Virus record (IMG/VR): IMGVR_UViG_3300031576_000013
Span: 1 to 64,000 of that record
Source: a virus
Direction: 5' to 3' (one strand)
DNA: 64,000 nucleotides
Of the stretch, positions 1 to 64,000 are shown piece by piece. The first letter of the stretch is position 1, and each line of letters opens with the position of its first letter. The notes beneath the pieces are model-generated. The model was not told where the DNA came from. It made no database searches and saw only the letters and a list, made by a program, of their open reading frames with translations. A program made the translations under genes and the position numbers.

Positions 1-56
1 TATGGTCATATATGGTCATATATGGTCATATATGGTCATATATGGTCATATATGGT
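1..56. repeat. 10-bp tandem repeat array at the window edge
   Basis: The unit TATGGTCATA is repeated head to tail about five and a half times from the first base, and the array probably continues outside the window. The unit is nearly palindromic, differing from its reverse complement at two central positions, as protein-binding repeats often are. Iterons, a terminal redundancy, or simple slippage are all possible. The short open frames that run through it are by-products of the repeat. Confidence 0.9.
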
Positions 57-228
57 CACGTGCGTGGGGGCGCCATTCCAACGAATGCCGGAACCTGCCG
101 CAGTCCCGCCAGTCGCGCTGATCAATCCACTCGATCCCGAACGAATCACGTTCGCCCACGATCCTGCGAGTGGCCTTGCCTGTGCCACAAACGTCGCACG
201 TCTGATCTGGGGCCATCTTGGGCGGCAT
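46..228 (-). CDS. possible small Cys-motif protein
   Basis: A 60-residue frame with one CxxCG motif (CDVCG) near residue 12, of the kind seen in small phage zinc-binding proteins. It lies downstream of, and in the same direction as, the leftward gene ending at 491. There is no clear ribosome-binding site and the C-terminal part looks random; the frame runs into the tandem repeat. It may be a decayed gene or a chance frame. No function is proposed. Confidence 0.25.
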   Translation of the reverse strand: MPPKMAPDQTCDVCGTGKATRRIVGERDSFGIEWIDQRDWRDCGRFRHSLEWRPHARDHI

Positions 229-273
229 CGGATCCGTTCATCCGCGAAGGACCGGTTACGTCTGCCATCGTGT

Positions 274-307
274 CCGCCTTTCGTCTGCTGCCGCCTTTCG
301 TCTGCTG
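274..307. repeat. 17-bp tandem duplication
   Basis: The 17-base unit CCGCCTTTCGTCTGCTG occurs twice in direct succession with no mismatch. It is probably a recent slippage duplication in non-coding DNA. Confidence 0.85.
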
Positions 308-433
308 CCGGGAATTCCTCGGAGGACGCCGGCTGAAAAAGGATCCGGCTTGCTCCAAAAAATTTGGGCGAAAAATTTGCCGGCTGGCTGGCTGGGCCGG
401 CTCGGACCGCCGCACTGCATTAGCGCATTGCAT

Positions 434-472
434 CATAACGCGGTGCGCCACCCACGGCGCCCCCGCGTTATG
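434..472 (-). terminator. hairpin after the leftward operon, possible terminator
   Basis: CATAACGCGG pairs with CCGCGTTATG over 10 bp, and the loop holds a second stem, GCGCC/GGCGC. It lies 19 bp beyond the stop codon of the leftward gene at 491-1351, where a terminator is expected. There is no T tract after it on the minus strand, so it is not a classical intrinsic terminator; it could act in RNA stabilisation. Confidence 0.4.
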
Positions 473-490
473 ACGCAGGGCGCCGTAGTC

Positions 491-1351
491 CTAACGCATC
501 GCGGCAGCCAGCTTGCGCCGCGTCGTTTTGCCTAGTGCGGCAAAAACGCGAGTCACCGCGCCGGCGAACATGGCGCGCGGTATACACCGATGCAGGTCGC
601 GCAATGCGGCAACAAGACGCGGTACGTCATGGGATTTTGCATCGCGCGCCGCTTTAACTACGTCGTCGCGCAATTGCGCCGCGCGTGCCATCGTAGGTAC
701 TGCGCTACGCGCCGCGTTATCCGACAGGTCGCGCACGATAGCCGCTGCGATTACCTCGTGTGCCGTGCCGCACCTACATGCCGTGTCGACGTGCCGATGG
801 CACACGACGCGATGCGTCAACATTGCCGAAACGCGCTGTCCGAAGGCGCCATCGCGGAGGTTGACGGACGCTGTTGGCGCGCGTGTCGCGTCCCGTGGGG
901 CAGGTGCACCCCGAGTAGCGGTAGGTCGAGACGCCCAATTACGCGCGCCTAGCGTGGCGGCCGTCGCGCTAGCGCGTGTACTACGCGCGTCCTGCACTGT
1001 CGTCGCGGTAGCGTCTCGCGACGCTGCGTCAGCGTTGCCGTATCGCGTCACGCGCGACTGAAATAGGGTAGCGAGCGCCCGACCGGCCCTTTGCGCGTCG
1101 CGCAATTGCGCCGCGTCAACGGGAGGCGTGACTACCGGCGCACCACGACGGTACGCCGCGACCACCTGCACACGCTGCATCGCGTCAAGCACGGTTAACG
1201 GGCGCGCGATCGTCGCGTCGGCGCGCGCTAGGCGCGCTGACGCGCGGGCCGCTGCCGCGCCGGCAACCGGGTGTTCGCCACGTCGCGCGTGCTGGAGTGC
1301 GTCAATCGCAGCGTCCTGTACGGCGCGCCATTCCTTGCTGTTATGTGTCAT
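491..1351 (-). CDS. Ala/Arg-rich protein of unknown function
   Basis: A 286-residue protein dominated by Ala, Arg, Thr and Val, with predicted helical N- and C-terminal parts and a low-complexity centre. A short cluster of Cys and His near residues 183-194 (CHRHVDTACRC) could bind a metal. A purine-rich AAAGAAAGGGG lies 5-10 bases before the ATG. It is the last of three leftward genes behind the promoter at 1977-2004. Its DNA is extremely rich in CGCG/GCGC strings, unlike the structural genes, which suggests a separate origin. No family is recognised. Confidence 0.65.
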   Translation of the reverse strand: MTHNSKEWRAVQDAAIDALQHARRGEHPVAGAAAARASARLARADATIARPLTVLDAMQRVQVVAAYRRGAPVVTPPVDAAQLRDAQRAGRALATLFQSRVTRYGNADAASRDATATTVQDARSTRASATAATLGARNWASRPTATRGAPAPRDATRAPTASVNLRDGAFGQRVSAMLTHRVVCHRHVDTACRCGTAHEVIAAAIVRDLSDNAARSAVPTMARAAQLRDDVVKAARDAKSHDVPRLVAALRDLHRCIPRAMFAGAVTRVFAALGKTTRRKLAAAMR

Positions 1352-1439
1352 TTAGTGTCACCCCTTTCTTTTGTGGGCCGGCGAGAGCGCGACTCCCGTG
1401 CCGCACCGCGTTACCGCGTGCGGGCCGGCCCGGCGCGCA

Positions 1440-1712
1440 CTAGGCGTGCGCGCTCACAATCACGGCACCTTCCGTGGCGCCATGCGTCTTGGGCGGGGCT
1501 TTCAGGATGGCCGCCGCTGCCGCGCGGTCGCGACCGACGGCGACCAAGCGCGCGACGGTGATACCGTCCGCGCGTTCCTGTGCGGTCACGATATCCGTGT
1601 CAGCGCGCCGCGCCAACATGACGCGCCGCGTTGCTTCGCGTACGCTGGGGTCCAGCGTCACGACGCTCTGTATCAGCTTGTCGGCTACCATTTCGTCGAT
1701 TGTTTTCGCCAT
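1440..1712 (-). CDS. small helical protein of unknown function
   Basis: A 90-residue, charged, probably all-helical protein beginning MAKTIDEMVADKL. The start is supported by GAAAGGAAA about 6 bases upstream. It is the middle gene of the leftward group between the 23-residue peptide and the Ala/Arg-rich protein, and shares their GC-rich base use. No family is recognised. Confidence 0.7.
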   Translation of the reverse strand: MAKTIDEMVADKLIQSVVTLDPSVREATRRVMLARRADTDIVTAQERADGITVARLVAVGRDRAAAAAILKAPPKTHGATEGAVIVSAHA

Positions 1713-1763
1713 TTTGCGTTTCCTTTCGTTTTGAATACCCGAGTCAACCTAGCGGAATTACTA

Positions 1764-1818
1764 GGTTTTTTCGAGCCCTACGCGCCGCAAGCTGCGGCGC
1801 GTAGGGCAGGAAAAAACC
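1764..1818. repeat. large perfect-arm inverted repeat (cruciform)
   Basis: An outer arm GGTTTTTTC/GAAAAAACC (9 bp) and an inner arm of 15 bp, ending CCCTACGCGCCGCA/TGCGGCGCGTAGGG, flank a 3-base loop with only a 2-base internal mismatch. The T run is on the 5' side and the A run on the 3' side, read on either strand, so neither strand has the hairpin-then-T-tract order of an intrinsic terminator. It sits between the 23-residue peptide gene and the gene at 1440-1712, inside the leftward transcript. A protein-binding cruciform, an RNase processing site or a transcript-stabilising stem are possible. Confidence 0.9.
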
Positions 1819-1828
1819 CTGCCCGCGT

Positions 1829-1900
1829 CTACGCGTTGTACGCGCTCCAACCAGTCAAAATAACACACAGCGTTGTGAAAATGGTGGTTGCAATTTCCAT
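1829..1900 (-). CDS. 23-residue membrane peptide
   Basis: A very short frame, MEIATTIFTTLCVILTGWSAYNA, reads as a single hydrophobic segment with a Trp/Tyr interface end, so it should sit in the membrane. The ribosome-binding site AAGGAAAGG is placed 6 bases before the ATG, and the gene is the first after the leftward promoter at 1977-2004. The following two genes use the same type of site. It could be a small toxin, a holin-like peptide or a leader peptide; nothing separates these. Confidence 0.5.
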   Translation of the reverse strand: MEIATTIFTTLCVILTGWSAYNA

Positions 1901-2230
1901 GACGCACCTTTCCTTTTCTGCCTTTCGGCGTTGCAGTGCGCCCCGAGGGGCGTCACGTTTGTTTTTCGATGTCTTGACTATAACACGGCATGAAAACGAG
2001 TCAAACATATTTCGTGTAAATCTTTATTCCCGAACGATATCGCATAGTTACGGAGCAAAAGTTTACAATGCGTTGCTATGCGTCAACGGTAGACGTGTGG
2101 GAATATCTGTGAGGTAGATTACCAGATTTTTGCGTGTGACGCACTGCGGCATGAGGTCTGGCATCGCTTACTATACAAGAAATTTCCACCAATTTAACGC
2201 GTCGCATTACCCAAAACGACCGCTAACCAA
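1901..2230. other. divergent intergenic region
   Basis: This 330-bp stretch lies between the leftward group and the rightward block. It holds the leftward promoter (1977-2004), a short GC palindrome CGCCCCGAGGGGCG (1939-1952) in what would be the leftward 5' leader, and AT-rich DNA to about 2200. A rightward promoter was not found with confidence; TACTATACA near 2169-2177 and TATATT at 2258 are weak -10 candidates without good -35 boxes. Confidence 0.6.
1977..2004 (-). promoter_or_regulatory. sigma70-like promoter, leftward
   Basis: On the minus strand TTGACT (1999-2004) and TATAGT (1977-1982) are separated by 16 bases, close to the TTGACA/TATAAT consensus. It points at the three leftward genes (1829-1900, 1440-1712, 491-1351). 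The predicted start near 1970 leaves a leader of about 70 bases that contains the GC palindrome at 1939-1952. Confidence 0.75.
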
Positions 2231-3529
2231 ATGTATAGCGATGCGATAAAAAGCGTGTATATTCCTCGAATGGGTCTCGGGCGATACGAAATCCTCGCAG
2301 CCGACTTCGACCTCGCGAAAAAAGGCTTCCTGCGAGGTCCAGTTATCAAACACGTCGGAGCTTTATCCGCAGCCGTTCTCTCCGATTTCGTGCGCGATCG
2401 ACACGTACGCAATCACCTGTTTCGCGGTTGCCGATTTTACTCGTGGGACGATCTGATTCGTGAATCTGCATTCAAGATCCAGGTGCCCGAAACGGCGGAA
2501 GCCACGCTCAACTTATTTCAAATTCAAAAAGGTGCGTCTCCCCGCCCACCTGGTTATTCACGTTTACATCCACCCGACCATCTCCTGACAACCAACGCCC
2601 CACTTACCGATGCAAAACAAGTCTTCAAGACGAACCCGTGGAAGCTGTGGAAACATCGTCGCTTGCCGCCAGGTGTCTTCGCCACCGCCCTCAACAACCT
2701 CCTCCCAAAACAACCGAACGAAACCCCCGAGGAGGAGCGCGCACGCCTTCTCACGATCCTCTCGATCCCCGAGCCCTACGCACCCCCCGGCGGACTTCCG
2801 CCCCCCGACCCCCACCCTCCACTTCCGTGTCTGCGCTCGTACGTACCGGTCGAGATAACCAAGGCGGACTTCCTCGCGCTCCCGATCTTCGACCGGCGCA
2901 CCGACCGGCCGCTCCCGACCGTCGAGGTCGGCTACACGTGGAAGTTCCTGAACAATAACTATGCGCATCGGCGCCTCGAGAACCGCACCGAGTTCTGGCG
3001 GGCGCAGTACGCCGAACCCGTCCCGCGCAACATCGTGCTCATGCGCAACGCCTTCGTCATCCGCGACACGGACGGCAAGCCGCTCGATCACTACGAGCTG
3101 CTTCTCGAGATCCAGGAAGACGTGTTCAAGGCGACGGGCGTGAAGATCCTCCCCAACTCCGAGATCCAAAGAAAGGCAGAAACCCGCCTTGCCGCGCAAG
3201 AAACAAGAAGGAGCGCTTGGAATTCGGCCACGCCGTCCGCTCCATGTGATAGATGCGGCCACACAAAGGAAAAACACCTCTCCTCCGGCTGCCAGTTCGC
3301 CAAGGACACCATCGCGGAGTGCGACTGTTTTCACTTTTCGATTCGCAATTCGATTTCATCTTCGAATCAGGATCAGGATCCGGATCCTGATCCGGATCCT
3401 GATCCGCATTCCTTATCGTCATCGGGGAACCCAGAACAGGGAGCTTCACTCGACAAACTCGACGACGAACTCGAAGAATTCGAAGCGATGGCCACGCCTT
3501 TTGGAACGAGGGGTACGTCTGCGAGATAG
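2231..3529 (+). CDS. unknown protein with Cys/His cluster and Asp-Pro tail
   Basis: A 432-residue protein, first of the rightward block. It has a Pro-rich middle (around 180-205), a Cys/His cluster CDRCGHTKEKH...C...CDCFH at about residues 340-372 that should bind zinc, then (DP)n repeats and an acidic coiled end. One copy of the dispersed repeat lies in its 3' coding part and is read as SSGNPEQG. No ribosome-binding site precedes the ATG at 2231. An in-frame ATG at 2270 follows TATATT by 6 bases, so it could be a leaderless start. No family is recognised; a nucleic-acid-binding role is only a guess. Confidence 0.7.
   Translation: MYSDAIKSVYIPRMGLGRYEILAADFDLAKKGFLRGPVIKHVGALSAAVLSDFVRDRHVRNHLFRGCRFYSWDDLIRESAFKIQVPETAEATLNLFQIQKGASPRPPGYSRLHPPDHLLTTNAPLTDAKQVFKTNPWKLWKHRRLPPGVFATALNNLLPKQPNETPEEERARLLTILSIPEPYAPPGGLPPPDPHPPLPCLRSYVPVEITKADFLALPIFDRRTDRPLPTVEVGYTWKFLNNNYAHRRLENRTEFWRAQYAEPVPRNIVLMRNAFVIRDTDGKPLDHYELLLEIQEDVFKATGVKILPNSEIQRKAETRLAAQETRRSAWNSATPSAPCDRCGHTKEKHLSSGCQFAKDTIAECDCFHFSIRNSISSSNQDQDPDPDPDPDPHSLSSSGNPEQGASLDKLDDELEEFEAMATPFGTRGTSAR
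3370..3406. repeat. GGATCC/GATCCT microsatellite inside a gene
   Basis: Repeats of GATCCG/GATCCT, including several GGATCC palindromes, encode the alternating Asp-Pro run of the gene at 2231-3529. The DNA is largely self-complementary, so the mRNA can form a stem here. Confidence 0.8.
3411..3444 (-). repeat. dispersed repeat copy 1 (in coding sequence)
   Basis: On the minus strand this reads CCCTGTTCTGGGTTCCCC then GATGACGATAA, a close match to the dispersed element described in the findings. It is translated in frame as SSGNPEQG by the gene at 2231-3529. Confidence 0.85.
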
Positions 3530-3554
3530 GCCATCTCAACATGAAAACAATCTC

Positions 3555-3584
3555 TTGACTTTGTATCTCATTCCGTAGTACACT
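3555..3584 (+). promoter_or_regulatory. sigma70-like promoter, rightward
   Basis: TTGACT (3555-3560) and TACACT (3579-3584) are 18 bases apart, 35 bp before a GGAGG ribosome-binding site and the gene at 3619. It probably drives the rightward small-gene block. Confidence 0.55.
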
Positions 3585-3618
3585 CGTTCCAGGTCGACAA
3601 CCCGGAGGAAATACGGCA

Positions 3619-4095
3619 ATGCGCACAGACAGCACCATCGACGGCGCCGCGAGGGATCTCGTCGCCAAGTTTCGTTCACTGATCGAAAGCGACGTCCGTC
3701 GCCGCGTCCTGGACGCGATCGCGAAGAATGGGCTCGGCGTCCAAAAGAGCGCTGTCCACGCTCCAAAAGCGAAAGAGAAGGAGAAGGCGCACGGCGGGCC
3801 AAGACGGAAGCGCGACAAGTCGAGCTACCGCTGCCCGGTCCCTCACTGTCCGAACGTGTCCGCCCCGATCTTCGGCATGGTGTGCGGCAAGCACAGGGAT
3901 GTTCCGAAGCCACTGATCAAGAAGTACCGCGCGGCGCGTGCCGAGTCTAAGAAGACCGGCGTCCCCGTCATGACGCTTCTGAACGCGAAGACAAAGACAA
4001 AGACGAAGACAAAGACAAAGACAAAGACAAAGAAGGCGCACTCGACCAAGTCGAAAGCGAAGCCGTCAGCCGCACTCCAGGCCGCACAAGCGTAA
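3619..4095 (+). CDS. zinc-finger protein with Lys-Thr repeat tail
   Basis: 158 residues with GGAGG 10 bases before the ATG. The N-terminal 40 residues look helical, then a CPVPHC...CGKH motif (about residues 72-92) should form a small zinc finger. After that comes a (Lys-Thr)n run coded by an AAGACA hexamer repeat, and a very basic tail, as expected of a protein that binds DNA or RNA. It follows its own promoter. The family is not recognised. Confidence 0.75.
   Translation: MRTDSTIDGAARDLVAKFRSLIESDVRRRVLDAIAKNGLGVQKSAVHAPKAKEKEKAHGGPRRKRDKSSYRCPVPHCPNVSAPIFGMVCGKHRDVPKPLIKKYRAARAESKKTGVPVMTLLNAKTKTKTKTKTKTKTKKAHSTKSKAKPSAALQAAQA
3988..4033. repeat. AAGACA hexamer microsatellite inside a gene
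   Basis: About seven copies of AAGACA (one with AAGACG) encode the Lys-Thr run of the zinc-finger protein. Copy number is likely to vary by slippage in whole codons. Confidence 0.85.
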
Positions 4096-4104
4096 AGGCT
4101 CCGC

Positions 4105-4305
4105 GTGAAGGATCATCGTCCGTCGAAGGCGGCGGTGTTCTTCGCCCTGGCATTCTTCGCCGCGAATATCTGCATTGCCGCGCCCACGTTCAGGATCTTT
4201 TCATGGATCCTGAACGGGCTCGGAATGTGTGGTGTCTTGCTCGGTCTATGGCTCGAAAGGCTCGAACGCAAGCGGCTCGGAGAGCCCCGCGCCCCGGCCA
4301 ACTGA
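4105..4305 (+). CDS. small two-helix membrane protein
   Basis: 66 residues, GTG start, 9 bp after the zinc-finger gene, with AAAGG upstream. Two hydrophobic helices (about residues 9-27 and 31-50) are followed by a basic, charged tail. Topology fits a class II holin or a generic phage membrane protein, but the lysis genes lie 5 kb away, so the role is open. Confidence 0.6.
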   Translation: MKDHRPSKAAVFFALAFFAANICIAAPTFRIFSWILNGLGMCGVLLGLWLERLERKRLGEPRAPAN

Positions 4306-4577
4306 TTCCCTTATCGGACCAAATTCCCCTGCTCTGGATCCCAGATGACGGCTATGGCACACGCGAATGTACACTCCGCCGCTTGAAATCGCACCGCCGT
4401 TCGCGGTGGCGGGTTCATTCGAAGTTCATCGTGCGCGGTCACTGGCGCAACCAAGCCTTCGGCAAGAAGCGCCTCGAACGCAAGAAAAGGTGGATCGCGG
4501 CTTTCTGGAAAGGCCCGAAAAGCGGCCCCAGTCTCGCGAGACTCTACGAAGTCTTGAAGCCGGACGAAAAAGATTGA
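4203..4577 (+). CDS. basic VRGHWRNQ-motif protein
   Basis: The C-terminal 75 residues contain VRGHWRNQAFG followed by RWIAAFWKGP, a motif pair I know from many small phage, plasmid and actinobacterial proteins of unknown function. That part is almost certainly coding. The start is uncertain: frame and stops force it upstream of 4321, with ATG at 4203 or 4248, both overlapping the preceding membrane-protein gene and neither with a good ribosome-binding site. The dispersed repeat copy at 4321 is read as IPLLWIPDDG. Confidence 0.6.
   Translation: MDPERARNVWCLARSMARKARTQAARRAPRPGQLIPLSDQIPLLWIPDDGYGTRECTLRRLKSHRRSRWRVHSKFIVRGHWRNQAFGKKRLERKKRWIAAFWKGPKSGPSLARLYEVLKPDEKD
4321..4352 (+). repeat. 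dispersed repeat copy 2 (in coding sequence)
   Basis: AATTCCCCTGCTCTGGATCC then CAGATGACGG matches the element; it lies within the frame at 4203-4577. Confidence 0.75.
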
Positions 4578-4585
4578 TCGAAACA

Positions 4586-4620
4586 AAATTCCATTTTCTG
4601 GGTTCCCCGATGACGGTAAC
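4586..4620 (+). repeat. dispersed repeat copy 3 (gene gap)
   Basis: AAATTCCATTTTCTGGGTTC then CCCGATGACGGTAAC. It fills the gap between 4577 and the gene at 4645, ending about 10 bases before the ribosome-binding site. Confidence 0.9.
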
Positions 4621-4644
4621 GGTTTGAATGAAGGAAGATCGCAA

Positions 4645-5190
4645 ATGACTTTTGGAACAGAAACAATCAAGCGTGTTTGCAGCCCCGACGAGCTCGAATC
4701 TTTGACACGTCAAGGTTGGCGCGTCGTCGACAAGGTTCAGCGTGCGCACGTAGTCGACGTCCCGCGTACGCACGTAGGTTTCGTCCCGCCTCAATATGAG
4801 CCACAACGCGGCGGCTATTTTGTAGAACCGCCTAATGGCAAGTGGCATGAATATGCGACCTCGGAACAGGTGGTCGTACCCGAGACGCACTTTCTCCTTG
4901 AGCTGAACGAGGCGAGCTCGTTGGCAAAATTGACCGGCGAATTGAACGTGGCGCACGCTGCGGCGGAAAAAGATCGCGCCAATACGAAAGAAGCCTGTGA
5001 TCAATTGATCAAAGCGCTCGAAAACCAGAAACAGCTGGAGACGCGTCTTGCCGAGGCGAATAAACTGTGTCAAGCCGCGCTTGCCGCTTACAATATGACT
5101 CGCAGTCAACTCGTAAAGCTCGAACGCGACTTTGCCATATTGAAGAACGCGATCGGTGACTTGCGGGCCAAGGAGATCCTTCAGTCATGA
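4645..5190 (+). CDS. coiled-coil protein of unknown function
   Basis: 181 residues. The ATG at 4645 is chosen over the TTG at 4624 because AAGGAAG lies 7 bases before it. The N-terminal half (GWRVVDKVQ, residues 22-32) is soluble-looking. From about residue 90 to the end there are heptad-like runs of Leu, Ala, Glu and Lys that predict a long coiled coil. It overlaps the next gene by 4 bases, so the two are translationally coupled. No family is recognised. Confidence 0.75.
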   Translation: MTFGTETIKRVCSPDELESLTRQGWRVVDKVQRAHVVDVPRTHVGFVPPQYEPQRGGYFVEPPNGKWHEYATSEQVVVPETHFLLELNEASSLAKLTGELNVAHAAAEKDRANTKEACDQLIKALENQKQLETRLAEANKLCQAALAAYNMTRSQLVKLERDFAILKNAIGDLRAKEILQS

Positions 5191-5849
5191 TGTTCGCAAA
5201 ATATTGGTGCAATGACTGCAAGTTCATGCGCCGTCCCGGCGAGTGTGATCACTCGCGCTACAAGATCGGTCCTACCGAACCAGCGAAGTCGACCGCAGTC
5301 CAAACAGGTATGAAAGATGTAGTCGACCCATTTGATGCGGGCATTAAGCCTCTTGTATGGTATGAGGCGCGCTCTATTGCCACACCGAAATTCGTAAAGA
5401 CTTCGTACTCGCAGCCGTTGCCTATCGACGCGGCCGGTATACATTCATCGTGTGGCGCACCGTTTTGTTGTTCCGATGAAAAAACGCCCAGGCTCTACCG
5501 GTCTTTCGATGACACGCAGGCCGAAGAGATCTTCTGGAAACTTAGTTTGCCGGTCGAAATCCCGGAAGCTTCGTGGGTTTCGTTTCGGCTCATTCACCAA
5601 GCCTCGTCTGGAGTGAGTGGATCGGTTGCTCTCCGTCTTCGATTTGGTGAAACACCTACCGATTCTTTCGCGCCAAGCATTCCACCGCTCAAGGTCTTCG
5701 GGTCCGGGATCAATCACCATGTGATCTATTTTCCGAATAAGGGAATACCCCCGATACAAACGATCAGTTTGTCGCGCAGCCCCAAATCAAACGACACTTT
5801 GATCGCCGATTGGATGCTGTTGGATGCGGGATTGGTTTGGGGGTCTTGA
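5187..5849 (+). CDS. unknown protein with N-terminal Cys pair
   Basis: 220 residues with AAGGAG upstream; ATGATG gives two possible starts 3 bases apart. A WCNDCKFM motif at residues 7-14 and a later CGAPFCC (about 89-95) could bind metal. The remainder is rich in beta-strand-forming residues and has the look of a jelly-roll or lectin-like fold, which is inference only. It sits in the early block, not with virion genes. Confidence 0.7.
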   Translation: MMFAKYWCNDCKFMRRPGECDHSRYKIGPTEPAKSTAVQTGMKDVVDPFDAGIKPLVWYEARSIATPKFVKTSYSQPLPIDAAGIHSSCGAPFCCSDEKTPRLYRSFDDTQAEEIFWKLSLPVEIPEASWVSFRLIHQASSGVSGSVALRLRFGETPTDSFAPSIPPLKVFGSGINHHVIYFPNKGIPPIQTISLSRSPKSNDTLIADWMLLDAGLVWGS

Positions 5850-5874
5850 CTACTTCTGTGCAGATGGATGACAA

Positions 5875-5985
5875 GTGAAGTACCGTAAGCAGCCGGTGGT
5901 CGTTGAGGCGACCCAGTGGTTCAAGAATGGCGACCATCCCGCCCGTGGCGCCAGAAGCGAGGCCCTACGACGGGTTACCACATGA
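5875..5985 (+). pseudogene. truncated KPVVVEATQWF-family small protein
   Basis: A GTG-started frame encodes MKYRKQPVVVEATQWFKNGD, the conserved N-terminus of a widespread small phage protein family that is normally around 90-100 residues. It stops after 36 residues. From 5927 a second frame with an unrelated C-terminus takes over. This looks like a fusion or frameshift that broke the gene, or a remnant kept after recombination. Function of the family is unknown. Confidence 0.6.
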
Positions 5986-6115
5986 ATCAATGCGTCCACT
6001 TTGGACGCGAGTAGGAGACGATTTCAATACTCTCACGTTAACACCGTCTATCTATCGGGTTGGTGGTTGTGGTTGGCATGGATTCATTACAAAAGGCGTT
6101 GTAACTAATGCATAG
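5927..6115 (+). CDS. short protein with DUF6527-like C-terminus
   Basis: 62 residues in the frame next to the broken gene, starting at an ATG inside it. The end, TLTPSIYRVGGCGWHGFITK, resembles the C-terminal signature (PSI..CGWHGFLTDG) of the DUF6527 phage proteins, sometimes labelled ammonia monooxygenase by error. The Cys-rich part that usually precedes it is missing. It may be a trimmed functional version or a remnant. Confidence 0.5.
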   Translation: MATIPPVAPEARPYDGLPHESMRPLWTRVGDDFNTLTLTPSIYRVGGCGWHGFITKGVVTNA

Positions 6116-6138
6116 ATCAACAATACGAAGTACGAACC

Positions 6139-6516
6139 ATGCCTGAACGCCGCCGCCTACCCAACACACGCAATTCAATCACCGCCCGCCTACTCATGCG
6201 ACATTCGGGCGGCGAATTGAAGATCTATGTGACTGTCGGACTTTACGACGATGGCAAGCCGGGTGAGATATTCCTCAAGGCCGACAAGCTCGGATCCACG
6301 GTCTCCGGCCTGCTCGACGCCCTCGCCATCTCCATGAGTATCGGTCTCCAGAATGGTGCTCCCATGGATCACTTCACGTCGAAGCTGATCAACATGCGCT
6401 TCGAGCCCGAAGGCATGGTCACGCTCAATGACAAAAGCGATTTCGCCTCTTCGATCGTGGACGCGGTTGGCAAATGGCTCGACAAAAAGTTTCCGAAGCC
6501 CGATCATCAAACGTGA
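6139..6516 (+). CDS. stand-alone TSCPD-domain protein
   Basis: 125 residues. The sequence follows the TSCPD domain pattern: LPNTRNSITARL at the start, VTVGLYDDGKPGEIFLKADK (about 31-50), GSTVSGLLDALAISMSIGLQ, and a final FEPEG...SIVDAVGKWL. This domain is known at the C-terminus of vitamin-B12-dependent ribonucleotide reductases (NrdJ) and as free proteins in phages. No reductase gene is in the window, so it may act with a host or distant phage enzyme in dNTP supply. The family assignment is firm; the role is inferred. Confidence 0.85.
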   Translation: MPERRRLPNTRNSITARLLMRHSGGELKIYVTVGLYDDGKPGEIFLKADKLGSTVSGLLDALAISMSIGLQNGAPMDHFTSKLINMRFEPEGMVTLNDKSDFASSIVDAVGKWLDKKFPKPDHQT

Positions 6517-6518
6517 CA

Positions 6519-6550
6519 AAAATCCCCTCCTCTGAATCTCGGATGCTAAC
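6519..6550 (+). repeat. dispersed repeat copy 4 (gene gap)
   Basis: AAATCCCCTCCTCTGAATCT then CGGATGCTAAC. It starts 3 bases after the TSCPD gene. Its GATG provides the likely ATG (6543) of the next gene. Confidence 0.8.
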
Positions 6551-6782
6551 AACCATCGACCAGCCATCGATCCCGCCGAAAAAACGCCGCAAAGTGCGCT
6601 CGCCGATCCAGATCCGCAAATGGTACGGCGGGGCGATGTTCTACGTCGTGATAAGATGCTCGGTGAAAGGTTGCGTCAGTAGGTGGAAGTCCTCGTTCTA
6701 CCAGAACGAGGCCGCCGCCGAGGCTTACAAGTTGGCGTTGCCGAAACGCCCCGTTTGTCTTCATCATGAACGGAAGTCATGA
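6543..6782 (+). CDS. small basic protein of unknown function
   Basis: 79 residues, from the ATG inside the dispersed repeat; the frame is open further upstream (to 6474) but that part overlaps the TSCPD gene. An N-terminal Pro/Lys/Arg stretch (PPKKRRKVRS) is followed by a compact part with three Cys (CSVKGC and CLHH), which might bind zinc. RKWYGGAMFYV suggests a nucleic-acid or ligand-binding beta strand. The TGA overlaps the next ATG by 4 bases. Confidence 0.6.
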   Translation: MLTTIDQPSIPPKKRRKVRSPIQIRKWYGGAMFYVVIRCSVKGCVSRWKSSFYQNEAAAEAYKLALPKRPVCLHHERKS

Positions 6783-7000
6783 CCGTTGCTCCATTTTTAC
6801 AAAGGCATCTCGAGGGCATGATCACCGCGCTCGTGAAGGCGCTCGGCAGCCCAACCAGGCTTCACGCGATGCTCACCGCCGTGCGCACCAGCGCGCCGAT
6901 AGAGGAAGCCTCTTGGCAGGTGCGCACGATCGAGCTGCCCGGTATCGAGCACTTTGAGCTATTGATTTGTGTGCGTACGAAAACTGGAGAGAAACGATGA
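6779..7000 (+). CDS. small unknown protein
   Basis: 73 residues, overlapping the genes on both sides by 4 bases, which is the usual coupling in this block. It begins with an amphipathic helix (FLQRHLEGMITALVKAL) and has a short beta-rich end. No family is recognised. Confidence 0.6.
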   Translation: MTVAPFLQRHLEGMITALVKALGSPTRLHAMLTAVRTSAPIEEASWQVRTIELPGIEHFELLICVRTKTGEKR

Positions 7001-7251
7001 AGATCGCTGAACTGTGCGCGAACTACGATCGGTGTGCGACCGCCGAACTAGACAAGGAAGCCGCGCGTAAGAAGTTGTTCGACTATGTCAAAGAACTGCG
7101 ACGGCACGTTCTCGAACACCCTGAACAGGTCTTGCGCGGTTCAATTATCGAAGGGTGCAGAGATCCGGGGATGACCGGTATACTTACTGAGATATCGACA
7201 AGGCCGGACGATACGCTCGCTGAAACTTGTCTATTTCAATACGTGGGTTAA
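6997..7251 (+). CDS. small helical protein of unknown function
   Basis: 84 residues; the ATG at 6997 with GGAGAGAAACG just upstream is preferred to a start at 6967 inside the preceding gene. The first 50 residues are helical and charged (LDKEAARKKLFDYVKEL). Three Cys residues are scattered. No family is recognised. Confidence 0.65.
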   Translation: MKIAELCANYDRCATAELDKEAARKKLFDYVKELRRHVLEHPEQVLRGSIIEGCRDPGMTGILTEISTRPDDTLAETCLFQYVG

Positions 7252-7282
7252 CTTGAACCATTCTCAAGGTTGGTGACGCAAA

Positions 7283-7462
7283 ATGCCCGATCAGGTATGG
7301 CGGAAAAAGCAGCCGCTCATGGCGACGGTCATCGAGCAAGAAGATAAACCCAATCGTAAGCAGCGCCGCGCTCAGCTAGCCTACGCAAAATCTGCGAAGG
7401 GCAAAGCCGAATTGAGGCGTAAAGCGGCGGAACGACTCGAAAAGGCGAAGGAGAACCAATGA
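7283..7462 (+). CDS. 59-residue basic helical protein
   Basis: It begins MPDQVWRKKQPLMATVIEQ and continues as a Lys/Arg/Ala/Glu-rich helix to its end. The N-terminus (VWRKKQPLMATVIE) is loosely like the KPVVVEA family N-terminus seen at 5875. GGTGACG stands before the ATG and it overlaps the next gene by 4 bases. Confidence 0.55.
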   Translation: MPDQVWRKKQPLMATVIEQEDKPNRKQRRAQLAYAKSAKGKAELRRKAAERLEKAKENQ

Positions 7463-7554
7463 CGGTCGGAGACATTTTATTTGCGTTTGGCGTGACGGTT
7501 GTTGCATTCTTGCTCGGATTCATTTTCGGTCGATCGACCGGTAAACGTCGATGA
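7459..7554 (+). CDS. 31-residue single-span membrane peptide
   Basis: Reads MTVGDILFAFGVTVVAFLLG and ends FIFGRSTGKRR: one transmembrane helix followed by a positive tail, so the C-terminus should face the cytoplasm. It overlaps both neighbours by 4 bases (ATGA), with GGAGAACC in the preceding gene as its ribosome-binding site. It may be a partner of the HEAGH membrane protein that follows. Confidence 0.6.
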   Translation: MTVGDILFAFGVTVVAFLLGFIFGRSTGKRR

Positions 7555-8174
7555 AGATCGCACGCCGATATCGCGTCCTGACGTTCGGGACGTTCGTCTT
7601 TTGTATATTTGTGCCGGTCGCTTACCTGGCGCTGTTTGCGCTTGCAGTTGTCAGAAACGACCACCTTCCGCTTCCTGCCTGGATCACATTCACGGCGACG
7701 GGACTTGGATTTGTCGGGATCGCGCTTCGTATCCTGCTCTTGCGCAAGGCTCACGCCGACGCGGTCTCCTTCACGACTTCTCAAGGCGTCGATGTGCTCA
7801 CGGGTTCGCAAGCGCCGGCTGCCGAAGCCGTGGCGCAAATTCTCGATAGCGAGTTCATGCGCGCCATCGCTTTTTGGGTGCAGCGTTATCCTTCTCATGG
7901 AGACGCCCTGCGGCGTGTCTTCGATGGGGCGTCCCTTGAGTTCTCGACCGAAGTGCTCGTCGCTCACGGCGCGCATGGCGAACGGCGTTTCGCCTTAGGG
8001 CTTGCTGCCGGCCGCGCGATGGCGGTGATGTGGAAAGTGGGCGAGCCGCTCGAACGCCTCCGGGCGCTCGTCCGCCACGAAGCGGGCCACGTCGCGCTGT
8101 GGGCCATTCATCCGAACATCGCCGAAGACGCCGCTCACACCTTGATGACGACCGAGAGGTACGAGCACGGTTGA
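7551..8174 (+). CDS. membrane-anchored protein with HEAGH metalloprotease motif
   Basis: 207 residues. Two transmembrane helices (about 10-35 and 42-63) anchor a soluble domain that contains RHEAGHVALW near residue 175, the zinc-binding HExxH signature of gluzincin-type metalloproteases, with Glu residues (IAEDA, TTERYE) after it as possible third ligands. It is coupled to the 31-residue membrane peptide before it. Cleavage of a host membrane or periplasmic protein is a reasonable guess, but catalytic competence is not shown by the motif alone. Confidence 0.65.
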   Translation: MKIARRYRVLTFGTFVFCIFVPVAYLALFALAVVRNDHLPLPAWITFTATGLGFVGIALRILLLRKAHADAVSFTTSQGVDVLTGSQAPAAEAVAQILDSEFMRAIAFWVQRYPSHGDALRRVFDGASLEFSTEVLVAHGAHGERRFALGLAAGRAMAVMWKVGEPLERLRALVRHEAGHVALWAIHPNIAEDAAHTLMTTERYEHG

Positions 8175-8188
8175 TCACGGTTGATCAC
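8168..8188. promoter_or_regulatory. possible operator: two TGATCA sites one turn apart
   Basis: CACGGTTGAT is repeated directly, placing two TGATCA palindromes (8172-8177 and 8182-8187) exactly 10 bp apart, directly upstream of the -35 box of the next promoter. Confidence 0.4.
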
Positions 8189-8190
8189 TA

Positions 8191-8220
8191 TTGCTATTGT
8201 ATAGCGGTTTGTGCTACAAT
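8191..8220 (+). promoter_or_regulatory. promoter giving a leaderless transcript
   Basis: TTGCTA (8191-8196) and TACAAT (8215-8220) are 18 bases apart. Only 6 bases separate the -10 box from the ATG at 8227, so the transcript should start at or beside the ATG. The gene has no Shine-Dalgarno sequence, which agrees. Confidence 0.55.
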
Positions 8221-8226
8221 ACGTTC

Positions 8227-8523
8227 ATGGTCAAATCGCCTGTTAATCTCTCCGAACAAGATCTCCCCTCTTCTGGATCCCCGACAAAAGTAACCAAGCG
8301 TGGCAATGTCGATAGGATCGTCAACCATCCGAAGTGGTCGAAATTCTTCATGATCGTCATCTTGGGTACCGCAGCCATCTTGATCAAAAAGATCGCGCCG
8401 ATCGTCGAAGTCTATGAAGCACACGCCACGGGCGGGCTGCATTACACCGAGCGCCAGAGTCGTGCTCTCGAAGCCATCGCAGCGGAGCTGAAACAACTTC
8501 GTCAAAACGCGTGTCCCAGGTAA
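8227..8523 (+). CDS. single-span membrane protein, probable leaderless gene
   Basis: 98 residues with one transmembrane helix (about 38-56, FFMIVILGTAAILI) and a charged C-terminal helix. A dispersed-repeat copy in the N-terminal coding part is read as LPSSGSPTKV. The start at 8227 follows the -10 box by 6 bases and lacks a ribosome-binding site. No family is recognised. Confidence 0.65.
   Translation: MVKSPVNLSEQDLPSSGSPTKVTKRGNVDRIVNHPKWSKFFMIVILGTAAILIKKIAPIVEVYEAHATGGLHYTERQSRALEAIAAELKQLRQNACPR
8261..8295 (+). repeat. dispersed repeat copy 5 (in coding sequence)
   Basis: ATCTCCCCTCTTCTGGATCC then CCGACAAAAGTAACC; read in frame as DLPSSGSPTKV by the gene at 8227. Confidence 0.85.
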
Positions 8524-8524
8524 G

Positions 8525-8566
8525 TTGCCAATAACAGTCATCCGGGAACCCAGAGGAGGGGATTTT
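8525..8566 (-). repeat. dispersed repeat copy 6 (gene gap)
   Basis: On the minus strand: AAAATCCCCTCCTCTGGGTT then CCCGGATGACTGTTATTGG. It fills the gap after the gene ending at 8523. It shares the extended TGGCAAC flank with the copy at 22742. Confidence 0.92.
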
Positions 8567-8583
8567 ACCGAAGGTATTGACCG

Positions 8584-8826
8584 ATGCGCGACGACGTAGA
8601 GCTACAGGCACGCTGGGAAGTCGAGATCGGCAAATTTGCCCGTTCGTACGACGACGCGACGAAGGCATATGAGCAATCATACGCACGATTGATTCGTGCG
8701 TTGCGCTCTACTCGCCCCGGACGACGCGGTTTGACGATGCAGCGTCACCACCGTAGGATGGTTTTTCTGGGAAACTTGCGCATTGAGCTCGACAAGGTGG
8801 ATACGGCCAAGAGGAGCAAAAAATGA
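8584..8826 (+). CDS. small basic helical protein
   Basis: 80 residues, helical, with many Arg and Lys in the second half (RSTRPGRRG...RHHRRM). GAAGG lies 9 bases before the ATG, and the gene overlaps the nuclease gene by 4 bases. Its basic character and position suggest a nucleic-acid-associated role, without proof. Confidence 0.6.
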   Translation: MRDDVELQARWEVEIGKFARSYDDATKAYEQSYARLIRALRSTRPGRRGLTMQRHHRRMVFLGNLRIELDKVDTAKRSKK

Positions 8827-9212
8827 CGTTGGACGAACTACTCGGCCGGAAGAACGAGCTTCTGTATTGGTACAAGGGACGCGCGCTTCGAATCGTCGAT
8901 GGTGACACCGCCGACATCGAATTCGCGTTGGGCTTTCACCTGACTGCTGCCCTTCGCGTGCGCCTTCTTGGCGTCAATGCTTTCGAACTCAATTCGGACG
9001 ACGAACACTCTCGTGCCAAAGCAATCGAGGCGCGCGAGTTCTTGCGCCAAAGGTTGATCGCCGACCACGAGGAACCGTGGCCACTGCTCGTCCGGACCGA
9101 GAAGTCCGACAGCTTCGGCAGGTGGCTTGTGAGAATCGTCCTTCCTGGCGGCGACGATATTGCCGAGCAGTTGCTCAAACGAGAACTTGCTGTTCCCTAC
9201 AAACGGAGATAA
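8823..9212 (+). CDS. staphylococcal-nuclease-like protein
   Basis: 129 residues, start supported by GAGGAG. The motif order is that of the thermonuclease (SNase) fold: RIVDGDTADIEF (about 22-33), RVRLLGVNAFE (about 45-55) and DSFGRWLVRIVL (about 95-106), corresponding to the Ca-binding Asp, catalytic Arg/Glu and second Arg of the family. There is no signal peptide, so it would act in the cytoplasm, for example in host DNA or RNA breakdown. The family usually runs to 130-150 residues, so this one is complete. Confidence 0.8.
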   Translation: MTLDELLGRKNELLYWYKGRALRIVDGDTADIEFALGFHLTAALRVRLLGVNAFELNSDDEHSRAKAIEAREFLRQRLIADHEEPWPLLVRTEKSDSFGRWLVRIVLPGGDDIAEQLLKRELAVPYKRR

Positions 9213-9214
9213 TC

Positions 9215-9520
9215 ATGGATCTGATCAAAACCAAGCCGGTGGAAGACAGGGCGAAAACGGTGGAACGTATCGAGCGTGTCGGCTATCAACTTGATGCTGT
9301 CTATAACACACTTCTAGGTTGCGAAGCCGAACTCGGCAAAATCGAAGAACAAGTCGCCAATTGGAAGAAAACCGAGGCCGAAACTCTCGGAGAAAACGAT
9401 ACGCTCACCGGACTTCTCGTCGATGGACTCGAAATTATGCGTACGGAGCTGCGCATGATCTTGGAGCACGTCGACCCCGTGGGACAGATGCGAAAGCTCA
9501 TCCGGGAACGCACGGTATGA
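9215..9520 (+). CDS. small coiled-coil protein
   Basis: 101 residues with GGAGATAATC before the ATG. Nearly all helical with heptad-like spacing (VERIERVGYQLDAVYNTLLG and later GEN...LLVDGLEIMRTEL). It overlaps the following gene by 4 bases. No family is recognised. Confidence 0.7.
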   Translation: MDLIKTKPVEDRAKTVERIERVGYQLDAVYNTLLGCEAELGKIEEQVANWKKTEAETLGENDTLTGLLVDGLEIMRTELRMILEHVDPVGQMRKLIRERTV

Positions 9521-9747
9521 CGCAACCTCGCTTCGTTTTGCTCGATCCGACGAACAACCGAGAAGACGGTGAGTGGATTCGTTCGCGTAAGCCTCTCTGG
9601 CGGTGCGCCGGTCCGTGCGCGGCGGTCTTGTTCGAGGGACAGCTGGAAGACCACGTTTGCGCGGACGTGACGTTTGCAAGCTTGGCGACTTTGGCTGTCT
9701 CTCGTAAACCCGTCCCGTATCACGGCTGGCAACGGGTTCGAAAGTGA
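9517..9747 (+). CDS. small Cys/His-motif protein
   Basis: 76 residues with RCAGPC...HVC in the middle (about residues 28-48), a likely single zinc site. It is coupled by 4-base overlaps to the coiled-coil gene before it and the endolysin gene after it. No family is recognised. Confidence 0.6.
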   Translation: MTQPRFVLLDPTNNREDGEWIRSRKPLWRCAGPCAAVLFEGQLEDHVCADVTFASLATLAVSRKPVPYHGWQRVRK

Positions 9748-10196
9748 CGATCCCCGAGCTTGTTGCAAGCATGGTTCTGATGGCTGGGCCGCAGCACCCG
9801 AACGTACAGAAGTATGTCGAGTACAGGGCGCGCGTGTTGGCTCCGGTGATCCTGGCCGAACACGCGGAGTTCGACCCGATTATAATTGCCGCGCAAGCAT
9901 GGAAGGAATCGAGCTTCAGGCTCAACGTCGAAGGTTCGCACGGAGACGTGGGACCGTGGCAGGTCCGGCGTGAGGGTCTGGCCCGTTACCTGTGTCGCGA
10001 TCTTCTGCCGGATCTAAAGGACCGGACGATCAATTTGCGCTGTGCAGTCCGGCTTTTGCGCCGAGCTATTTCAGCTTGCGGCCCTGATCCCGCCCATTTC
10101 CTCGGCAAATACAATGGCAAAACCGAGTGTGGGCCTGGCAAGTATAGCAAGCGCGTTCTTGCGATCGCGGCGAGGGCGCGCCTCCAAAAGTCTTAG
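9744..10196 (+). CDS. lytic transglycosylase-like endolysin
   Basis: 150 residues, GTG start coupled to the preceding stop. WKESSFRLNVEG (about 52-63) followed by GDVGPWQV (about 66-73) is the SLT/lysozyme-like active-site pattern, with Glu54 as the expected catalytic acid. Later CGPDPAHFLGKYNG resembles the end of goose-type/SLT domains. There is no export signal in the N-terminus, so it needs a holin or pinholin; membrane-protein genes follow within 1 kb. It would cut the peptidoglycan glycan strands at lysis. Confidence 0.75.
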   Translation: MTIPELVASMVLMAGPQHPNVQKYVEYRARVLAPVILAEHAEFDPIIIAAQAWKESSFRLNVEGSHGDVGPWQVRREGLARYLCRDLLPDLKDRTINLRCAVRLLRRAISACGPDPAHFLGKYNGKTECGPGKYSKRVLAIAARARLQKS

Positions 10197-10205
10197 CGAT
10201 TCGCC

Positions 10206-10244
10206 AATGCCCCCCTTTCTGGATTCCCGGACGTTAGCAACGTA
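10206..10244 (+). repeat. dispersed repeat copy 7 (gene gap)
   Basis: AATGCCCCCCTTTCTGGATT then CCCGGACGTTAGCAACG. It occupies most of the gap between the endolysin gene and the gene at 10260. Confidence 0.85.
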
Positions 10245-10259
10245 ACCTTCACGCAAAAC

Positions 10260-10517
10260 ATGCACACTCCTTGCGACTGCAAAACTTTACTCGGCGCGAT
10301 GATCAAGCATTCAGCGCAAGTAAAACTCGAGTTCGGCGAATCGGATGGCGAATGGCTCGTCCAGGTGACAACTTCGACGGGGTCGGTTTATATGACCCCA
10401 CATGCCGCTATACATAACGCCGACGAGCTCGACATTTTCGAGCCTGAGTTGGCTACTTTTGCTGGCAAAATCCGGCACATGGCGAATCGGGCTTTGCATA
10501 AGAACGTTGACGCGTGA
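10260..10517 (+). CDS. small unknown protein
   Basis: 85 residues, mixed alpha/beta, acidic in the middle. No clear ribosome-binding site; the ATG stands 15 bases after the dispersed repeat. It overlaps the next gene by 4 bases. No family is recognised. Confidence 0.6.
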   Translation: MHTPCDCKTLLGAMIKHSAQVKLEFGESDGEWLVQVTTSTGSVYMTPHAAIHNADELDIFEPELATFAGKIRHMANRALHKNVDA

Positions 10518-10867
10518 ATCCCGTATTCGCAGACGTGTCAGTAGCCGAGATCGCTCACATTCGATCCAAGCTCGGTATATTCGCCGAACTCATGTCCGTG
10601 CGTCTTGGACGTGGAACACACGCCGATGGATTTCCAGAGCCGTTCATGTTGAACGTCTTGTTCACGTGTGTACGTGAGAGCGTGGAAGACTTGTATCGAT
10701 CCTCGCAGGCCGCATGGAAATTGAAGGATCGTCCTGCCGTCGGTGAATCGAAGATCGAGGTTGCGAATATCGCGGCCGATCTAGCCTTGTTTGCCATGCT
10801 CATCGCCGACCGCTTCGAATCCATCAACGATGCGATTCACGCGGGGCGTGATAAGGTCGGTCCGTGA
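10514..10867 (+). CDS. small helical protein
   Basis: 117 residues, GTG start within the preceding stop. Mostly helical (IAADLALFAMLIADRFESI), with no transmembrane segment strong enough to call. It lies between the endolysin and the spanin-like genes and overlaps the next GTG by 4 bases. No family is recognised. Confidence 0.6.
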   Translation: MNPVFADVSVAEIAHIRSKLGIFAELMSVRLGRGTHADGFPEPFMLNVLFTCVRESVEDLYRSSQAAWKLKDRPAVGESKIEVANIAADLALFAMLIADRFESINDAIHAGRDKVGP

Positions 10868-11199
10868 TTCACGCACTTACCCCCAGAACCAAGCAGATCG
10901 TGAAGCTTGTCGCCCTTGCGCTGCTGATCATCCTGGTCGGCGTTGGTTGGTTGTTACTCAGTTCGTGGCGTCGGAAGACGAAGACTTCGGGTGCGCCGTC
11001 TGATGCGATCAAGGAGACGATCACCAACCTTGCGCTCAACGTCGCGGCGACGAACAACCAAGCCGCGATCGAAGTCACGGCGGCGCGTACCAACGACACG
11101 GCGGTGAAGACCGAATTGAAATCGATCCTCGCCGACAAGGACGTTACCCGGCGCCTCGAACGGCTGGTCGACCTCCGCAAGCGCGTCGAGGTGGATTAA
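10864..11199 (+). CDS. single-span membrane protein, i-spanin-like topology
   Basis: 111 residues, GTG start. One strong transmembrane helix (about residues 12-35, LVALALLIILVGVGWLLL) is followed by a basic turn and a charged, helical periplasm-type domain of about 70 residues. This is the layout of inner-membrane spanin subunits (Rz type) and of some holins. It stands just after the endolysin group and before a lipoprotein-like gene, so an Rz-type lysis role is plausible but rests on topology and context. Confidence 0.55.
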   Translation: MIHALTPRTKQIVKLVALALLIILVGVGWLLLSSWRRKTKTSGAPSDAIKETITNLALNVAATNNQAAIEVTAARTNDTAVKTELKSILADKDVTRRLERLVDLRKRVEVD

Positions 11200-11229
11200 T
11201 ATTTTTTAATTACGCACTAATATTTTTTA
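11197..11229. repeat. 12-bp direct repeats in phase
   Basis: TAATATTTTTTA occurs at 11197-11208 and 11218-11229, 21 bp apart, that is two turns of the helix. This very AT-rich gap between the two spanin-like genes may be an UP-element or operator for the downstream gene. Confidence 0.7.
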
Positions 11230-11253
11230 TAAAACAAAGAGGCTCGAAATCGT

Positions 11254-11802
11254 GTGACAGCGCAACGGGTTGTTGAATCACTTGCATCACTAGTGATAGT
11301 GCTATCACTTGGGTGCGCTCACGCCGAAAAACCGATCGATCTGACCCCACTCAAGGTCACGATCCTCCCGCCGCAGCTCGATTTCGAGCGCGTTCTGCCA
11401 CCAGCCGCCCCGGAAAAGGTCGACGCGCCTCAAGACTCGGCTCGTTTTGAGGACATTCCGGTCCTCGGCGGGAAGCTCTGTGACAAGGCGAACAACTGCA
11501 AGGAGCTTCCCGCAGGCATCCTTCTCTCCGAAGAATCGTATGTGAAGATCATCGCCGACAAGGCGACACTCAAGCGGGTTAAAATTGAGCTTTCGGTCGT
11601 AAAGAATTTACGATCCGAGGAGCATAAATTGATCCGTTTGGCTGAAACGGCCTACCAAAACAACATCGTAGATCTGCAAAAAGAGAATGTCGAACTGCGA
11701 AGACCGAAGTTCTGGAACGAGTTCAAACCAATTCTTGGCTTCGTGCTTGGTGTGTCGATGTCGGCGGCGACCGTGTACGGGATCAACAAGGCGGCAAAAT
11801 AA
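11254..11802 (+). CDS. u-spanin-like lipoprotein with C-terminal membrane helix
   Basis: 182 residues, GTG start with AGAGG upstream. The N-terminus is a signal-like hydrophobic stretch ending in VLSLGC (Cys21), a weak lipobox. A Pro-rich segment and a helical middle follow, and a hydrophobic helix (about 160-178, PILGFVLGVSMSAATVYG) closes the protein. A lipid anchor at one end and a membrane helix at the other is the known design of unimolecular spanins, which bridge outer and inner membrane at lysis. The lipobox departs from consensus at -3, so this is a topology-based call. Confidence 0.5.
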   Translation: MTAQRVVESLASLVIVLSLGCAHAEKPIDLTPLKVTILPPQLDFERVLPPAAPEKVDAPQDSARFEDIPVLGGKLCDKANNCKELPAGILLSEESYVKIIADKATLKRVKIELSVVKNLRSEEHKLIRLAETAYQNNIVDLQKENVELRRPKFWNEFKPILGFVLGVSMSAATVYGINKAAK

Positions 11803-11804
11803 CC

Positions 11805-12323
11805 ATGAACAAGATCAAGTACGCGATCCTCTTTTTGATCTGCATCCCCCCAAACGTTCCGGGATGGATCTTCATCCTTCTGCTCCGCGTGTTCTTCGGG
11901 AAACGGCTTGCGTGGAAGATGGATGCTTTGTGGTGCGAACTCGCCGAGAAATCGTGGTTCAGGCATAAGTTGTATCCCGGCTACGACCCTACGACGGGCA
12001 AAGCGGGTTGGGGCGGTACGACTCTTGGTCCGCACTGCGGCTTCGTGAACTACGGCGAGCTCGATACTGATGTTCTCACCCACGAAACGGTCCACACTGA
12101 ACAATATGAAGTCGAGGCGATCCAGAACTTCGCGTTTGCCTGCTTGATTACCGGACTGGGGACGGCGTGGTGGATCGGCCTTGGTTGGTGGTCGCTGAGC
12201 GGGTTCGCTTCGATGCTCGCGGGCTTCGTCGTCGCGTGGCTACGCAACGAACCGCCTTATCGCGGAAGTATATTAGAAGAGAGCGCATATTCGTTAAGCG
12301 GCGGTTGTCGCGTTAAACGATAG
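11805..12323 (+). CDS. membrane protein with HETVH motif
   Basis: 172 residues, starting 2 bases after the spanin-like gene. An N-terminal hydrophobic segment (5-29), then a soluble part with LTHETVHTEQYE near residue 95, then two further hydrophobic segments (about 108-147). HExxH followed by Q and Y is shared with membrane-bound metalloprotease-like phage proteins. Glu residues in RGSILEESAYSL near the end could be the third zinc ligand. It is the second HExxH membrane protein in this block; substrate unknown. Confidence 0.6.
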   Translation: MNKIKYAILFLICIPPNVPGWIFILLLRVFFGKRLAWKMDALWCELAEKSWFRHKLYPGYDPTTGKAGWGGTTLGPHCGFVNYGELDTDVLTHETVHTEQYEVEAIQNFAFACLITGLGTAWWIGLGWWSLSGFASMLAGFVVAWLRNEPPYRGSILEESAYSLSGGCRVKR

Positions 12324-12334
12324 AGAATACTTAA

Positions 12335-12982
12335 GTGCCAAGACCATTAATTTTTCCGGCAATCGGTAGTACTTTCGGACGTTTAACTGTGCTTAGACCC
12401 ATAAAAGGCCCTAAGCGTACAATGGTCGAGTGTAGATGCATGTGCGGCACAGTTAAAACGTATCAGTTGCACGATATTTGTAATGGACATTCAACTTCAT
12501 GTGGTTGCTACTCCCGAGAGCTAATAAAGGTGAGAAGCCGGAACCCAAACTGGTTGCGGAATGCTCGACAAGCAATTACTAAACACGGACATGCGCGTCG
12601 TGCCACGCAAAGTCCCGAATATAAGTCATGGTGTTCGATGCTTGCACGTTGCAATAACCGTAACAATCCAAAATTCTCGACTTATGGCGGAAGAGGTATA
12701 AAGGTAAGTCCTGGATGGGTTGACTCATTCGCCATATTTCTTAGTGATATGGGGCTGAAGCCAACCACTAAACATTCGCTTGGGCGGATTGACAATAACA
12801 GGGGCTATGAACCCGATAATTGCCGATGGGAAACCCCACAACAACAGGCTACAAATAAAACTAACACTATTCGGATACCTTTTAGGGATAGTGTTCTTTG
12901 TCTAAAAGAGGTTGCTGAAATAACGGGCATAAACTATTATACTCTCTGGACGCGGTACAAGAAAGCAACGAATTTTGCATAA
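12335..12982 (+). CDS. HNH-type homing endonuclease
   Basis: 215 residues, GTG start 11 bases after the preceding stop. An N-terminal zinc-ribbon-like part (CRCMCGT...CGCY) leads to YKSWCSMLARCNN, YGGRGIKVSPGW and DNRGYEPDNCRWETPQQQ, the signature of a large family of free-standing phage endonucleases. A short helix-turn-helix-like end (LKEVAEITGINYYTLWTRY) should give site recognition. The DNA is clearly richer in A and T than its neighbours, as expected of a mobile gene. It stands at the convergent end of the rightward block. Confidence 0.8.
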   Translation: MPRPLIFPAIGSTFGRLTVLRPIKGPKRTMVECRCMCGTVKTYQLHDICNGHSTSCGCYSRELIKVRSRNPNWLRNARQAITKHGHARRATQSPEYKSWCSMLARCNNRNNPKFSTYGGRGIKVSPGWVDSFAIFLSDMGLKPTTKHSLGRIDNNRGYEPDNCRWETPQQQATNKTNTIRIPFRDSVLCLKEVAEITGINYYTLWTRYKKATNFA

Positions 12983-13019
12983 ATAATCCTACGCTTAGTA
13001 GTTCGGCGGCGGCCCACAG

Positions 13020-13559
13020 TTATTTACCGGCTGCCGCCGCGACGTTCGCTGCTTGGCGCTGTTGCAGGACTTCGTCGTACAGCTTCGGGATCGGCTTGAG
13101 GGGCGCACTTGCTTTTAGCGACATGCCCTTTACGTCGGTAACCGCGATCCCGGTGCTCGCCGATCCTATAGATGTGCGCCCGCCACCACCGCGCCCGAAG
13201 CCTACGCCCGTCGCCGAGCCTCTACCGAAGCCGAGCGACCCAGACCCCGCACTTCGTGGACGGAAAGAACCGCCTGTTGAAGCCGGCGCGTCAGGCTTGG
13301 CTGCCGTGCGCTCCTTGAGGACTAGCGACCAGAGGCGCTTTTCGTTCTCCTGCAAGTTCTCGACAGCGATACGAATCTTATCCAGATTCCCCGCAAGCGA
13401 TTCGTAGCTGACGGTGGCTTGTGTTTTCGCCTCGGTCTTTGCTTCAGACTTCGCCGCGTGATACGTACCTAGTGCACTCCCGAGCGCTGACAGCAGCACT
13501 CCGGCGACCTTGAGAGCCGACAACCACTTCGATTTCGAGTCACTCAACGCGTGCCTCAA
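13020..13559 (-). CDS. membrane-anchored Gly/Ser-rich protein
   Basis: 179 residues; the start is uncertain (TTG at 13559, with another TTG at 13545 preceded by AGG). One hydrophobic helix (about 13-33, ALKVAGVLLSALGSALGTY), a Lys/Glu/Ala helix, a short coiled coil (VENLQENEKRLWSLV), then a Gly/Arg/Ser-rich tail. It is the last gene of the leftward block and meets the rightward block head-on. The layout resembles phage holin or spanin-type proteins; no family is recognised. Confidence 0.55.
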   Translation of the reverse strand: MRHALSDSKSKWLSALKVAGVLLSALGSALGTYHAAKSEAKTEAKTQATVSYESLAGNLDKIRIAVENLQENEKRLWSLVLKERTAAKPDAPASTGGSFRPRSAGSGSLGFGRGSATGVGFGRGGGGRTSIGSASTGIAVTDVKGMSLKASAPLKPIPKLYDEVLQQRQAANVAAAAGK

Positions 13560-13831
13560 TGGAACTTACCGATTTTGCGACCCTTGACGAATTTGGTCAA
13601 GACGATCCGAGTACGTACGCCATACCTACCGTCGACGACCCACGTTGGCAGATGTGGTGTGCGCCGCTCCGCGCCTACCTACGAACCGCTCATACGTGGC
13701 CGGAGATCTTCCTTTGGGCCGAGTCACACGGTCGCAGGCGCGTGTTCGTGCGGCAAATGGTCGCGGCGCTATCGTTTCGCCGTCTAGTCGGCTGGCGTGA
13801 TGACCGGAAAGCTTGGCGCGCGATGCACTAG
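13559..13831 (+). CDS. possible small protein opposed to its neighbours
   Basis: 90 residues, rich in Trp, Arg and aromatic residues (PRWQMWCAPLRAYL), with amino-acid use typical of a real protein. It fills a 284-bp gap in the leftward block where no leftward frame is open, and its ATG touches the start of the gene at 13020-13559. No ribosome-binding site or promoter is visible, so it could still be chance. Confidence 0.4.
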   Translation: MELTDFATLDEFGQDDPSTYAIPTVDDPRWQMWCAPLRAYLRTAHTWPEIFLWAESHGRRRVFVRQMVAALSFRRLVGWRDDRKAWRAMH

Positions 13832-13842
13832 GCGGCTTAGGA

Positions 13843-14127
13843 CTACTTGGACTTCGTGGCCACGAGCGTGCGGACGCGCGTTCCGAAGTCTACGAACGCG
13901 TCGGCCGAGCAGTAATGATGGAAAGTTGGACGCCCGCCGTCAGGTCGCGCCCACACCCAAATATCGAACGGATTCGTGCCCTCCGGACATACTTGCGCTG
14001 GCGCAACGAAGGCGCGCATCAGTTTTCCATTGAAGGGAAACCAGATCGCCCAACCGCTACGCCGTTCGTACTTGAACGCTTTGTTCTTGGTGCATACGGC
14101 GTCCGTAGGAGGTCGATGCGAACTCAT
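13843..14127 (-). CDS. small unknown protein coupled to SspB-like gene
   Basis: 94 residues. The ATG at 14127 overlaps the stop of the SspB-like gene (ATGA) and has AAAGGCGGCG upstream, so it is preferred to longer starts. The protein has an aromatic-rich core (YERRSGWAIWFPFNGKLMRAF) and a few Cys/His (HHYC). Coupling suggests a shared role with the adaptor. Confidence 0.6.
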   Translation of the reverse strand: MSSHRPPTDAVCTKNKAFKYERRSGWAIWFPFNGKLMRAFVAPAQVCPEGTNPFDIWVWARPDGGRPTFHHYCSADAFVDFGTRVRTLVATKSK

Positions 14128-14576
14128 TCGACGCCGCCTTTCAAGACCCTGAAGGACGCCTTCAGCTTGGCGCGTTCTTGAATCTTCGCTTCTTGCGCCA
14201 TGCCTTTCGCGATCTCTTCGCGCACTTCCGTGGGTACGTCTTCGTCCCATACGATTCCTTCGCCCGCACGCCCTGCGATATTGAGCGTCGCGATCCCGAA
14301 TACTGTTTGCCATGGCACGCGCACATAGCAGGCCGTGCCCTGGAAGATCAACGTGGCTTCGACGAGCTCGTCGTCGTATTTGAGATCCGTAGTCGGTATC
14401 GGCAGTTCCGACCCGAATGCGAGCGCCACGGAGGCTCGCCCTTTGTACGCTGGCGGGACTTCGACGTTCGCGGGCCGTGGGTCGAGGTGCACGAGAACTT
14501 TTCCATCTCGCAGCATCGCCGCGAAGACCTCAGGCTTGGCCTTGGTATAGGTGGCGCTCGTCATACCTGGGCTCAT
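14124..14576 (-). CDS. sspB: SspB-like ClpXP adaptor
   Basis: 150 residues from the ATG at 14576; a GTG 81 bases upstream is in frame but would overlap the previous gene. VLVHLDPRPANVEVPPAYKG (about 26-45), PIPTTDLKYDDEL and ATLIFQGTACYVRVPWQTVF follow the SspB pattern: a cradle-shaped domain that binds ssrA-type tags and hands substrates to ClpXP. From memory the wording resembles deltaproteobacterial SspB. The tail (AKLKASFRVLKGG) is basic, with a hydrophobic patch where SspB proteins carry their ClpX-binding motif. A phage copy could redirect host proteolysis. Confidence 0.7.
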   Translation of the reverse strand: MSPGMTSATYTKAKPEVFAAMLRDGKVLVHLDPRPANVEVPPAYKGRASVALAFGSELPIPTTDLKYDDELVEATLIFQGTACYVRVPWQTVFGIATLNIAGRAGEGIVWDEDVPTEVREEIAKGMAQEAKIQERAKLKASFRVLKGGVE

Positions 14577-14582
14577 TCGTAT

Positions 14583-14611
14583 AGCATACCGCAATACGCC
14601 AGCGTCGTCAA
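14583..14611 (-). promoter_or_regulatory. promoter for the SspB-like gene, leaderless
   Basis: On the minus strand TTGACG (14606-14611) and TATGCT (14583-14588) are 17 bases apart, and the ATG at 14576 follows the -10 box by 6 bases. The spacing equals that of the promoter at 8191-8220, and no Shine-Dalgarno sequence precedes the ATG. Confidence 0.5.
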
Positions 14612-14616
14612 GCTCA

Positions 14617-14970
14617 TCACTCGGCTTCGCTTTCGATCCCGAGCGCCGCTTCGGCACGCAACCTTCTAGGTAGATCCACCTGTGTGATGGCGATGGCCCT
14701 GAGCGCCGTCAACACTTCGGTTCTCTCGCCGATCACCGTCGTTGGATTCGTGACAAAGGCAAAGACCGCATCCCACGTTCGTTTGGGTAGGCGGTCGCTC
14801 CAGATTTCCAAGTCGCGCGCAAGCGGTGTGGGATCGCCGATCGCGATTCCACGAAGACTGAGTGGTTCGACCAAGGATCGCGGCGTCCCCACATAAAGCG
14901 TCTCGTCCAGCACCGTGTTTTGTAGAACCAGCGCGGCTTCGAACTCCAGCTTCGTTTGGAATAGCGACAT
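14617..14970 (-). CDS. unknown protein next to dTMP kinase
   Basis: 117 residues with GAGAGGACGCG before the ATG. Mixed alpha/beta, acidic C-terminus. It lies 9 bases after the dTMP kinase gene and shortly before the SspB-like gene, whose promoter is located at its 3' end. No family is recognised. Confidence 0.65.
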   Translation of the reverse strand: MSLFQTKLEFEAALVLQNTVLDETLYVGTPRSLVEPLSLRGIAIGDPTPLARDLEIWSDRLPKRTWDAVFAFVTNPTTVIGERTEVLTALRAIAITQVDLPRRLRAEAALGIESEAE

Positions 14971-14979
14971 CGCGTCCTC

Positions 14980-15594
14980 TCATGGCAAAAATTCGACAAT
15001 GTTTGTCATTATAGCCTCGGTGACCTCGTCTTTCGCCCAACTACCCTCTACGGTGCACCAACGCGCGTCCCACAGTCCCAGCGTATGTGCGTTCTGCCAA
15101 GCGCGTTTGTAGTAGTCGCTTACCTTCTTCTGAAACGCTTGGTCGCTCTCGTAGACGTCGTCTTTTTGCGCGTTACGTTCGGCTAGTCGTCCTCCACGCG
15201 TTACAGGATCCGTCGAAATCAAGACTTGTAGATCGGCGCGGGGCAAGCAGCCGGCCATTTTGTACAACCAATCGATCGGCAAACCGTCCGCGCTTCCGTA
15301 CACGATCGAACTCATCACCCAGCGGCCGATCAGTATGATCGCTCCGCGCTCGTTCCAGTTCGTGATCTCATCGGCTGCTTCGAGCCGATCCGCGAGCAAC
15401 ATACACTGCAAGGCCAGGCGATCGTTCGGCAGGCAGTCTTTCAGCTTCTCCATGGCTGCGTTTCCGATCATCGTTCCCGTCCGAGGGAACTCGACCGCAC
15501 GAACCGAACAACCCAGCGACGTCAAACGCTCGCTCAAAAGCGCGATTTGCGTCGACTTACCCGCGCCGTCCGCGCCTTCGATCGCGACGATCAC
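14980..15594 (-). CDS. tmk: dTMP kinase
   Basis: 204 residues, GTG start. EGADGAGKST (6-15) is the P-loop of thymidylate kinases. EFPRTGT (about 35-41) stands at the substrate-binding DR-loop region, and ILIGRWVMSSIVYG (about 92-105) matches the DRYxxSxxAYQ motif with Gly-Arg in place of Asp-Arg. RGGRLAERNAQKDDVYE is the lid region. It phosphorylates dTMP to dTDP for phage DNA synthesis. Its start overlaps the stop of the RHH gene by 4 bases. The length fits the family. Confidence 0.9.
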   Translation of the reverse strand: MIVAIEGADGAGKSTQIALLSERLTSLGCSVRAVEFPRTGTMIGNAAMEKLKDCLPNDRLALQCMLLADRLEAADEITNWNERGAIILIGRWVMSSIVYGSADGLPIDWLYKMAGCLPRADLQVLISTDPVTRGGRLAERNAQKDDVYESDQAFQKKVSDYYKRAWQNAHTLGLWDARWCTVEGSWAKDEVTEAIMTNIVEFLP

Positions 15595-15788
15595 CGTGAT
15601 CCTTGACCCACGCTCGCCCGCACGAAACCGCCAGGAATCTTTTCCAGTTCTCCCAGTCTTCTCAGGGCTATACGTATGACCGCCGACTGTGACACACCGA
15701 GCTTCTCGCTCAGGGCGCGGATCAGCTCCATCGCCGTTTCGTCGAGTCTAAAGGCACGGAGCGTCAAGTGGCCTCGCGCGACAGGCAT
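15591..15788 (-). CDS. ribbon-helix-helix-like DNA-binding protein
   Basis: 65 residues: a short strand (HLTLRAFRLDE), then two helices with the turn MELIRALSEKLGVSQSAVIR, typical of RHH (CopG/Arc-type) repressors. It is coupled to tmk and follows a dispersed-repeat copy by about 75 bp. It may regulate the small tmk/SspB group. The alternative is an antitoxin; no toxin partner is visible. Confidence 0.65.
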   Translation of the reverse strand: MPVARGHLTLRAFRLDETAMELIRALSEKLGVSQSAVIRIALRRLGELEKIPGGFVRASVGQGSR

Positions 15789-15866
15789 CGTGGTCTACAA
15801 CGTAGCACGTTTCGCTCTACGCCGCCAACGTCAACGAACACGAACACGAATGCTCCTCGACCCCCT

Positions 15867-15900
15867 CGCCCCCTTCTGGGTTCCCAGATGGATAACTGGC
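15867..15900 (+). repeat. dispersed repeat copy 8 (gene gap)
   Basis: CGCCCCCTTCTGGGTTCCC then AGATGGATAACTGG. It lies in the 128-bp gap between the RHH gene and the gene at 15917; nothing else was seen in the gap. Confidence 0.88.
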
Positions 15901-15916
15901 TGCCCTGAAAGCAGCG

Positions 15917-16192
15917 TCAGAGCGTCTGTGCGCCCTGTGGGGCTTTGTAGACCCATCCATGGAGGGGCGCAGGCTCTTCCGGACGGATGCCTGGAGGGTA
16001 CGCGTAGGCGACGAATTTACGGTCGGTCCCGAAGCCTAGCGACCGGATCAGGTAACCCTTCGATTCGAGCAGCGTGCGAACGCGTTTACGCATCGTGTCG
16101 TTGTCGCCGTCCGGGATCTCTAACGCGACTGGCACAAGGTGTGGGTTTAGACCTTTGCTGTCGACCGCGAACACTTTCAACTGCACTGGCAT
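15917..16192 (-). CDS. small unknown protein
   Basis: 91 residues from ATG at 16192, which stands 2 bases after the stop of the gene upstream; a longer start at 16228 would overlap it. Beta-strand-rich N-terminus (MPVQLKVFAVDSKG) followed by a helix-rich part (MRKRVRTLLESKGYLIRSLG). No family is recognised. Confidence 0.6.
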   Translation of the reverse strand: MPVQLKVFAVDSKGLNPHLVPVALEIPDGDNDTMRKRVRTLLESKGYLIRSLGFGTDRKFVAYAYPPGIRPEEPAPLHGWVYKAPQGAQTL

Positions 16193-16194
16193 GA

Positions 16195-16506
16195 CTAGAC
16201 AATCGCGTAGCCGGGGCAGTTTGTCCATTCAGACTTTTCGGCGAACGGGCATTTGTACGGCGGGACGACTGAAAGCCCGCTCTCCGCGCCGTGCTTGTGC
16301 AGCCATCCTTCGCACTTTCCTTCGAAATCGATCCGCGTACACGGATTTGGTACGACGAAAAATTTGTGGAGTTTGTCGACATCGTGAGGGTTGGGGATCA
16401 CGCCGTTCTTGAGCAGGTGTTCGATCTTTTTTGCTAGGACGAGGGCGCCGCTCGATTTTGCCCCGTACGCCTGATCGATGAGATCTTGAATGGTCAGTTC
16501 AGACAT
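16195..16506 (-). CDS. small Cys-containing protein
   Basis: 103 residues, ATG 5 bases after the fibre-like gene. Four Cys (positions about 56, 64, 85, 96) in a spacing of C-x7-C-x20-C-x10-C, with HKHG between, could hold zinc or an Fe-S cluster. The N-terminus is a helix (TIQDLIDQAYGAK). No family is recognised. Confidence 0.6.
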   Translation of the reverse strand: MSELTIQDLIDQAYGAKSSGALVLAKKIEHLLKNGVIPNPHDVDKLHKFFVVPNPCTRIDFEGKCEGWLHKHGAESGLSVVPPYKCPFAEKSEWTNCPGYAIV

Positions 16507-16511
16507 CGAGG

Positions 16512-18530
16512 TTACGCTGTGCGATAGACTAACAGGCGGGTCATGGAGAACGGGCCGGCGCCAACCGAGCTAATTCCCCAGATCACGCCCTCCGTATCGG
16601 GGGCTCCTAATGATTCGACAGCGTTTACTGACGCTCCGATTGGCGTACTCGATACGAGTATCGGTGGTGCACCAAACTTGTGGCGGAACGTTAGACCGTA
16701 GGCGAATACTTGGCCGGCTCCTGTTGCTACACCTGAAATAGAGGCTCTGAGCGTTGTCTCCGCGCCTTTGCCGTTGACGAGCAAGTCGCCGCCGGAAAGC
16801 AGTTCTGTTTCCGATAACTCGTCAGCCACACCGTCAAACGGCTGCTTGAGCGCTATTTGTCCTTCCCAGTCGGTTGTCGAATCGACCAAGACTCCATCAC
16901 CCCAAGTGCCGACTGATCCACCACGTTTGAACGCGGCTGAGAAAACATGGCCGTTCGAGCCGCCTCCATCGTGGAAACTAAATTTATGGGCTGACTCTCC
17001 CGCAATGTCTTTTGCCCACGCTGTGCCGATCCACGAGGCGTTGATGGTGATCGCGTACGATCCAGTCCCGTCCGTCCCTGATTTCTCTGCATATAGGCGG
17101 ATGTACTTACCGGCGTTACCCAACGCGAATTTGAGGAGCTGCTTCTTGTCGTCGATGCCGGGTTGGGCAACATCGACGATCATGGCCGCTTCGGCGTTGA
17201 GGCCGCCGCCATTGAAGAATTGTTCGTCGGGAGTGAATATGTTTGTTTGATTCAGCTTCGGGAGTAAAGCATCACGGGTATTCAGTTGGCCGACCAGATT
17301 CACCAAGACGGCTTGCAAGTCGTCCGCAGTCAGCGCGTAGACCGCGCCCGTGATCGCCGCCACGTCGATCGCATCGGCGATGTGGCGTACTCCCGTCCCG
17401 TTGATGTGATTGTTGAGGAAGGCAAGCAGATCGTTCAATGCTGCGCCAACCGTGCCGGGGCCTAACGTAAATGGCCCTGTCGTTATCGTTTCGGTGCCGA
17501 TCTTGCTGATACCGTCATTACCGCCGGTCGTGCTCGCGAGTCGCGAGATCATCGAGTCGATCTGTCCTTGCAGACCGTCTGTGATCAGCCCGCCGCCCGC
17601 TTTGGCGGGGTTCGTAGCGCCGTCTGCCCAGTTCGGGCCGGCTTCGTAATCGATGTTTTTTGCTTTGTGTTTTCCGGTCGGCGCGGTTGTCGAAATGTGC
17701 GTCGCAAACGCTGATGTCGTGACCGACAATCGCGCTCTCAGCTTCAAAAGCACATCGCGAAGACCACGCCGGATGATGTTCGCTTCGGTCGGATCGGTTG
17801 GGCTGGGTTCATCCAGTAGAACCGGGACTGGTTGCAGCGGATCGACGTTCGCCCTGAACAGATCGCCGCGTCTGTTGAATCGAGGACGTTTGTTCACGTC
17901 GCCGTCGGCTTCGGTGAAAATCCCCGTCGTATTGCGGAGGAAGTCGCCGATGATGACCGTGTTGGGATCCGGCGGCGGCCTGCGGTGTTCTGCGGGAAGG
18001 ACGTCTGGCCCCGCGTTCGCGAACGATGCGCCGATCTTGATCCTGAATTTGAAACTCTCGTCGCGTTTGAAAAAGACCTCTTGTGCGTTTCCGTCGATTC
18101 GTGGATCGGATAGGTTGCGATCGAACAGGATCATCAAGGTGAGCCAGCGGAATTCGCCAGCGCTCGGAACGGTGAGTGGACCACCGGTCGTAGATCCACC
18201 GACGCCTACCGGTGTGTCGCCCGCCGCTGTCGCGTCGATTTCGACGTCGATCGGGACGTTGATGCGGCGTCCCTGCGGGTCGTAGCACGTCCCTTTGCCG
18301 ACCGGGATCTTGAGAGTTGCCGGCGTGCCGGGCTTGAGGCCGTTGACGATGCCACCGAAGAGCGCGTTCTCGGAACTCGACGTGATCGGTGTGCCCGTCG
18401 CGTCTGCTTGCTGCGCGAGCTGATGATCGACCGCAACGTTCAGATCGGCGGTTTCGAGATCGCCCAGAGCTGAGTCGATCTCAGCTTCGGTCACGCGCTG
18501 CTTGAAGTGCCAATCCCGGATATTCGCCAT
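16512..18530 (-). CDS. large tail-fibre/baseplate-adhesin protein
   Basis: 672 residues. The N-terminal DWHFKQRVTEAEIDSALG is of the type that attaches phage fibre proteins to the baseplate. A beta-rich middle and several Gly/Ala/Asn-rich strands follow, and the end (FGAPPILVSSTPIGASVNAV) resembles a small tip domain. It is the last structural gene of the leftward tail block, where P2- and eCIS-like clusters place the fibre after tail protein I. Receptor or side-fibre function is inferred from place and composition. Confidence 0.6.
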   Translation of the reverse strand: MANIRDWHFKQRVTEAEIDSALGDLETADLNVAVDHQLAQQADATGTPITSSSENALFGGIVNGLKPGTPATLKIPVGKGTCYDPQGRRINVPIDVEIDATAAGDTPVGVGGSTTGGPLTVPSAGEFRWLTLMILFDRNLSDPRIDGNAQEVFFKRDESFKFRIKIGASFANAGPDVLPAEHRRPPPDPNTVIIGDFLRNTTGIFTEADGDVNKRPRFNRRGDLFRANVDPLQPVPVLLDEPSPTDPTEANIIRRGLRDVLLKLRARLSVTTSAFATHISTTAPTGKHKAKNIDYEAGPNWADGATNPAKAGGGLITDGLQGQIDSMISRLASTTGGNDGISKIGTETITTGPFTLGPGTVGAALNDLLAFLNNHINGTGVRHIADAIDVAAITGAVYALTADDLQAVLVNLVGQLNTRDALLPKLNQTNIFTPDEQFFNGGGLNAEAAMIVDVAQPGIDDKKQLLKFALGNAGKYIRLYAEKSGTDGTGSYAITINASWIGTAWAKDIAGESAHKFSFHDGGGSNGHVFSAAFKRGGSVGTWGDGVLVDSTTDWEGQIALKQPFDGVADELSETELLSGGDLLVNGKGAETTLRASISGVATGAGQVFAYGLTFRHKFGAPPILVSSTPIGASVNAVESLGAPDTEGVIWGISSVGAGPFSMTRLLVYRTA

Positions 18531-18554
18531 GTCGAATCTCGCTTTCTTGATTCT

Positions 18555-18995
18555 CTACAGAACTGCCCGCAGATGCAAGTATGCCTTCGTGACCGCGATT
18601 TCGCCGACCCCGACCGCGTCGACGGCGATCGACAAGGTTATGGGTTCCACCACCTCACCCGGATTCAAGAATCCGCTCTTGTCCCGGAAGATGTTTTCAT
18701 TCGCCGTATTCCCCAAGTTCAACGGAATAGTGAAGAGTATGGCGCCGTGTTCGGCATCGCCGATGACGGGTTTTCTCGGGCGGCGCACTAGATCGGTCCC
18801 ACCTTTCCGAACCACGAGTCTTGGATGAGGCGGCGTAAATACGGTCGTGACGTGCGCCGAGATCGCGACGTCGACCTCGACTTGTCTGAAGCCGTAAAAC
18901 AACGTGAAGTCCGCAGGAACCGAGTAAATCATTTCTTCGAGGTGCAATTCCGCCGTCCGCACCTCAAGGTCGTTTGCGAGCGTGATCAAGCTCAT
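18555..18995 (-). CDS. baseplate-associated protein of unknown function
   Basis: 146 residues, starting MSLITLANDLEVRTAEL in a 4-base overlap with the gene before it. Beta-rich with a YSVPADFTLFYG segment. Between tail protein I and the fibre-like protein, it is likely to be a minor virion part. No family is recognised. Confidence 0.65.
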   Translation of the reverse strand: MSLITLANDLEVRTAELHLEEMIYSVPADFTLFYGFRQVEVDVAISAHVTTVFTPPHPRLVVRKGGTDLVRRPRKPVIGDAEHGAILFTIPLNLGNTANENIFRDKSGFLNPGEVVEPITLSIAVDAVGVGEIAVTKAYLHLRAVL

Positions 18996-19396
18996 GGGAC
19001 GCCTCGTATGAATACGGTCGGGAACCAGATGAAAGCGCTGTCGCTCGCACTCAGTATCGTGCTTAATACGAACTTGACGTGATCGACGACGGCGACCGGT
19101 TTGGCGATCAGGAACGGTGGGATTGAGTAGAATGTTTCGACGAACGCGGTGGGAATCACCCCCCCGACCACGAAGCCGTCGGTCAGTGTTGGGCTGCCTC
19201 CTTGTTTGACTTCCAATTTCACCAGTATCGGGGCGTTGACGAGCTTTGCGGAGAACGATCCCCGAAATTCCAAGCGCGTAAAATCCGCGAACGCGGCCGG
19301 TTCGTAATCGAGGCGGCCGAGCAGCTCGGTAGCTGTCAGCGGCCCCGAACGGGCGACCTCGTCTTGCAGGGAGAAGGTCAGGATTGGCGACGCCAT
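18992..19396 (-). CDS. baseplate-associated protein of unknown function
   Basis: 134 residues, start TAATG-coupled to tail protein I. Beta-rich with short hydrophobic strands (AFVETFYSIPPFLIAKP). It pairs in size and place with the next gene, and both are probably fibre-attachment or adhesin proteins. Confidence 0.65.
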   Translation of the reverse strand: MASPILTFSLQDEVARSGPLTATELLGRLDYEPAAFADFTRLEFRGSFSAKLVNAPILVKLEVKQGGSPTLTDGFVVGGVIPTAFVETFYSIPPFLIAKPVAVVDHVKFVLSTILSASDSAFIWFPTVFIRGVP

Positions 19397-21417
19397 TACG
19401 GCACCCCCTCAAGGATCAGCGTGAGCGACGTTATCGTAAGAGCAAACCCGACTGCCCCGCCAGCAAACGTCACCGAAAACACCTGATTCCCCGAACCAGG
19501 AAGCGGGATTGTGACCACGTCGGTGTAAAACGTGGCGGCGGAGGGCGCAAGGATCGGCGAAAAATCTCTGATGACCGTGCCAGGGTCTACTCCTAACGTG
19601 TCGCCGGGGCTTTTCAGCGCGCCGCCAACGCGAATTTTCACGCTGCCGGTGACGACCGCCGAGGCGTTCGTTGCGACGAACCCGATTCGGACGCGTAAAT
19701 TCGCGAAGCCGAAGTATGGATTCAGGTTGGGAATGAACGCCGTAGCGTAACGCTCGCCGCCCGTCTCGTTCGACGCCGTGGTCATGTGCAAAGCGATGCG
19801 GCCGTTGTCGGTGAGCAGTTGTGGCCCTTCGATCGCTTCGATGTCCTTCTCTTCGACCAATCGTACGAAGTGCGTATGGGCTGGCCGGCAGAAGTTGGCG
19901 ATCTCCGTGATGATCGCCTGTTGCTCGGCGTTGAAAGGGACGAGCGTGACGATCTGGAAGCTGAAACGGAGAAACGACGTTCCAACCCCGAGGATTGTGC
20001 TGACGCCGAGGAGGCTGACGCCAAGGCTCCAAAAAATGTCCGGTACGTTGAACGCGAGCACGCGGACGGGAACGCCAGTGAACAGCAGCACGAGACGTTC
20101 GATACAGCGCGCGATCCCGGACCGCTTGTAGGTTTCAACGAGGATCGCAAGTGCCTTGCGCTTGAGCGCGTCGCTATTCAAGAAGGTAAATGGGTTTCCC
20201 AGGTGGAACAGCAAAACGTCGAGCGCGAAATCGGGCGCGACGTCGATGTCGTACAAGAACTCGAAACGATCCGTGTCGCAGAGCAAGAGCTTGGCGACTT
20301 CGTCGAAGCAGCGTATGAGTCGCGTCAAGTCGCCAGTGACGTCCTCACGGATGTTGAATTCTGGGATCATCAACAGCAAATCGAAATCGCGGTTCAGCGG
20401 CGCCGGGCACAGTTCAGCCGTGAACTGGATCGTAAGATCTGCTTCATCACAAATGTTTGGCGGGAAAGCCACGTCATTGATGTTGTAGACGACCAACTTG
20501 TAAGGGCGGCCTTGGCTCAAATCCTGTTCGGTCGTCAATTCGACTTCGTCGGGCGCGATCTCGACCGTCGAGACGATACTCGGCGTGAACGTGGGAGTTA
20601 ACAGGTCCGGTTCCATGACCGCTTCGAGCTTGTACGGCCCGGTGAAACCACGCACGTCAATCAGCGGTGCCTCGCTGACTATCGTGAACTCTTCGACCGA
20701 TACCGTTTCGCTGTTGATGACGTTGGCGATGCGATAATACGCATTGTTGAGCGCCTGTTCGGAGCCGCCGAAGGATAGGAAGTCCTTCTTATTGGTGCCG
20801 ACGAATCCGGCGCCGCCTGCCAAGACCGTCGACGGCGCGGTGAAAGTCAGACGCCCCGAAATCTCTCGCTGCCGCAAAGCTCCGTAGACGCCGGTCGTCA
20901 TATCGACGGGTTCGGAGAATTTCAATCGAATCTTGTTCAGGCCGAACGTCTTGGCGGACACGAGCGCGATACAAGTCGTGTCCGCGATCGTGAATTGGTA
21001 AGTCGTATCGAGGACTTTCGCGTCGGTCGTTTCCGCGTGGACCGTAACGGTGATGACTTCCTCGGAAGTCCAATTGTTGGCGAATCGCAGTTGTAGGAAC
21101 TGTTCGTCGATGACCGCCGAGCCGGGGCTCTTGCCGACGAAAAACAGCGAATTAGCTTCAAAGTTAGGGTGAAACCCTGCCGTCTGGTCGAAGACGACGA
21201 TCGTACCCAGCGTCGCGGAACTGAGCGTGACGGTTGTCGCTACGGCCGAGCCCGCCGCACCAGGATCGACGATCTGGATCTCGATCGGCGCCTTCGAATC
21301 GACATCGCGTTCTTCCGGCTCAGGATTTCGATTGATCAGAAGCGGGCGCAACAGGGACGCCGTTGCGGCTTCCTTGATTAGATCGGCGTAGACTGAAGGT
21401 AGTGCTAGACGAGGCAT
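19396..21417 (-). CDS. tail protein I-like baseplate protein, enlarged
   Basis: 673 residues; family members are usually 180-300. The middle part (about 395-535) has the tail protein I (P2 gpI/TIGR02242) pattern: NPFTFLNSDALKRKALAI, YKRSGIARCIERLVLLFTG, LGVGTSFLRFSFQI and FCRPAHTHF. It is flanked by large beta-rich N- and C-terminal extensions, probably adhesive or Ig-like domains. In the family, this protein links baseplate wedges to the fibres. AAGGCC lies before the ATG. Confidence 0.75.
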   Translation of the reverse strand: MPRLALPSVYADLIKEAATASLLRPLLINRNPEPEERDVDSKAPIEIQIVDPGAAGSAVATTVTLSSATLGTIVVFDQTAGFHPNFEANSLFFVGKSPGSAVIDEQFLQLRFANNWTSEEVITVTVHAETTDAKVLDTTYQFTIADTTCIALVSAKTFGLNKIRLKFSEPVDMTTGVYGALRQREISGRLTFTAPSTVLAGGAGFVGTNKKDFLSFGGSEQALNNAYYRIANVINSETVSVEEFTIVSEAPLIDVRGFTGPYKLEAVMEPDLLTPTFTPSIVSTVEIAPDEVELTTEQDLSQGRPYKLVVYNINDVAFPPNICDEADLTIQFTAELCPAPLNRDFDLLLMIPEFNIREDVTGDLTRLIRCFDEVAKLLLCDTDRFEFLYDIDVAPDFALDVLLFHLGNPFTFLNSDALKRKALAILVETYKRSGIARCIERLVLLFTGVPVRVLAFNVPDIFWSLGVSLLGVSTILGVGTSFLRFSFQIVTLVPFNAEQQAIITEIANFCRPAHTHFVRLVEEKDIEAIEGPQLLTDNGRIALHMTTASNETGGERYATAFIPNLNPYFGFANLRVRIGFVATNASAVVTGSVKIRVGGALKSPGDTLGVDPGTVIRDFSPILAPSAATFYTDVVTIPLPGSGNQVFSVTFAGGAVGFALTITSLTLILEGVP

Positions 21418-21426
21418 TTGTCGGCC

Positions 21427-22740
21427 TTACGGAGTCACGGTCACGTTCCACGTAGCCGGTGTGATCGGCACGCCCGACGTATTTCGGATACCGACCGTGA
21501 CGTGTACGACGAGCGCCTGCCCGATCGTCAACGCCGCTGACGGTGTAAACTGAACCTTCGTGTTGCCTGCCAGAAACGTGAAGCCGCCGGTCGCGAGTGG
21601 AACGCCTCCCACCGTGATGAACATGGTCGACGTCGTCACGCTTGCAGGGTCGATCGCCGAGGAAAATGTCACCTCGAACGTCGGCGGGTTCGGTCCTGGT
21701 GCGACCGACCAGATGCTCGCTATCGGGTAACCTGGTGTCGCTTGATCCGGCGAATTGATCGTGATGTCTGAGATCGTCGGTCCTACTTCCAGTGCGCCGA
21801 AGTCGATTGGATATATGTCGTTCGGTTTATCCTCGATCAACGAAAGGCGTACGGCCAGATCGCGAAAACCACCAAGATCCGGAATGTGCATCTTCAGGTC
21901 GGTTCGATAAAACGGTTCTTGGGCCGGGTGCTGGACCACCCGTGATCGTGTGACGAGCCCCGCACCCGTATCGATCATCAATGAAACCTTCCACCGATAT
22001 CCCTTCAAGAACGCCGTGATTGCGCCGCCCGACTCCATCACCAAGGCGGCCCCCGGTCTCTTGACCAGCAGTTGTCGGGCGAGGCCGTTGGTCGGGTTGA
22101 GCCTACCGAGAATTCGGTACGTGCCATTGTTCACGCCGCCGCCAGCAACGCCGCCGGTCACCACGATTTCGCGGCCCACGTCAGCCTCGCTGAGACCAGG
22201 CGAGACTATGAGCCTCTCTCCAACACCGACCTTGCCGCCGCCGGCGTAGACGCCGTTGCCTGTCGATCCGTTCAGCGAGAATGCGGTCGGACTGATCACC
22301 GTGATTGTGAAACGCCCATTCGCCGCCGTGTTGCCGGTGACGAATGCGATCCCGACCTCCTGACCGGTCTCGAGCTCATGTGGCTCGGCCGTCGTGATGA
22401 CGATGGGATCGGGATGCGGCGGATTCGTTGCGCCTGTTATGGTTCCCGAGGAAGCGCTGACGATTTTAAAGCCTGCCGAGATGTCCCCACCGCTTACCAC
22501 GCTTTGCGGCTGGCGGAATCGAAGCTGGCTTCCGATCAGTCCCGTCCCCGTCGTGTCAAATGTCACCAGCGGTTTGATCTGTATGTAATCGCCGTACGCC
22601 AGGTCGTCGATTCGATCGATCGGAACGTCCCAACCGAGGCTCCAGACATAGGCCGCGTCCCCCGCTTTCGACTGCTGGGGTAGGAGCCTGCCCTGTGTCA
22701 GCCCAAGGTAGGCTGTCAACGGTGTGTTACCAGCGGCCAA
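21427..22740 (-). CDS. baseplate/fibre protein with Ig-like domain
   Basis: 437 residues with a TTG start; AGAGGGG from the adjoining dispersed repeat is the ribosome-binding site. The last 115 residues (FEVTFSSAIDPASVTTSTMF ... VHVTVGIRNTSG) form a Big_5/SbsA-type Ig-like domain. The earlier part has tandem beta-rich segments (ITTAEPHELETGQEV), also common in phage adhesins. Virion surface attachment is likely. Confidence 0.65.
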   Translation of the reverse strand: MAAGNTPLTAYLGLTQGRLLPQQSKAGDAAYVWSLGWDVPIDRIDDLAYGDYIQIKPLVTFDTTGTGLIGSQLRFRQPQSVVSGGDISAGFKIVSASSGTITGATNPPHPDPIVITTAEPHELETGQEVGIAFVTGNTAANGRFTITVISPTAFSLNGSTGNGVYAGGGKVGVGERLIVSPGLSEADVGREIVVTGGVAGGGVNNGTYRILGRLNPTNGLARQLLVKRPGAALVMESGGAITAFLKGYRWKVSLMIDTGAGLVTRSRVVQHPAQEPFYRTDLKMHIPDLGGFRDLAVRLSLIEDKPNDIYPIDFGALEVGPTISDITINSPDQATPGYPIASIWSVAPGPNPPTFEVTFSSAIDPASVTTSTMFITVGGVPLATGGFTFLAGNTKVQFTPSAALTIGQALVVHVTVGIRNTSGVPITPATWNVTVTP

Positions 22741-22741
22741 T

Positions 22742-22780
22742 GTCCCCTCTTCTGGGTTCCCGGATGACGACTACTGGCAA
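22742..22780 (+). repeat. dispersed repeat copy 9 (gene gap and ribosome-binding site)
   Basis: GTCCCCTCTTCTGGGTTCCC then GGATGACGACTACTGGCAAC. Read leftward, its AGAGGGG end is the Shine-Dalgarno sequence of the gene starting at 22740. Confidence 0.93.
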
Positions 22781-22785
22781 CTTGG

Positions 22786-23493
22786 TTACTTCTGTCTCAG
22801 CGTTTCGATTTGATCGAACGATCCACGTTTTTGAAGATCCTTCGAGAAGAAGGCGAAGCCGACGAAGCCACCAGAAAGAGGAATCGAACCGGAGTTGACG
22901 CCGAGGACATCGTCCACGACGTCGTCCATCCCGGGGACGGTTTGCCACGACGGATTCGTGACCGAATTCACGGTCAAGTCGTTGCGGAACACCTTGAGAA
23001 TGACGTCACCGTTCGAGTTGAAGATCGAATCGAGCCGAAGGTGCAGCCACGTATTCGGCTGAAATGACTCATCTGAAATGCGCAATGCGTTGGTTTGGGA
23101 CATCCCGCCGATCGGCGAACCTTTTCGCAGAACGATTCTGTGGGGATCGCTGTCCTCGAGGCCGAGCAGATAGCCGGTCTCGTTGGTCGCATTTCCCTGG
23201 AGGTTGATGAAGAACATGGGTGCGAAGTTGATTTGAGGCGTACCGCCAGACGTCCGCCGCTTGATAGCGCCGCGAATCGACCCGCCGGTGGGCGCAAGTG
23301 CATCGTTTTTGAGCGGGTTGAACTTGTCCTTGTTGACGTACAAGCCCGCAGCGCCTTCATCGATCGCGAGGCTGTTGAAGCCGAAAACGAAGTTGCCCCC
23401 ACCGTTCGGCTTGTCGTCACCGGTCGTGGCGCCCCGAACGATGACTGCCTGTGCCAAGCTGCCTGATAGCTCTGTCCAATCCGTCTCGGCCAT
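22786..23493 (-). CDS. LamG/concanavalin-like baseplate protein
   Basis: 235 residues with AAGGAG upstream. The segment TWLHLRLDSIFNSNGDVILK (about 146-165) is like the strand pair of LamG/ConA-like lectin domains, preceded by a beta-sandwich-type pattern (YLLGLEDSDPHRIVLRKG). A carbohydrate- or surface-binding baseplate decoration is inferred. Confidence 0.55.
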   Translation of the reverse strand: MAETDWTELSGSLAQAVIVRGATTGDDKPNGGGNFVFGFNSLAIDEGAAGLYVNKDKFNPLKNDALAPTGGSIRGAIKRRTSGGTPQINFAPMFFINLQGNATNETGYLLGLEDSDPHRIVLRKGSPIGGMSQTNALRISDESFQPNTWLHLRLDSIFNSNGDVILKVFRNDLTVNSVTNPSWQTVPGMDDVVDDVLGVNSGSIPLSGGFVGFAFFSKDLQKRGSFDQIETLRQK

Positions 23494-23511
23494 GATGATT
23501 TTCTCCTTGTG

Positions 23512-23997
23512 TTACAGAGGAAACGGTGGCGGCGGCCACCCTTCTTCGAAATCTTCGAACAGCTGTTTACCACCAAAGAAAGTGATTGATCCAGCCGCAG
23601 GCGGGGGCGTTGCTCCCACACCAGTCACCGCGACGCCGCCCGTGTCGCCGGCAGGGAAGAAATAAAATTCTTCACGGCCCTCTGCGGCTTTGGCTTCGAA
23701 TACGACAGGTGGCGGTATGCTCGGCGCACCGTCTTGGTCGTTGTACGTGAGCCCTACGAAAGTCGGTGTCAACGAATCGAGGCCGGGCGCCCCCACAACC
23801 GCGACCAGGGTGATCGCCTTGTCCGGCGGTGTCAGCACATCCTGTTGATTGAGGATGTTCCAATCGGGCGCGATCACGTTTCCGAATTCGACACGGTCGA
23901 AATCGGCTTTGTACAGATCCGTCGAGTCGACGAACCCGAGGATGTAGTTCTGGTTGTTCCGCCAACCAGCTTCGAATAATTCGGCCCCGAATGACAT
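23512..23997 (-). CDS. minor tail protein with FExGW repeats
   Basis: 161 residues; TAATG overlap with the preceding gene. LFEAGWRNNQNY at the start and LFEDFEEGWPPP at the end are copies of a motif found three more times in the next gene upstream. The remaining part is beta-rich. A structural baseplate role is inferred from position and repeats. Confidence 0.6.
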   Translation of the reverse strand: MSFGAELFEAGWRNNQNYILGFVDSTDLYKADFDRVEFGNVIAPDWNILNQQDVLTPPDKAITLVAVVGAPGLDSLTPTFVGLTYNDQDGAPSIPPPVVFEAKAAEGREEFYFFPAGDTGGVAVTGVGATPPPAAGSITFFGGKQLFEDFEEGWPPPPFPL

Positions 23998-24851
23998 TAC
24001 GAGAAAATCGCCCTTTCTAGCTCGAGTCCAGGTTCGCCTTCGAGTTGAATCTTGCCAGTCCCTACGATCTTGACAACGGCGGTTACGTCCCGAATTCCGG
24101 TGTTACCCAGGATGGTTGATGTCACGACCGTCACGACCGAGCCGACAGGCTTACCGCGAACGTCGGTGGAAGCCGCGACAACGAACGGCGTACCGTCGGC
24201 CAGAGTCAAAGAAATGTTGAATGCGGCGTCGTCAGATGTGGGTGTGTCGATGACCTTGCCGATCAATCTGTAGTTTGCGTACTGACCAGCTACATGCGCG
24301 TCGTCGTCGACGAAGGTATTTGGGCCGACATCGAAAACGCCGAATACGATGTTCTCGTACACGGAATTTCCCGTAAAGGTTAGCGGCACGGTTCCAGGCC
24401 AACCGCCTTCGAAGTTCTCGAACAGCCGCGATCCGGCGAACACGGCAGTTTCGGTTGCGAGTGCGTCGAAGTTTTCGAGCAACCCGACTTCATTTCCTTT
24501 CCACCCGTTCTCGAAAGTCTCGCTAGGTATTCCGAAGAAGAATGCGGCGCGCAGTAAACTTCCGGAGATCGCGAATAGAAAGTCTTCGTTCGACTTCCAT
24601 CCCTGCGCGAAGTCTTCGAAGGCGGTTCCGAAGCCCGCTTCGCTCTGAAGGATGATGGTCCCATCGGGTTGCGCGATCGGATGAACCCCGAGTGGTACGC
24701 CGATCGGGATGAATGAGACCAGGATGTTCAGCCCTGGTTTGAAAAAGGTGGCGTACTCGACGAACGAAGAAACGACTTCGTGGAGCCAATCCTGGGCCGC
24801 ACCGGGTTCGGATCCCGGTTCTTCGAACGACGGATTTATGATCTCTGCCAT
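23997..24851 (-). CDS. minor tail protein with FExGW repeats
   Basis: 284 residues, lying directly after baseplate J. FEDFAQGWKSNEDF, TFENGWKGNEVG and LFENFEGGWPGT recur at about residues 80-145. The C-terminal 130 residues are a beta-rich domain (YANYRLIGKVIDTPTSDD). The repeats suggest a string of small identical modules, perhaps for trimer or fibre contact. Confidence 0.6.
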   Translation of the reverse strand: MAEIINPSFEEPGSEPGAAQDWLHEVVSSFVEYATFFKPGLNILVSFIPIGVPLGVHPIAQPDGTIILQSEAGFGTAFEDFAQGWKSNEDFLFAISGSLLRAAFFFGIPSETFENGWKGNEVGLLENFDALATETAVFAGSRLFENFEGGWPGTVPLTFTGNSVYENIVFGVFDVGPNTFVDDDAHVAGQYANYRLIGKVIDTPTSDDAAFNISLTLADGTPFVVAASTDVRGKPVGSVVTVVTSTILGNTGIRDVTAVVKIVGTGKIQLEGEPGLELERAIFS

Positions 24852-24860
24852 GTTATTCGA

Positions 24861-26414
24861 TCATGCGAGCGGCAGGCTCGTTTCCGCATTGATCAACGTG
24901 ACCGTTCCTAGACTTGGGAACTGACGCAGCCCGATCGTCACGCTGGTCCGGCTGCCGTTGAGTAGCAGGCCGTTCGCGCCCTCATCGACTTTTCGGAGCC
25001 CGGGCACGTCCCGGATCGCGTTCAATACGTCGCTCCACGCGATTTCGGCAATCGACGTACCCTGCGAGTTCTTCAAGTTGACACCAAAATCGATGTCGGG
25101 ATTCGGGCTTTGATCTTCGAGCGTCGCCGCGAAGAAATCATCCAACGCCGCGCGGATATCGGCATCGACGTCCACTGCAACTGCGCCTGGTTTCAAGTGG
25201 ACCTTGGCGGACACGTCGATGGTCTTGAAGGTGACTGCTATTACGTTGACCTGGAACGTGATCGTGGCGGGCTTCTCGACCGTCACCTTGTCGAGTACTT
25301 CGGCCAGTAACTGGGAGTCGGGAATTGCCGGTTCGAAACGACCTGAAGGAAGTTGCGGACCGAGCGCAACGATGACGAGAAAACCCTGGTTTTCGAGCAC
25401 GGCCGGATCCTCGTTCGAGGTGACCATCAATGCGCGAGCCACGCCGCCAACTTCCAGGGCGTGGGTTTCGAAGTCGGTACGTGAGACCGTGCGAGTCAGC
25501 GCCCGCAACGAGGCCGGCGCCAGGGCACGTGCCTGAGCAACCGTCATACGGTCGGAACCGCCCGAGAACTTTTCGAGGTTCGATACCGTGACACCGGCCA
25601 CCGGATCCGTGTCTTCGTCGAGAATCGTGTCCACGATCGTTCCCAACCTGCCGGGCTCGATGTTTCCGACCGCACCTTCGGATACTTTGTAACTGACATT
25701 GATGACGCCCTCGGGAATCTTCCCCTCCGTCCCGTTGCCGAACCTGATTCGGGCACGGTCGTTCTGGTCGACCAGCACGACGAAACGGCGCCGATCGGCC
25801 GGTGTCACCTCGGTGAAGGTTTCGATCTCCGTGTACGATCCGTCGTTCGCGACGATACTCGTGCTCCCATCGAGATACGGTGTTCGTCCAAGAATGAACT
25901 CCTGGTTGGGCAGCCCGGTCGATTCGAACAGCTCTCCTTCGATGAGCTCGGTCTGTTCCGCTGCGACGTCCACAAACGTGTTACCGACCGAGATTTCCGC
26001 GTTCACCTGATTCGTCGTTCGATACGATACCGGCGTGAGCGGATCGATCGACCTCATCCGCGTCCCCGGAGGGATGATGACCTTCTTCAAGAGCGGGGCA
26101 GGAATCGAAAACCTTGCGACACCGGTCGCTTTAGTCACGCCGGTCAGCGTGAAGTTGATCAATCGCCCCAGCCGTATCGCTGAAATCCGGCGTGTCAAAG
26201 TCGGCCAGAAAGCCTCCCGCGCCTGCGCGTCCTGGTAAAAGCTGATGTTGTCTCCCACGTAGGCGAGCAATTCGACGACCAGGTTTCCAAAATTTGCGGA
26301 ATTGAAGTCGGTCCAGGTAGGAAACACCGAACGTGCGAGTCCTTGCAGCCGCAACCGCAGGCTCGCGAAATCGCGGTCCGTGTAATCAAGAATCGGTGTC
26401 GGAATCAGCGCCAT
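24861..26414 (-). CDS. baseplate J-like protein
   Basis: 517 residues from the ATG at 26414; a longer frame to 26501 would overlap gp25 and lacks a ribosome-binding site, while AGAGGGGG of the adjoining dispersed repeat stands 6 bases before this ATG. LVVELLAYVGDNISFYQDAQ (about 46-65), RARIRFGNGTEGKIPEG and DRMTVAQARALAPASLRAL are signatures of the baseplate J/gp6 family, which forms the wedge ring. It follows gp25 as in P2, Mu-like and eCIS clusters. Confidence 0.9.
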   Translation of the reverse strand: MALIPTPILDYTDRDFASLRLRLQGLARSVFPTWTDFNSANFGNLVVELLAYVGDNISFYQDAQAREAFWPTLTRRISAIRLGRLINFTLTGVTKATGVARFSIPAPLLKKVIIPPGTRMRSIDPLTPVSYRTTNQVNAEISVGNTFVDVAAEQTELIEGELFESTGLPNQEFILGRTPYLDGSTSIVANDGSYTEIETFTEVTPADRRRFVVLVDQNDRARIRFGNGTEGKIPEGVINVSYKVSEGAVGNIEPGRLGTIVDTILDEDTDPVAGVTVSNLEKFSGGSDRMTVAQARALAPASLRALTRTVSRTDFETHALEVGGVARALMVTSNEDPAVLENQGFLVIVALGPQLPSGRFEPAIPDSQLLAEVLDKVTVEKPATITFQVNVIAVTFKTIDVSAKVHLKPGAVAVDVDADIRAALDDFFAATLEDQSPNPDIDFGVNLKNSQGTSIAEIAWSDVLNAIRDVPGLRKVDEGANGLLLNGSRTSVTIGLRQFPSLGTVTLINAETSLPLA

Positions 26415-26417
26415 GAC

Positions 26418-26458
26418 TGTCCCCCTCTTCTGGGTTCCCGGATGACTGTTACCAGTCA
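26418..26458 (+). repeat. dispersed repeat copy 10 (gene gap and ribosome-binding site)
   Basis: TGTCCCCCTCTTCTGGGTT then CCCGGATGACTGTTACCAG. Read leftward it supplies the AGAGGGGG ribosome-binding site of the baseplate J gene. Confidence 0.93.
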
Positions 26459-26460
26459 CC

Positions 26461-26868
26461 TTAGATTTTGACCTCGAACGTATCAGGTCCAAGTAATACA
26501 CGGTTTCCAGCGACGTTGCGATCGATTATCGACCAATTGATCCGCGCGATCACGGTCGTATCGAAGCGGGTGACCTTCACGTCGATCACCCTGACGCGCG
26601 GCTCGAACTGTCTAATTGCGGCTTGAAGCTCCTCGGCTACCATCGCTGCAAACGATTCGGTACTCAGTTTGTGGCGCTGGCGGTCCATCGCCGCGCCGAA
26701 TGCGGGATTCCACCGGATCTCGCCTTTACGAGTTCCAATGATCTGGCGGATCGTCGAGCGGATGAGCGGCACACCGGAGCCGAAGACGAAGTCGTTCCCA
26801 CCACGCCGTTCGAGCGGGATGATCGGCCCTGCCCCGAGGAAATCTTGGGCCTGTCTGTCGGTAACCAT
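26461..26868 (-). CDS. gpW/gp25-like baseplate wedge protein
   Basis: 135 residues with AGGATTCGC upstream. VPLIRSTIRQIIGTRKGEIR, WNPAFGA and AIRQFEPRVRVIDVKV match the GPW_gp25 (T4 gp25/lysozyme-like wedge) family, which triggers sheath assembly. It stands before baseplate J, as expected. Confidence 0.9.
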   Translation of the reverse strand: MVTDRQAQDFLGAGPIIPLERRGGNDFVFGSGVPLIRSTIRQIIGTRKGEIRWNPAFGAAMDRQRHKLSTESFAAMVAEELQAAIRQFEPRVRVIDVKVTRFDTTVIARINWSIIDRNVAGNRVLLGPDTFEVKI

Positions 26869-26878
26869 TTTGCGAATC

Positions 26879-27676
26879 CTAGATGAATTTTGCCACTTTA
26901 GCGACTGTTGAATCCATCAAATCCGCCGTCTGTGTGAGGGTCGTCGAAAAGGCAGCCATTTTTTGGACTGCGTCGTTCAGGGCGGTTTGACTGGTTGTCT
27001 GTGTCGGTACGAACGGAAGGTTGGTCACCAATCCCTCGATCGTTTTTGCGAGCTGTGCCAGCTCCGGAATACGCAATCGGATGACGTTCTCGATGATCCT
27101 GATCAGCAACGCCACAAGCTTGAGGATCTGGCCCACGTCTTGGAGCGATGCCTGAGTAGCCTTTTGAACTTCGAACAGCTCGTCCTGGGCACATTGCGCC
27201 GAAACGGAGAGTTCCGGATCGTTGAGCAGCTCAGCTGTGCGTAACGCCTGAACGATCTGTTCGGTTTCGAGTATCCACCTCGCAACAACATCGGCGGTCG
27301 AGCGGATAATTGCGGACAGCAAATCCAGGATGTCTTTTACAAGGACGATATATGCAACGCCTGGTGCAATTGTCGTCAAGAAGCTGATTGCCTGTTGTAA
27401 CGTCCGGATAAGCTTTTTTATCGCCGTGATCAAATCCAGCGGCGAATCCAGACTCTTCAACATGTTGTAGATCGCGACTAAAACCTCGACGATCTTGACG
27501 ATTGTGATGATCGGGTTGAGCGCTGGCGTTGCCTGTGCCAATAAGACCATCGCGATCCCCGACGGGGTCGGAGCCGCATCTATGTCCTGCTTGATCGCAC
27601 GGAGCTGGCCGAGCCCTGGGATCGTGACGGTTCGATCCTTGAACTCGGACGGCTTTACGCAGATGACGACGGCCAT
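26879..27676 (-). CDS. helical baseplate/tail protein of unknown function
   Basis: 265 residues, starting with a small beta-rich part (VICVKPSEFKDRTVTIPGLG) followed by long hydrophobic helices (ISFLTTIAPGVAYIVLVKDI) and a helical C-terminus. Proteins of this type appear between spike and gp25 in some contractile-tail clusters; the role is unknown. It might be packaged in the tail or act in baseplate assembly. Confidence 0.65.
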   Translation of the reverse strand: MAVVICVKPSEFKDRTVTIPGLGQLRAIKQDIDAAPTPSGIAMVLLAQATPALNPIITIVKIVEVLVAIYNMLKSLDSPLDLITAIKKLIRTLQQAISFLTTIAPGVAYIVLVKDILDLLSAIIRSTADVVARWILETEQIVQALRTAELLNDPELSVSAQCAQDELFEVQKATQASLQDVGQILKLVALLIRIIENVIRLRIPELAQLAKTIEGLVTNLPFVPTQTTSQTALNDAVQKMAAFSTTLTQTADLMDSTVAKVAKFI

Positions 27677-27683
27677 GATCGTC

Positions 27684-28307
27684 TCACAACGGTTTCGGCG
27701 ATTTCAGAACGTTGCGTCCCTTGATGATGACTCGCGGTGCATCGATCTCGATCGCGCCCTTCGATTTGATCGAGATGGCGGTTGGCGCGCTGATCAGAAC
27801 CGCGTGTGCCTTGCCGTCGCCAGCCTCGGTACTGATCTCGATGAATGATTCCACCAACGAACGTTCAGCTTCGGAAACGTTCGGAAGGAGATCTTTCGAC
27901 CGCGTCTCGAAACGAAGCTTCTTCGTCCCGCCTTCTTCACGCAGCAGGATCCGGAAGGAGTCGCTCTCGAGGATGATGTTTTCGGGCTCGTAGTCGTCGC
28001 CGCGCCCCGAAGTCGGCGTCGGTCCAGGCCAGTAGACGGGCGAATCGACGTCACCGTGGATGAACCCGACGAGTACGGTCGCGCCAAGCTTAGGAACCGC
28101 CCAGGTTCCATGACGGCCGCCGCCGCTTCCGACTCCACCCGCCGATTCTGCCCACGTGCTCGCGGTCTCGTTCAAACCGGGTATGCGAACACGTACGCGT
28201 CCCCTTTTTTCAGGGTCGGCTGTACTGGTTACGACCCCCCACCAGAGGCCGTGTTCGTCGTTCCGTTCACGAGCCTCCTCTTCGTCCGGCCAGGTACCGC
28301 GCGCCAT
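27684..28307 (-). CDS. baseplate spike protein (gp5/VgrG/gpV-type)
   Basis: 207 residues. WWGVVTSTADPEKRGRVRVR (about 22-41) and LGATVLVGFIHGDVDSPVYW form the OB-fold of the gp5/VgrG spike family. The C-terminal part has the repeated short strands of a beta-helix needle (ISIKSKGAIEIDAPRVIIKG). It sits on the hub trimer at the tail tip. Its start overlaps the hub stop (TAAATG). Confidence 0.85.
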   Translation of the reverse strand: MARGTWPDEEEARERNDEHGLWWGVVTSTADPEKRGRVRVRIPGLNETASTWAESAGGVGSGGGRHGTWAVPKLGATVLVGFIHGDVDSPVYWPGPTPTSGRGDDYEPENIILESDSFRILLREEGGTKKLRFETRSKDLLPNVSEAERSLVESFIEISTEAGDGKAHAVLISAPTAISIKSKGAIEIDAPRVIIKGRNVLKSPKPL

Positions 28308-29894
28308 TTATTCGCCCCTGCGCCCGTAGCGGTTGTCGGCGTAATTGCCAGACGTGTCGTGCGACTTTCGGCCCTTGGTCTTGCGCCCGCGCTTATGGGT
28401 GGCACCACCTGCCTTGAGCAAAGCAGCAGCCTCGACGACCTTGGTGCCGGGCAGCACGAGCGCTTCTTGCTCCTTCGTGGTGGCGAATTTGCGGCTTCGA
28501 ACCTCGATGATCGGGCCGCCTGTGAACGCCTTCGTGATGGAGCCCTCGCGCTTCAGCTGAAGCTCGGTCACGTACCCGTTCGAGTCGATGGTGTGCTTCG
28601 CTTCGGTGATCAACCAGGTATCGTCGAGGATTGGCGTTTCGAAGTTCTTGAGCAGCACGGTCTGTCGTGCGAGCAAACGTGGATCTCCGACAAGCCGCAG
28701 GCGCAGCGACCACTTGCGTTTCTTCCGTTCGCGGAACAATCGATTGGCGGTCGATTCGACCTTGTCGAAGGCAGCCGGCCGAAAATCCTCGAGGACAGTG
28801 TTTGTGAGGTTTATTTGACCTTGCTTGCCGAGAGGTTTTTTACCATACAGTGCGGTGCCTTCCACGGTCTTCCTGCCTTTGGCGTTGGCTGTCGCTACGT
28901 CATTCGGAGTCGGCTCGACTTCGGTTTGATCTTGAGGCGCCGAACCGGCCGTGGCCTGTTCCTCGCTGTTTGCGAGATTGCCGGGAGCGCCGCCTTTATT
29001 TTTGGAAGTTTCGAACTTTCGGCTGCGCGCATCCTTTTGCGTACTTGGGTCGTATCCTGCTACTTCGATCCCAGCAGGTATTCCCAACGTCAGGTCCGCG
29101 TCGAAGTCGAACCCAAGAATGCTGGAGTCGTCTAGATCGATTACGACGTTCGGCGTCGCGGTATCGTCGCGCGCCGCGAACAATAAACCATCGCGCCCTA
29201 CGGCGTAAATAAGTCCATGATGATCCGCAAGCTTCTTCAAGAACTGGCCGTAGCTCATCTCGGCTGTGCGAATAATGCTTTTGTGGACGACGTCAAGCTC
29301 CTTCGGAATTTCAACGCGAGCACGCTTGGCGCCCTTTGCTGCCTCGCTGAACCCCATGCGCTTCGCGGTTTGCAGCACGATCTCGGAGAGCGGCTTGCCC
29401 TCGAACAGATCGTTTCCCGTCGGGGGCCTGGTCGTGTAGAGAATGCCCGGCGCGAGCGCCTCGATCGTCACGATGTAGCCTCGACGGCGCTTCGCCCATT
29501 TACGCCCTTGGACGAGTCCTATTTTCAGTCGGCGAACGATCAGGCGTCGTTTCTGCGACATCTTGCCGGGATAGCCCCACGAAGCGTCTATGACCGCGCC
29601 ATGTGCTAACCTGTTCGGATCGACGAACTGACCTTCGTCGTCGATGAATGACAGCTCGCAGATGTCGAGCTTCTTGTCGTTGTCGGTAAGCACAAAGCTT
29701 TGCAAACGATCGATTGACCTGACTTCGAATTCTTTCGCAAACACGTCGCTCTGGACGTTGATCGAATCAGGGAACCCAGAAACAGGCGTGATGCGCACGA
29801 CCGGGAGAAAGCGGTCATACCCCCGGTCGGAGGGATCGCCTTGACCGGCTTCCTCGGGCCGCGAAAGCGCCGGAATCGAGCTCAGGAAGGGCAT
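28308..29894 (-). CDS. baseplate hub protein (gpD/gp27-type)
   Basis: 528 residues. VVRITPVSGFPDSINV..., KKLDICELSFIDDEG and GILYTTRPPTGNDLFEGKP...SEIVLQTAKRMG fit the late-control D/VgrG N-terminal hub fold. EMSYGQFLKKLADHHGLIYA is the typical middle motif. It connects tube and spike. A partial dispersed-repeat copy at 29766 is read as PVSGFPDSI. Confidence 0.85.
   Translation of the reverse strand: MPFLSSIPALSRPEEAGQGDPSDRGYDRFLPVVRITPVSGFPDSINVQSDVFAKEFEVRSIDRLQSFVLTDNDKKLDICELSFIDDEGQFVDPNRLAHGAVIDASWGYPGKMSQKRRLIVRRLKIGLVQGRKWAKRRRGYIVTIEALAPGILYTTRPPTGNDLFEGKPLSEIVLQTAKRMGFSEAAKGAKRARVEIPKELDVVHKSIIRTAEMSYGQFLKKLADHHGLIYAVGRDGLLFAARDDTATPNVVIDLDDSSILGFDFDADLTLGIPAGIEVAGYDPSTQKDARSRKFETSKNKGGAPGNLANSEEQATAGSAPQDQTEVEPTPNDVATANAKGRKTVEGTALYGKKPLGKQGQINLTNTVLEDFRPAAFDKVESTANRLFRERKKRKWSLRLRLVGDPRLLARQTVLLKNFETPILDDTWLITEAKHTIDSNGYVTELQLKREGSITKAFTGGPIIEVRSRKFATTKEQEALVLPGTKVVEAAALLKAGGATHKRGRKTKGRKSHDTSGNYADNRYGRRGE
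29766..29788 (-). repeat. dispersed repeat copy 11 (partial, in coding sequence)
   Basis: On the minus strand CCTGTTTCTGGGTTCCCTGA; only the core is conserved. It is read as PVSGFPDS by the hub gene. Confidence 0.5.
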
Positions 29895-30242
29895 TTAAAC
29901 GGCGTCCTCGTCCCTACGAGATTCCGCCCACAGTTCCGACAGCACGAACTCCGGCGCCGGGATGTAGATGATGGTTCCGGGAACCGGCGGAATCGTCGGG
30001 TCAAGTACCGGTTCGGGTTGGAAGTCTGTCAGCACCCACCAGAGCTGTTCCGCGTTCGATACCGGGTTCAGATGTTCGAACGCGAGGCTCTGCCAAGTGT
30101 CGCCCCCTTTCGCGACTATCCTGCGCGTATCCGGTCTTGGCACGAACCGAAAAGGCTCTCGATCCAGCAGAAATCGCTGCCCGTCCGTCACACGCGTCAA
30201 GCCTGTCACCAGCAGGTGCCTTGAAAACTGACCCGGCGGCAT
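29895..30242 (-). CDS. LysM-domain tail protein
   Basis: 115 residues. GGDTWQSLAFEHLNPVSNAE (about 46-65) and PGTIIYIPAPEF (about 91-102) form a LysM fold, as in gpX/gp53 and the C-terminal part of eCIS Afp7. It binds the baseplate at the start of the tube. Its ribosome-binding site CAGGGGAG belongs to a dispersed-repeat copy. Confidence 0.8.
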   Translation of the reverse strand: MPPGQFSRHLLVTGLTRVTDGQRFLLDREPFRFVPRPDTRRIVAKGGDTWQSLAFEHLNPVSNAEQLWWVLTDFQPEPVLDPTIPPVPGTIIYIPAPEFVLSELWAESRRDEDAV

Positions 30243-30246
30243 CTAG

Positions 30247-30280
30247 ATCTCCCCTGTTCTGGGTTCCCAATGTCTGTAAC
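30247..30280 (+). repeat. dispersed repeat copy 12 (gene gap and ribosome-binding site)
   Basis: ATCTCCCCTGTTCTGGGTTC then CCAATGTCTGTAAC; it fills the gap between the LysM and CIS-tube-like genes and supplies the ribosome-binding site CAGGGGAG on the leftward strand. Confidence 0.9.
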
Positions 30281-30951
30281 TAAATCCCGAACACCAGGTT
30301 GCTGCCTGTCGTTGGGCGGTCGGATTCGTCGCCACGAAGGCCCTCGCTGCGTACATCCTCGGAGTAGCGGCGAGTCACGCGGACTTCGAGCCACGCCACC
30401 TCGACCGAGTAGGCGATCGGAGCGAGATCGATGTCGAACCGGCGGTAATCGAATGTGACGTTCGTTGCGACCGCGAGGAACGTGATGATCCTCGGCCAGA
30501 TCACCTGTACGGTCGGAGGCCGTCCGCCCGTTCGGGTCGGAAAGCAAAGCGACCGAAAGAAGTTGGCGAAATCCATCGACTTCTTCAGTACGCGGGCGCT
30601 TGCCAGGGTCGGATCGTTGTGGGTGAACGCCGCAGAAGCATCGCTCGTTGCGGGGCGCCGCCCGGCTTCGAACGCGGAAAAGTAGAAGGTCATGGGGATT
30701 TCGAGCGATCGTGTGCGGCTGTAGTGTGGGATTTCGTGGTCGAGCCCGACGACCGGCAAACGGGTCCATTCGACGTTGAGCGCTTCGCGGAGCTCCGTGG
30801 GGTTCAGGAGGACTTCGATGGCTTCCTGCCCGTTTTCTTCGCCCAACCCTGGATTTCGTATCAAGACGACACGCGCTGGAGGAATGGCGACGAGATCGCC
30901 CCGGCTGCTCGCGATTACGACCTCGCCGAGAGGGTATGTTCGAGCAGGCAT
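30280..30951 (-). CDS. CIS-tube-like baseplate protein
   Basis: 223 residues with CGGAG upstream. AIEVLLNPTELREALNVEW (about 41-59), SRTRSLEIPMTFYFSAF and PPTVQVIWPRIITFLAVATN are features of the contractile-injection-system tube/Afp7-type family. Here tube part and LysM part are two adjacent genes, where eCIS often has one fused protein. It should form the junction of tube and hub. Confidence 0.75.
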   Translation of the reverse strand: MPARTYPLGEVVIASSRGDLVAIPPARVVLIRNPGLGEENGQEAIEVLLNPTELREALNVEWTRLPVVGLDHEIPHYSRTRSLEIPMTFYFSAFEAGRRPATSDASAAFTHNDPTLASARVLKKSMDFANFFRSLCFPTRTGGRPPTVQVIWPRIITFLAVATNVTFDYRRFDIDLAPIAYSVEVAWLEVRVTRRYSEDVRSEGLRGDESDRPTTGSNLVFGI

Positions 30952-33294
30952 TTATTTTGCTCCGACTTGGTCGATCACATTGCCTCGTTGACGTGTAGTG
31001 TCGATGACGGCGCCAATATCGCGGTCGCCGACACGCAGAATGATTCCACTGCTGAAATTTACGTTTGTAACCTCCATATTTGTCGCACGAAGTTTTGCTA
31101 TCTGTTGAGGGGTCTGTACTACATCGGCTTTGAACCGCTCGGCTGCGGCTGCGCGAACGCGAGCTTCGGTTTCACGTCGTCCCACAGCTGGCGTTTCCTT
31201 GGTGCCGAGTCGCGCGACGGTAGCCGCAGGGCCTTTTTTCAGCTCATCCAGATCTTTTGTAAGAAGGATGTTTTGTTCGCTGAATTTGATCCTGAATTGG
31301 TCAAGCGTGTCGGTTGCTTCTTTCAAGGCTTGTTTAGCGCCAGGAACGCCTAGTTCTACCATTTTTGCCTGGATGCCGGCGGTAATTTGCAGCGCGCGAA
31401 TAGTCTCCTGAGTTTCGGATTCGGTCAACGTCATGCCTTTGCGCCATGTATCAAACGCGTTGGTGACTGTGTCGGATAAGATCGCTATGGAATCGAGCGG
31501 CAACGATTTATCGACTTTGGCAGCGGCTTCGAGAGCTGTCTGCATTTTGCGCGGCGTTTCCGGGTCGAACGCCGGATACTTCGTCACTGCGGCGCCCGTG
31601 AACTCATCGACAATTTTTCCGAAATTCGTGACAAGTTCAGCTTGTTTATTGAGTCCTTTTGCCAACGACTCGGTCGCTTGCAGACGAAGGTTTTCTGTCT
31701 GCTTGACCGTATCGGCCGCGCCTGACGCAGTACCGATATCGACCCCGAAGAATTTGAGCAACGCCGGGACGACAAGATCGGCGAGCAGCATCAAAATGCC
31801 GAATGGGATCGCTAGCTTTAGCAGTCGGAATGCTTGAGTAAGCATACGAACGCCAAGACTGGCCTCCATTGCGAGGATCGGGATGCCACTTAAGACGATT
31901 TCCATATTGGTTAGTCCGCCGGTAGTTGTGTAGGCCATCGTCCCGAGGCTGCGTACCGCATTAGTAAGAAATTTGAAGGCAAACATTGCCAGCTGTCCGA
32001 AACTGACCAAGGTCAGTAGTCCGAAACTGACCAATCCGACAGCTCCCAAAAGTAGGCCGAATCCGGCGGTCACTAGCGGAATGAACGTGAATTGACGCGC
32101 CAAACTTTCAGCGTATCCTACCGCCTTGCTGAACCAGCCTACGAGTGTCGTTAAAATCGAACTCATCGGACCAAATACCGCTGCGATTAAGCGGCCTCCC
32201 GCTTCAATCAATATTTTTAGCTGGCTGCTCAATGTTGCGGTAGCGACTGCAAATGACGGTGTGATTTCGTCGCCGCCCTGTTTGACCAAATTGTTGAAAT
32301 AAGCAACTGCGTCAGCGCCTTTGACAATTTCCCCGTTCGCCCCTTGTATGCCGCCCTTCAATGCGACGATTGACGCGTGGAACGCACGTCCTGTTTTTTC
32401 GCCGAATATGGCATTTAGCTTGGCAACGGATGCTGCGCCATCTCCCGTAACGTTGGCCAAGTCGAGCATGATGTCGGTCAACGGGCGTAATGAATTGGTT
32501 TGTTCGTCGATAGTTTTGATCTGAAACTGATCTTGCAATGCAAGCATTTTTTTCGGTGTAAGGAGTTCGGTCAGCATCTGTCGCAAAGCTGTGCCTTCGA
32601 CTTTTGCCGAGCCGAAAGAACGGCGCATCAGACCTGCGGCGACCATCAAATCATCGATGCCCACGCCGGCTGTTCTGGCGTTGGCGCCAGCGGCGATGAT
32701 GATGTCGGTAAACTCTTTCATGTTGAGTGAAGTTGCGCGTGCTAACCGTTGCATCTTGCTTAGACGTTCCGGAACCATAGCGAGCGGTTCGCCCATCAAA
32801 ACTATCTTCTGGGTCAGTTCACGGATCTGATCCGACGTCAAACCGAATGCAGTTGCAGCCAACGTCAAAGGCTTGATGACTGGCTCGATCTGCGTGGGCG
32901 TGAAACCTTCGGCCAGCAGATTCGCGGTCGCCTGTGCGACATCGTTCAACGCGGCGCCTGTTGTTTTGGCTGCGTCGATCATTGCAACTTTAAGTTGAGT
33001 CAGGTTCTCCGTTCCTCCAAGCGTGACGACGTTGACCTTTGCCATCGCCTCGGCGGTCGAGTCGGCCGCTAACGCCAGCTGTCCAGTTGCACTCGCGACT
33101 CCGCGCGCGACGTAAAGCGCTGTGAACGCGCCTGCGACCTGGACGAAATCTTTTCTAGCGACCTTTGCGTGTTCGGCGGCCAGTTTCGTGCTTCCCGAGA
33201 CGTCTTGCATGGCTTTTGCCGTCGCCGCCGCTTCCTGTTTGACTCCAGGCGCGAGAAACCTGAAGAGGAACTCGATCGTATTGAGGAGCGCCAT
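30952..33294 (-). CDS. tail tape measure protein
   Basis: 780 residues with GAGGATAGGT before the ATG. The N-terminal half (TAEAMAKVNVVTLGGTENLT, SLNMKEFTDIIIAAGANART) has the pattern of the TP901 tape-measure family. A central hydrophobic region (about 365-520) could be the membrane-passing part. Its length sets tail length; at the usual about 0.15 nm per residue a tail near 115 nm would follow (inference). Confidence 0.9.
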   Translation of the reverse strand: MALLNTIEFLFRFLAPGVKQEAAATAKAMQDVSGSTKLAAEHAKVARKDFVQVAGAFTALYVARGVASATGQLALAADSTAEAMAKVNVVTLGGTENLTQLKVAMIDAAKTTGAALNDVAQATANLLAEGFTPTQIEPVIKPLTLAATAFGLTSDQIRELTQKIVLMGEPLAMVPERLSKMQRLARATSLNMKEFTDIIIAAGANARTAGVGIDDLMVAAGLMRRSFGSAKVEGTALRQMLTELLTPKKMLALQDQFQIKTIDEQTNSLRPLTDIMLDLANVTGDGAASVAKLNAIFGEKTGRAFHASIVALKGGIQGANGEIVKGADAVAYFNNLVKQGGDEITPSFAVATATLSSQLKILIEAGGRLIAAVFGPMSSILTTLVGWFSKAVGYAESLARQFTFIPLVTAGFGLLLGAVGLVSFGLLTLVSFGQLAMFAFKFLTNAVRSLGTMAYTTTGGLTNMEIVLSGIPILAMEASLGVRMLTQAFRLLKLAIPFGILMLLADLVVPALLKFFGVDIGTASGAADTVKQTENLRLQATESLAKGLNKQAELVTNFGKIVDEFTGAAVTKYPAFDPETPRKMQTALEAAAKVDKSLPLDSIAILSDTVTNAFDTWRKGMTLTESETQETIRALQITAGIQAKMVELGVPGAKQALKEATDTLDQFRIKFSEQNILLTKDLDELKKGPAATVARLGTKETPAVGRRETEARVRAAAAERFKADVVQTPQQIAKLRATNMEVTNVNFSSGIILRVGDRDIGAVIDTTRQRGNVIDQVGAK

Positions 33295-33305
33295 ACCTAT
33301 CCTCG

Positions 33306-33452
33306 TTATCCCCGGCGTGCACGCTTGTACGCCGCGATTTCTTCGTTACGGCGTTTCACGATCTTTTCTTGGATCCGCAAGAACAAAGTGATGTCCATTT
33401 CCATCACTTCGGTGAACGAGAGGTTGTAGCTGCTCAGTTCGGACGGGGCCAT
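33306..33452 (-). CDS. -1-frame partner of the tail chaperone
   Basis: An ATG-started frame of 48 residues (MAPSELSSYNLSFTEVMEMD...AYKRARRG), immediately before the tape measure. The same frame is open upstream of its ATG, inside the preceding gene, and that part also reads like coding sequence (EREADEWLDAVLSTI). It resembles the short DUF6760-type partner genes at this place in contractile-tail clusters. It is probably made by -1 frameshift as the extension of the preceding chaperone, or by its own start, or both. Confidence 0.55.
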   Translation of the reverse strand: MAPSELSSYNLSFTEVMEMDITLFLRIQEKIVKRRNEEIAAYKRARRG

Positions 33453-33472
33453 GATCGTGCTCAGGACGGCGT

Positions 33473-34246
33473 CTAGCCACTCGTCTGCTTCTCGTTCGAT
33501 TGCTTCCCCGTCTTCTTCAGATGCGGGAAGAAAGCCTGTACTAAAGGGAGGATGGCCCGCTGAACATTTTCACACCGGTTGCACTTGATTTCGATGATCG
33601 TATCGACGCCGCAGTCGATCGCTTCAAGTTCCTGTTGGAACTTGATTCCCTCGCTGTATGCGAGATCTTCGATCCACGTTTTCAGCGCTTCGAGATCGCT
33701 GGCGTCGATCCCTTCTACGGCGACGATCCGACTCATATAAGTCGCCATGATTGCCGGCATTCCCATGTCGCGATTGAGTTCTAGCAACCGCGCGTCGTCG
33801 CTGCCGATGAGGAATCGATACTTAACCTTACGCCCGCCGATAGTCGTCTCGAACGCTTTGCCCGTGCGTACGTTCTCGACGTACTTCGGATCCAGCTTCA
33901 CGACTGGCAGTTTGTCCAGTTCGACTTCCCAAATGAAGTGGTTTTTGCAGAACTCTTCGCTGCATACGATATCCCATGAGAACTTCGGGCCGAAGGATGC
34001 GACTCGAACTTCCTTGAAGGCGAAGATCTTATCCGCCTGGAGGATCTGTTCCCACGGGAGCACGGTCGGCGGATTGCTGCCCCAAGGATAAGGGCCGGGG
34101 TCGAGCGTCCGGACCCAGCAGTTACGTACGACTTCCGTCATGAAGCGCCCGGTACGTACGAGCTTGGGATCGGTGAGGATCATCTGCTCCTTCACCTTCA
34201 TCTCCCGGATAACGCCTTTAAGCCCAGAGGGGCACGTGATTTCCAT
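33473..34246 (-). CDS. T4 gp26-like baseplate hub assembly chaperone
   Basis: 257 residues with AGGAGG upstream. The start (CPSGLKGVIREMKVKEQMIL), DIVCSEEFCKNHFIWEVELD (about 91-110) and the end CNRCENVQRAILPLVQAFF are the pattern of the T4 baseplate-hub assembly/tail-chaperone family (PF12322). Two Cys pairs are likely to hold zinc. It lies between tube and tape measure. Near its end it carries a GGGG slip site into the -1 frame. Confidence 0.75.
   Translation of the reverse strand: MEITCPSGLKGVIREMKVKEQMILTDPKLVRTGRFMTEVVRNCWVRTLDPGPYPWGSNPPTVLPWEQILQADKIFAFKEVRVASFGPKFSWDIVCSEEFCKNHFIWEVELDKLPVVKLDPKYVENVRTGKAFETTIGGRKVKYRFLIGSDDARLLELNRDMGMPAIMATYMSRIVAVEGIDASDLEALKTWIEDLAYSEGIKFQQELEAIDCGVDTIIEIKCNRCENVQRAILPLVQAFFPHLKKTGKQSNEKQTSG
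33503..33513 (-). promoter_or_regulatory. candidate -1 ribosomal frameshift site
   Basis: In the reading ACG GGG AAG of the chaperone gene, slipping one base back at GGGG keeps perfect P-site pairing (GGG to GGG) and enters the frame that continues to 33306. Phage lambda uses a similar GGGAAAG site in its tail chaperone. Location is a candidate only. Confidence 0.45.
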
Positions 34247-34276
34247 GACCTAGACCTCCTGTTTGTTGTTCTTGAC

Positions 34277-34804
34277 CTAGAATTCCGTTTCGGCGGCAAG
34301 CGCCCTTACAAGCCCTCCTTTGACGGTTTCGACGCCTGGTTTGATGATGAAGTAGTCGTAGGCGAGCGTCAATTTCTCGATGATGACGTCGTCACGGCTG
34401 TTATCCCAATCGCCGGCTTCGAAATCGATCGGGAAGGCGCCGATGATGTGGTACAGGCGGGCCGCGTCCTTTTGCCTGTTGTGCTGACGCAAGACCAGGT
34501 TGCGCCGGTAGGTCGGTTGGACAGGCACGCCCAAGCCCGCGCCGCTCGAGTGGAGGATCGATTCGAGCGCCCAATCGTACATTCGGCGGCTGCGCGAGAG
34601 CCCCCGTGAAAGGGTTAGCGGGGCAAACGACGCTGGACCGGGATCCTTGATCGGGATTGTAGATCCCGCTTCCCGGTACTCGATGACGTCGATCGACGCC
34701 GTTAGCGGACCGGCTGCGGAGAAGAAGGCATCGAGACGTGCGCCTTGAGGAGACGTGACCTCTAGGCTGAAGTTGAATACCTCGAATAGATCCCGAATCG
34801 GCAC
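34277..34804 (-). CDS. tail tube paralogue 2
   Basis: 175 residues, GTG start. FNFSLEVTSPQGARLDAFFS (about 10-29), EVIEYREAGST-like IDVIEYREAGSTIPIK and LILERG-like LTLSRGLSRS...YDWAL are the gp19/TIGR02241 tube fold. It is a paralogue of the next upstream gene. eCIS clusters also have two or more tube genes, one as baseplate-proximal adaptor, which is the likely role of one of these two. Confidence 0.85.
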   Translation of the reverse strand: MPIRDLFEVFNFSLEVTSPQGARLDAFFSAAGPLTASIDVIEYREAGSTIPIKDPGPASFAPLTLSRGLSRSRRMYDWALESILHSSGAGLGVPVQPTYRRNLVLRQHNRQKDAARLYHIIGAFPIDFEAGDWDNSRDDVIIEKLTLAYDYFIIKPGVETVKGGLVRALAAETEF

Positions 34805-34818
34805 ATCATTTTCTTCGT

Positions 34819-35334
34819 TTACGGGCCGACGGCCACGTTGAACCGGCCCGCGCTGAGCGCACTGGCCAATTCAAATCGATCGATAGCGAGCGTCAGCATC
34901 TCGATCACGACCTCGTCCACCGTGTTATCCCACTCACCTGCGACGTACTTCTTCGGCCACGCTCCAAAGAGTTTCCAGCGACGGATGATCTGTGTCTTGG
35001 TACGGTCGTTCTGGAGGATCGAGATGTTGCGCGAGTAGAGCGCGGGAGGCAGCCCGGCGCCGATGCCGCCCGCCTTGGCCGGGTCGGCAACCTGGAACAT
35101 CCAGTTGTGGAGATCGACGTCCACGCCGACGCCGCGATCGAGCGTGACATCCGAGATCGTCACGCGGCCCGGCCACTTGATCGGTATGAGCGCACCGCCT
35201 TCGTAGTAATCGATCTGCGCGACTTCCTGAGAAAGCTCGCTGGCTTTCTGGAAAAACAGCTTGTCGATTCCGTCGATTTGCACACGAAAATTGAATTTTT
35301 CGTGCAAGGTTCGCGCAGCAGCGAGAGATGGCAT
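34819..35334 (-). CDS. tail tube protein (gp19-like)
   Basis: 171 residues with AAAGGAG 7 bases upstream. FNFRVQIDG (about 14-22), QIDYYEGGALIPIKWPGRVT and LDRGVGVDVDLHNWMFQVAD are the TIGR02241/gp19 tube pattern. It is the first tube gene after the sheath and probably the main tube subunit. Its ribosome-binding site lies inside the last codons of the HNH gene. Confidence 0.9.
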   Translation of the reverse strand: MPSLAAARTLHEKFNFRVQIDGIDKLFFQKASELSQEVAQIDYYEGGALIPIKWPGRVTISDVTLDRGVGVDVDLHNWMFQVADPAKAGGIGAGLPPALYSRNISILQNDRTKTQIIRRWKLFGAWPKKYVAGEWDNTVDEVVIEMLTLAIDRFELASALSAGRFNVAVGP

Positions 35335-36276
35335 TCAATTTCTCCTTTCGTCTGAATCTTGAGGTAACTGGGCGAATTCTGGATGTGCCACTTCAGAGAG
35401 GGATTTAGCGTTGTGACAGGTCATACATAGCGCTTGGCCATTTTCGACGTTTGACCTGCCACCATCGACGTAACGAACGCCGTGGTCGAACTCTAGCTTT
35501 TCAAGATCGTTTTCACCACAGCGAACGCATTTGAACTCGCAACGCATTAGAATCCTAACTTTGTCGACGAACGAGAACCCTCTCGGCGTTAAAATTTGTT
35601 CGCGTCGGCGGCTATGGCGTTTACGGCGTTTGTGCCCCGGAAGATATTGAGGCGGTCCGGCGTAATGATGGCGCGGCTTAAGTTGAATAACGCTTTTGCA
35701 TCCGCAACTACAAAAATACTTTCCTTGATGATCTGCGAGCCATTTGCTGATTACAGCTCGCCGATGATGGCCTTGTAAGAATCTAGACTTGTACCAGGTA
35801 TGAAATCGTTTCAATTCAATGACCCCATCACAACCGCAAGCACACAATCGCGGCTTACTAGCTAGTTCTGCCAACTTGGCTGCGGTGACGGCCTTGCGAT
35901 TATGACCGTAAATGTACAAGCGCGTCGCGGAAGGGCTGACGATGAACGTCTTTTTGCATCCGCAATTGCAGAGGCGGGTTTCACGCTTCGGGAGTATCGC
36001 GGCAAAATGATTGCGTACGGCTGCAATCCTTCGCGTTGCGACTTCAGGCACCATCGCGTTGTGTCCGTGAACATAAATTGAGTTCGTCTTGCCGAGATTT
36101 TTCGCCGTCCGATTTACTGGGCTGCCGCAACCACAACTACAAACCAGGGCAGGCCCTTCAACGATCCATCGCTCGGCTGCTGCCTTGCGGTGCCCGAAAA
36201 TCCACGAGCTGTTTTGCGGCGCAGGTTTTTCGCAGCCGCAAGCGCAAGCGCGTTTTTTGGATGCAGCATCAATCAT
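35335..36276 (-). CDS. HNH endonuclease with five CxCGC...GH repeats
   Basis: 313 residues. Five repeated units, each CxCGC followed by 17-25 residues and GH (ACACGC, VCSCGC, LCNCGC, LCACGC, FCSCGC), make up the first 230 residues. The C-terminus is an HNH nuclease: CVRCGE, EFDHGVRYVDGG, NVENGQALCMTCHNA. It stands exactly between sheath stop (8 bp) and tube start (0 bp), in DNA richer in A and T, so it is a free-standing homing-type gene in a conserved virion operon. The repeats should be zinc-bound DNA-recognition modules. Confidence 0.85.
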   Translation of the reverse strand: MIDAASKKRACACGCEKPAPQNSSWIFGHRKAAAERWIVEGPALVCSCGCGSPVNRTAKNLGKTNSIYVHGHNAMVPEVATRRIAAVRNHFAAILPKRETRLCNCGCKKTFIVSPSATRLYIYGHNRKAVTAAKLAELASKPRLCACGCDGVIELKRFHTWYKSRFLQGHHRRAVISKWLADHQGKYFCSCGCKSVIQLKPRHHYAGPPQYLPGHKRRKRHSRRREQILTPRGFSFVDKVRILMRCEFKCVRCGENDLEKLEFDHGVRYVDGGRSNVENGQALCMTCHNAKSLSEVAHPEFAQLPQDSDERRN

Positions 36277-36282
36277 CGCTGT

Positions 36283-38478
36283 TTACAGAGCTGCGCTCAG
36301 GAGCTCTTCCTGCAAGGCTCTCGTGTCCTGGGTGACGAGAAGAATAATGAACTCGGCCGGCTTCGCCGTGGCAAGCCCGATCCGCGCGAGCAACTTGCCG
36401 GCCGTAATCACGCTCGGCGTGTTCAGCTGATCCGAAACATCGACGAAGAATGCCTTGCTTGGATCTTTCGACGCGAGCGCGCCAGCCTTCACGAAAGGCA
36501 TGATGACGGAGATCAAAACGCGCTCTACGCGATCACGTAGCTCCGGCGTGTTGATCTTGTTCTTTGCGAACTGAAGTGCGCGCTTTGCCGTCTGTTCGAC
36601 CGCCGAAACGCCTCGGCGCTCGCCGATCGAGGGGAAGTTCGACGTTCCAAGGCCGGTCCGTGCGCCGTCCGCGAAGAAACCCTGACCTCGCATGAAGACG
36701 ACGGGATTCACCCGCTTCGGGAAGATCAGATCCCGCTTCTCTTCCCTCTGGACCTCCGTCGTTTCCAGATCGACGACGCCGAAAAGCCGTCCGTCTTCGG
36801 TGTTCGCCGGGTTGGCGAACGGGCCGACTTGCAGGTTTGCGTCGTTGCGCGAAATCACGCCGGTGATATGACCCGAGATCGGTCCCACGATTGTATCGAT
36901 GTCGGTTCCGAAGATCCTCGGTGACGGGTTCGGGATCTTCACGCGCGGCCAGTAGAGCGCCCACTGTTCCGAGGCCGTGAGCGATTCGGCATGAGCTGCG
37001 ATGTCCTGTGCGGTGAGGCCGGCGGGCGGATCGAGAATCGCCATAATTCGGCGATTGGTTGTGATCTCCGCATAGGTGGTCATCGCGTTCTGGGTCGCGA
37101 TCGTCGAACCGTCCGGAATGACGAGGAGCGTGACGTCTTCGATCTCGTCAAGCGCGCGAATCCCGGTCGGGGACGGTACGGTGTCGCCAATCAATTCGAC
37201 ATCGGAGATGGTCGGCTCGGTGCCGCCCGCGAGGAACGCGCCGTTGCTGTTGTTGGCGGGACGGGCGGTTCCAAGGACGCTGGCGGTCACGTTTAGCGAC
37301 CCAACTTTCGAGTCGTTGATGACTGTCGATGCGTAACGGGGCGAAGTCGAGTCGAACACGTTCAGGTTTGCGAAGCGTTCGACGATGAAACCATCGACCT
37401 CGACATCCAGATTGAATTCGCTCGCAATCCCCGACGTGGCGTTCTTGATGAAGATCTTGACGGCGTTGCCCCACGTTCCGACTGAGGTGGCGGTGAGCGT
37501 GAGGACGTTCGCGCCGGCGGCGGTTCCTGAGTGGATGGAATTGTCGAAGCCGATCTCGTCATCGGCGGTCGACGTACTGTCCACTTGAACGGTGGAGGTC
37601 GCACCAGTCGTGTTCGACGTAATGCGAACCTTGCTGCCCTCGACGGAAGCGACACCGCCGGCGATGGCTGTGTTGATCGCGAGAACGACCTCGTTGGCGG
37701 TGACCGCGTCGATGTTGGCGACGTTGCCCGTCCCGAGGACGGCCACAGTCGAAAAATTCAGCTTGCCAGCCGCGTTCGCGGTGCCGCCGGTGACCTGGAT
37801 CGCCGACGACGAGCCACGTTTGTTGGACGTGATCGTGACCTTGGTGCCTGCGCTCGTGACCGTAGCGGTCGCGCCCGAAAGCTGGGCGTTGATGACCGCC
37901 GCGACCTCTACGGCTGTCGCTGCGGCAATGCTGGCGAAGTCGGCGGCGTTGAACGTGACCGTCTGAACTGCTCCGGCGTCGACCTTCACCGTCAGGACGT
38001 CGGCATCAGCCAGTGCGAACGGCGCGGCGTTGCCGCTTTCGACGAGGCCCGCCGTCGCCGTGAATGTGACAGTCGGCTGCGGCACGCCGTCGATCTTGAT
38101 GATCAACGTTTCGTCGGTGCTTGGTTCGAGATCGTAAGGTGCGGCAACCGAGGAGAGGATCGATCCGGAACTGGCGAGGCCGCTTATCAAGGTCTTGAGC
38201 GCGGCCACGCCCCCCGAGCCAGCACGCACGATCCAACCCGTTCTGCCACCTTGTAGAAAGAAGTCGCGAATCGCGATCGGCAGATCGAACCCGAGGCGGA
38301 AGGTGCCGAAGGTTCGCGCGTATTCCTCGAATGACGTTACGAGCGTAGCGACGTTCAGCGGGCCTTTTACAGCCTTGCCGACCGCGCCAAGTACGGCCGT
38401 CTGGATTGTCGGAAGCGCAGGAATCTGCGGCTCTTCCTCTTGAACAACGATTTTCGATGACAGAAGTTCGCCGGCCAT
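36283..38478 (-). CDS. tail sheath protein with inserted repeat domain
   Basis: 731 residues. The N-terminus (VLGAVGKAVKGPLNVATLVT, FGTFRLGFDLPIAIRDFFLQ) and C-terminus (ISVIMPFVKAGALASKDPSK) carry the contractile sheath fold; many members have 380-500 residues. The extra length is an insertion at about 150-340 built of two similar segments (EVAAVINAQLSGATATVTSA and EVVLAINTAIAGGVASVEGS), likely exposed on the sheath surface. Confidence 0.9.
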   Translation of the reverse strand: MAGELLSSKIVVQEEEPQIPALPTIQTAVLGAVGKAVKGPLNVATLVTSFEEYARTFGTFRLGFDLPIAIRDFFLQGGRTGWIVRAGSGGVAALKTLISGLASSGSILSSVAAPYDLEPSTDETLIIKIDGVPQPTVTFTATAGLVESGNAAPFALADADVLTVKVDAGAVQTVTFNAADFASIAAATAVEVAAVINAQLSGATATVTSAGTKVTITSNKRGSSSAIQVTGGTANAAGKLNFSTVAVLGTGNVANIDAVTANEVVLAINTAIAGGVASVEGSKVRITSNTTGATSTVQVDSTSTADDEIGFDNSIHSGTAAGANVLTLTATSVGTWGNAVKIFIKNATSGIASEFNLDVEVDGFIVERFANLNVFDSTSPRYASTVINDSKVGSLNVTASVLGTARPANNSNGAFLAGGTEPTISDVELIGDTVPSPTGIRALDEIEDVTLLVIPDGSTIATQNAMTTYAEITTNRRIMAILDPPAGLTAQDIAAHAESLTASEQWALYWPRVKIPNPSPRIFGTDIDTIVGPISGHITGVISRNDANLQVGPFANPANTEDGRLFGVVDLETTEVQREEKRDLIFPKRVNPVVFMRGQGFFADGARTGLGTSNFPSIGERRGVSAVEQTAKRALQFAKNKINTPELRDRVERVLISVIMPFVKAGALASKDPSKAFFVDVSDQLNTPSVITAGKLLARIGLATAKPAEFIILLVTQDTRALQEELLSAAL

Positions 38479-38496
38479 TTACATGCCCTCCGGGAT

Positions 38497-38844
38497 CTAG
38501 GTCGTTCGCAGGCGTTTCGGCGACGCCACGCTGGGCGTCGCGTCGAGTTTTTCTTCGATCACCTTGACCTCGATTTGACCGGTTTTTTCGGCCCTTGAGA
38601 TCTGCGGTAGACGCCGTACGGCGCTATCCAATGTGACAGGCGGATCGCCCCAACTCAGGTGGATTCCCCTGGCGCTTTTGATCTTGCTGCGTTGAAGTCC
38701 GGAGCTGCCGTTCGATTTCGATACCGGACGGACCGATTCCGAAATTGTGCATTCGCAGAGCCCACTCGGTTCGCAGTAAAGCTCGTGATAGAGGGTGAAC
38801 GCCATCGATCCCTCTTTTGTGAGTCGAATCGCCACTTTCGGCAT
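38497..38844 (-). CDS. small protein before the sheath
   Basis: 115 residues from ATG at 38844, with GGAAAGGTTG upstream. Beta-rich N-terminus with three Cys (YCEPSGLCEC), then a basic part. It lies between the IPT-domain protein and the sheath. A virion or assembly role is likely; no family is recognised. Confidence 0.6.
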   Translation of the reverse strand: MPKVAIRLTKEGSMAFTLYHELYCEPSGLCECTISESVRPVSKSNGSSGLQRSKIKSARGIHLSWGDPPVTLDSAVRRLPQISRAEKTGQIEVKVIEEKLDATPSVASPKRLRTT

Positions 38845-38915
38845 CGTCAACCTTTCCGAAACACCCTACGCGAATCCGGATTCAAGGTCAAGCAGCCTTG
38901 CATACGATTTCTCCT

Positions 38916-39902
38916 TTAAGTTTGCACGGTTTCGCCGCTGTCGCCGTCGATCTGGGTATATTGAACCTCGCCTTCCGGGGCAAGCGGCGCAACGGCGAAC
39001 GGCTCCTCGACGGAAACTTCGACCCCCCGCACTTCGCAGGACGCCGTGAACGTCCGGATGTTGTGATCCGACGCCACGGAGGTGATCTGGGGGGGCGTAA
39101 CGAGATGCAAAACCAGATCGGCGTGTCCTTGGCTGGGGTCGTCGATGTTGAAAGGGACATGGAGGAAACGGCCTCTTTCGAAGAATTCTATCGTCGAGCC
39201 GATCATGTTGATCATCTCGATTTCCGAGTTCGTCGCCCCGATGAGCGTGTACGAAAGACGTGCGACGAAAGGAGGCATGATGCGATTGAAAGTTCCGTCG
39301 CCGTTGTCGATTTCCTTGGTCTCGTTGTGCCAGTACTCGAGATCGCGGGTGACCGTCGGCCCCTGGATGATCAAGACGGGGATCTTCGAGACGGCGATGA
39401 CGCCCGTGTCGGGGTCCGAAAAGTCGATATGAGTCGTGTGGACGACGTTGAGGAAGACGTGTTGACGCAGCGCGGCTATCAGAGCGCCAGACACCATCGT
39501 GAATGGACTGACACGCGCGGTAGGAGCGTCGGTCGTCTCGTGGACGATTGGCCGTTTGTACGTATAGACCGTCGTCAGCGTCGTCACGAACTCGCCTGCG
39601 ATCGGCAAGCCGGCGTCGTCCAGATTACGAATCGTCAACTTGACGGCAGCTAAGGGATCGTCGGTCGGCGCCGTGCGGAACGGCGGCGCTGTCACTTGCA
39701 GCTTCGTCGAGGAGATGACGTCGACGTTCGGCGCTGGCTCGCTGTCGAACTCGACGGCCACGCTGGGGTTGCGTGGTTCCGAAGGGCCGACCAACGGTTG
39801 AGGTAACGGCAGTCGAAAATTGGTGCCAGTGACGGTGACGATGTTTCCGCCACCCGTTGGCCCCTTCGTCGGAGCAACCGCTGTGAACGTCGGTATCGCC
39901 AT
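38916..39902 (-). CDS. IPT/TIG-domain neck or tail protein
   Basis: 328 residues. Residues 4-105 (FTAVAPTKGPTGGGNIVTVT, then ISSTKLQVTAPP) form an IPT/TIG Ig-like domain. The rest is beta-rich with a region like tail terminator or neck proteins (LSYTLIGATNSEIEMINMIG). It overlaps the virion-morphogenesis gene by one base and lies upstream of the sheath, so it is likely to be a head-tail junction or tail-completion component with an exposed Ig-like domain. Confidence 0.65.
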   Translation of the reverse strand: MAIPTFTAVAPTKGPTGGGNIVTVTGTNFRLPLPQPLVGPSEPRNPSVAVEFDSEPAPNVDVISSTKLQVTAPPFRTAPTDDPLAAVKLTIRNLDDAGLPIAGEFVTTLTTVYTYKRPIVHETTDAPTARVSPFTMVSGALIAALRQHVFLNVVHTTHIDFSDPDTGVIAVSKIPVLIIQGPTVTRDLEYWHNETKEIDNGDGTFNRIMPPFVARLSYTLIGATNSEIEMINMIGSTIEFFERGRFLHVPFNIDDPSQGHADLVLHLVTPPQITSVASDHNIRTFTASCEVRGVEVSVEEPFAVAPLAPEGEVQYTQIDGDSGETVQT

Positions 39903-40594
39903 TATCCGCGCGTCCGAATTCGCAAGCCAATCTGAGGACCAACTACGGTCTTAACAAAGTTCCGAAGGACCATCTTCAATTGCGGCGCCACGCGGTCGAA
40001 TCCCCGCGACCAAGCATTTCGCGCGGGTACTGTGACTTGAAACGTCCGCGCTTTCCAGTTTCGCTTCGTCGAGCGCACTCTCGCTCTCTTGGTCTTTCCG
40101 CCGCCTTTACCGCCTTTTCCTTCTCCGTAAACGATCTTCAGGTAATGGGCCATACGCGGGGTCAGCTTCACACGCCTTGTGAAACCCTTCGTATGGATCG
40201 CGGCCAGCTCGGCCATCGGAAGCTTTGAGTAATTGTGCGTTAAACCGAAGTAGCCGAGCTTGGTTTGGCGATCTCCAGGAATCAGACGGTACGAATTCAA
40301 GAGCTGCCCCGTCTGCCACAAGGGCGCGTCGTGGGTGACCGGCTTTCGTATCGGGAACACGCCCGGCTTTCCCAGTCGGCGAGTTGCCAGCGTTGCGTTG
40401 CTGAGCGGCGCCAAACCAAGGTTGTTCGTCTTCGTTCCTTCGACGATCGCGTTCCTTACTAGCGTTCCGATGCGTGTACCTGCTTCCCGAAACAAGCCCC
40501 GTTCGAATAAACGGGGGATCCCGCGCAACTTTCCAGCGATGTTCGGCGGATCCTCGCGAAGTTCCCCTCCGGCGTTCTTGAATATCGTCGCCAC
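39902..40594 (-). CDS. virion morphogenesis/tail completion protein (gpG/gp10-like)
   Basis: 230 residues. AGTRIGTLVRNAIVEGTKTN, PLSNATLATRRLGKPGVF, LWQTGQLLNSYRL and IHTKGF fit the phage virion-morphogenesis (Mu G, P2 S-type tail completion) family. A very basic Gly/Lys stretch (GEGKGGKGGGKTKRARVR) is unusual. It connects head and tail. Confidence 0.7.
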   Translation of the reverse strand: MATIFKNAGGELREDPPNIAGKLRGIPRLFERGLFREAGTRIGTLVRNAIVEGTKTNNLGLAPLSNATLATRRLGKPGVFPIRKPVTHDAPLWQTGQLLNSYRLIPGDRQTKLGYFGLTHNYSKLPMAELAAIHTKGFTRRVKLTPRMAHYLKIVYGEGKGGKGGGKTKRARVRSTKRNWKARTFQVTVPARNAWSRGFDRVAPQLKMVLRNFVKTVVGPQIGLRIRTRG

Positions 40595-41131
40595 TTAGAT
40601 CGTTCCCTCGTCGCGCTGACTCAAGAACGCTATGTGTAGATCGTAGCCATCTGGACCGAAACCCCATGATGCAGGCAACACCTGGTTGACGAACAACCCT
40701 TCCTTGCTTGGCAGTCGCAGCGCGATGACTCCGGGGACGTTGTGTTTTTCGAGCTTCTCGATCCTATCGCCCTTCTTGATCGTCACGTTCCCACTCGTCG
40801 GGTCGATGAGTCCTAGCGGCAAAAGATCCTTGCGATGGAACACGAGCGCCATCTCGCTACGCGGCAAGTCGCCCGCGAACGACTGTCGGAGCTCGTCGAA
40901 CTGCCCTGTCTCTACTTGGCAAGGGACTCGGACGGCCGCCATCTCTGTCCGCGTTGACTTTCGACCCTCGATCGACGCGCCTGCCTCCTCGTCATAAACG
41001 ATCGGCTCGCGAAACACGTCGCTGTAGCCCTTCGCCGAGGTCGGCGGCGCAGTCGCCCGTGTTCCCTCTGTGTCCAGCCTCAAGATCACCGCATCCACGA
41101 TGTTCAAGAGCAGCGGTACCCGAAAGATCAT
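40595..41131 (-). CDS. putative head-tail connector protein
   Basis: 178 residues; ATG directly after the ribosome-binding AGAGGGGG of a dispersed-repeat copy. Beta-rich with VPCQVETGQFDELRQSFAGD and MALVFHRKDLLPLGLID, like small head-closure proteins. It lies between the connector at 41164 and the morphogenesis protein. The family is not firmly recognised. Confidence 0.6.
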   Translation of the reverse strand: MIFRVPLLLNIVDAVILRLDTEGTRATAPPTSAKGYSDVFREPIVYDEEAGASIEGRKSTRTEMAAVRVPCQVETGQFDELRQSFAGDLPRSEMALVFHRKDLLPLGLIDPTSGNVTIKKGDRIEKLEKHNVPGVIALRLPSKEGLFVNQVLPASWGFGPDGYDLHIAFLSQRDEGTI

Positions 41132-41162
41132 GCCCCCTCTTCTGGGTTCCCCGATGGATTAC
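41131..41162 (+). repeat. dispersed repeat copy 13 (gene gap and ribosome-binding site)
   Basis: TGCCCCCTCTTCTGGGTTCC then CCGATGGATTAC. It fills the gap between the two connector genes and gives AGAGGGGG as ribosome-binding site to the gene at 41131. Confidence 0.92.
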
Positions 41163-41163
41163 T

Positions 41164-42240
41164 TTAAACCGCTCCGTAGTGCGGCGGGCGTACATAAGGG
41201 ATAAGCAGCTGGTCAATGAAGTCGTCGCCGGTCAAACCGCCGAACGACCCGCGCCCTCCGATTCCACCACCGCCCGTACGTCCGAACGAGATCGCTTGAT
41301 CGCGCGTCTTCGCGCTGCGTACGCTGCTAGGCGCGGTGATGAATGGATCTTGTCCGAAGGGATCTTGTAGGTTGCGGGTTGCGAAGGCGCCCACGGCGGT
41401 CGTGATGTCGGTCGGAGTTTTGCCCAGCGGACCGCCGTCGGGATCGGTGTATCCCCATACTCCGGTGACGAAGATTCCCTGCGAAGACAGCGGGAAGAAT
41501 TCGGTCGACTGGAACAGAATGCCTTCAAAGCGTTCGATCTCGATACGGGGATCGTCACGATCGTCGGGATCGAGGAGCCCTCCGAGGTGGCGGTTGTAGA
41601 CGCGCAAGCCGTCCAGCGACACTTCGGTCAAAGACGCTTCGATGCCAGTCACGCCGGTTTCGATTTCTACTTTGTTGATCCCGACGATCGGGTGCTGGGG
41701 CATGAGGCGCCGATTTCCGCGCCCGTCGAGCTTGAACAGGCGATATCGCGGCTCGAAGAAACGGCCGGTCAGGAGCTCGACTTTTCTTGAAGCGCGATCG
41801 ACGAATTCTTGAATCGCCCCGACGGACTGTTCCGTGAACAGCGCGTTGGTCTTCAAGGTAACCGAGTCGAGATACCCAACATACGCAGCCCCTCGAGAGA
41901 ACTTGTTCTTGTCGACGACCTCGAAGCGTTGCCGGAACTCGAATTCCGTTGAGGTGCTGGTTTCTTTGTACTTCCAGCGGATCTCGTGGGTGCCCGCCCT
42001 GAAGCCGGTCGCGGCGAAGTTTGCATGGTACACGCCAAGGGCGATACGCACTCCGACGGGGTCGGGTGAGAGATCAAGCGTCGCTTCCGGGATCTTCTCG
42101 ATCGCCGCGCCGGCCGGAGGGATCTCAAAAACGCTCCGTTTCAGCGAGAATATGTCGATCAGCTTGCCGTCACGCTGAAACGCAAAGAACAGCGTTGGAT
42201 TTGCGCAGTTTATCGTCTCGTCCTGTGCGACGGCAGGCAT
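41164..42240 (-). CDS. head-tail connector/adaptor protein
   Basis: 358 residues. An N-terminal beta domain (to about 120) is followed by an adaptor domain: AIQEFVDRASRKVELLTGRF, HPIVGINKVEIETG and IFVTGVWGYTDPDGGPLG with TPTDITTAV, the pattern of HK97 gp6/SPP1 gp15-type adaptors. A Gly-rich end follows. The adaptor ring would sit under the portal. Confidence 0.7.
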   Translation of the reverse strand: MPAVAQDETINCANPTLFFAFQRDGKLIDIFSLKRSVFEIPPAGAAIEKIPEATLDLSPDPVGVRIALGVYHANFAATGFRAGTHEIRWKYKETSTSTEFEFRQRFEVVDKNKFSRGAAYVGYLDSVTLKTNALFTEQSVGAIQEFVDRASRKVELLTGRFFEPRYRLFKLDGRGNRRLMPQHPIVGINKVEIETGVTGIEASLTEVSLDGLRVYNRHLGGLLDPDDRDDPRIEIERFEGILFQSTEFFPLSSQGIFVTGVWGYTDPDGGPLGKTPTDITTAVGAFATRNLQDPFGQDPFITAPSSVRSAKTRDQAISFGRTGGGGIGGRGSFGGLTGDDFIDQLLIPYVRPPHYGAV

Positions 42241-42250
42241 GTGTGCAACT

Positions 42251-42577
42251 TTACCATTTGCGGGGTTGGCTCAACGTGATCTTCTTGATCCTGCGCACCG
42301 CCGACGCGAACTTCGCGGATTCCGAGTTCACGAAATCGATTGCGAGCTGTTCAACACGGTTGTCTGGATCCAAGAACCGGAACATGAATTCCCGCTCATC
42401 GCGATAGGATTCGGCAAGCGGCAAATCCCTCATTGAGAGGTAGGACGCGAGGTCGAGATCGTAGACTTCGACTTTGTTGTTGCCGATGACACTCCAACCC
42501 CGGGAACGATCGACGCGGGTGCCCGCCCGAAAGGGCGGAGATTCACTCCCGTTTGGCTGACGCGGTGCGTTCACCAC
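42251..42577 (-). CDS. small DUF5659-like protein
   Basis: 108 residues; GTG start, but the first 35 residues look poorly conserved, so a later start is possible. VYDLDLASYLSMRDLPL and FMFRFLDPDNRVEQLAIDFV resemble the small DUF5659-type proteins found in phage head clusters. Function unknown. Confidence 0.55.
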   Translation of the reverse strand: MVNAPRQPNGSESPPFRAGTRVDRSRGWSVIGNNKVEVYDLDLASYLSMRDLPLAESYRDEREFMFRFLDPDNRVEQLAIDFVNSESAKFASAVRRIKKITLSQPRKW

Positions 42578-42585
42578 GCACCGCT

Positions 42586-43005
42586 TTAGCGCAGGTCTGC
42601 GGTCGACAAGTCGCTGGACTCATCTACGTCCAGCCGGCTTGGAATCGCCGCCTCACGCGCAATTGGCGCAGCGACAGCGGGCTCGGGCTTCACAGTCAGG
42701 TCCACTGCCGTGCGTTCGCCGGGCTTGGCGACCGTCTCCGACATGACGCCAAGCGCCACAAGGCGGCGTTCCTCTTCCTTGACGTCAATCACTTTCTTCT
42801 CGTCCGCATCGACGATGTCGAACGCTGCTGCACCGGCATCCTGTTTGATCTGCTTCAGTTTTGCGGCCATCTCCGGGGTGACCTTGTACCAAGTGGGGCG
42901 ATCCCCGCCTTGGTAAAGATTTCCGCCGAAGTGCAGCCGTCGGAGCCGCAAGCCGAGTCGCGGTGCGTAGGGCTTAAGTCGCGCGAACAGTTCGATGTTT
43001 GCCAT
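42586..43005 (-). CDS. unknown protein in the head operon
   Basis: 139 residues from ATG at 43005, with AGGAGGTCAAGGAA just before it. An ordered N-terminus (FGGNLYQGGDRPTWYKVTPE) is followed by a Pro/Ala/Glu-rich tail. It is the first gene after the terminator behind the capsid genes. No family is recognised. Confidence 0.65.
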   Translation of the reverse strand: MANIELFARLKPYAPRLGLRLRRLHFGGNLYQGGDRPTWYKVTPEMAAKLKQIKQDAGAAAFDIVDADEKKVIDVKEEERRLVALGVMSETVAKPGERTAVDLTVKPEPAVAAPIAREAAIPSRLDVDESSDLSTADLR

Positions 43006-43030
43006 TTCCTTGACCTCCTGCACCAAACAC

Positions 43031-43073
43031 TAAAATAAAAAGGCTCGCCGGTCAACGACCAGCGAGCCTTTTC
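43031..43073 (-). terminator. intrinsic terminator after capsid genes
   Basis: AAAAGGCTCGC pairs with GCGAGCCTTTT over 11 bp, with an inner GGTC/GACC stem. On the minus strand TTTTTATTTTAG follows. It stands 18 bp after the small gene at 43091-43315, closing the protease-scaffold-capsid group. Because more virion genes follow in the same direction, it is probably leaky and keeps capsid mRNA high. Confidence 0.85.
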
Positions 43074-43090
43074 TCAACCGCGATGGGCGG

Positions 43091-43315
43091 TTAGCCCTTG
43101 ATCGTGGTCAGGGCTGCGGGAGTCAGCGTCGAGGCGTAGTTGGTGTCCATCACACCGGCGTCCGCGTCGAGCTTTGCGAGCAAGGAAATGAGCTTCGAAC
43201 GAAGCTCGGTCAAGTCGTCGGCGACATCGCGGAACGAATCCGCGAGTTCCGGCGTTCCGTAACCGGGCTGCTGTCCGACGCCGCCGCTGAAGGAGTCGGT
43301 CTTGATGGTTGCCAT
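43091..43315 (-). CDS. small head-operon protein
   Basis: 74 residues with AAGGAG 6 bases before the ATG, one of the strongest sites in the window, so it is probably made in quantity. N-terminus Gly-rich (DSFSGGVGQQPGYGTPEL), then a helix (VADDLTELRSKLISLLAKL). A minor capsid or decoration role is likely. Confidence 0.65.
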   Translation of the reverse strand: MATIKTDSFSGGVGQQPGYGTPELADSFRDVADDLTELRSKLISLLAKLDADAGVMDTNYASTLTPAALTTIKG

Positions 43316-43324
43316 GTGCGCTCC

Positions 43325-43654
43325 TTACGAAGCGTTGACGACAACCTCGACCGTGATGGTCGAGAGATCGGTCGTCGCCGCTACTTCGCCGGTGCCGTCG
43401 GCCTTGTTTGCCATCAGCTTGTCGCTCACGCGGTTGTACCCGTAGTGCCGCGTGTCGAGCGCCCCGCCCGTCGTGACCTTGCCGACGGCAAGCACCGGTC
43501 CGATCGTCTTCCCCGCACCCACCTGAGCCTGCAAGCCGAGTGCGTATCCACCAGTTGGATAGGATGCGTCGAGGACGACGTTGAATCGCTTCGTGAAGGA
43601 CGGCGCGGAAGGAATCCCGCCGAACGAATCTGGGGTCGTGACTGCGATTGCCAT
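43325..43654 (-). CDS. putative capsid decoration protein
   Basis: 109 residues with AGGAAACGGAG upstream, directly after the major capsid gene. A beta-rich protein (FNVVLDASYPTGGYALGLQ ... TVEVVVNAS), like small head-fibre or head-stabilising proteins found in this position. Assignment is by place, size and composition. Confidence 0.6.
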   Translation of the reverse strand: MAIAVTTPDSFGGIPSAPSFTKRFNVVLDASYPTGGYALGLQAQVGAGKTIGPVLAVGKVTTGGALDTRHYGYNRVSDKLMANKADGTGEVAATTDLSTITVEVVVNAS

Positions 43655-43680
43655 GTTCGCTTTCTCCGTTTCCTGTGCGG

Positions 43681-44610
43681 TTAGACGCCGAAGACGCCAG
43701 TTGCCTTGACCACTGCGGGCTCGTGCATGTACTTCACGTCAAGCCGCAGCGAGACGACCGTGATCACCTGACCCGCCGAGATGTCCTCGCCCATGCGGAC
43801 GCGAACCTGACGATGGAACCCGAGGACGAAGTTCTTCGGGTCCGCAAGCAAGACGACGGTTTCGTTCGTACCGGCGCCGAGCGCGTCTGGAAACTCCGGG
43901 ACGCCGACGACGTCGTAGTCCTGGTACTTCGCGTCGGCTTGCGTTGCCAGCTGGATGTCGCCAAGGCTCGTCGCGCGGTTCGCGAGAGAGTCCTTGTAGT
44001 CGACTTTTGCCTGACGGTTCGTGAAGTAGGTGAGCGGCCCGGTCGAGAACTCGTCGGGCAGCGTCTTCAGCATGTCGCGGAGCACGTTCTTGGAGAGCGT
44101 GACACCGCCAGCCACAACGACGTTCGTGACTGCGTGCTTGATGAAACCGTCGAGTACCGCGAGGAGCGCGTCCGCCGACAGGGTGTCACCTTGCGCGATC
44201 AGGAAGTCCACGTCGCGAGCCACGGCTTCCGCCAGGGTCTCTGTGATCGTGTCCTTGTACGAACCGCGCTCGATCTGATCCTCGAGCACCTCGTCCGAGA
44301 TCCGAACCTCGGCCTTCACGAGCTTTGCGTCGAGCTCGATGAAGCTGAGATCGGGCCTTGAACGCTGCGCCACCGCGAGGGCCTCGTTCTCCACGCCCGG
44401 CTTGAGCACGCGCGAGCCGAAACGATGCTTGTCGCGTCGCTCCTTCGGACTCGCCATCGGTGTGACCATGATCCGCTTCATCAGTTCTGCGGATTTGATC
44501 ATCACTCGGAAGAAGCGATCCGCCTGCCTCGGAACGAGCAAGCCACCGGCGGCAAGGCCGGCTGTGTCGAGATCTGCCTTTTGCAGCAAGACCCTGTTGT
44601 CGGTTGGCAT
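43681..44610 (-). CDS. major capsid protein (HK97 fold)
   Basis: 309 residues with AGAGGAG upstream. LDTAGLAAGGLLVPRQADRF (about 14-33), FIELDAKLVKAEVRISDEVL, DVDFLIAQGD and VLLADPKNFVLGFHRQVRV are typical of HK97-fold capsid proteins of P2/XkdG-like sort. Its place after scaffold and protease and before a terminator agrees. Confidence 0.9.
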   Translation of the reverse strand: MPTDNRVLLQKADLDTAGLAAGGLLVPRQADRFFRVMIKSAELMKRIMVTPMASPKERRDKHRFGSRVLKPGVENEALAVAQRSRPDLSFIELDAKLVKAEVRISDEVLEDQIERGSYKDTITETLAEAVARDVDFLIAQGDTLSADALLAVLDGFIKHAVTNVVVAGGVTLSKNVLRDMLKTLPDEFSTGPLTYFTNRQAKVDYKDSLANRATSLGDIQLATQADAKYQDYDVVGVPEFPDALGAGTNETVVLLADPKNFVLGFHRQVRVRMGEDISAGQVITVVSLRLDVKYMHEPAVVKATGVFGV

Positions 44611-44684
44611 CTTTTTGCGCTCCTCTAGGACGGTTGATTTACCGTGAAAACTGCTGACCTCGACCTGTTCGTAATTTCACGCAA

Positions 44685-45941
44685 TTACGCGTTGTAGTCA
44701 AGAGGGAAAAGTCGGGATTCCGAAGACCCGTTCATTTCGGGCGAAGTGACACGATCGCCGGGTCGTGCTTCGGCCTTGGTAAGCGCCTGGCGAAGATCGC
44801 CGTTCGACTTTTTGAGCGTGGCAAGTTCGGAATTGAGCGGTTCGACTGCCTTCGCCACGGCTTCGTTGATCATGCGTTCGGCTTCGCTGGCACTGATGCC
44901 CGGCTCTTTCTTTGCAGTTGCGGAGGGGTATTTCGAAGCGAGTCCCATGAGCAGCGTGTGGATCGCTTTCAGCTCACGCATTTCCTTTGCCGACGGCGCA
45001 TCCATGCTCTTCACGCGGTTGGCAAGAGACAGCGCGCGTTCTGCGGCTTCGGTCAAAATACGCGACATACGACCCGCGCGCTTTTCGACGACCGAGTCAT
45101 CGAGGGCGCCCAGAATTGCGCCGATCAGTTGCTGGAGCGAATCCATGTCGGTCGCGTCGATCATCACGCCCCCACGAGGGAACACGCCGTCGAGCTTCTT
45201 CGCGAGTTCGGTGATTGCTTCCTGCGTTGGCGCATCGGCGCTCGTGCTGGCCGACGCAAGCGCCTTCGCCACTTCCTCGATGTCGGCGCCGAGAGTCGCG
45301 CCGCTTTGTGTCGAATCCGGTTCTGGCTTTACCGGCGGTGGAGTCACCGTTTCGGTGCTCGTCGAAGCCGCATCCGATTCAGTCTTCGACATCGCTGCCG
45401 GCGCAGGGTACTTCTCTTTCACACCGGCGATCAACTTCCCGATCGCGGCGATCTCGGCGAGCAGCTTCCCGAAGTCACCTTCAGGCATTTTCTCGCCGCC
45501 GGCCTCTTTCAGCTTGTTGATCACCGAGGTCAAGCGCTCGAGCCCTTCGGTGAGCGTCGTCAACGCGACGGCGTCTTCCATCTTCGCCGAGTCCATCGCG
45601 TGAGTTGCGTCGTGTTCGTTTTTCGCGATGACGGCTGGATACGCATCTTCGATCTTACTCAGGCTGATCGAAACCTCGTGTGCTTCGTCGACGAGCGCTT
45701 TCTGTGTTGCCTCGTTTGCGTCCTTCAACTTGGTCACGATCGAGGTCAGACGCTCCAGGTTCTCAGCCAGCGTGGTAACGGTCTGAGAAACTGCTTTTTC
45801 AGTTAGCATGGAATTTTCTCCTTCGCGCTTTCTCAAAAGGAAACGTCGTTTGTTCGCGGCTCGATCAACCAAGGAAACCTCCTCGATCTCGAAATCACGT
45901 AGACGTGAGACTGACGGTTTCGTTTTGGATGTCAAGTTCAT
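44685..45941 (-). CDS. capsid assembly scaffold with protease-like N-terminal tag
   Basis: 418 residues. The first 40 residues (EIEEVSLVDRAANKRRFLLR) are the segment that ends many Xkdf-type prohead proteases. The rest is repeated coiled coil (LTTLTEGLERLTSVINKLKE and NLERLTSIVTKLKDANEA are similar copies), as in scaffolds. Normally this is the C-terminal half of the protease-scaffold fusion; here it is a separate gene 47 bp after the protease-bearing fusion. It should be removed after prohead assembly. Confidence 0.75.
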   Translation of the reverse strand: MNLTSKTKPSVSRLRDFEIEEVSLVDRAANKRRFLLRKREGENSMLTEKAVSQTVTTLAENLERLTSIVTKLKDANEATQKALVDEAHEVSISLSKIEDAYPAVIAKNEHDATHAMDSAKMEDAVALTTLTEGLERLTSVINKLKEAGGEKMPEGDFGKLLAEIAAIGKLIAGVKEKYPAPAAMSKTESDAASTSTETVTPPPVKPEPDSTQSGATLGADIEEVAKALASASTSADAPTQEAITELAKKLDGVFPRGGVMIDATDMDSLQQLIGAILGALDDSVVEKRAGRMSRILTEAAERALSLANRVKSMDAPSAKEMRELKAIHTLLMGLASKYPSATAKKEPGISASEAERMINEAVAKAVEPLNSELATLKKSNGDLRQALTKAEARPGDRVTSPEMNGSSESRLFPLDYNA

Positions 45942-45988
45942 TGATCTCGACGACTTCCTGTTAGCTTACCGCGCCTTGATGCGCGGTT

Positions 45989-48900
45989 TCAAGTAACAAA
46001 TGGCGCGGCCAAAATCGAGTAGACCGGATCCGCCTCCTTGATCGCGGTTCCACCTATCGACCATCCGGTAAATTCCCCCCGTTTTACGGCTTCCCACAGC
46101 TCGTCGTCGACGATTCGTGCCGCAAGCAACCAAGTACCTTTTTTTACTGGCTGCTCTGCAACCGTGAAGTCTAGCGGTGCGAGATACGATTCGAGGATCT
46201 TTACGCGACCATCAATCAATTTTCGGTGCATCAAACCGATATGGCCGTAGCGCTCCATGAACCCATGCGCTGCTTTGCGAATCTCGTCGGAGGAATAAAC
46301 GTCGTTCTGCGCGTCGACGGTCTCGGGTTCGAGAACGATTCCCAAGACGTAACGCTCCTCCTTCGCGGTTTCTTCGGCCTTGAACAGCTTGACCGCGTGT
46401 GTCCAGGGGCGAAGCTCCAGTTTTGAAACCGGCGTCGACGAGGATGTCGCTTCTTTCTCGACGATCTTTTCGTAGTCGCGTCGAAGCGCGTCGCAGATTC
46501 GATGGGCGGCTTCTTCGTCGTGGCCTCGCGTCTTTTGATCGGCTACGCAAGCCTCGAAATTAGCGAAGCCGGCGAAGGGTTTTTCGATCTCGACAGAAAC
46601 CTTCGCTTGCAATTGACATCCGAGATCCCAGAGCGGGGGAGGCGGTTCGGAAGCGCGCTTCTTGATTTCGTCGGGGTTGAGCATCGCGACGACTTCGTTG
46701 ACCGTCATCGGTGCCTCGTCGGTGACATCGATCACCGTTGGGGTGAATCCCGTGATCTTCCACTTGCCGGCTGTCATGCGGTTGAAGAGCACCTCCGTCA
46801 CTTCGATGCGTAGAACATCGCCCGATTCGGCCTTCACCTTGCTGTTGAAGGATTTGCCCGCCGGAGCATATTTTTTCCCGGCGAGCTCGATCAAGTTGGG
46901 CCAGTTGCCTTGTTCCTTCTCGGGAATTGGTCCGAAGGCGTAGAAATAGTTGAAGACGCCCGGCGAATCCTTGACCGGGTGCTTGTCGTAGACGATTCCG
47001 CGCACCTCGCGAATCAGCTTGATCTTCGCCCAACCGTCGCTTTCGCCTCCAAGAGAGTAGGTCGCATTCGCGGATTTGAGCATCGCGCCTTCGGAGCCTG
47101 GCGAGGCGGCTGCCTTCGCGATCAACGAGTCCAGGCTCTCATGCGTTCTCGCTGTGCCCAGCGCCGGTACGAGTTTGATGCGGCTGCTTTGACGCTTGTT
47201 GAGGAACGCTTCCAGCAAACGGCGGCGTTCGGCTTGATCTTTTTGCGTGATGTTTCCCTCGTCGGGCAAATACAGCGCGTCGAAAATTTGTAGTTGGACG
47301 TTTGCGTCGTCGACTACTCCGGTCCCTCGGAACCTGGCCAAGTCCCTGCGGGGCGTGGCGGCGCCGTCGACGAACTCCATGAATTCTGCATCGAGCACGA
47401 ATGGCCCAGGGAGTTTTGCCAGCTCGGCCGTGACGCCGGGCCAGTTCTTCATGTAGTTGCGCTGCTCGGTTTTCCGCGAAAAGAACTCTTCGGTGATAAT
47501 GAAAACGCGGTCGCCATCTTTCTGAAGGGCGACGCGAAAACCGTTCAGTTTCGGTTCGACGAGGATTCCGCTGTCGAGCAACGCGCCGGTTGCGAAGTCT
47601 TCGTGCAGCCGATCGAGCTCACCACCACGAAACTCGTTCGTCTTTCGGGCTGCGACCTTCATAGGCTTGAAGACCGCGAGCGGCTTCAGCTCCTTCCGAT
47701 CCCCACCTTTGTCGTCGGCGTCCTTGATCTTTCGCGGATCCCAAATCTGGACGTCCTCGATCACCGTCCCGTCTTGTAGAGAGACGTCGCGCACCTCGTG
47801 CGCCTTTGTGATCTTCTCACCGGGGACAGCGCGTGAAGGTTGTTTTCCGCGCTCCCATTGCCACAAATCACCGGCTTCCTCTTCGGCAACCAGCACAAAT
47901 ACCCCGTCATCGGAGACATCCGCTAGATCGCCTCCGCGTACACGGATCTTCTTGAACTGGCGTTGGTCATCTAGAAATTCGATCTTGCCCCTTGACAGAA
48001 TTCGCATCTGCGACGGCGTATTCTTCGAGGGATTGAATTCAACGCCGTGGACCTTTTCGCCGGGCGGCGCATCCCCTTCATAGGCAAGCAGCTTGTCGGC
48101 CTCCACGTTCGTGAGCGCACGGCGAATCACTGCGATCTTGTCGTTCTCGAAGGGGTCGCCTTCGAGTTGAAAATCCTCGATCTCATTCTCGCCGCGCTTG
48201 ATGAACAGGTGAAACACCTGCGAGGAAGGCGCGGCACGGATCACGACCTGGCCCTTGAACCGTTGCCACGTCAGCGTGTAGGGCGCTGCCTTCAATTGCT
48301 TGAGCAGTCGCGTAGCGTTTTCCGTAGCTATGGTTGCCGCGATCCGGTCCATAGCTTCTTCCACGGTCCGCGCCTCGACGATCTCCGGCGCGATGTCGGC
48401 TGAAGGCCAAAACTTCTTGGTCTTCAAGGTCAGTCGGAAATCGCGGTTGATCTGTACGGTCTCAGCCGTCACGAGATGAGCTTCGATCAATGCGTTGCGG
48501 GTCGCTTCGACCTCTGATGGCTTATCCTTTTCCCAGTAACGAAATTCAGGCGGAATCGCGTTCTTGATTCCGAGCGGAAGCGCGGATCGGCCCTTCGGAG
48601 GGAGTGTCTTCGTTGCAATCGCGCGGCGCCGCAGAACGCTGGGCGTCAGATCCTTGTTGAACATCGCAACCCAGAAAGCTTCGCCCTCCCGGGTGCGCCG
48701 GCCCGTCTCGACTTCTTCTTCGGACGCGTCCCCTCGGCCCACGAGTAATCTAAAAGTCAGCAGCCCATGAAATTTTTGATCGCCTTCGACGGCGTACTCG
48801 GCAAAGAACGGCTTGAGAATCAGGTGTGTGACTTGCGGGCGTGCGATTCGAACGATCACGCCTTCCTCCTCGGCGGTTGCGCCCACTTCGCCCGCCTCGA

Positions 48901-50533
48901 ACTTGCGCCCTTCGATTTCGAGCCAAATCGGCGGCTGTAGGGACTTCACGGCGGCGAACACGCGATTCGGCGCGTTCATTGGTTTATTCCAGTACGAGCC
49001 CTCCATGTTGAAGGTGACTGCGAGTCGTTTGCCTTCAGGTACGGTGTCTACATCAGGCACTTTTCCTGCGCGCTGGATCGCAAGCGTGAAACCCGTGAGG
49101 AAATCCTCGCCGGTCTTGACACGGAAATCTCCGTGAACCGACCGACCTCTGAAATGACTCTGGAATACGGCCGCGCGGGGTTCTTCCTTTTCGGGATAGA
49201 TCAGGATTGGGTTCTGCTGCTTCTCGGCGTCTTCGTCGCGCATATCGACGACGCGTTTTTCGGCGACGGGATGGACGACGAGATCGTAGAGATCTACGTA
49301 GCTCGTGTATGGACCGCAGCCACCGGTATCTGGATCGGAGTCGTCATGGAATTGAACTCGCTGCGAAATCTCCGGCGGTAGCATCCGACCGAGCCTGAAC
49401 TTCAAAACTTGCAGTGTCTTCTCATCAAGTGGTCCGTCGATGAGCACGTCGACGTCGTTCTTCGTTTCGCCGTTGTTCACGATCGAACCGACTAATCGAA
49501 CGACCGGTGCGCGAATCAGGAAGGGCTTCTCGAAGTGTTTGAGAACTTCTTCGAGTTTGAGTGGCGGGTATTCGCCCGTCGATCCCGGATGGATCGGAGC
49601 ATATCGATCGGTCTTGCCCGCCTTCGAAATATCATCGGTTTCTTTGGTACGTGCCACGCCTGAAGGTCCAATCACGAGGGGCTTCCTGCGGCGAAGCCGA
49701 CGCAGTTCGGCTTCGATTCCGAGTGGGTCTTCCACCTTGTCGACCAGCGCGCGAGCTTCGCGCGTCAGCTCGTCGTCAAAGGGGTGTTTCAAATCGCGCC
49801 GTGTGAATTCTTCGATCATGAACGCTTCAGCGTTCACCAGATCTTCGCGGCCAACGCCTTCCGCCGACAGCTTGTCGTTACCAGCGAAAAGGCTTGCGAA
49901 CGCGGCGTGCAATTCCCTGTCGAGCCGCTTGAGTTTTGCGTCATCGAAAGCCTTCAGGTTGCGAGGCGTGATCTCCGTCAGGTCGAACGTTGCGTGTTGA
50001 CCCGGAACCGTGTCCAGATCTGCCGTGGTCAGATCGCCCTCACCTTTTGCGACCGCCTCTTCTTCGAGATCGATCTCGGGGCCGTATCGCCGCCCGGGCG
50101 GTGTCTTCTTCAGCTCGATCGGAGGATCGAAAGCCCGAACCAGCTCCATCGGGATGTAGAACACCGGCTTGACCGGTTCGAACTCGGCCAGCGAGAACTT
50201 GTCGATCCCCTCACGCAGCTCCTTCGGGACGTCGTCGAGCGACGCGAACTCCTGCGGCTCTCGTAGAACCACGATCGCCCAGGCGAAGGTCGCCTTGGCC
50301 TCTGTCGGCTCGATCTCGTTTAGCAAGATCTGCGCTTCTCCGCTGCGTCCCTCTTGCTTGCGTCGAGACAGGACGCCTGCGCTCTTGTCCTCTTGAAGCC
50401 GTGCGACGAGCATTGGCGGGTCCGGCATCTTCAATACCGGCAGTGGGCCTGCCGGCATTTCGAACTTGCGCTGCTCTTCTGGGTTCCCCGGCAAGGGAAC
50501 GACCGCCTCAACGTGGGCGTTCGGGGTCGACAT
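45989..50533 (-). CDS. NTase - phosphoesterase-like - DNA ligase - prohead protease fusion
   Basis: 1514 residues, CGGAG upstream. In order: a helical N-terminus; a pol-beta-type nucleotidyltransferase (GS at 349-350, acid pair DVD at 360-362, third acid at 414); a LigD-phosphoesterase-like part (SHFRGRSVHGDFRV, 459-472, and KRLAV, 502-506); a degenerate second copy (about 750-830); an ATP-dependent ligase core with catalytic Lys994 (KLNGFR), LDAEF 1047-1051, EGAMLK 1148-1153 and WAKIKL 1168-1173, and an OB-fold to about 1270; last an Xkdf-type prohead protease (HIGLMHR, His1431; GWSIGG, Ser1492). The protease fits its place between portal and scaffold. The rest is exceptional and may be packaged with DNA. 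Confidence 0.8.
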   Translation of the reverse strand: MSTPNAHVEAVVPLPGNPEEQRKFEMPAGPLPVLKMPDPPMLVARLQEDKSAGVLSRRKQEGRSGEAQILLNEIEPTEAKATFAWAIVVLREPQEFASLDDVPKELREGIDKFSLAEFEPVKPVFYIPMELVRAFDPPIELKKTPPGRRYGPEIDLEEEAVAKGEGDLTTADLDTVPGQHATFDLTEITPRNLKAFDDAKLKRLDRELHAAFASLFAGNDKLSAEGVGREDLVNAEAFMIEEFTRRDLKHPFDDELTREARALVDKVEDPLGIEAELRRLRRRKPLVIGPSGVARTKETDDISKAGKTDRYAPIHPGSTGEYPPLKLEEVLKHFEKPFLIRAPVVRLVGSIVNNGETKNDVDVLIDGPLDEKTLQVLKFRLGRMLPPEISQRVQFHDDSDPDTGGCGPYTSYVDLYDLVVHPVAEKRVVDMRDEDAEKQQNPILIYPEKEEPRAAVFQSHFRGRSVHGDFRVKTGEDFLTGFTLAIQRAGKVPDVDTVPEGKRLAVTFNMEGSYWNKPMNAPNRVFAAVKSLQPPIWLEIEGRKFEAGEVGATAEEEGVIVRIARPQVTHLILKPFFAEYAVEGDQKFHGLLTFRLLVGRGDASEEEVETGRRTREGEAFWVAMFNKDLTPSVLRRRAIATKTLPPKGRSALPLGIKNAIPPEFRYWEKDKPSEVEATRNALIEAHLVTAETVQINRDFRLTLKTKKFWPSADIAPEIVEARTVEEAMDRIAATIATENATRLLKQLKAAPYTLTWQRFKGQVVIRAAPSSQVFHLFIKRGENEIEDFQLEGDPFENDKIAVIRRALTNVEADKLLAYEGDAPPGEKVHGVEFNPSKNTPSQMRILSRGKIEFLDDQRQFKKIRVRGGDLADVSDDGVFVLVAEEEAGDLWQWERGKQPSRAVPGEKITKAHEVRDVSLQDGTVIEDVQIWDPRKIKDADDKGGDRKELKPLAVFKPMKVAARKTNEFRGGELDRLHEDFATGALLDSGILVEPKLNGFRVALQKDGDRVFIITEEFFSRKTEQRNYMKNWPGVTAELAKLPGPFVLDAEFMEFVDGAATPRRDLARFRGTGVVDDANVQLQIFDALYLPDEGNITQKDQAERRRLLEAFLNKRQSSRIKLVPALGTARTHESLDSLIAKAAASPGSEGAMLKSANATYSLGGESDGWAKIKLIREVRGIVYDKHPVKDSPGVFNYFYAFGPIPEKEQGNWPNLIELAGKKYAPAGKSFNSKVKAESGDVLRIEVTEVLFNRMTAGKWKITGFTPTVIDVTDEAPMTVNEVVAMLNPDEIKKRASEPPPPLWDLGCQLQAKVSVEIEKPFAGFANFEACVADQKTRGHDEEAAHRICDALRRDYEKIVEKEATSSSTPVSKLELRPWTHAVKLFKAEETAKEERYVLGIVLEPETVDAQNDVYSSDEIRKAAHGFMERYGHIGLMHRKLIDGRVKILESYLAPLDFTVAEQPVKKGTWLLAARIVDDELWEAVKRGEFTGWSIGGTAIKEADPVYSILAAPFVT
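50471..50492 (+). repeat. dispersed repeat copy 14 (partial, in coding sequence)
   Basis: CTGCTCTTCTGGGTTCCCC; the right half differs. It is read in frame as PGNPEEQ near residue 15 of the 1514-residue fusion. Confidence 0.7.
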
Positions 50534-50894
50534 GTAGCATCTCCGGCGCCCACGCGCTTACGTGCTTCGGCGGTTCCCACAACCTCCCGTCGAGCTCATT
50601 CCGCAAAGCGACTGGCAAAAAATCCACGGCCTTGTCGAGCGACCAGTGCAGATCGCCCTTCAAGATGCGAAACCACTTGATACAGATATCGCTGCGGCGC
50701 TTCACTTCGAGCTTCGATGGATTAGTCGCTGAGACTCGCGCTGCCGCACTCTCATTTCGTTCGAGGTCGTGTTTGAAGGACAGCGTGATCGCTTTGCGCA
50801 TCCCATTCAGCACGCGATCAAGCCCATTCGGCTCGTTGATCAGCGAGGCGAAGGGCGCGGGATCCGTCTGGCTGTCGTCCATAGCGGCGATCAT
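50508..50894 (-). CDS. unknown head-operon protein
   Basis: 128 residues (ATG at 50894 or 50882). Helical, with SFKHDLERNESAAAR and DICIKWFRILKGDLHWSLDK. Its last 26 bases overlap the start of the fusion gene. No family is recognised; position between portal and protease suggests a capsid-linked role. Confidence 0.6.
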   Translation of the reverse strand: MIAAMDDSQTDPAPFASLINEPNGLDRVLNGMRKAITLSFKHDLERNESAAARVSATNPSKLEVKRRSDICIKWFRILKGDLHWSLDKAVDFLPVALRNELDGRLWEPPKHVSAWAPEMLHVDPERPR

Positions 50895-50915
50895 ACGGAT
50901 CCGTCGAAAAGATGT

Positions 50916-51170
50916 CTACGTCAGCGTGATCAAACCGGTTTTCAGCTTCAATGCCACGCGGATGCCTTCGCCGTCTCTGGAGATTATCGCGTCAACTTTT
51001 CCCAGGCACTCTGGGCATACAACCATCGCGACCCCACCGCCGTATCTGACGGTCACTTGTGTCTCCAGCACGCTCACCCGTTTGCACGCACGACACGCAC
51101 CGACTCCCAGCGCTGCTGCCTTTTGCGCAGCTACAAAATCCGCGTACCCGGCCGGCCGATCCCCCGTCAT
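50916..51170 (-). CDS. small zinc-ribbon protein
   Basis: 84 residues. CRAC (27-30) and CPEC (52-55) frame two strands, a classical zinc ribbon. Its start overlaps the portal stop by 4 bases. It may bind nucleic acid or act in packaging; no firm family. Confidence 0.65.
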   Translation of the reverse strand: MTGDRPAGYADFVAAQKAAALGVGACRACKRVSVLETQVTVRYGGGVAMVVCPECLGKVDAIISRDGEGIRVALKLKTGLITLT

Positions 51171-52954
51171 TTTTCAGGTATCTCCTCGCCGCCAGTTCCT
51201 ATTCCGGCTAACCGTTTATCATCGCCAGCTTCCCTGCGCCCCTGTGCGTGCCCGTTTGGCTCCTGGCGATGTTCGGCCCGGCCTTCCGAGGCGATTTGAC
51301 TTGTCAAAGCTCGAATCCTTCCAGCCACGCGCTCCCCCTCTTCTTCTGGATTCCTTGATGGGGAACCTTTTCGAGCTTCCTGAAGGGTCAACTTGAAGGG
51401 CTGTTGTGTCCACGGATCTGTCAAAACTGGCAGTTCGCGGTTGAACACGTCGGTCGCTAGCGCGCGGCCCTCAGCTGGTGTGAGAACGCCTGCGTCGGAG
51501 AGCGTAGCTACGATCTCGGCCAGCACTTCGGGATCTTTTGTCGTCGGAGAGTTGGACTCGAATTTCCAGAAGGAGATGTGAAGTTCAGGCAGTAACTTTC
51601 TATTTATCACTTCGTCGAACTGGTTTCGCAGCGGGGTGAAGACTTGATCTTCAGCTAGACGCAATGCGGCAAAAGCCGTGGCGCGATTGATCGCCCGGTC
51701 GCGCCCCACCAAAATTCGTGGCAATCGGAAGCTCGACCCGATTTTTTCCCAGTTGCCCTCGTCGTAGTTTTGAAACAATGCATCTTGCTGCTGCGCTTCG
51801 CGTAGCGGGACGAACTTCATCGACGGGACGATTCCAGACGTACCTCCGGTCGATTTTTGGCCTTCGGCTTCGAGGACAAGAATCTTGTGGAAGTTTTTTC
51901 GTCCTTTGATGTTGCTCTCGATGAACTCCTCGATGCGCGGCACAACCCCTTTAGCAAGCCGTCCGCCAGCGACGAGCAGCGCAAGCGGAGGGACGGTCTT
52001 GCTCTGGAAATAACTGAGGTTCACCTCGTCCAGTTCCCGGGAACCCAGAACAGCGGGTAGATTGCCGATCCATTGAGGGACTCCGTAAGTGGAACCAGGC
52101 GTCGGGATTGCGAAGTGCAAAATTTCGTTGGCGGGTGCGTCCAGTGGCGGCTTGTCGGGATCGGCTTCGAGTGCTGCCGGCGACGCATAAATCTTGCCTG
52201 TTGCTCGCGAGACGGTGCGTGGGTCGCCGAATTCTTTGAAATACGCCTTGATCTTGCCCTGAATCGGATCGATCTCGGCGAACTTGCGAAAGAATCGGCG
52301 TTGAACGACTTCCGTCGTCGAGATGCGTGTGGTTGGAATGCGTTCTTTTGTCTCAACAGGGATCGGATCGAGGGGCAGCAAACGCATCGTCACCGACGGT
52401 GCGAGCACCAACCGCGCCGGCATTATTCTGTTGTCGCGTAGGATTTCCCAATATGCGTTTCCAGTCGTCAGCAAGTCTCGACGTGTTCGAGAGCGCAGCT
52501 CGACGAAGGAGTAATCGGGGCAACAGACGGCAAAGAAGGTACGCAGGCGATTGATTTCGATGCGCGCAACTCTGCGTAATTCTTCGAGTTTTGCACGAAC
52601 GGCTTCGGAATCCGGCTCGACGAACGGCTCGCGGCGTTCCTCGCTTAGAACCAACCGTTCGACGATCATCTCGTCCCGGATATCGGCTTCGGCACCAGGC
52701 CGTGTGAGGTCAATTCCGGCAGTGTATTTGTGGCCGAACGCGTCGACGTTCGTGACGATCGCCTCAATATGCTGAGACAGCGACGACGAAAGCTCGTAGA
52801 GCTGAAGCAGCGTTTCGGGCGCGTACTTCGGTTCGAGGACGCCGGTTACGGCCTTTCCTTTTTGAGTGAGCGCTGTGAGCCACTCCACGGTCGAGACGGG
52901 GGCGTCCCTAAAGGTCGCCTTTCCAACGACGTTTTTCTCTTTCTTTTTCGGCAC
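51167..52954 (-). CDS. portal protein
   Basis: 595 residues, GTG start. VDAFGHKYTAGIDLT, RFRTFFAVCCPDYSF-like NRLRTFFAVCCPDYSFVELR, a STYGVPQWIGNLPAVLG motif (about 269-285) and FIESNIKGRKNFHKILVLEA are the pattern of PBSX/P2-type portal proteins. It forms the dodecameric DNA channel. Two partial dispersed-repeat copies lie in its coding sequence. The terminase that should precede it is not in the window. Confidence 0.9.
   Translation of the reverse strand: MPKKKEKNVVGKATFRDAPVSTVEWLTALTQKGKAVTGVLEPKYAPETLLQLYELSSSLSQHIEAIVTNVDAFGHKYTAGIDLTRPGAEADIRDEMIVERLVLSEERREPFVEPDSEAVRAKLEELRRVARIEINRLRTFFAVCCPDYSFVELRSRTRRDLLTTGNAYWEILRDNRIMPARLVLAPSVTMRLLPLDPIPVETKERIPTTRISTTEVVQRRFFRKFAEIDPIQGKIKAYFKEFGDPRTVSRATGKIYASPAALEADPDKPPLDAPANEILHFAIPTPGSTYGVPQWIGNLPAVLGSRELDEVNLSYFQSKTVPPLALLVAGGRLAKGVVPRIEEFIESNIKGRKNFHKILVLEAEGQKSTGGTSGIVPSMKFVPLREAQQQDALFQNYDEGNWEKIGSSFRLPRILVGRDRAINRATAFAALRLAEDQVFTPLRNQFDEVINRKLLPELHISFWKFESNSPTTKDPEVLAEIVATLSDAGVLTPAEGRALATDVFNRELPVLTDPWTQQPFKLTLQEARKGSPSRNPEEEGERVAGRIRALTSQIASEGRAEHRQEPNGHAQGRREAGDDKRLAGIGTGGEEIPEK
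51332..51366 (+). repeat. dispersed repeat copy 15 (in coding sequence)
   Basis: CTCCCCCTCTTCTTCTGGAT then TCCTTGATGGGGAAC. It is read in frame as SPSRNPEEEG near the portal C-terminus, the same reading phase as the copies at 3411 and 50471. Confidence 0.75.
52034..52058 (-). repeat. dispersed repeat copy 16 (partial, in coding sequence)
   Basis: Minus-strand CCGCTGTTCTGGGTTCCCGG; only the core is kept. It is read as PAVLGSRE within the portal, which may be required by the fold, so this may be chance. Confidence 0.4.
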
Positions 52955-53341
52955 TTACAGTGGCCGAGCGCGCAGCGCTTGTGAGACGCGGATCTTTACA
53001 GCCGTCGCCGTAGTTGCGGTCGCGTCGATTCGGATGAAGGCCACGGCGGCTTCGCCCAACTCGAAGATTTCCGCGAGATCTTTTTTGACCGTGAGCTTCG
53101 GACGCCGAATCCACACGTTGTTGATGCCGTCGCGAATGAGCGGTTCGAGATCCAAGGTGTCGGTCAGAGCACCGCCGGTACCCGTCCAGTACACGAAGAT
53201 CTTTTCCGCCCCTTTCGAACTGAACGCGACGGCCAATGGAAAGTTCGCGTCGCTCAGCGTCGTAGAGTCGGCCGCAGCTGCACCTGACAGAGAGCGGTGC
53301 TGTAGGAAATAACCTGGACGATCGAGTGGCTGTTCTGGCAC
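52955..53341 (-). CDS. unknown protein before the portal
   Basis: 128 residues, GTG start with AAGGAG 7 bases upstream, the first gene of the leftward virion block. Beta-rich (FPLAVAFSSKGAEKIFVYWT ... AVAFIRIDATATTATAVKI), so likely a virion decoration or closure protein. No family is recognised. Confidence 0.65.
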   Translation of the reverse strand: MPEQPLDRPGYFLQHRSLSGAAAADSTTLSDANFPLAVAFSSKGAEKIFVYWTGTGGALTDTLDLEPLIRDGINNVWIRRPKLTVKKDLAEIFELGEAAVAFIRIDATATTATAVKIRVSQALRARPL

Positions 53342-53421
53342 GAGAGACTCCTTATCTGAAATCTACAGCACTTACATAGGTCTTTGCAACGGCCCGACTT
53401 TTCGATAAGGTATGATCGCGA
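53342..53421. promoter_or_regulatory. divergent promoter region of head and fibre blocks
   Basis: This 80-bp gap separates the leftward portal block and the rightward fibre block. On the minus strand TTGCAA is followed after about 16 bases by TGTAGA, a weak promoter. On the plus strand TATGAT stands 5 bases before the fibre ATG, again close to leaderless geometry, without a good -35 box. Late genes may need a phage-specific factor. Confidence 0.35.
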
Positions 53422-55527
53422 ATGTCCGACCAGTTCTTTCTCGGCTCGGTTTTTGTGAATTCCGACGCCGGAACTTTGACGCAGGGCGACGTAGTCGTTT
53501 TCGACTCGGCGACCAACGGAGGAGTTAAACGAACCAGTATCGCAGGCGCGTCCAACACCGCTGGTATCGTCGTAGACGGCGGTCCGACGGCGACTCAAGT
53601 TTCGATCGCGACGATTGGTGGCCAGCGAACTCGCATAAAGGTCGCTCTCGGTGATGCTATCGCGCGGCTGGACAAACTGGTTACAAGCATCACGCCGGGG
53701 GTAGCAAAAGTTGACAACACCGCTGGGCTGGGCGCGGTCTTCGCTGTAGCGATTGAGGAGAAAGCGTCTGGCGACGGAACGGAAGTCGACGCGATTCTGC
53801 TTCCTTTCGGGATTGGGGCTCCGACAGGTGGACCGGTCACGGGCAGCGGCGTTGGAACCCGTGTCGCTTTTTGGACGCCTGTCGGGGCGACGACGGATCT
53901 AGGCAGCGATCCGAGTCTTTACTGGGACAACACAGCCAAGCGCCTTGGTATCGGTACAACCACGCCGACAACCGATCTGGAAATCAAGAACGTCACAGCC
54001 GGCCCGAAGATCACGCTGCGCGCTGCTGGAGATATGATTGCAACGCTCTCGGTCGAGAGCGACGCGACGGCCAGTTTTGCCGTTTTCGATCCGGCGGGAG
54101 GTAGCACTGATCTGCTACTCAACGCAGACAACAACATCGTCGGAAACACTCCAGCCTACCAATTTTCTCCCAACGGCCCGACGGTAGATGCGAGCTTCGC
54201 TTCACAGATTACGACGCTGATCAATTTCGCAACTTATGATAGCGCGATCGCCCGGACAATAACCAACGCCGCTACGGTCGGCATCGCAGGTCCGCCTGTT
54301 GCCAGCGGCAGCGTCACCATAACGAATTCGTATTCTTTGTGGTCGCAATCCGGAAATGTGCTGATCGAGGAACCCGCCGACACGGCCATACTTACGGTCA
54401 GAGCGTCAGGTTCCAGCAATTCGCGTGTAGTCGTTCATTCCGTCGCCGACATTGCCGAATTGATACTTCAGGGTCCGGCTGGCAATGCGGCGATGTTTTT
54501 GGACGGAAATATTCTTCAAACCACCCTCAATACGGGCGGTAGTGTGCCTGACATCCAGGTGCACAGTGGTGGAACTTCCGTTGCTACGTACCACTATGCA
54601 ACGATCAGCAATACACCCCTTGCTGCGGGAACAGTAGCTGAACGCCATCAGTTCCTCATCGATCCCACTAATTATAGTGGGACTGGCACGATCACCATCG
54701 CAGCCACCTTGACGGTTTATGGCCCGCCTACGGTATCTGGAGGCGGCACCATCACGAACCCCTTTGCATCATGGGTTCGCGACGGCAGCGTCAGATTCGA
54801 CAGCGTTACGGGCGCGGCCAAAGTTTTCGCAATCGATCAGAAATCTGGCGCCGGAAGTTGGACTGTTGCATTCCAAGATAGTGCCGTAACTCAAGCGGTA
54901 ATCTTCTGGAGCACGTCTGAAGTAACCTTTCAGACCGTACCTGAAAATGTAGATCTCGTCCTCGGCGCGTCCGGCGACGCGACGTTGACGATCGAAGGTC
55001 CGAACAACCACTCGCTCGTAATGGTGGGCACTCAGCTTTCGCCCAATGCGCCGACCGGGTATTTCTATCTGCGGACGATGGCGGGAAAACCTGTCAGTTT
55101 TCCAACCAGCGAAGGCGACAGCGCAGTTCCACTCGTCGTCGATACCGTCAACAATCGATTCTGTTTCTATTCGAGCGCTGCGTGGCATTGCATAGGTGGC
55201 ACGGCGGTTGAGAACTTCGACATCATCAACACCGATTCGACGCTGCTAACCGCCGATCACGACACGATCGTTCGCACGACCAGCGGTACCATAACTGTCT
55301 TTTTGCCGCTGGTAAGTTCAGTTCCTAAAGGTAAGATGATCCGAGTTCGCACACGAATTGGCGCCGGTGACGTGATAATGACCCGTAGCGGCACCGACGT
55401 AATATCGGGTTCTACGGGTAATTCTCAAACATCGGAGACTTGTTCCGGGGCGAGCAACGTCTTGCAATTTATCTCCAACGGTCCTGCAACCGGCCGTTGG
55501 GATCTAATTCAGCGCGACGGAGTTTAA
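53422..55527 (+). CDS. tail fibre protein
   Basis: 701 residues. The first 130 residues (NSDAGTLTQGDVVVFDSATN) form a repeated small-domain type common at fibre bases. SLYWDNTAKRLGIGTTTPTT (about 171-190) is the well-known phage-fibre motif. Long beta-repeat parts follow (ITNSYSLWSQSGNVLI; a second ITNPFASWVRDGSVRF). The final part (GAGDVIMTRSGTDVI) resembles trimeric tip domains. It opens the rightward fibre operon. Confidence 0.75.
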   Translation: MSDQFFLGSVFVNSDAGTLTQGDVVVFDSATNGGVKRTSIAGASNTAGIVVDGGPTATQVSIATIGGQRTRIKVALGDAIARLDKLVTSITPGVAKVDNTAGLGAVFAVAIEEKASGDGTEVDAILLPFGIGAPTGGPVTGSGVGTRVAFWTPVGATTDLGSDPSLYWDNTAKRLGIGTTTPTTDLEIKNVTAGPKITLRAAGDMIATLSVESDATASFAVFDPAGGSTDLLLNADNNIVGNTPAYQFSPNGPTVDASFASQITTLINFATYDSAIARTITNAATVGIAGPPVASGSVTITNSYSLWSQSGNVLIEEPADTAILTVRASGSSNSRVVVHSVADIAELILQGPAGNAAMFLDGNILQTTLNTGGSVPDIQVHSGGTSVATYHYATISNTPLAAGTVAERHQFLIDPTNYSGTGTITIAATLTVYGPPTVSGGGTITNPFASWVRDGSVRFDSVTGAAKVFAIDQKSGAGSWTVAFQDSAVTQAVIFWSTSEVTFQTVPENVDLVLGASGDATLTIEGPNNHSLVMVGTQLSPNAPTGYFYLRTMAGKPVSFPTSEGDSAVPLVVDTVNNRFCFYSSAAWHCIGGTAVENFDIINTDSTLLTADHDTIVRTTSGTITVFLPLVSSVPKGKMIRVRTRIGAGDVIMTRSGTDVISGSTGNSQTSETCSGASNVLQFISNGPATGRWDLIQRDGV

Positions 55528-55531
55528 CGAC

Positions 55532-56227
55532 ATGGGCGCTTTCAGCCATACCAATTGGATTTGCGGCGAAATTTATTCGCGCGCTGTTCAATTCGTAGGC
55601 GCTGCACAAAGCGTGGGCCTTTACTTCGACGACTACATCGAGACCGAATCGCAACATCCGTTTGGCTGGGCGGCACAACTCGCGGCGGCTGGTGCGCTTG
55701 TTTTGCCCGCAGCAAGGTTGTCCGGCGTGATCCAGATGTCGTCCGGTGCGACGGCCTCGGGTGCCGCCGGAATTGCATCCGCCTCGCCGCTGGCCCGTTC
55801 GATCGGAACGTCGAAGTGGTACTGGGCCTCGCGGCTGCGATTCACGACAGCGATCGACGCACAGACTTTCATGGGTGTTGGGTTGGCGGACGCCGTTTTG
55901 AGCCCGACCGACATTTTTACGATCGGGATCCACGGGGACATCTCGACGGTCAACTTTACCGCGCGGCAGGTTGGTGCAGGAACCGCGTCGATAGATCTCG
56001 GCGTCGCGATCGACACGAATACTTGGCATCTGTTCGAGCTTTACTGCAAAAGCGATTCGACAATTTATGCACGTGTCGATCGTGGCACAGAACAGTCGGT
56101 CGCGATGGGTACGTTGCCGTCCGCCGAGGATACGTTCGGCTTTCTCACGGCGAGGAACGGCTCGACGGCAGCCGATCGCGTCATGCAGGTCGATTACAGC
56201 GCTTGTCTATATCCGCGTGATTCATAA
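55532..56227 (+). CDS. lectin-like fibre/adhesin protein
   Basis: 231 residues with GGAG before the ATG. Beta-sandwich pattern: KWYWASRLRFTTAIDAQTFM, NTWHLFELYCKSDSTIYARV and FGFLTARNGSTAADRVMQVD, as in LamG-like surface domains of fibres. It follows the fibre gene by 4 bp and may form its receptor-binding tip. Confidence 0.65.
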   Translation: MGAFSHTNWICGEIYSRAVQFVGAAQSVGLYFDDYIETESQHPFGWAAQLAAAGALVLPAARLSGVIQMSSGATASGAAGIASASPLARSIGTSKWYWASRLRFTTAIDAQTFMGVGLADAVLSPTDIFTIGIHGDISTVNFTARQVGAGTASIDLGVAIDTNTWHLFELYCKSDSTIYARVDRGTEQSVAMGTLPSAEDTFGFLTARNGSTAADRVMQVDYSACLYPRDS

Positions 56228-56250
56228 ACCAATAAGGTCAAGGTGATCAA

Positions 56251-56673
56251 ATGAGCGAGCACAAGATCAAAGAAGAGAATCGAACGAAGATGTTCAAGAT
56301 CGGCTTTTCGTTTCGCGAGCGTGTGGTGCTCGCGTTACATCTCCTTCAGAACATCAAGCCCGCTAACCGAAGCGACCGCAAGCGCTTCGATACGCTATTC
56401 AATGATTTAGGGCTGGATGACATCGCTGAACGCCTCGATGGCGGCGGTGGTATCTCTCCGAAGGAGACCCAGCGGCAAGATGTCACCGTTTTCGACGTCA
56501 CCGGTGAAGTGATTGATTACCTGTATGAGAAGCTGGACGGCCCTTCGAATGGTCCAGCTACGTTGACGATCGCCGACATCGAGCGTCGAATCGAAGACGT
56601 CAAGGCTGACCGCTATACGCCTCCTTTGGCCGAGAACCTTCCATCCGAAGAAGCGGCGCCAGCGCCGTCGTAA
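56251..56673 (+). CDS. unknown helical protein in the fibre operon
   Basis: 140 residues with AAGGTG upstream. Helical N-terminus (FSFRERVVLALHLLQNI), an acidic middle and a Pro/Ala/Glu tail. Size and place would fit a fibre chaperone, without sequence support. Confidence 0.6.
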   Translation: MSEHKIKEENRTKMFKIGFSFRERVVLALHLLQNIKPANRSDRKRFDTLFNDLGLDDIAERLDGGGGISPKETQRQDVTVFDVTGEVIDYLYEKLDGPSNGPATLTIADIERRIEDVKADRYTPPLAENLPSEEAAPAPS

Positions 56674-56700
56674 CCGTCCTTCAAAAGAAAAAAAGGTGGT

Positions 56701-57468
56701 ATGGCGCGCAGCCTGATCCGCAACCTCACTCAGCTGCGAAGCGACTTCAAGGAGTCGTGCAGGGTTGCCACGACTGCCGCGTTGCCATCGTATGTGGCGT
56801 CGGGCGCCGGCGCCACCAAGACTCTTACGGCTTCTTCGACCGGCGCGCTCGTCATCGACGGCATGACGTTGGCTGTGAATGACCGCGTTCTCGTCAAAAA
56901 CGAAGGCGGCGGCATCCATGTCGACAACGGCATCTACTACGTTTTTGCTACCGGCAGTGTGATCACTCCGTGGGAACTGAAGCGTACGATCGACGCTTTC
57001 GATGGCGCGAATTTCTCCGGGGGCGTCTTCACGGTCGTCGAAGAGGGCGTACTCAACGCGGAGACGGCCTGGATTCTTCGAACGAACGGTGTGATCGTCG
57101 TCGACACGACTGCGCTCGAGTTCGTCGGGATGTCGGGGCAAACGCTCGAATTCGATCAGGGGCTTCTCAAAACCGTTTCGACGGTTAAGATCGAACTCGA
57201 TGCGACGGCGGATCTGGAAGGAGTAGGCGCGGGGGGCGGTAGTTCGGGCCTTGAATTCGACGTAAACACCGCTGTCGGTAAACTTCGACTCGCTGTGGAC
57301 CCGACCGGCGGTGTTCAACGAAACGCGTCCGGAGCAGCCGCCAAGCGCGACGGGAATTCGATCACGAGCAGCATGTTAGGACTACGTGTCAATTTCGACG
57401 ATATCGTGCTAGAAACCGACGGCAAGATCGTGATCGATACCGGCGGAAATGTAGTAACCTTGACGTAG
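56701..57468 (+). CDS. tail fibre protein with common fibre-base domain
   Basis: 255 residues with AAGGTGG upstream. The domain MTLAVNDRVLVKNEGGGI ... VFTVVEEGVLNAETAWILRT (about 52-135) is a widespread tail-fibre module. It appears again in the two large fibre genes that follow (57476 and 60725). The C-terminus is beta-rich. Confidence 0.7.
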   Translation: MARSLIRNLTQLRSDFKESCRVATTAALPSYVASGAGATKTLTASSTGALVIDGMTLAVNDRVLVKNEGGGIHVDNGIYYVFATGSVITPWELKRTIDAFDGANFSGGVFTVVEEGVLNAETAWILRTNGVIVVDTTALEFVGMSGQTLEFDQGLLKTVSTVKIELDATADLEGVGAGGGSSGLEFDVNTAVGKLRLAVDPTGGVQRNASGAAAKRDGNSITSSMLGLRVNFDDIVLETDGKIVIDTGGNVVTLT

Positions 57469-57475
57469 CGCAAAA

Positions 57476-60400
57476 ATGTCGATCCACAAAGCTCTAGCAG
57501 CTACCGAAATCCACATTTTGTACGCGTTCTCGTTCGCGAGCGCCGCCGCTCGTGAAGGCGCGACTGGCTTGGTTGCAGCCGATGTCGGGAAGGTTGCATG
57601 GCAGACCGACGATAATTCCTTCTGGGTTCTTACCGACGAGAGCCCGGTCACGTGGGTTTCGCTCGGCGGAAGCGGCGGTTTCGCTTCGTCGATCGCGATC
57701 AAAAATCAGTGCCGGGTGGCGAGCACCGCGAACATCGCATCTCTGTCGACGCTGTTGACGCTTGATGGCGTGACAGTCGCTGCCGGAGATCGCGTTCTCG
57801 TCAAGGATCAAACAACGCTTAGTGAGAACGGCATCTACGTCGCCGCTGTCGGCGCCTGGACGCGAGCGAGCGACTTTGATTCCACCGCTGAGGTCAAAGG
57901 CGGCGTCCTTGTCGTTGTCTCGGAAGGCACGACGCAGTTTGATTCGATTTGGACGCTTGCGACCAACGATCCGATTACAGTCGGCGTCACCGGCCTGGTC
58001 TTCACTACCGGTACGGTTACGCTCACAACGGCGGCGCCAGCCGATGTCACCAAAGCCGCAGCCGTCGTCGGCGTAGCGATTACCGCTGCCAGGGCCGATC
58101 ACAAGCACGACATCTCAACGGCTGCCGCCGCTGAATCTATCGATATTGGCGATACGGCCGCCGAAGGTTCTGCTTCTTCGCTTGCCCGCTCCGATCATCG
58201 TCACGCCTTCCCTGCTCCCTCTTCTGGGTACCCCGTCAATGTCGAGAATTCGGAATCTGATGGGACCGCGACGACGTCCGCCAGATCGGATCACCAACAT
58301 AAGCTCGGCATTGGAACCACCAAGGGCGACGTTCTCGCGCATGATGGTACGACGTTTCAGCGGCTTCCGGTCGGGGTCGACAGTTTCGTCTTAACGGCCG
58401 ACACCGCCGAAGCAAGCGGCGTCAAGTGGAACGCACCGAGTGCCGCCGACTGGCCGATTGGAACTGTTCGGTTCTTCATGCTTTCGCCCACCGGGTTGGA
58501 CACGAACGTCGGTTTTGCCGATGGCGCTCCCGATGCTGCGAAAGCCGTCAAGACAATCGCTAAGTTGAAAACGCTGATCCCCCGTTTCGGCAACGGGCGT
58601 TCGGTCGTAATCGTGATCGAGGCTGGCGATTACTCTACCGAGGATCTCGAGTTCACCGATTACCATGCGTATCGGTTGTTTCTGGTACGTGGAACTGTGA
58701 CCGATCCGACAGGCGCATCTGTAGCGTTTGCCAATGACCTTGCAGACAAGATCGTCGATGGTTATGTCCGCGCACCAAGTACTGAAACGCTTGGTTACAG
58801 AGTCGATGGCGCTCCAACGGTCACATTATTTTCCTGCGTAAAAAACGTCGATGGTACTCCTCCCGGATTACCCGTCGAACCAGCCCTGCTCGGAATGCGT
58901 GTTCGCTTTGACGCCCTGACGCCGACCGTCGCATTGCGGAACGTGACGACGACTATCTGGAAAAACACTACAACTGCAATCACAGATTCAAATGATTTTC
59001 CAGCCGTACCTGTAGCTGGCGGTCCTGGCGTCGGCGACGTTTTCTATATCGAGCGGCCTGGTGTCGACGTCGATCAGTTAGTGGTCGATGGTATGATAAC
59101 GCGTACGAGGCTGGGAACATCGCCTACACCCATAGCGATCCCACCAATATTTTCAGGGATCAATGCTAAGGCTGTGACTACGCCGATCATAATACAGGGA
59201 AATGTTCGTATCGACCTGGTCGGTGTTCATGCTGCCGGAGCGACCGCACTTCCATTCACCGCGCAATACGTGCCAAATCTGCGAATGGTCGGCACGTACA
59301 CCGATGAAGCTGGCGTCACGATAAGTGTCGGTAATGGCGGGCGGATTGTTGCGACAGCTAGCACAATCACCGCTTCGTTGACCAACGTTGGTGGGCTTTT
59401 TCAACGTACCGCTTTTGTAGGCGGTTCAGGTGTTTTTGCAGCCGGCGGCGCGGGTCGAGCGTTCAACCTTTCCACCGGCAACGTCATCGTTGGCGGGCGT
59501 TTGGCGGCGTCAGGCGCCGGGAATCTGTTCAGCATCGGCAACGCCGGTGGCACCACCGCACGTCGACTTCGCTTCACGGCAAACACCGCCGGCGTCGATT
59601 TGGATTTGACCGACGCCAACCATTTCAAGGTTTTTGGCGTCGAGAACGACACGTTACCCGCAGGGATTGGACCGATCCGCTTGAATGGAAACTTTCCTTC
59701 CGTCGACCTTGATGACGTCGTCATGAGTGCTGCTGGGTCAGGGTTCGGCTTGAATATGAATTGTCGTCATGCCCGCGTGAACATGGGCACGACGACGGCG
59801 ATCACGATTACAACTCCGACGGGACAGGAGATCATCTCGGGAACCGGCGGCGGCGGCCCGGTGTTCAGGTTTGCAGACGTTCAGGATCGTCATATTACCG
59901 TTAGGGACGATCTCGGCAACGTCTTCACGAGACATCAAACTACCGATATCAACACAGCTCCCGAAATCGGGTTGACGCTCTCTGCGACTGCTTACCCATT
60001 ATATGCGCAATTCAGAGTCGTACGGCGGGTAACCGGCGCGGCCGATGGAGAGTTCGGCGTCGCCAAGGCTGATGCGGCGAGCACGTCGGATCGCATTCTC
60101 GGTGTCCTGATGACAGATACGTTAGTCTCGCCGCGTGGGCGCATCGCAACACACGGTCCCGCAGTCTTGGAATTCGACGCGGACCCGGGAACTGCTCCCG
60201 CGCTCGTTTATTTATCGCACCTGGACGACGGCAGTATCGCAGGTTTGGGGCGAATCACGCCGCCACCCAGCAACGGTTTGAACCAAAAACTTCGTCTTGG
60301 ACATTTGCTTCGCCGTTTAACGACGATCGCGCCGTTTCTCGGCGTCGTCGATCTGCATCCCGAGTTGATCCCGATAACATCGGACGGAGCAACGCCATAA
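57476..60400 (+). CDS. large tail fibre with beta-helix region
   Basis: 974 residues. In order: an N-terminal QTDDNSFWVLTD module; the fibre-base domain (about 75-180, DRVLVKDQTTLSENGIYVAA); three His-containing repeats (ARADHKHDIS, ARSDHRHAF, ARSDHQHKLG); and a long strand-rich region (about 330-860) like a right-handed beta-helix of pectin-lyase type. It ends in a small domain (EFGVAKADAASTSDRILGVL). It is the best candidate for the main receptor-binding or polysaccharide-cutting fibre. Confidence 0.75.
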   Translation: MSIHKALAATEIHILYAFSFASAAAREGATGLVAADVGKVAWQTDDNSFWVLTDESPVTWVSLGGSGGFASSIAIKNQCRVASTANIASLSTLLTLDGVTVAAGDRVLVKDQTTLSENGIYVAAVGAWTRASDFDSTAEVKGGVLVVVSEGTTQFDSIWTLATNDPITVGVTGLVFTTGTVTLTTAAPADVTKAAAVVGVAITAARADHKHDISTAAAAESIDIGDTAAEGSASSLARSDHRHAFPAPSSGYPVNVENSESDGTATTSARSDHQHKLGIGTTKGDVLAHDGTTFQRLPVGVDSFVLTADTAEASGVKWNAPSAADWPIGTVRFFMLSPTGLDTNVGFADGAPDAAKAVKTIAKLKTLIPRFGNGRSVVIVIEAGDYSTEDLEFTDYHAYRLFLVRGTVTDPTGASVAFANDLADKIVDGYVRAPSTETLGYRVDGAPTVTLFSCVKNVDGTPPGLPVEPALLGMRVRFDALTPTVALRNVTTTIWKNTTTAITDSNDFPAVPVAGGPGVGDVFYIERPGVDVDQLVVDGMITRTRLGTSPTPIAIPPIFSGINAKAVTTPIIIQGNVRIDLVGVHAAGATALPFTAQYVPNLRMVGTYTDEAGVTISVGNGGRIVATASTITASLTNVGGLFQRTAFVGGSGVFAAGGAGRAFNLSTGNVIVGGRLAASGAGNLFSIGNAGGTTARRLRFTANTAGVDLDLTDANHFKVFGVENDTLPAGIGPIRLNGNFPSVDLDDVVMSAAGSGFGLNMNCRHARVNMGTTTAITITTPTGQEIISGTGGGGPVFRFADVQDRHITVRDDLGNVFTRHQTTDINTAPEIGLTLSATAYPLYAQFRVVRRVTGAADGEFGVAKADAASTSDRILGVLMTDTLVSPRGRIATHGPAVLEFDADPGTAPALVYLSHLDDGSIAGLGRITPPPSNGLNQKLRLGHLLRRLTTIAPFLGVVDLHPELIPITSDGATP

Positions 60401-60723
60401 TGTACCAGGTTACCGTCGACGTCTCGCTGGCTTGCACCGATGGTCCCCGAGCGCCTGGGAAGTGCGTTGTACGTGTTTACACGTACTTGACGGTCGACGA
60501 ACTGCAAATCACGGAACATGCTATCATTTTGCAAGACGGTACATCTCAAGGCGTGAGGACCAAAGCGATCGATCCAGCGCATCCGTACGAGCAAACTGAA
60601 ACTTTTTCGCTGAGTACACCTACCGGATGCGCTGATTTCAATGCCGCGTTTCCTGGGGTCGGTTCACCAACAGCGGTAGAAAGTTATCTTCGTATTAAAG
60701 GGCTGCTTCCTCCGGTAATTTGA
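60400..60723 (+). CDS. small protein between fibre genes
   Basis: 107 residues, TAATG-coupled to the large fibre gene. Three Cys (two in the first 25 residues); VRVYTYLTVDELQITEHAII suggests a small alpha/beta fold. It may be a fibre-associated or assembly protein; no family is recognised. Confidence 0.6.
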   Translation: MYQVTVDVSLACTDGPRAPGKCVVRVYTYLTVDELQITEHAIILQDGTSQGVRTKAIDPAHPYEQTETFSLSTPTGCADFNAAFPGVGSPTAVESYLRIKGLLPPVI

Positions 60724-60724
60724 A

Positions 60725-62230
60725 ATGTCAGAGCTAACCACATCACAAGCCGCAATAATTGCCGCCGCACTCGCGCCCGGTTCTCGGACGCCTGTTCGTC
60801 TAGCAACGATCGTCTCAATCACGCTCTCTACGAATCAATCGATTGACGGTGTCGTTACTGCTACTGGCGATCGTATTCTTGTAAAGAATCAAGCGACCGC
60901 GAGCGAAAACGGGATCTATCTGGCCGCCGTTGGGGCATGGACCCGCGCTGCCGATTTCGATGAAGACGCGGAGGTCAAGGGCGGCGAGTTGATCCCGGTC
61001 TCGGAAGGTTCCACGCAAGCCGACACGGTTTGGCAACTGACGACCAACGATCCGGTCGTTGTAGGCGTCACGTCGCTCGTCTACGATTTGTATGGTCGAT
61101 TGACATCGACTGCGCCTGCGGACGTAATAAAAGCTGCCGCTGTAGTCGGTACTGCTGTTACAGCCGCACGTGCCGATCACAAGCACGATGTTACAACTGC
61201 CGCACCAGGCACGATTGCAGTAGGTGATGCAGCAACCGAAGGTACGGCGACCTCCCTTGCGAGATCCGACCATCTTCATGCGCTTACCGCTCCTGCGGCT
61301 CCTGCCGATGTCACTAAGGCCGCTGCGAGTGCAGGAACGGCAACTACTGTTGCTCGTGCAGATCACAAACATGATATTTCGACAGCTTCGCCAAGCGCCG
61401 CTCTTGACATTGGGGACAGCGCAGCTGAAGGCACAGCGACCAGCCTCGCACGAAGCGACCATCAGCATTCTTTTCCAGCACCGACAGCTGGCTATCCAGT
61501 AGATGTAGCGGGGACCGAAGCTGACGGTACCGCTACGACGCCTGCTCGTTCAGACCACCAGCATAAGCTCGGCATTCTAACGACGACGGGCGACATCATT
61601 ACGTACTCGACGCTGCCTGTGAGGCGCGCGGTAGGCACTAATGGCCAGGTTCTCACGGCGGACTCGGCCGAAGCAGACGGCGTGAAGTGGGCTGCGGCAG
61701 GTGGTGGTAGTAGCTTTCCCAAGTTTCACCTGTACGGTGACCAGCTCGCCAGCCCGAACTCGGCGAACTGGATCGTCAACGCGATGGCTCCTGCGGCGGC
61801 CGACTCGCTCAACGCCGCGCTCACCGTGCGGCGGTTCGACGACACGACCGAGGAGGGCGTCGGCTTCATACTTCGCATCCCCGCGTCGGCCACGAACATC
61901 ATCATCGGCATGGTGACCCGGGCGCAGACGGCCCCTGGCGCCGCCCGCACCGTCGGCGTCAAGCTCTACTTCCGGCAGATCCCGGACAACGCGGCCGTGT
62001 CCACGACGTGGGCCGGCGCCAACGACGGCAGCCACGTCCTAGCCGACATCGCCATCCCGGCGAATACAAACTTCCAGTACGCCACGCAGACGCTCGCGCT
62101 CACGGCGACCACGCCTGACCTCGTGGCCGACAAGCTCTACCAGGTGGAAGTGACGCGCATCAACCCGACGGCCGGCACGGAACTCGTCGGCGACTGGAAT
62201 CTGCTCGAACTGACGGCGGCCTTCTCATGA
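60725..62230 (+). CDS. tail fibre, paralogous base and swapped C-terminus
   Basis: 501 residues. The first 310 residues repeat the plan of the gene at 57476: fibre-base domain (DRILVKNQATASENGIYLAA, about 42-61) and His repeats (ARADHKHDVT, twice, then ARSDHQHKLG). From about residue 335 (base 61727) the DNA becomes much richer in G and C, and the protein changes to an unrelated beta-sandwich tip (NWIVNAMAPAAADSLNAALT ... LTATTPDLVADKLYQVEV). This is a typical receptor-domain exchange. Confidence 0.75.
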   Translation: MSELTTSQAAIIAAALAPGSRTPVRLATIVSITLSTNQSIDGVVTATGDRILVKNQATASENGIYLAAVGAWTRAADFDEDAEVKGGELIPVSEGSTQADTVWQLTTNDPVVVGVTSLVYDLYGRLTSTAPADVIKAAAVVGTAVTAARADHKHDVTTAAPGTIAVGDAATEGTATSLARSDHLHALTAPAAPADVTKAAASAGTATTVARADHKHDISTASPSAALDIGDSAAEGTATSLARSDHQHSFPAPTAGYPVDVAGTEADGTATTPARSDHQHKLGILTTTGDIITYSTLPVRRAVGTNGQVLTADSAEADGVKWAAAGGGSSFPKFHLYGDQLASPNSANWIVNAMAPAAADSLNAALTVRRFDDTTEEGVGFILRIPASATNIIIGMVTRAQTAPGAARTVGVKLYFRQIPDNAAVSTTWAGANDGSHVLADIAIPANTNFQYATQTLALTATTPDLVADKLYQVEVTRINPTAGTELVGDWNLLELTAAFS

Positions 62231-62919
62231 GCGTGAAGGTAACATCGGCATCGAACAACAACTTGCAGCGTCCGTCGGACGACGCGGCGCTCGCACCGGC
62301 GCAACTGACCATCGCGTGCTGGATCAAGATGCATGTCGTGTCCGGGACGCAGGATCTCATCAGCAAAAGCGGCGTTTCGAGCGATCTGTCTTATGGATGG
62401 CGGCTCACATCTGCTGGCATTTTGGAACTGGGCACGAGCACAGACGGTACTTCGTTCAACACGACAAGTAGCGTCTCGACCATCGTAGTGGACACCTGCT
62501 ATCACCTCTGCATGACCCACTCCACGACGGCAAAAACCCTCTACATCAACGGCGTGCAGGATGCGACTGGCGCAGGTCCCGGCGCCCTGTTCAACAGCAC
62601 CGTCGCTCTGCACATCGGAGACCGCACCGACGGTGCAAATAACTCGAACTTCTTCATGGAAGACCTGCGGTTCTACAACCGGGCGCTGTCGCAGGCCGAG
62701 GTAGAGACGATTTTTGCGTGCCAAGGCACGGATGGCATCATGCAGGGTGGCATCGCGCGGTATCAGATGGACGAGGGGGCGCCGGGCGTTATTATTGGCG
62801 AGACTGCGCATGTCAAGGACGTGTGGAACAACGCGCTCCACCTCAGCGCCCTTGGCACCACGCGGCCATCATGGGAAGAAGGCTTGATTGTGCACGCAAG
62901 ACGGAGACGCGCAGCGTAA
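62227..62919 (+). CDS. LamG/concanavalin-like adhesin
   Basis: 230 residues, overlapping the fibre gene by 4 bases. QLTIACWIKMHVVSGTQDLI, CYHLCMTHSTTAKTLYINGV and FFMEDLRFYNRALSQAEVET are the strands of a Laminin_G_3/ConA-like lectin domain. It probably binds surface sugars as part of the same fibre. Confidence 0.8.
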   Translation: MSVKVTSASNNNLQRPSDDAALAPAQLTIACWIKMHVVSGTQDLISKSGVSSDLSYGWRLTSAGILELGTSTDGTSFNTTSSVSTIVVDTCYHLCMTHSTTAKTLYINGVQDATGAGPGALFNSTVALHIGDRTDGANNSNFFMEDLRFYNRALSQAEVETIFACQGTDGIMQGGIARYQMDEGAPGVIIGETAHVKDVWNNALHLSALGTTRPSWEEGLIVHARRRRAA

Positions 62920-62931
62920 AAGGAATCGTCA

Positions 62932-63471
62932 ATGGCTCTTTTGATTCACAGAACGACGTTCGAGACCAAATATGATGATCCGAACGATCATCCATTAGCG
63001 GATTACATCCAGCGTGGCCGAGGCGCCGATAACTCGGATCTCGACGCGCTCGTGAACATCCCGAAGAAATACTGGAAAGTCGTTGACGATGATCGCCTCG
63101 CAGCTATGGACACGGGTGAACGCGCTGTGGTCGATGCAGCTGCGGTTCCAAGCCTAAAAGGAGCTGCGCTCAGTGCTCTCGGTTTGCAGGTCACTGAGTA
63201 CATCGGTGCCAAATACAGCGAACCACTTCAACGTACACTGTTGGCACTCGAACAAAAGGCCCGCGCCGACGGAAAAATCAACAAGGCCAACTACATCAAA
63301 CAGCTTTTTGATTGGGCGGAAAACGTTCTCGGATATTACGTTACGAAAGCGGGTGAATTGAGTGCCGCTGCCGACGTAGCAGCGTTGACAGCAATTTCGA
63401 TCGATCTCACACAATTCGACGCAAGTGATCCCCAGATCAAACTTCCAAACGTCCTTGCAATTACCGATTGA
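62932..63471 (+). CDS. fibre-associated conserved phage protein
   Basis: 179 residues with AAAAGGAATCG upstream. VNIPKKYWKVVDDDRLAAMD is a motif found in proteins next to fibre and lysis genes of many phages. A helical C-terminus (NKANYIKQLFDWAENVLGYY) follows. It may be a fibre-tip or assembly protein; the exact role is unknown. Confidence 0.6.
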   Translation: MALLIHRTTFETKYDDPNDHPLADYIQRGRGADNSDLDALVNIPKKYWKVVDDDRLAAMDTGERAVVDAAAVPSLKGAALSALGLQVTEYIGAKYSEPLQRTLLALEQKARADGKINKANYIKQLFDWAENVLGYYVTKAGELSAAADVAALTAISIDLTQFDASDPQIKLPNVLAITD

Positions 63472-63473
63472 TT

Positions 63474-63842
63474 ATGCGCCGGAAGTTGACAACTATCCTG
63501 CTTGTGACGGGGATCGCAATCTACGTCGTTTGGGATATTTACGTCGCGTTCGTAGAGCATTCGTTGATCTCAGGGACCGGTGGAACGATCTCCGAAGTCA
63601 CATTGAGCTACGCCGAACAGCATCCACAATTGCCCTACGCTGTCGGAGGCGTTTGCGGGCATCTGTTTACTCGTGTAGCTAAAGCGTCACAACGTTTGCT
63701 TCGAATCGGAATTCTTAGTTCGATAGCGATCAACTTGACAGTTGCGGACGTGTTCGTCAATTTTGCGGTACCGCCGCTTGCGATGTTGCTGATCGGCCTT
63801 CCTCTAGGCATCGTCTTGTGGCCACAAGTCAGGAGTGAATAA
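63474..63842 (+). CDS. membrane protein, holin-like
   Basis: 122 residues from ATG at 63474. Hydrophobic helices at about 6-24, 78-95 and 98-115 give a three-span small membrane protein. With another small membrane protein right behind it, this may be a second lysis or membrane cassette; holin function is inferred from topology. Confidence 0.5.
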   Translation: MRRKLTTILLVTGIAIYVVWDIYVAFVEHSLISGTGGTISEVTLSYAEQHPQLPYAVGGVCGHLFTRVAKASQRLLRIGILSSIAINLTVADVFVNFAVPPLAMLLIGLPLGIVLWPQVRSE

Positions 63843-63844
63843 AC

Positions 63845-64000
63845 GTGGGCGATACGCTATTACAGTACGGCGCTATCGGCGCGATTTTGATGGCAACGCT
63901 CACCGTATTCTTGTGGGCATTCAAGCGGTTGTTCGATCATTTCTTGAATCAGCAAGACAAGAAAGAAGAACGCATTGGCACATTCATGGATGAATCAGTC
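63845..64000 (+). CDS. small membrane protein, cut by window end
   Basis: GTG start 2 bases after the preceding stop; 52 codons are visible. An N-terminal transmembrane helix (about 8-26, GAIGAILMATLTVFLWAF) is followed by a basic turn and a charged helix (NQQDKKEERIG). Partial at its 3' end. The layout resembles small hemolysin/holin-like phage proteins. Confidence 0.55.
   Translation, partial: MGDTLLQYGAIGAILMATLTVFLWAFKRLFDHFLNQQDKKEERIGTFMDESV

Follow-up and report, generated by a model that had tools for sequence, protein, structure and literature searches.

A diverged SspB-type protein encoded by a contractile-tailed phage with likely Myxococcota hosts

An open reading frame (ORF) on the minus strand of a phage genome, at positions 14124–14657, encodes a diverged SspB-type protein, an identification that is settled as far as computation on its sequence and predicted fold can settle it. 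In bacteria, SspB assists the ClpXP protease by delivering marked proteins to it. On balance, we favor the reading that the phage protein is a diverged SspB tethering adaptor of a Myxococcota phage, which would bias host ClpXP with an altered choice of substrates.

The window analyzed here is the first 64 kb of the linear IMG/VR record IMGVR_UViG_3300031576_000013, which is 94.8 kb in total. Structural genes in the window encode a portal, a major head protein, a head protease, a tail sheath, a tape measure and a baseplate, and the remainder of the record encodes a family A DNA polymerase and helicases. Together, the head, tail and baseplate genes and the polymerase and helicases indicate a contractile-tailed phage. 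The first recognizable gene upstream of sspB in the same gene run is that for thymidylate kinase. The sspB region comprises:

14124–14657, minus strand: SspB-type adaptor ORF in its longest form, 177 aa from GTG; 98.3 bits to the Myxococcota SspB profile
14250–14555, minus strand: SspB cradle domain, a substrate-peptide-binding fold, residues 35–136, from the AlphaFold model and PDB matches
14154–14231, minus strand: tether, residues 143–168, predicted as a single charged helix
14127–14153, minus strand: putative ClpX-docking (XB) motif FRVLK followed by GGVE, C-terminal, from alignment to cellular SspBs
14583–14611, minus strand: promoter-like TTGACG-17-TATGCT, inside the GTG-started frame and 6 nt before ATG 14576
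13843–14127, minus strand: 94-aa ORF, start codon overlapping the sspB stop (ATGA)
14617–14970, minus strand: 117-aa ORF upstream of sspB, with no family found and a 41-base overlap with the GTG-started form
14980–15594, minus strand: thymidylate kinase gene (tmk), Pfam PF02223 E = 2.5e-23; phrog_761

A first-pass annotation had proposed a phage-encoded SspB-type protein from the pattern HLDPR, VEVPPAYKG and VPW. All three motifs are present in the minus-strand ORF ending at 14124, and the identification is borne out by profile comparison, predicted fold and XB tail; the description of the gene was incomplete in that it missed the C-terminal XB-like FRVLK and the possible GTG start. The Pfam family PF04386 scores the window protein at 15.2 bits, below its gathering cut-off of 27, which is a detection threshold rather than a property of the protein. 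NCBIfam gave weak matches to ClpXP specificity-enhancing factors, and searches of PHROGs and PDB sequences with the single protein returned nothing significant. Because Pfam alone left the matter undecided, Myxococcota SspBs were collected for comparison, using as bait a myxobacterial-like SspB sequence, which had no other use. A cellular profile of 36 Myxococcota SspBs, from which the phage protein was left out, gives the window protein 98.3 bits (E = 2.5e-29); in the controls, the best of 1000 shuffled copies reached 4.7 bits and the best other phage ORF 5.2 bits. The window protein itself has a match in 141 of 195 Myxococcota genomes, one in each (tblastn, best E = 4.8e-17), mostly in a group of 3.5–6 Mb genomes and at 34–41% identity. 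The A4 profile, in which the window protein is included, recovers the PDB entries for SspB (8et3, E = 2.8e-12).

Structure prediction, which had been suggested as a check, agrees. The AlphaFold model, based on a 37-row alignment, has a mean pLDDT of 81, with the cradle blocks mostly at 85–96 and residues 81–90 at 72. The 19 best Foldseek matches of the model in the PDB are all SspB (prob 1.00) and include SspB–ssrA structures (1ou8, 1ox9) and the ClpXP delivery complex 8et3. In the viral structure library BFVD, the model matched phage SspBs, the best match being a phage protein named stringent starvation protein B.

Three candidate starts were considered: GTG 14657 (177 aa), ATG 14576 (150 aa) and ATG 14564 (146 aa). 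The ribosome-binding energy is best for the GTG (−4.2), followed by ATG 14576 (−3.1) and ATG 14564 (−1.9), with a phage median of −5.0. Cellular homologues start near ATG 14564, and the 27–31 extra N-terminal residues of the longer forms have low confidence in the AlphaFold model. It had also been claimed that the gene has its own leaderless promoter. The box and its spacing are literally there, with TTGACG at 14611–14606, a 17-nt spacer, TATGCT at 14588–14583 and ATG 14576 six bases on, but such boxes occur at chance frequency (3 sites in 6.6 kb vs 2.1 ± 1.4 in shuffles). The 64-kb window holds 25 of them, four with an ATG 4–8 nt downstream (that of sspB and three others). Given the chance-level box and an upstream GTG with a better ribosome-binding site, leaderless transcription is unproven. 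A 15-codon mini-ORF (14617–14573) begins within the stop codon of the preceding gene (TGATGA) and terminates in the ATGA at 14576, an arrangement that could allow coupled translation of the ATG form without a leaderless transcript. Probably, sspB is translated as part of the phage gene run that lies downstream of tmk and not from a dedicated leaderless promoter.

In the predicted structure, the cradle (residues 35–136) is followed by a helix at residues 143–172 that runs into FRVLK-GGVE. In alignments, FRVLK falls opposite the HLRLVK/R that ends Myxococcota SspBs and opposite LRVVK of E. coli; it has F where L is usual and is followed by four residues. Residues beyond the XB are also present in the cellular homologues L046, L071 and L073 and in a phiKZ-like phage SspB homologue, whose tail is VIKGGKK. 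The XB peptide docks on the zinc-binding domain of ClpX (PMC12373786; PMC7226468). The tether of the window protein is short (~26 residues), charged and predicted as one helix, and thus differs from the cradle-to-XB linker usual for SspB, which is long and flexible but not strictly defining. Tethers of Myxococcota SspBs are longer and rich in Pro and acidic residues. Measured from the VP of VPW to the XB, the distance is 54 residues in the window protein and 38 in the SspB of a related phage described below; the median for 42 Myxococcota SspBs is 82 (52–165), only one of them being shorter than the window protein, and misplacement of the VP anchor in two of the 42 leaves this ranking unaffected. 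Values elsewhere are 75 for E. coli, 43 for Pseudomonas phage pf16 and 56 for Erwinia phage RAY. A short tether as a trait of all phage SspBs was ruled out by a phiKZ-like protein of 302 aa with a much longer tether.

The cradle also departs from the cellular pattern. In the strand LNxSxR, the N, S and R are found in 88–93% of Myxococcota proteins, whereas the window protein has A80, G82 and E84 and the related phage protein has Q, G and N. The E84 change was considered as proof of lost tag binding and dropped, since H. influenzae SspB differs there too; presumably, the equivalent residue is not strictly required as R for ssrA binding. As a separate observation, many Myxococcota SspBs in alignment A4 carry an internal XB-like motif in mid-linker (RPxxLREV or RPxLxAV, e.g., L017:3001-3516), possibly a second ClpX contact; it is absent from both phage copies.

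Several lines of evidence bear on the host. (i) The tail sheath has full-length matches at 39–44% identity in many Myxococcota chromosomes, and 82 of 193 Myxococcota genomes have sheath matches at E <= 1e-10, frequently more than one each. (ii) The three provirus loci that were read (L107, L108 and L109) contain structural homologues in collinear order, and in two of them the capsid matches at 47–49%; from their sequences, these loci are taken to be proviruses or phage-derived elements of the same kind as the window phage. (iii) The SspB is of the Myxococcota type. The host search covered the Myxococcota phylum alone. The provirus module and the SspB type together point to Myxococcota as the likely host phylum, which upholds and sharpens an earlier hint drawn from a likeness to deltaproteobacterial SspB. 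In the checked genomes where positions could be compared, the single SspB match lies far from the provirus.

The tmRNA tag of host-type genomes is ANDNVELALAA, or ANDNVEYAVAA in one Myxococcota genome, G172. In the latter, ssrA and sspB are divergent neighbors 169 bp apart (L060; C2:97637-98785), which ties the Myxococcota-type SspB to the tmRNA pathway and trans-translation. No tmRNA gene was found in the phage.

Direct protein searches of INPHARED phages, PLSDB and IMG/VR with the window SspB returned no relatives. A second phage copy was reached through the tail sheath search only, and when used as a query it recovered only itself. It belongs to a related phage, IMGVR_UViG_3300010413_000018 (140.7 kb; G196), whose head and tail module is largely collinear with that of the window at roughly 23–49% identity. 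The related protein has 121 aa, ends in KLRLVK (an intact XB), scores 34.5 bits against PF04386 (above the cut-off of 27) and is 36% identical to the window protein. Its gene occupies another genome position among other neighbors, so the two copies do not establish common descent within the lineage; the one-clade test for them gave p-AU 0.23. The branch of the window protein in the tree is very long, at 4.05 changes per site, and that of the second copy is similarly long. A third relative, an 89.9-kb record, is without sspB. In the related phage, about a dozen small ORFs (~65–90 aa) with CPxC...CxLCxG and AYxL motifs flank sspB (L093:6281-13625), and one of these ORFs lies directly after sspB, overlapping it by ATGA, and has a weak likeness to the DnaJ zinc domain.

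In the reading that we favor, the XB tail would dock on the zinc-binding domain of host ClpX, the cradle would hold a chosen protein by its degron, and that protein would be passed on to host ClpXP. The cradle probably would not have the exact host specificity for the ANDNVELALAA tag, and the phage may thus bias ClpXP towards its own substrate set or, at high dose, away from the substrates of host adaptors. Altered cradle specificity is suggested by changes in both phage copies at strand positions common to nearly all host SspBs; it is a guess, because the E84 equivalent is presumably not strictly required as R, given that H. influenzae SspB differs there. Since the cradle is kept yet altered at conserved positions, redirection is favored and competition comes next, and the sequence alone cannot choose between redirecting, competing and supplementing. 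The function proposed in the first-pass annotation, redirecting ClpXP or protecting phage proteins, is plausible. A stronger form of the proposal, which we regard as speculative, is that the adaptor, its cradle rewired and its tether short and rigid, reprograms host ClpXP during infection, so that specific host proteins are degraded and host adaptors are shut out. If so, the targets might be, for example, host defense or repressor proteins, and two phages of one Myxococcota phage lineage would have retained the adaptor, though not at the same place in their genomes.

A tentative alternative to redirection is that the phage SspB fills ClpX docking sites and delivers poorly, its short helical tether being the cause, with net protection of phage or host proteins. 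Excess SspB or XB peptide blocks RssB-driven degradation through the same ClpX site (PMC7226468), both phage proteins have short VP-to-XB distances (54 and 38 vs a Myxococcota median of 82 and 75 in E. coli), and the authors of the pf16 study, who saw that the acidic linker was lost, proposed competition (PMC5587285). However, a pure decoy would not need the retained cradle, the long tether of the phiKZ-like protein means that shortening is no general phage trait, and no assay of any phage SspB was found in the literature. It is improbable that the protein simply does the job of the host SspB, clearing ssrA-tagged fragments when infection overloads the ribosomes: its architecture and fold are as in host SspB, host sspB adjoins ssrA in G172 and the phage lacks its own tmRNA, but identity to the host proteins is only ~26–41%, conserved strand positions are changed, and a long related record and related proviruses are without sspB. 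That it is a captured host gene drifting without function, as the very long branch might suggest, is highly improbable, because the frame is open, the cradle and XB motif are intact, sspB is kept in a second phage on a similarly long branch and a downstream gene is coupled to it.

That downstream coupling, already noted in the first-pass annotation, is real at the level of ORFs: the ATG of the 94-aa ORF (13843–14127) overlaps the sspB stop by four bases (ATGA). For its protein, no phage relatives were found and only two marginal matches appeared among 193 Myxococcota genomes. Family searches (Pfam, PHROGs) with the longer frame that holds the ORF gave none, and the related phage IMGVR_UViG_3300010413_000018 showed no counterpart. 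Beyond the four-base overlap, nothing speaks for or against the first-pass idea that the 94-aa protein is a partner or substrate of SspB, which is a guess. The single-sequence fold has a pLDDT of 45, too low for a structure search, and PADLOC made no assignment for the three genes.

Compared with Myxococcota SspBs, the window protein shares the cradle fold, HLDxR, VxVP, VPW, DxPxE and a C-terminal XB. It differs from them in its identity of ~26–41%, a short helical tether, a PT insertion before DLKY, a longer loop after VFGI, the F in the XB and the four residues beyond it; it differs from many of the myxobacterial proteins in having no internal RPxLREV-like motif. With E. coli and H. influenzae SspB (PF04386; 1ou8, 1ox9, 8et3) it shares the fold and XB-like tail, both predicted here, but it is ~23% identical to the E. 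coli protein and below the Pfam cut-off, and its ssrA binding is putative. Among phages, an SspB was reported in Pseudomonas phage pf16 in 2017 (PMC5587285); the pf16 protein, gp18, likewise has a shortened linker and an XB tail, but it is of the gammaproteobacterial type and near the Pseudomonas protein (PMC5587285), whereas the window SspB is of the Myxococcota type. Erwinia phage RAY gp039 and phiKZ-like homologues are also phage-borne SspB-like proteins that retain an XB-like tail (PMC10299810), and SspB has been localized during RAY infection (PMC10299810). Those are jumbo nucleus-forming phages unrelated to the window lineage, and the phiKZ-like protein examined has 302 aa. In the phage collection, E. 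coli SspB has matches in 79 records, a few of them resembling bacterial sequence. Phage SspBs as such have already been reported; the present one is new in its phage lineage, its Myxococcota type and its short, predicted helical tether. Annotated phage SspBs come from several lineages, but we found no report testing their effect on ClpXP. The Myxococcota-type lineage adds a readable host tag, ANDNVELALAA, and marked differences in tether and strand residues, so that one small protein could separate adaptor redirection, competition and supplementation.

Further features are recorded here in their own right. An HNH endonuclease gene lies at window positions 12335–12982 on the plus strand, and a second ORF, at L002:11983-12504 on the minus strand, is similar to it by eye. 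A 1514-aa ORF at 45989–50533 on the minus strand combines an ATP-dependent DNA ligase domain (aa 988–1172) with an XkdF-type prohead protease (aa 1388–1499), whereas the protease ORF of the related phage has only ~490 aa. The longer ORF could encode a polyprotein from which a ligase is released.
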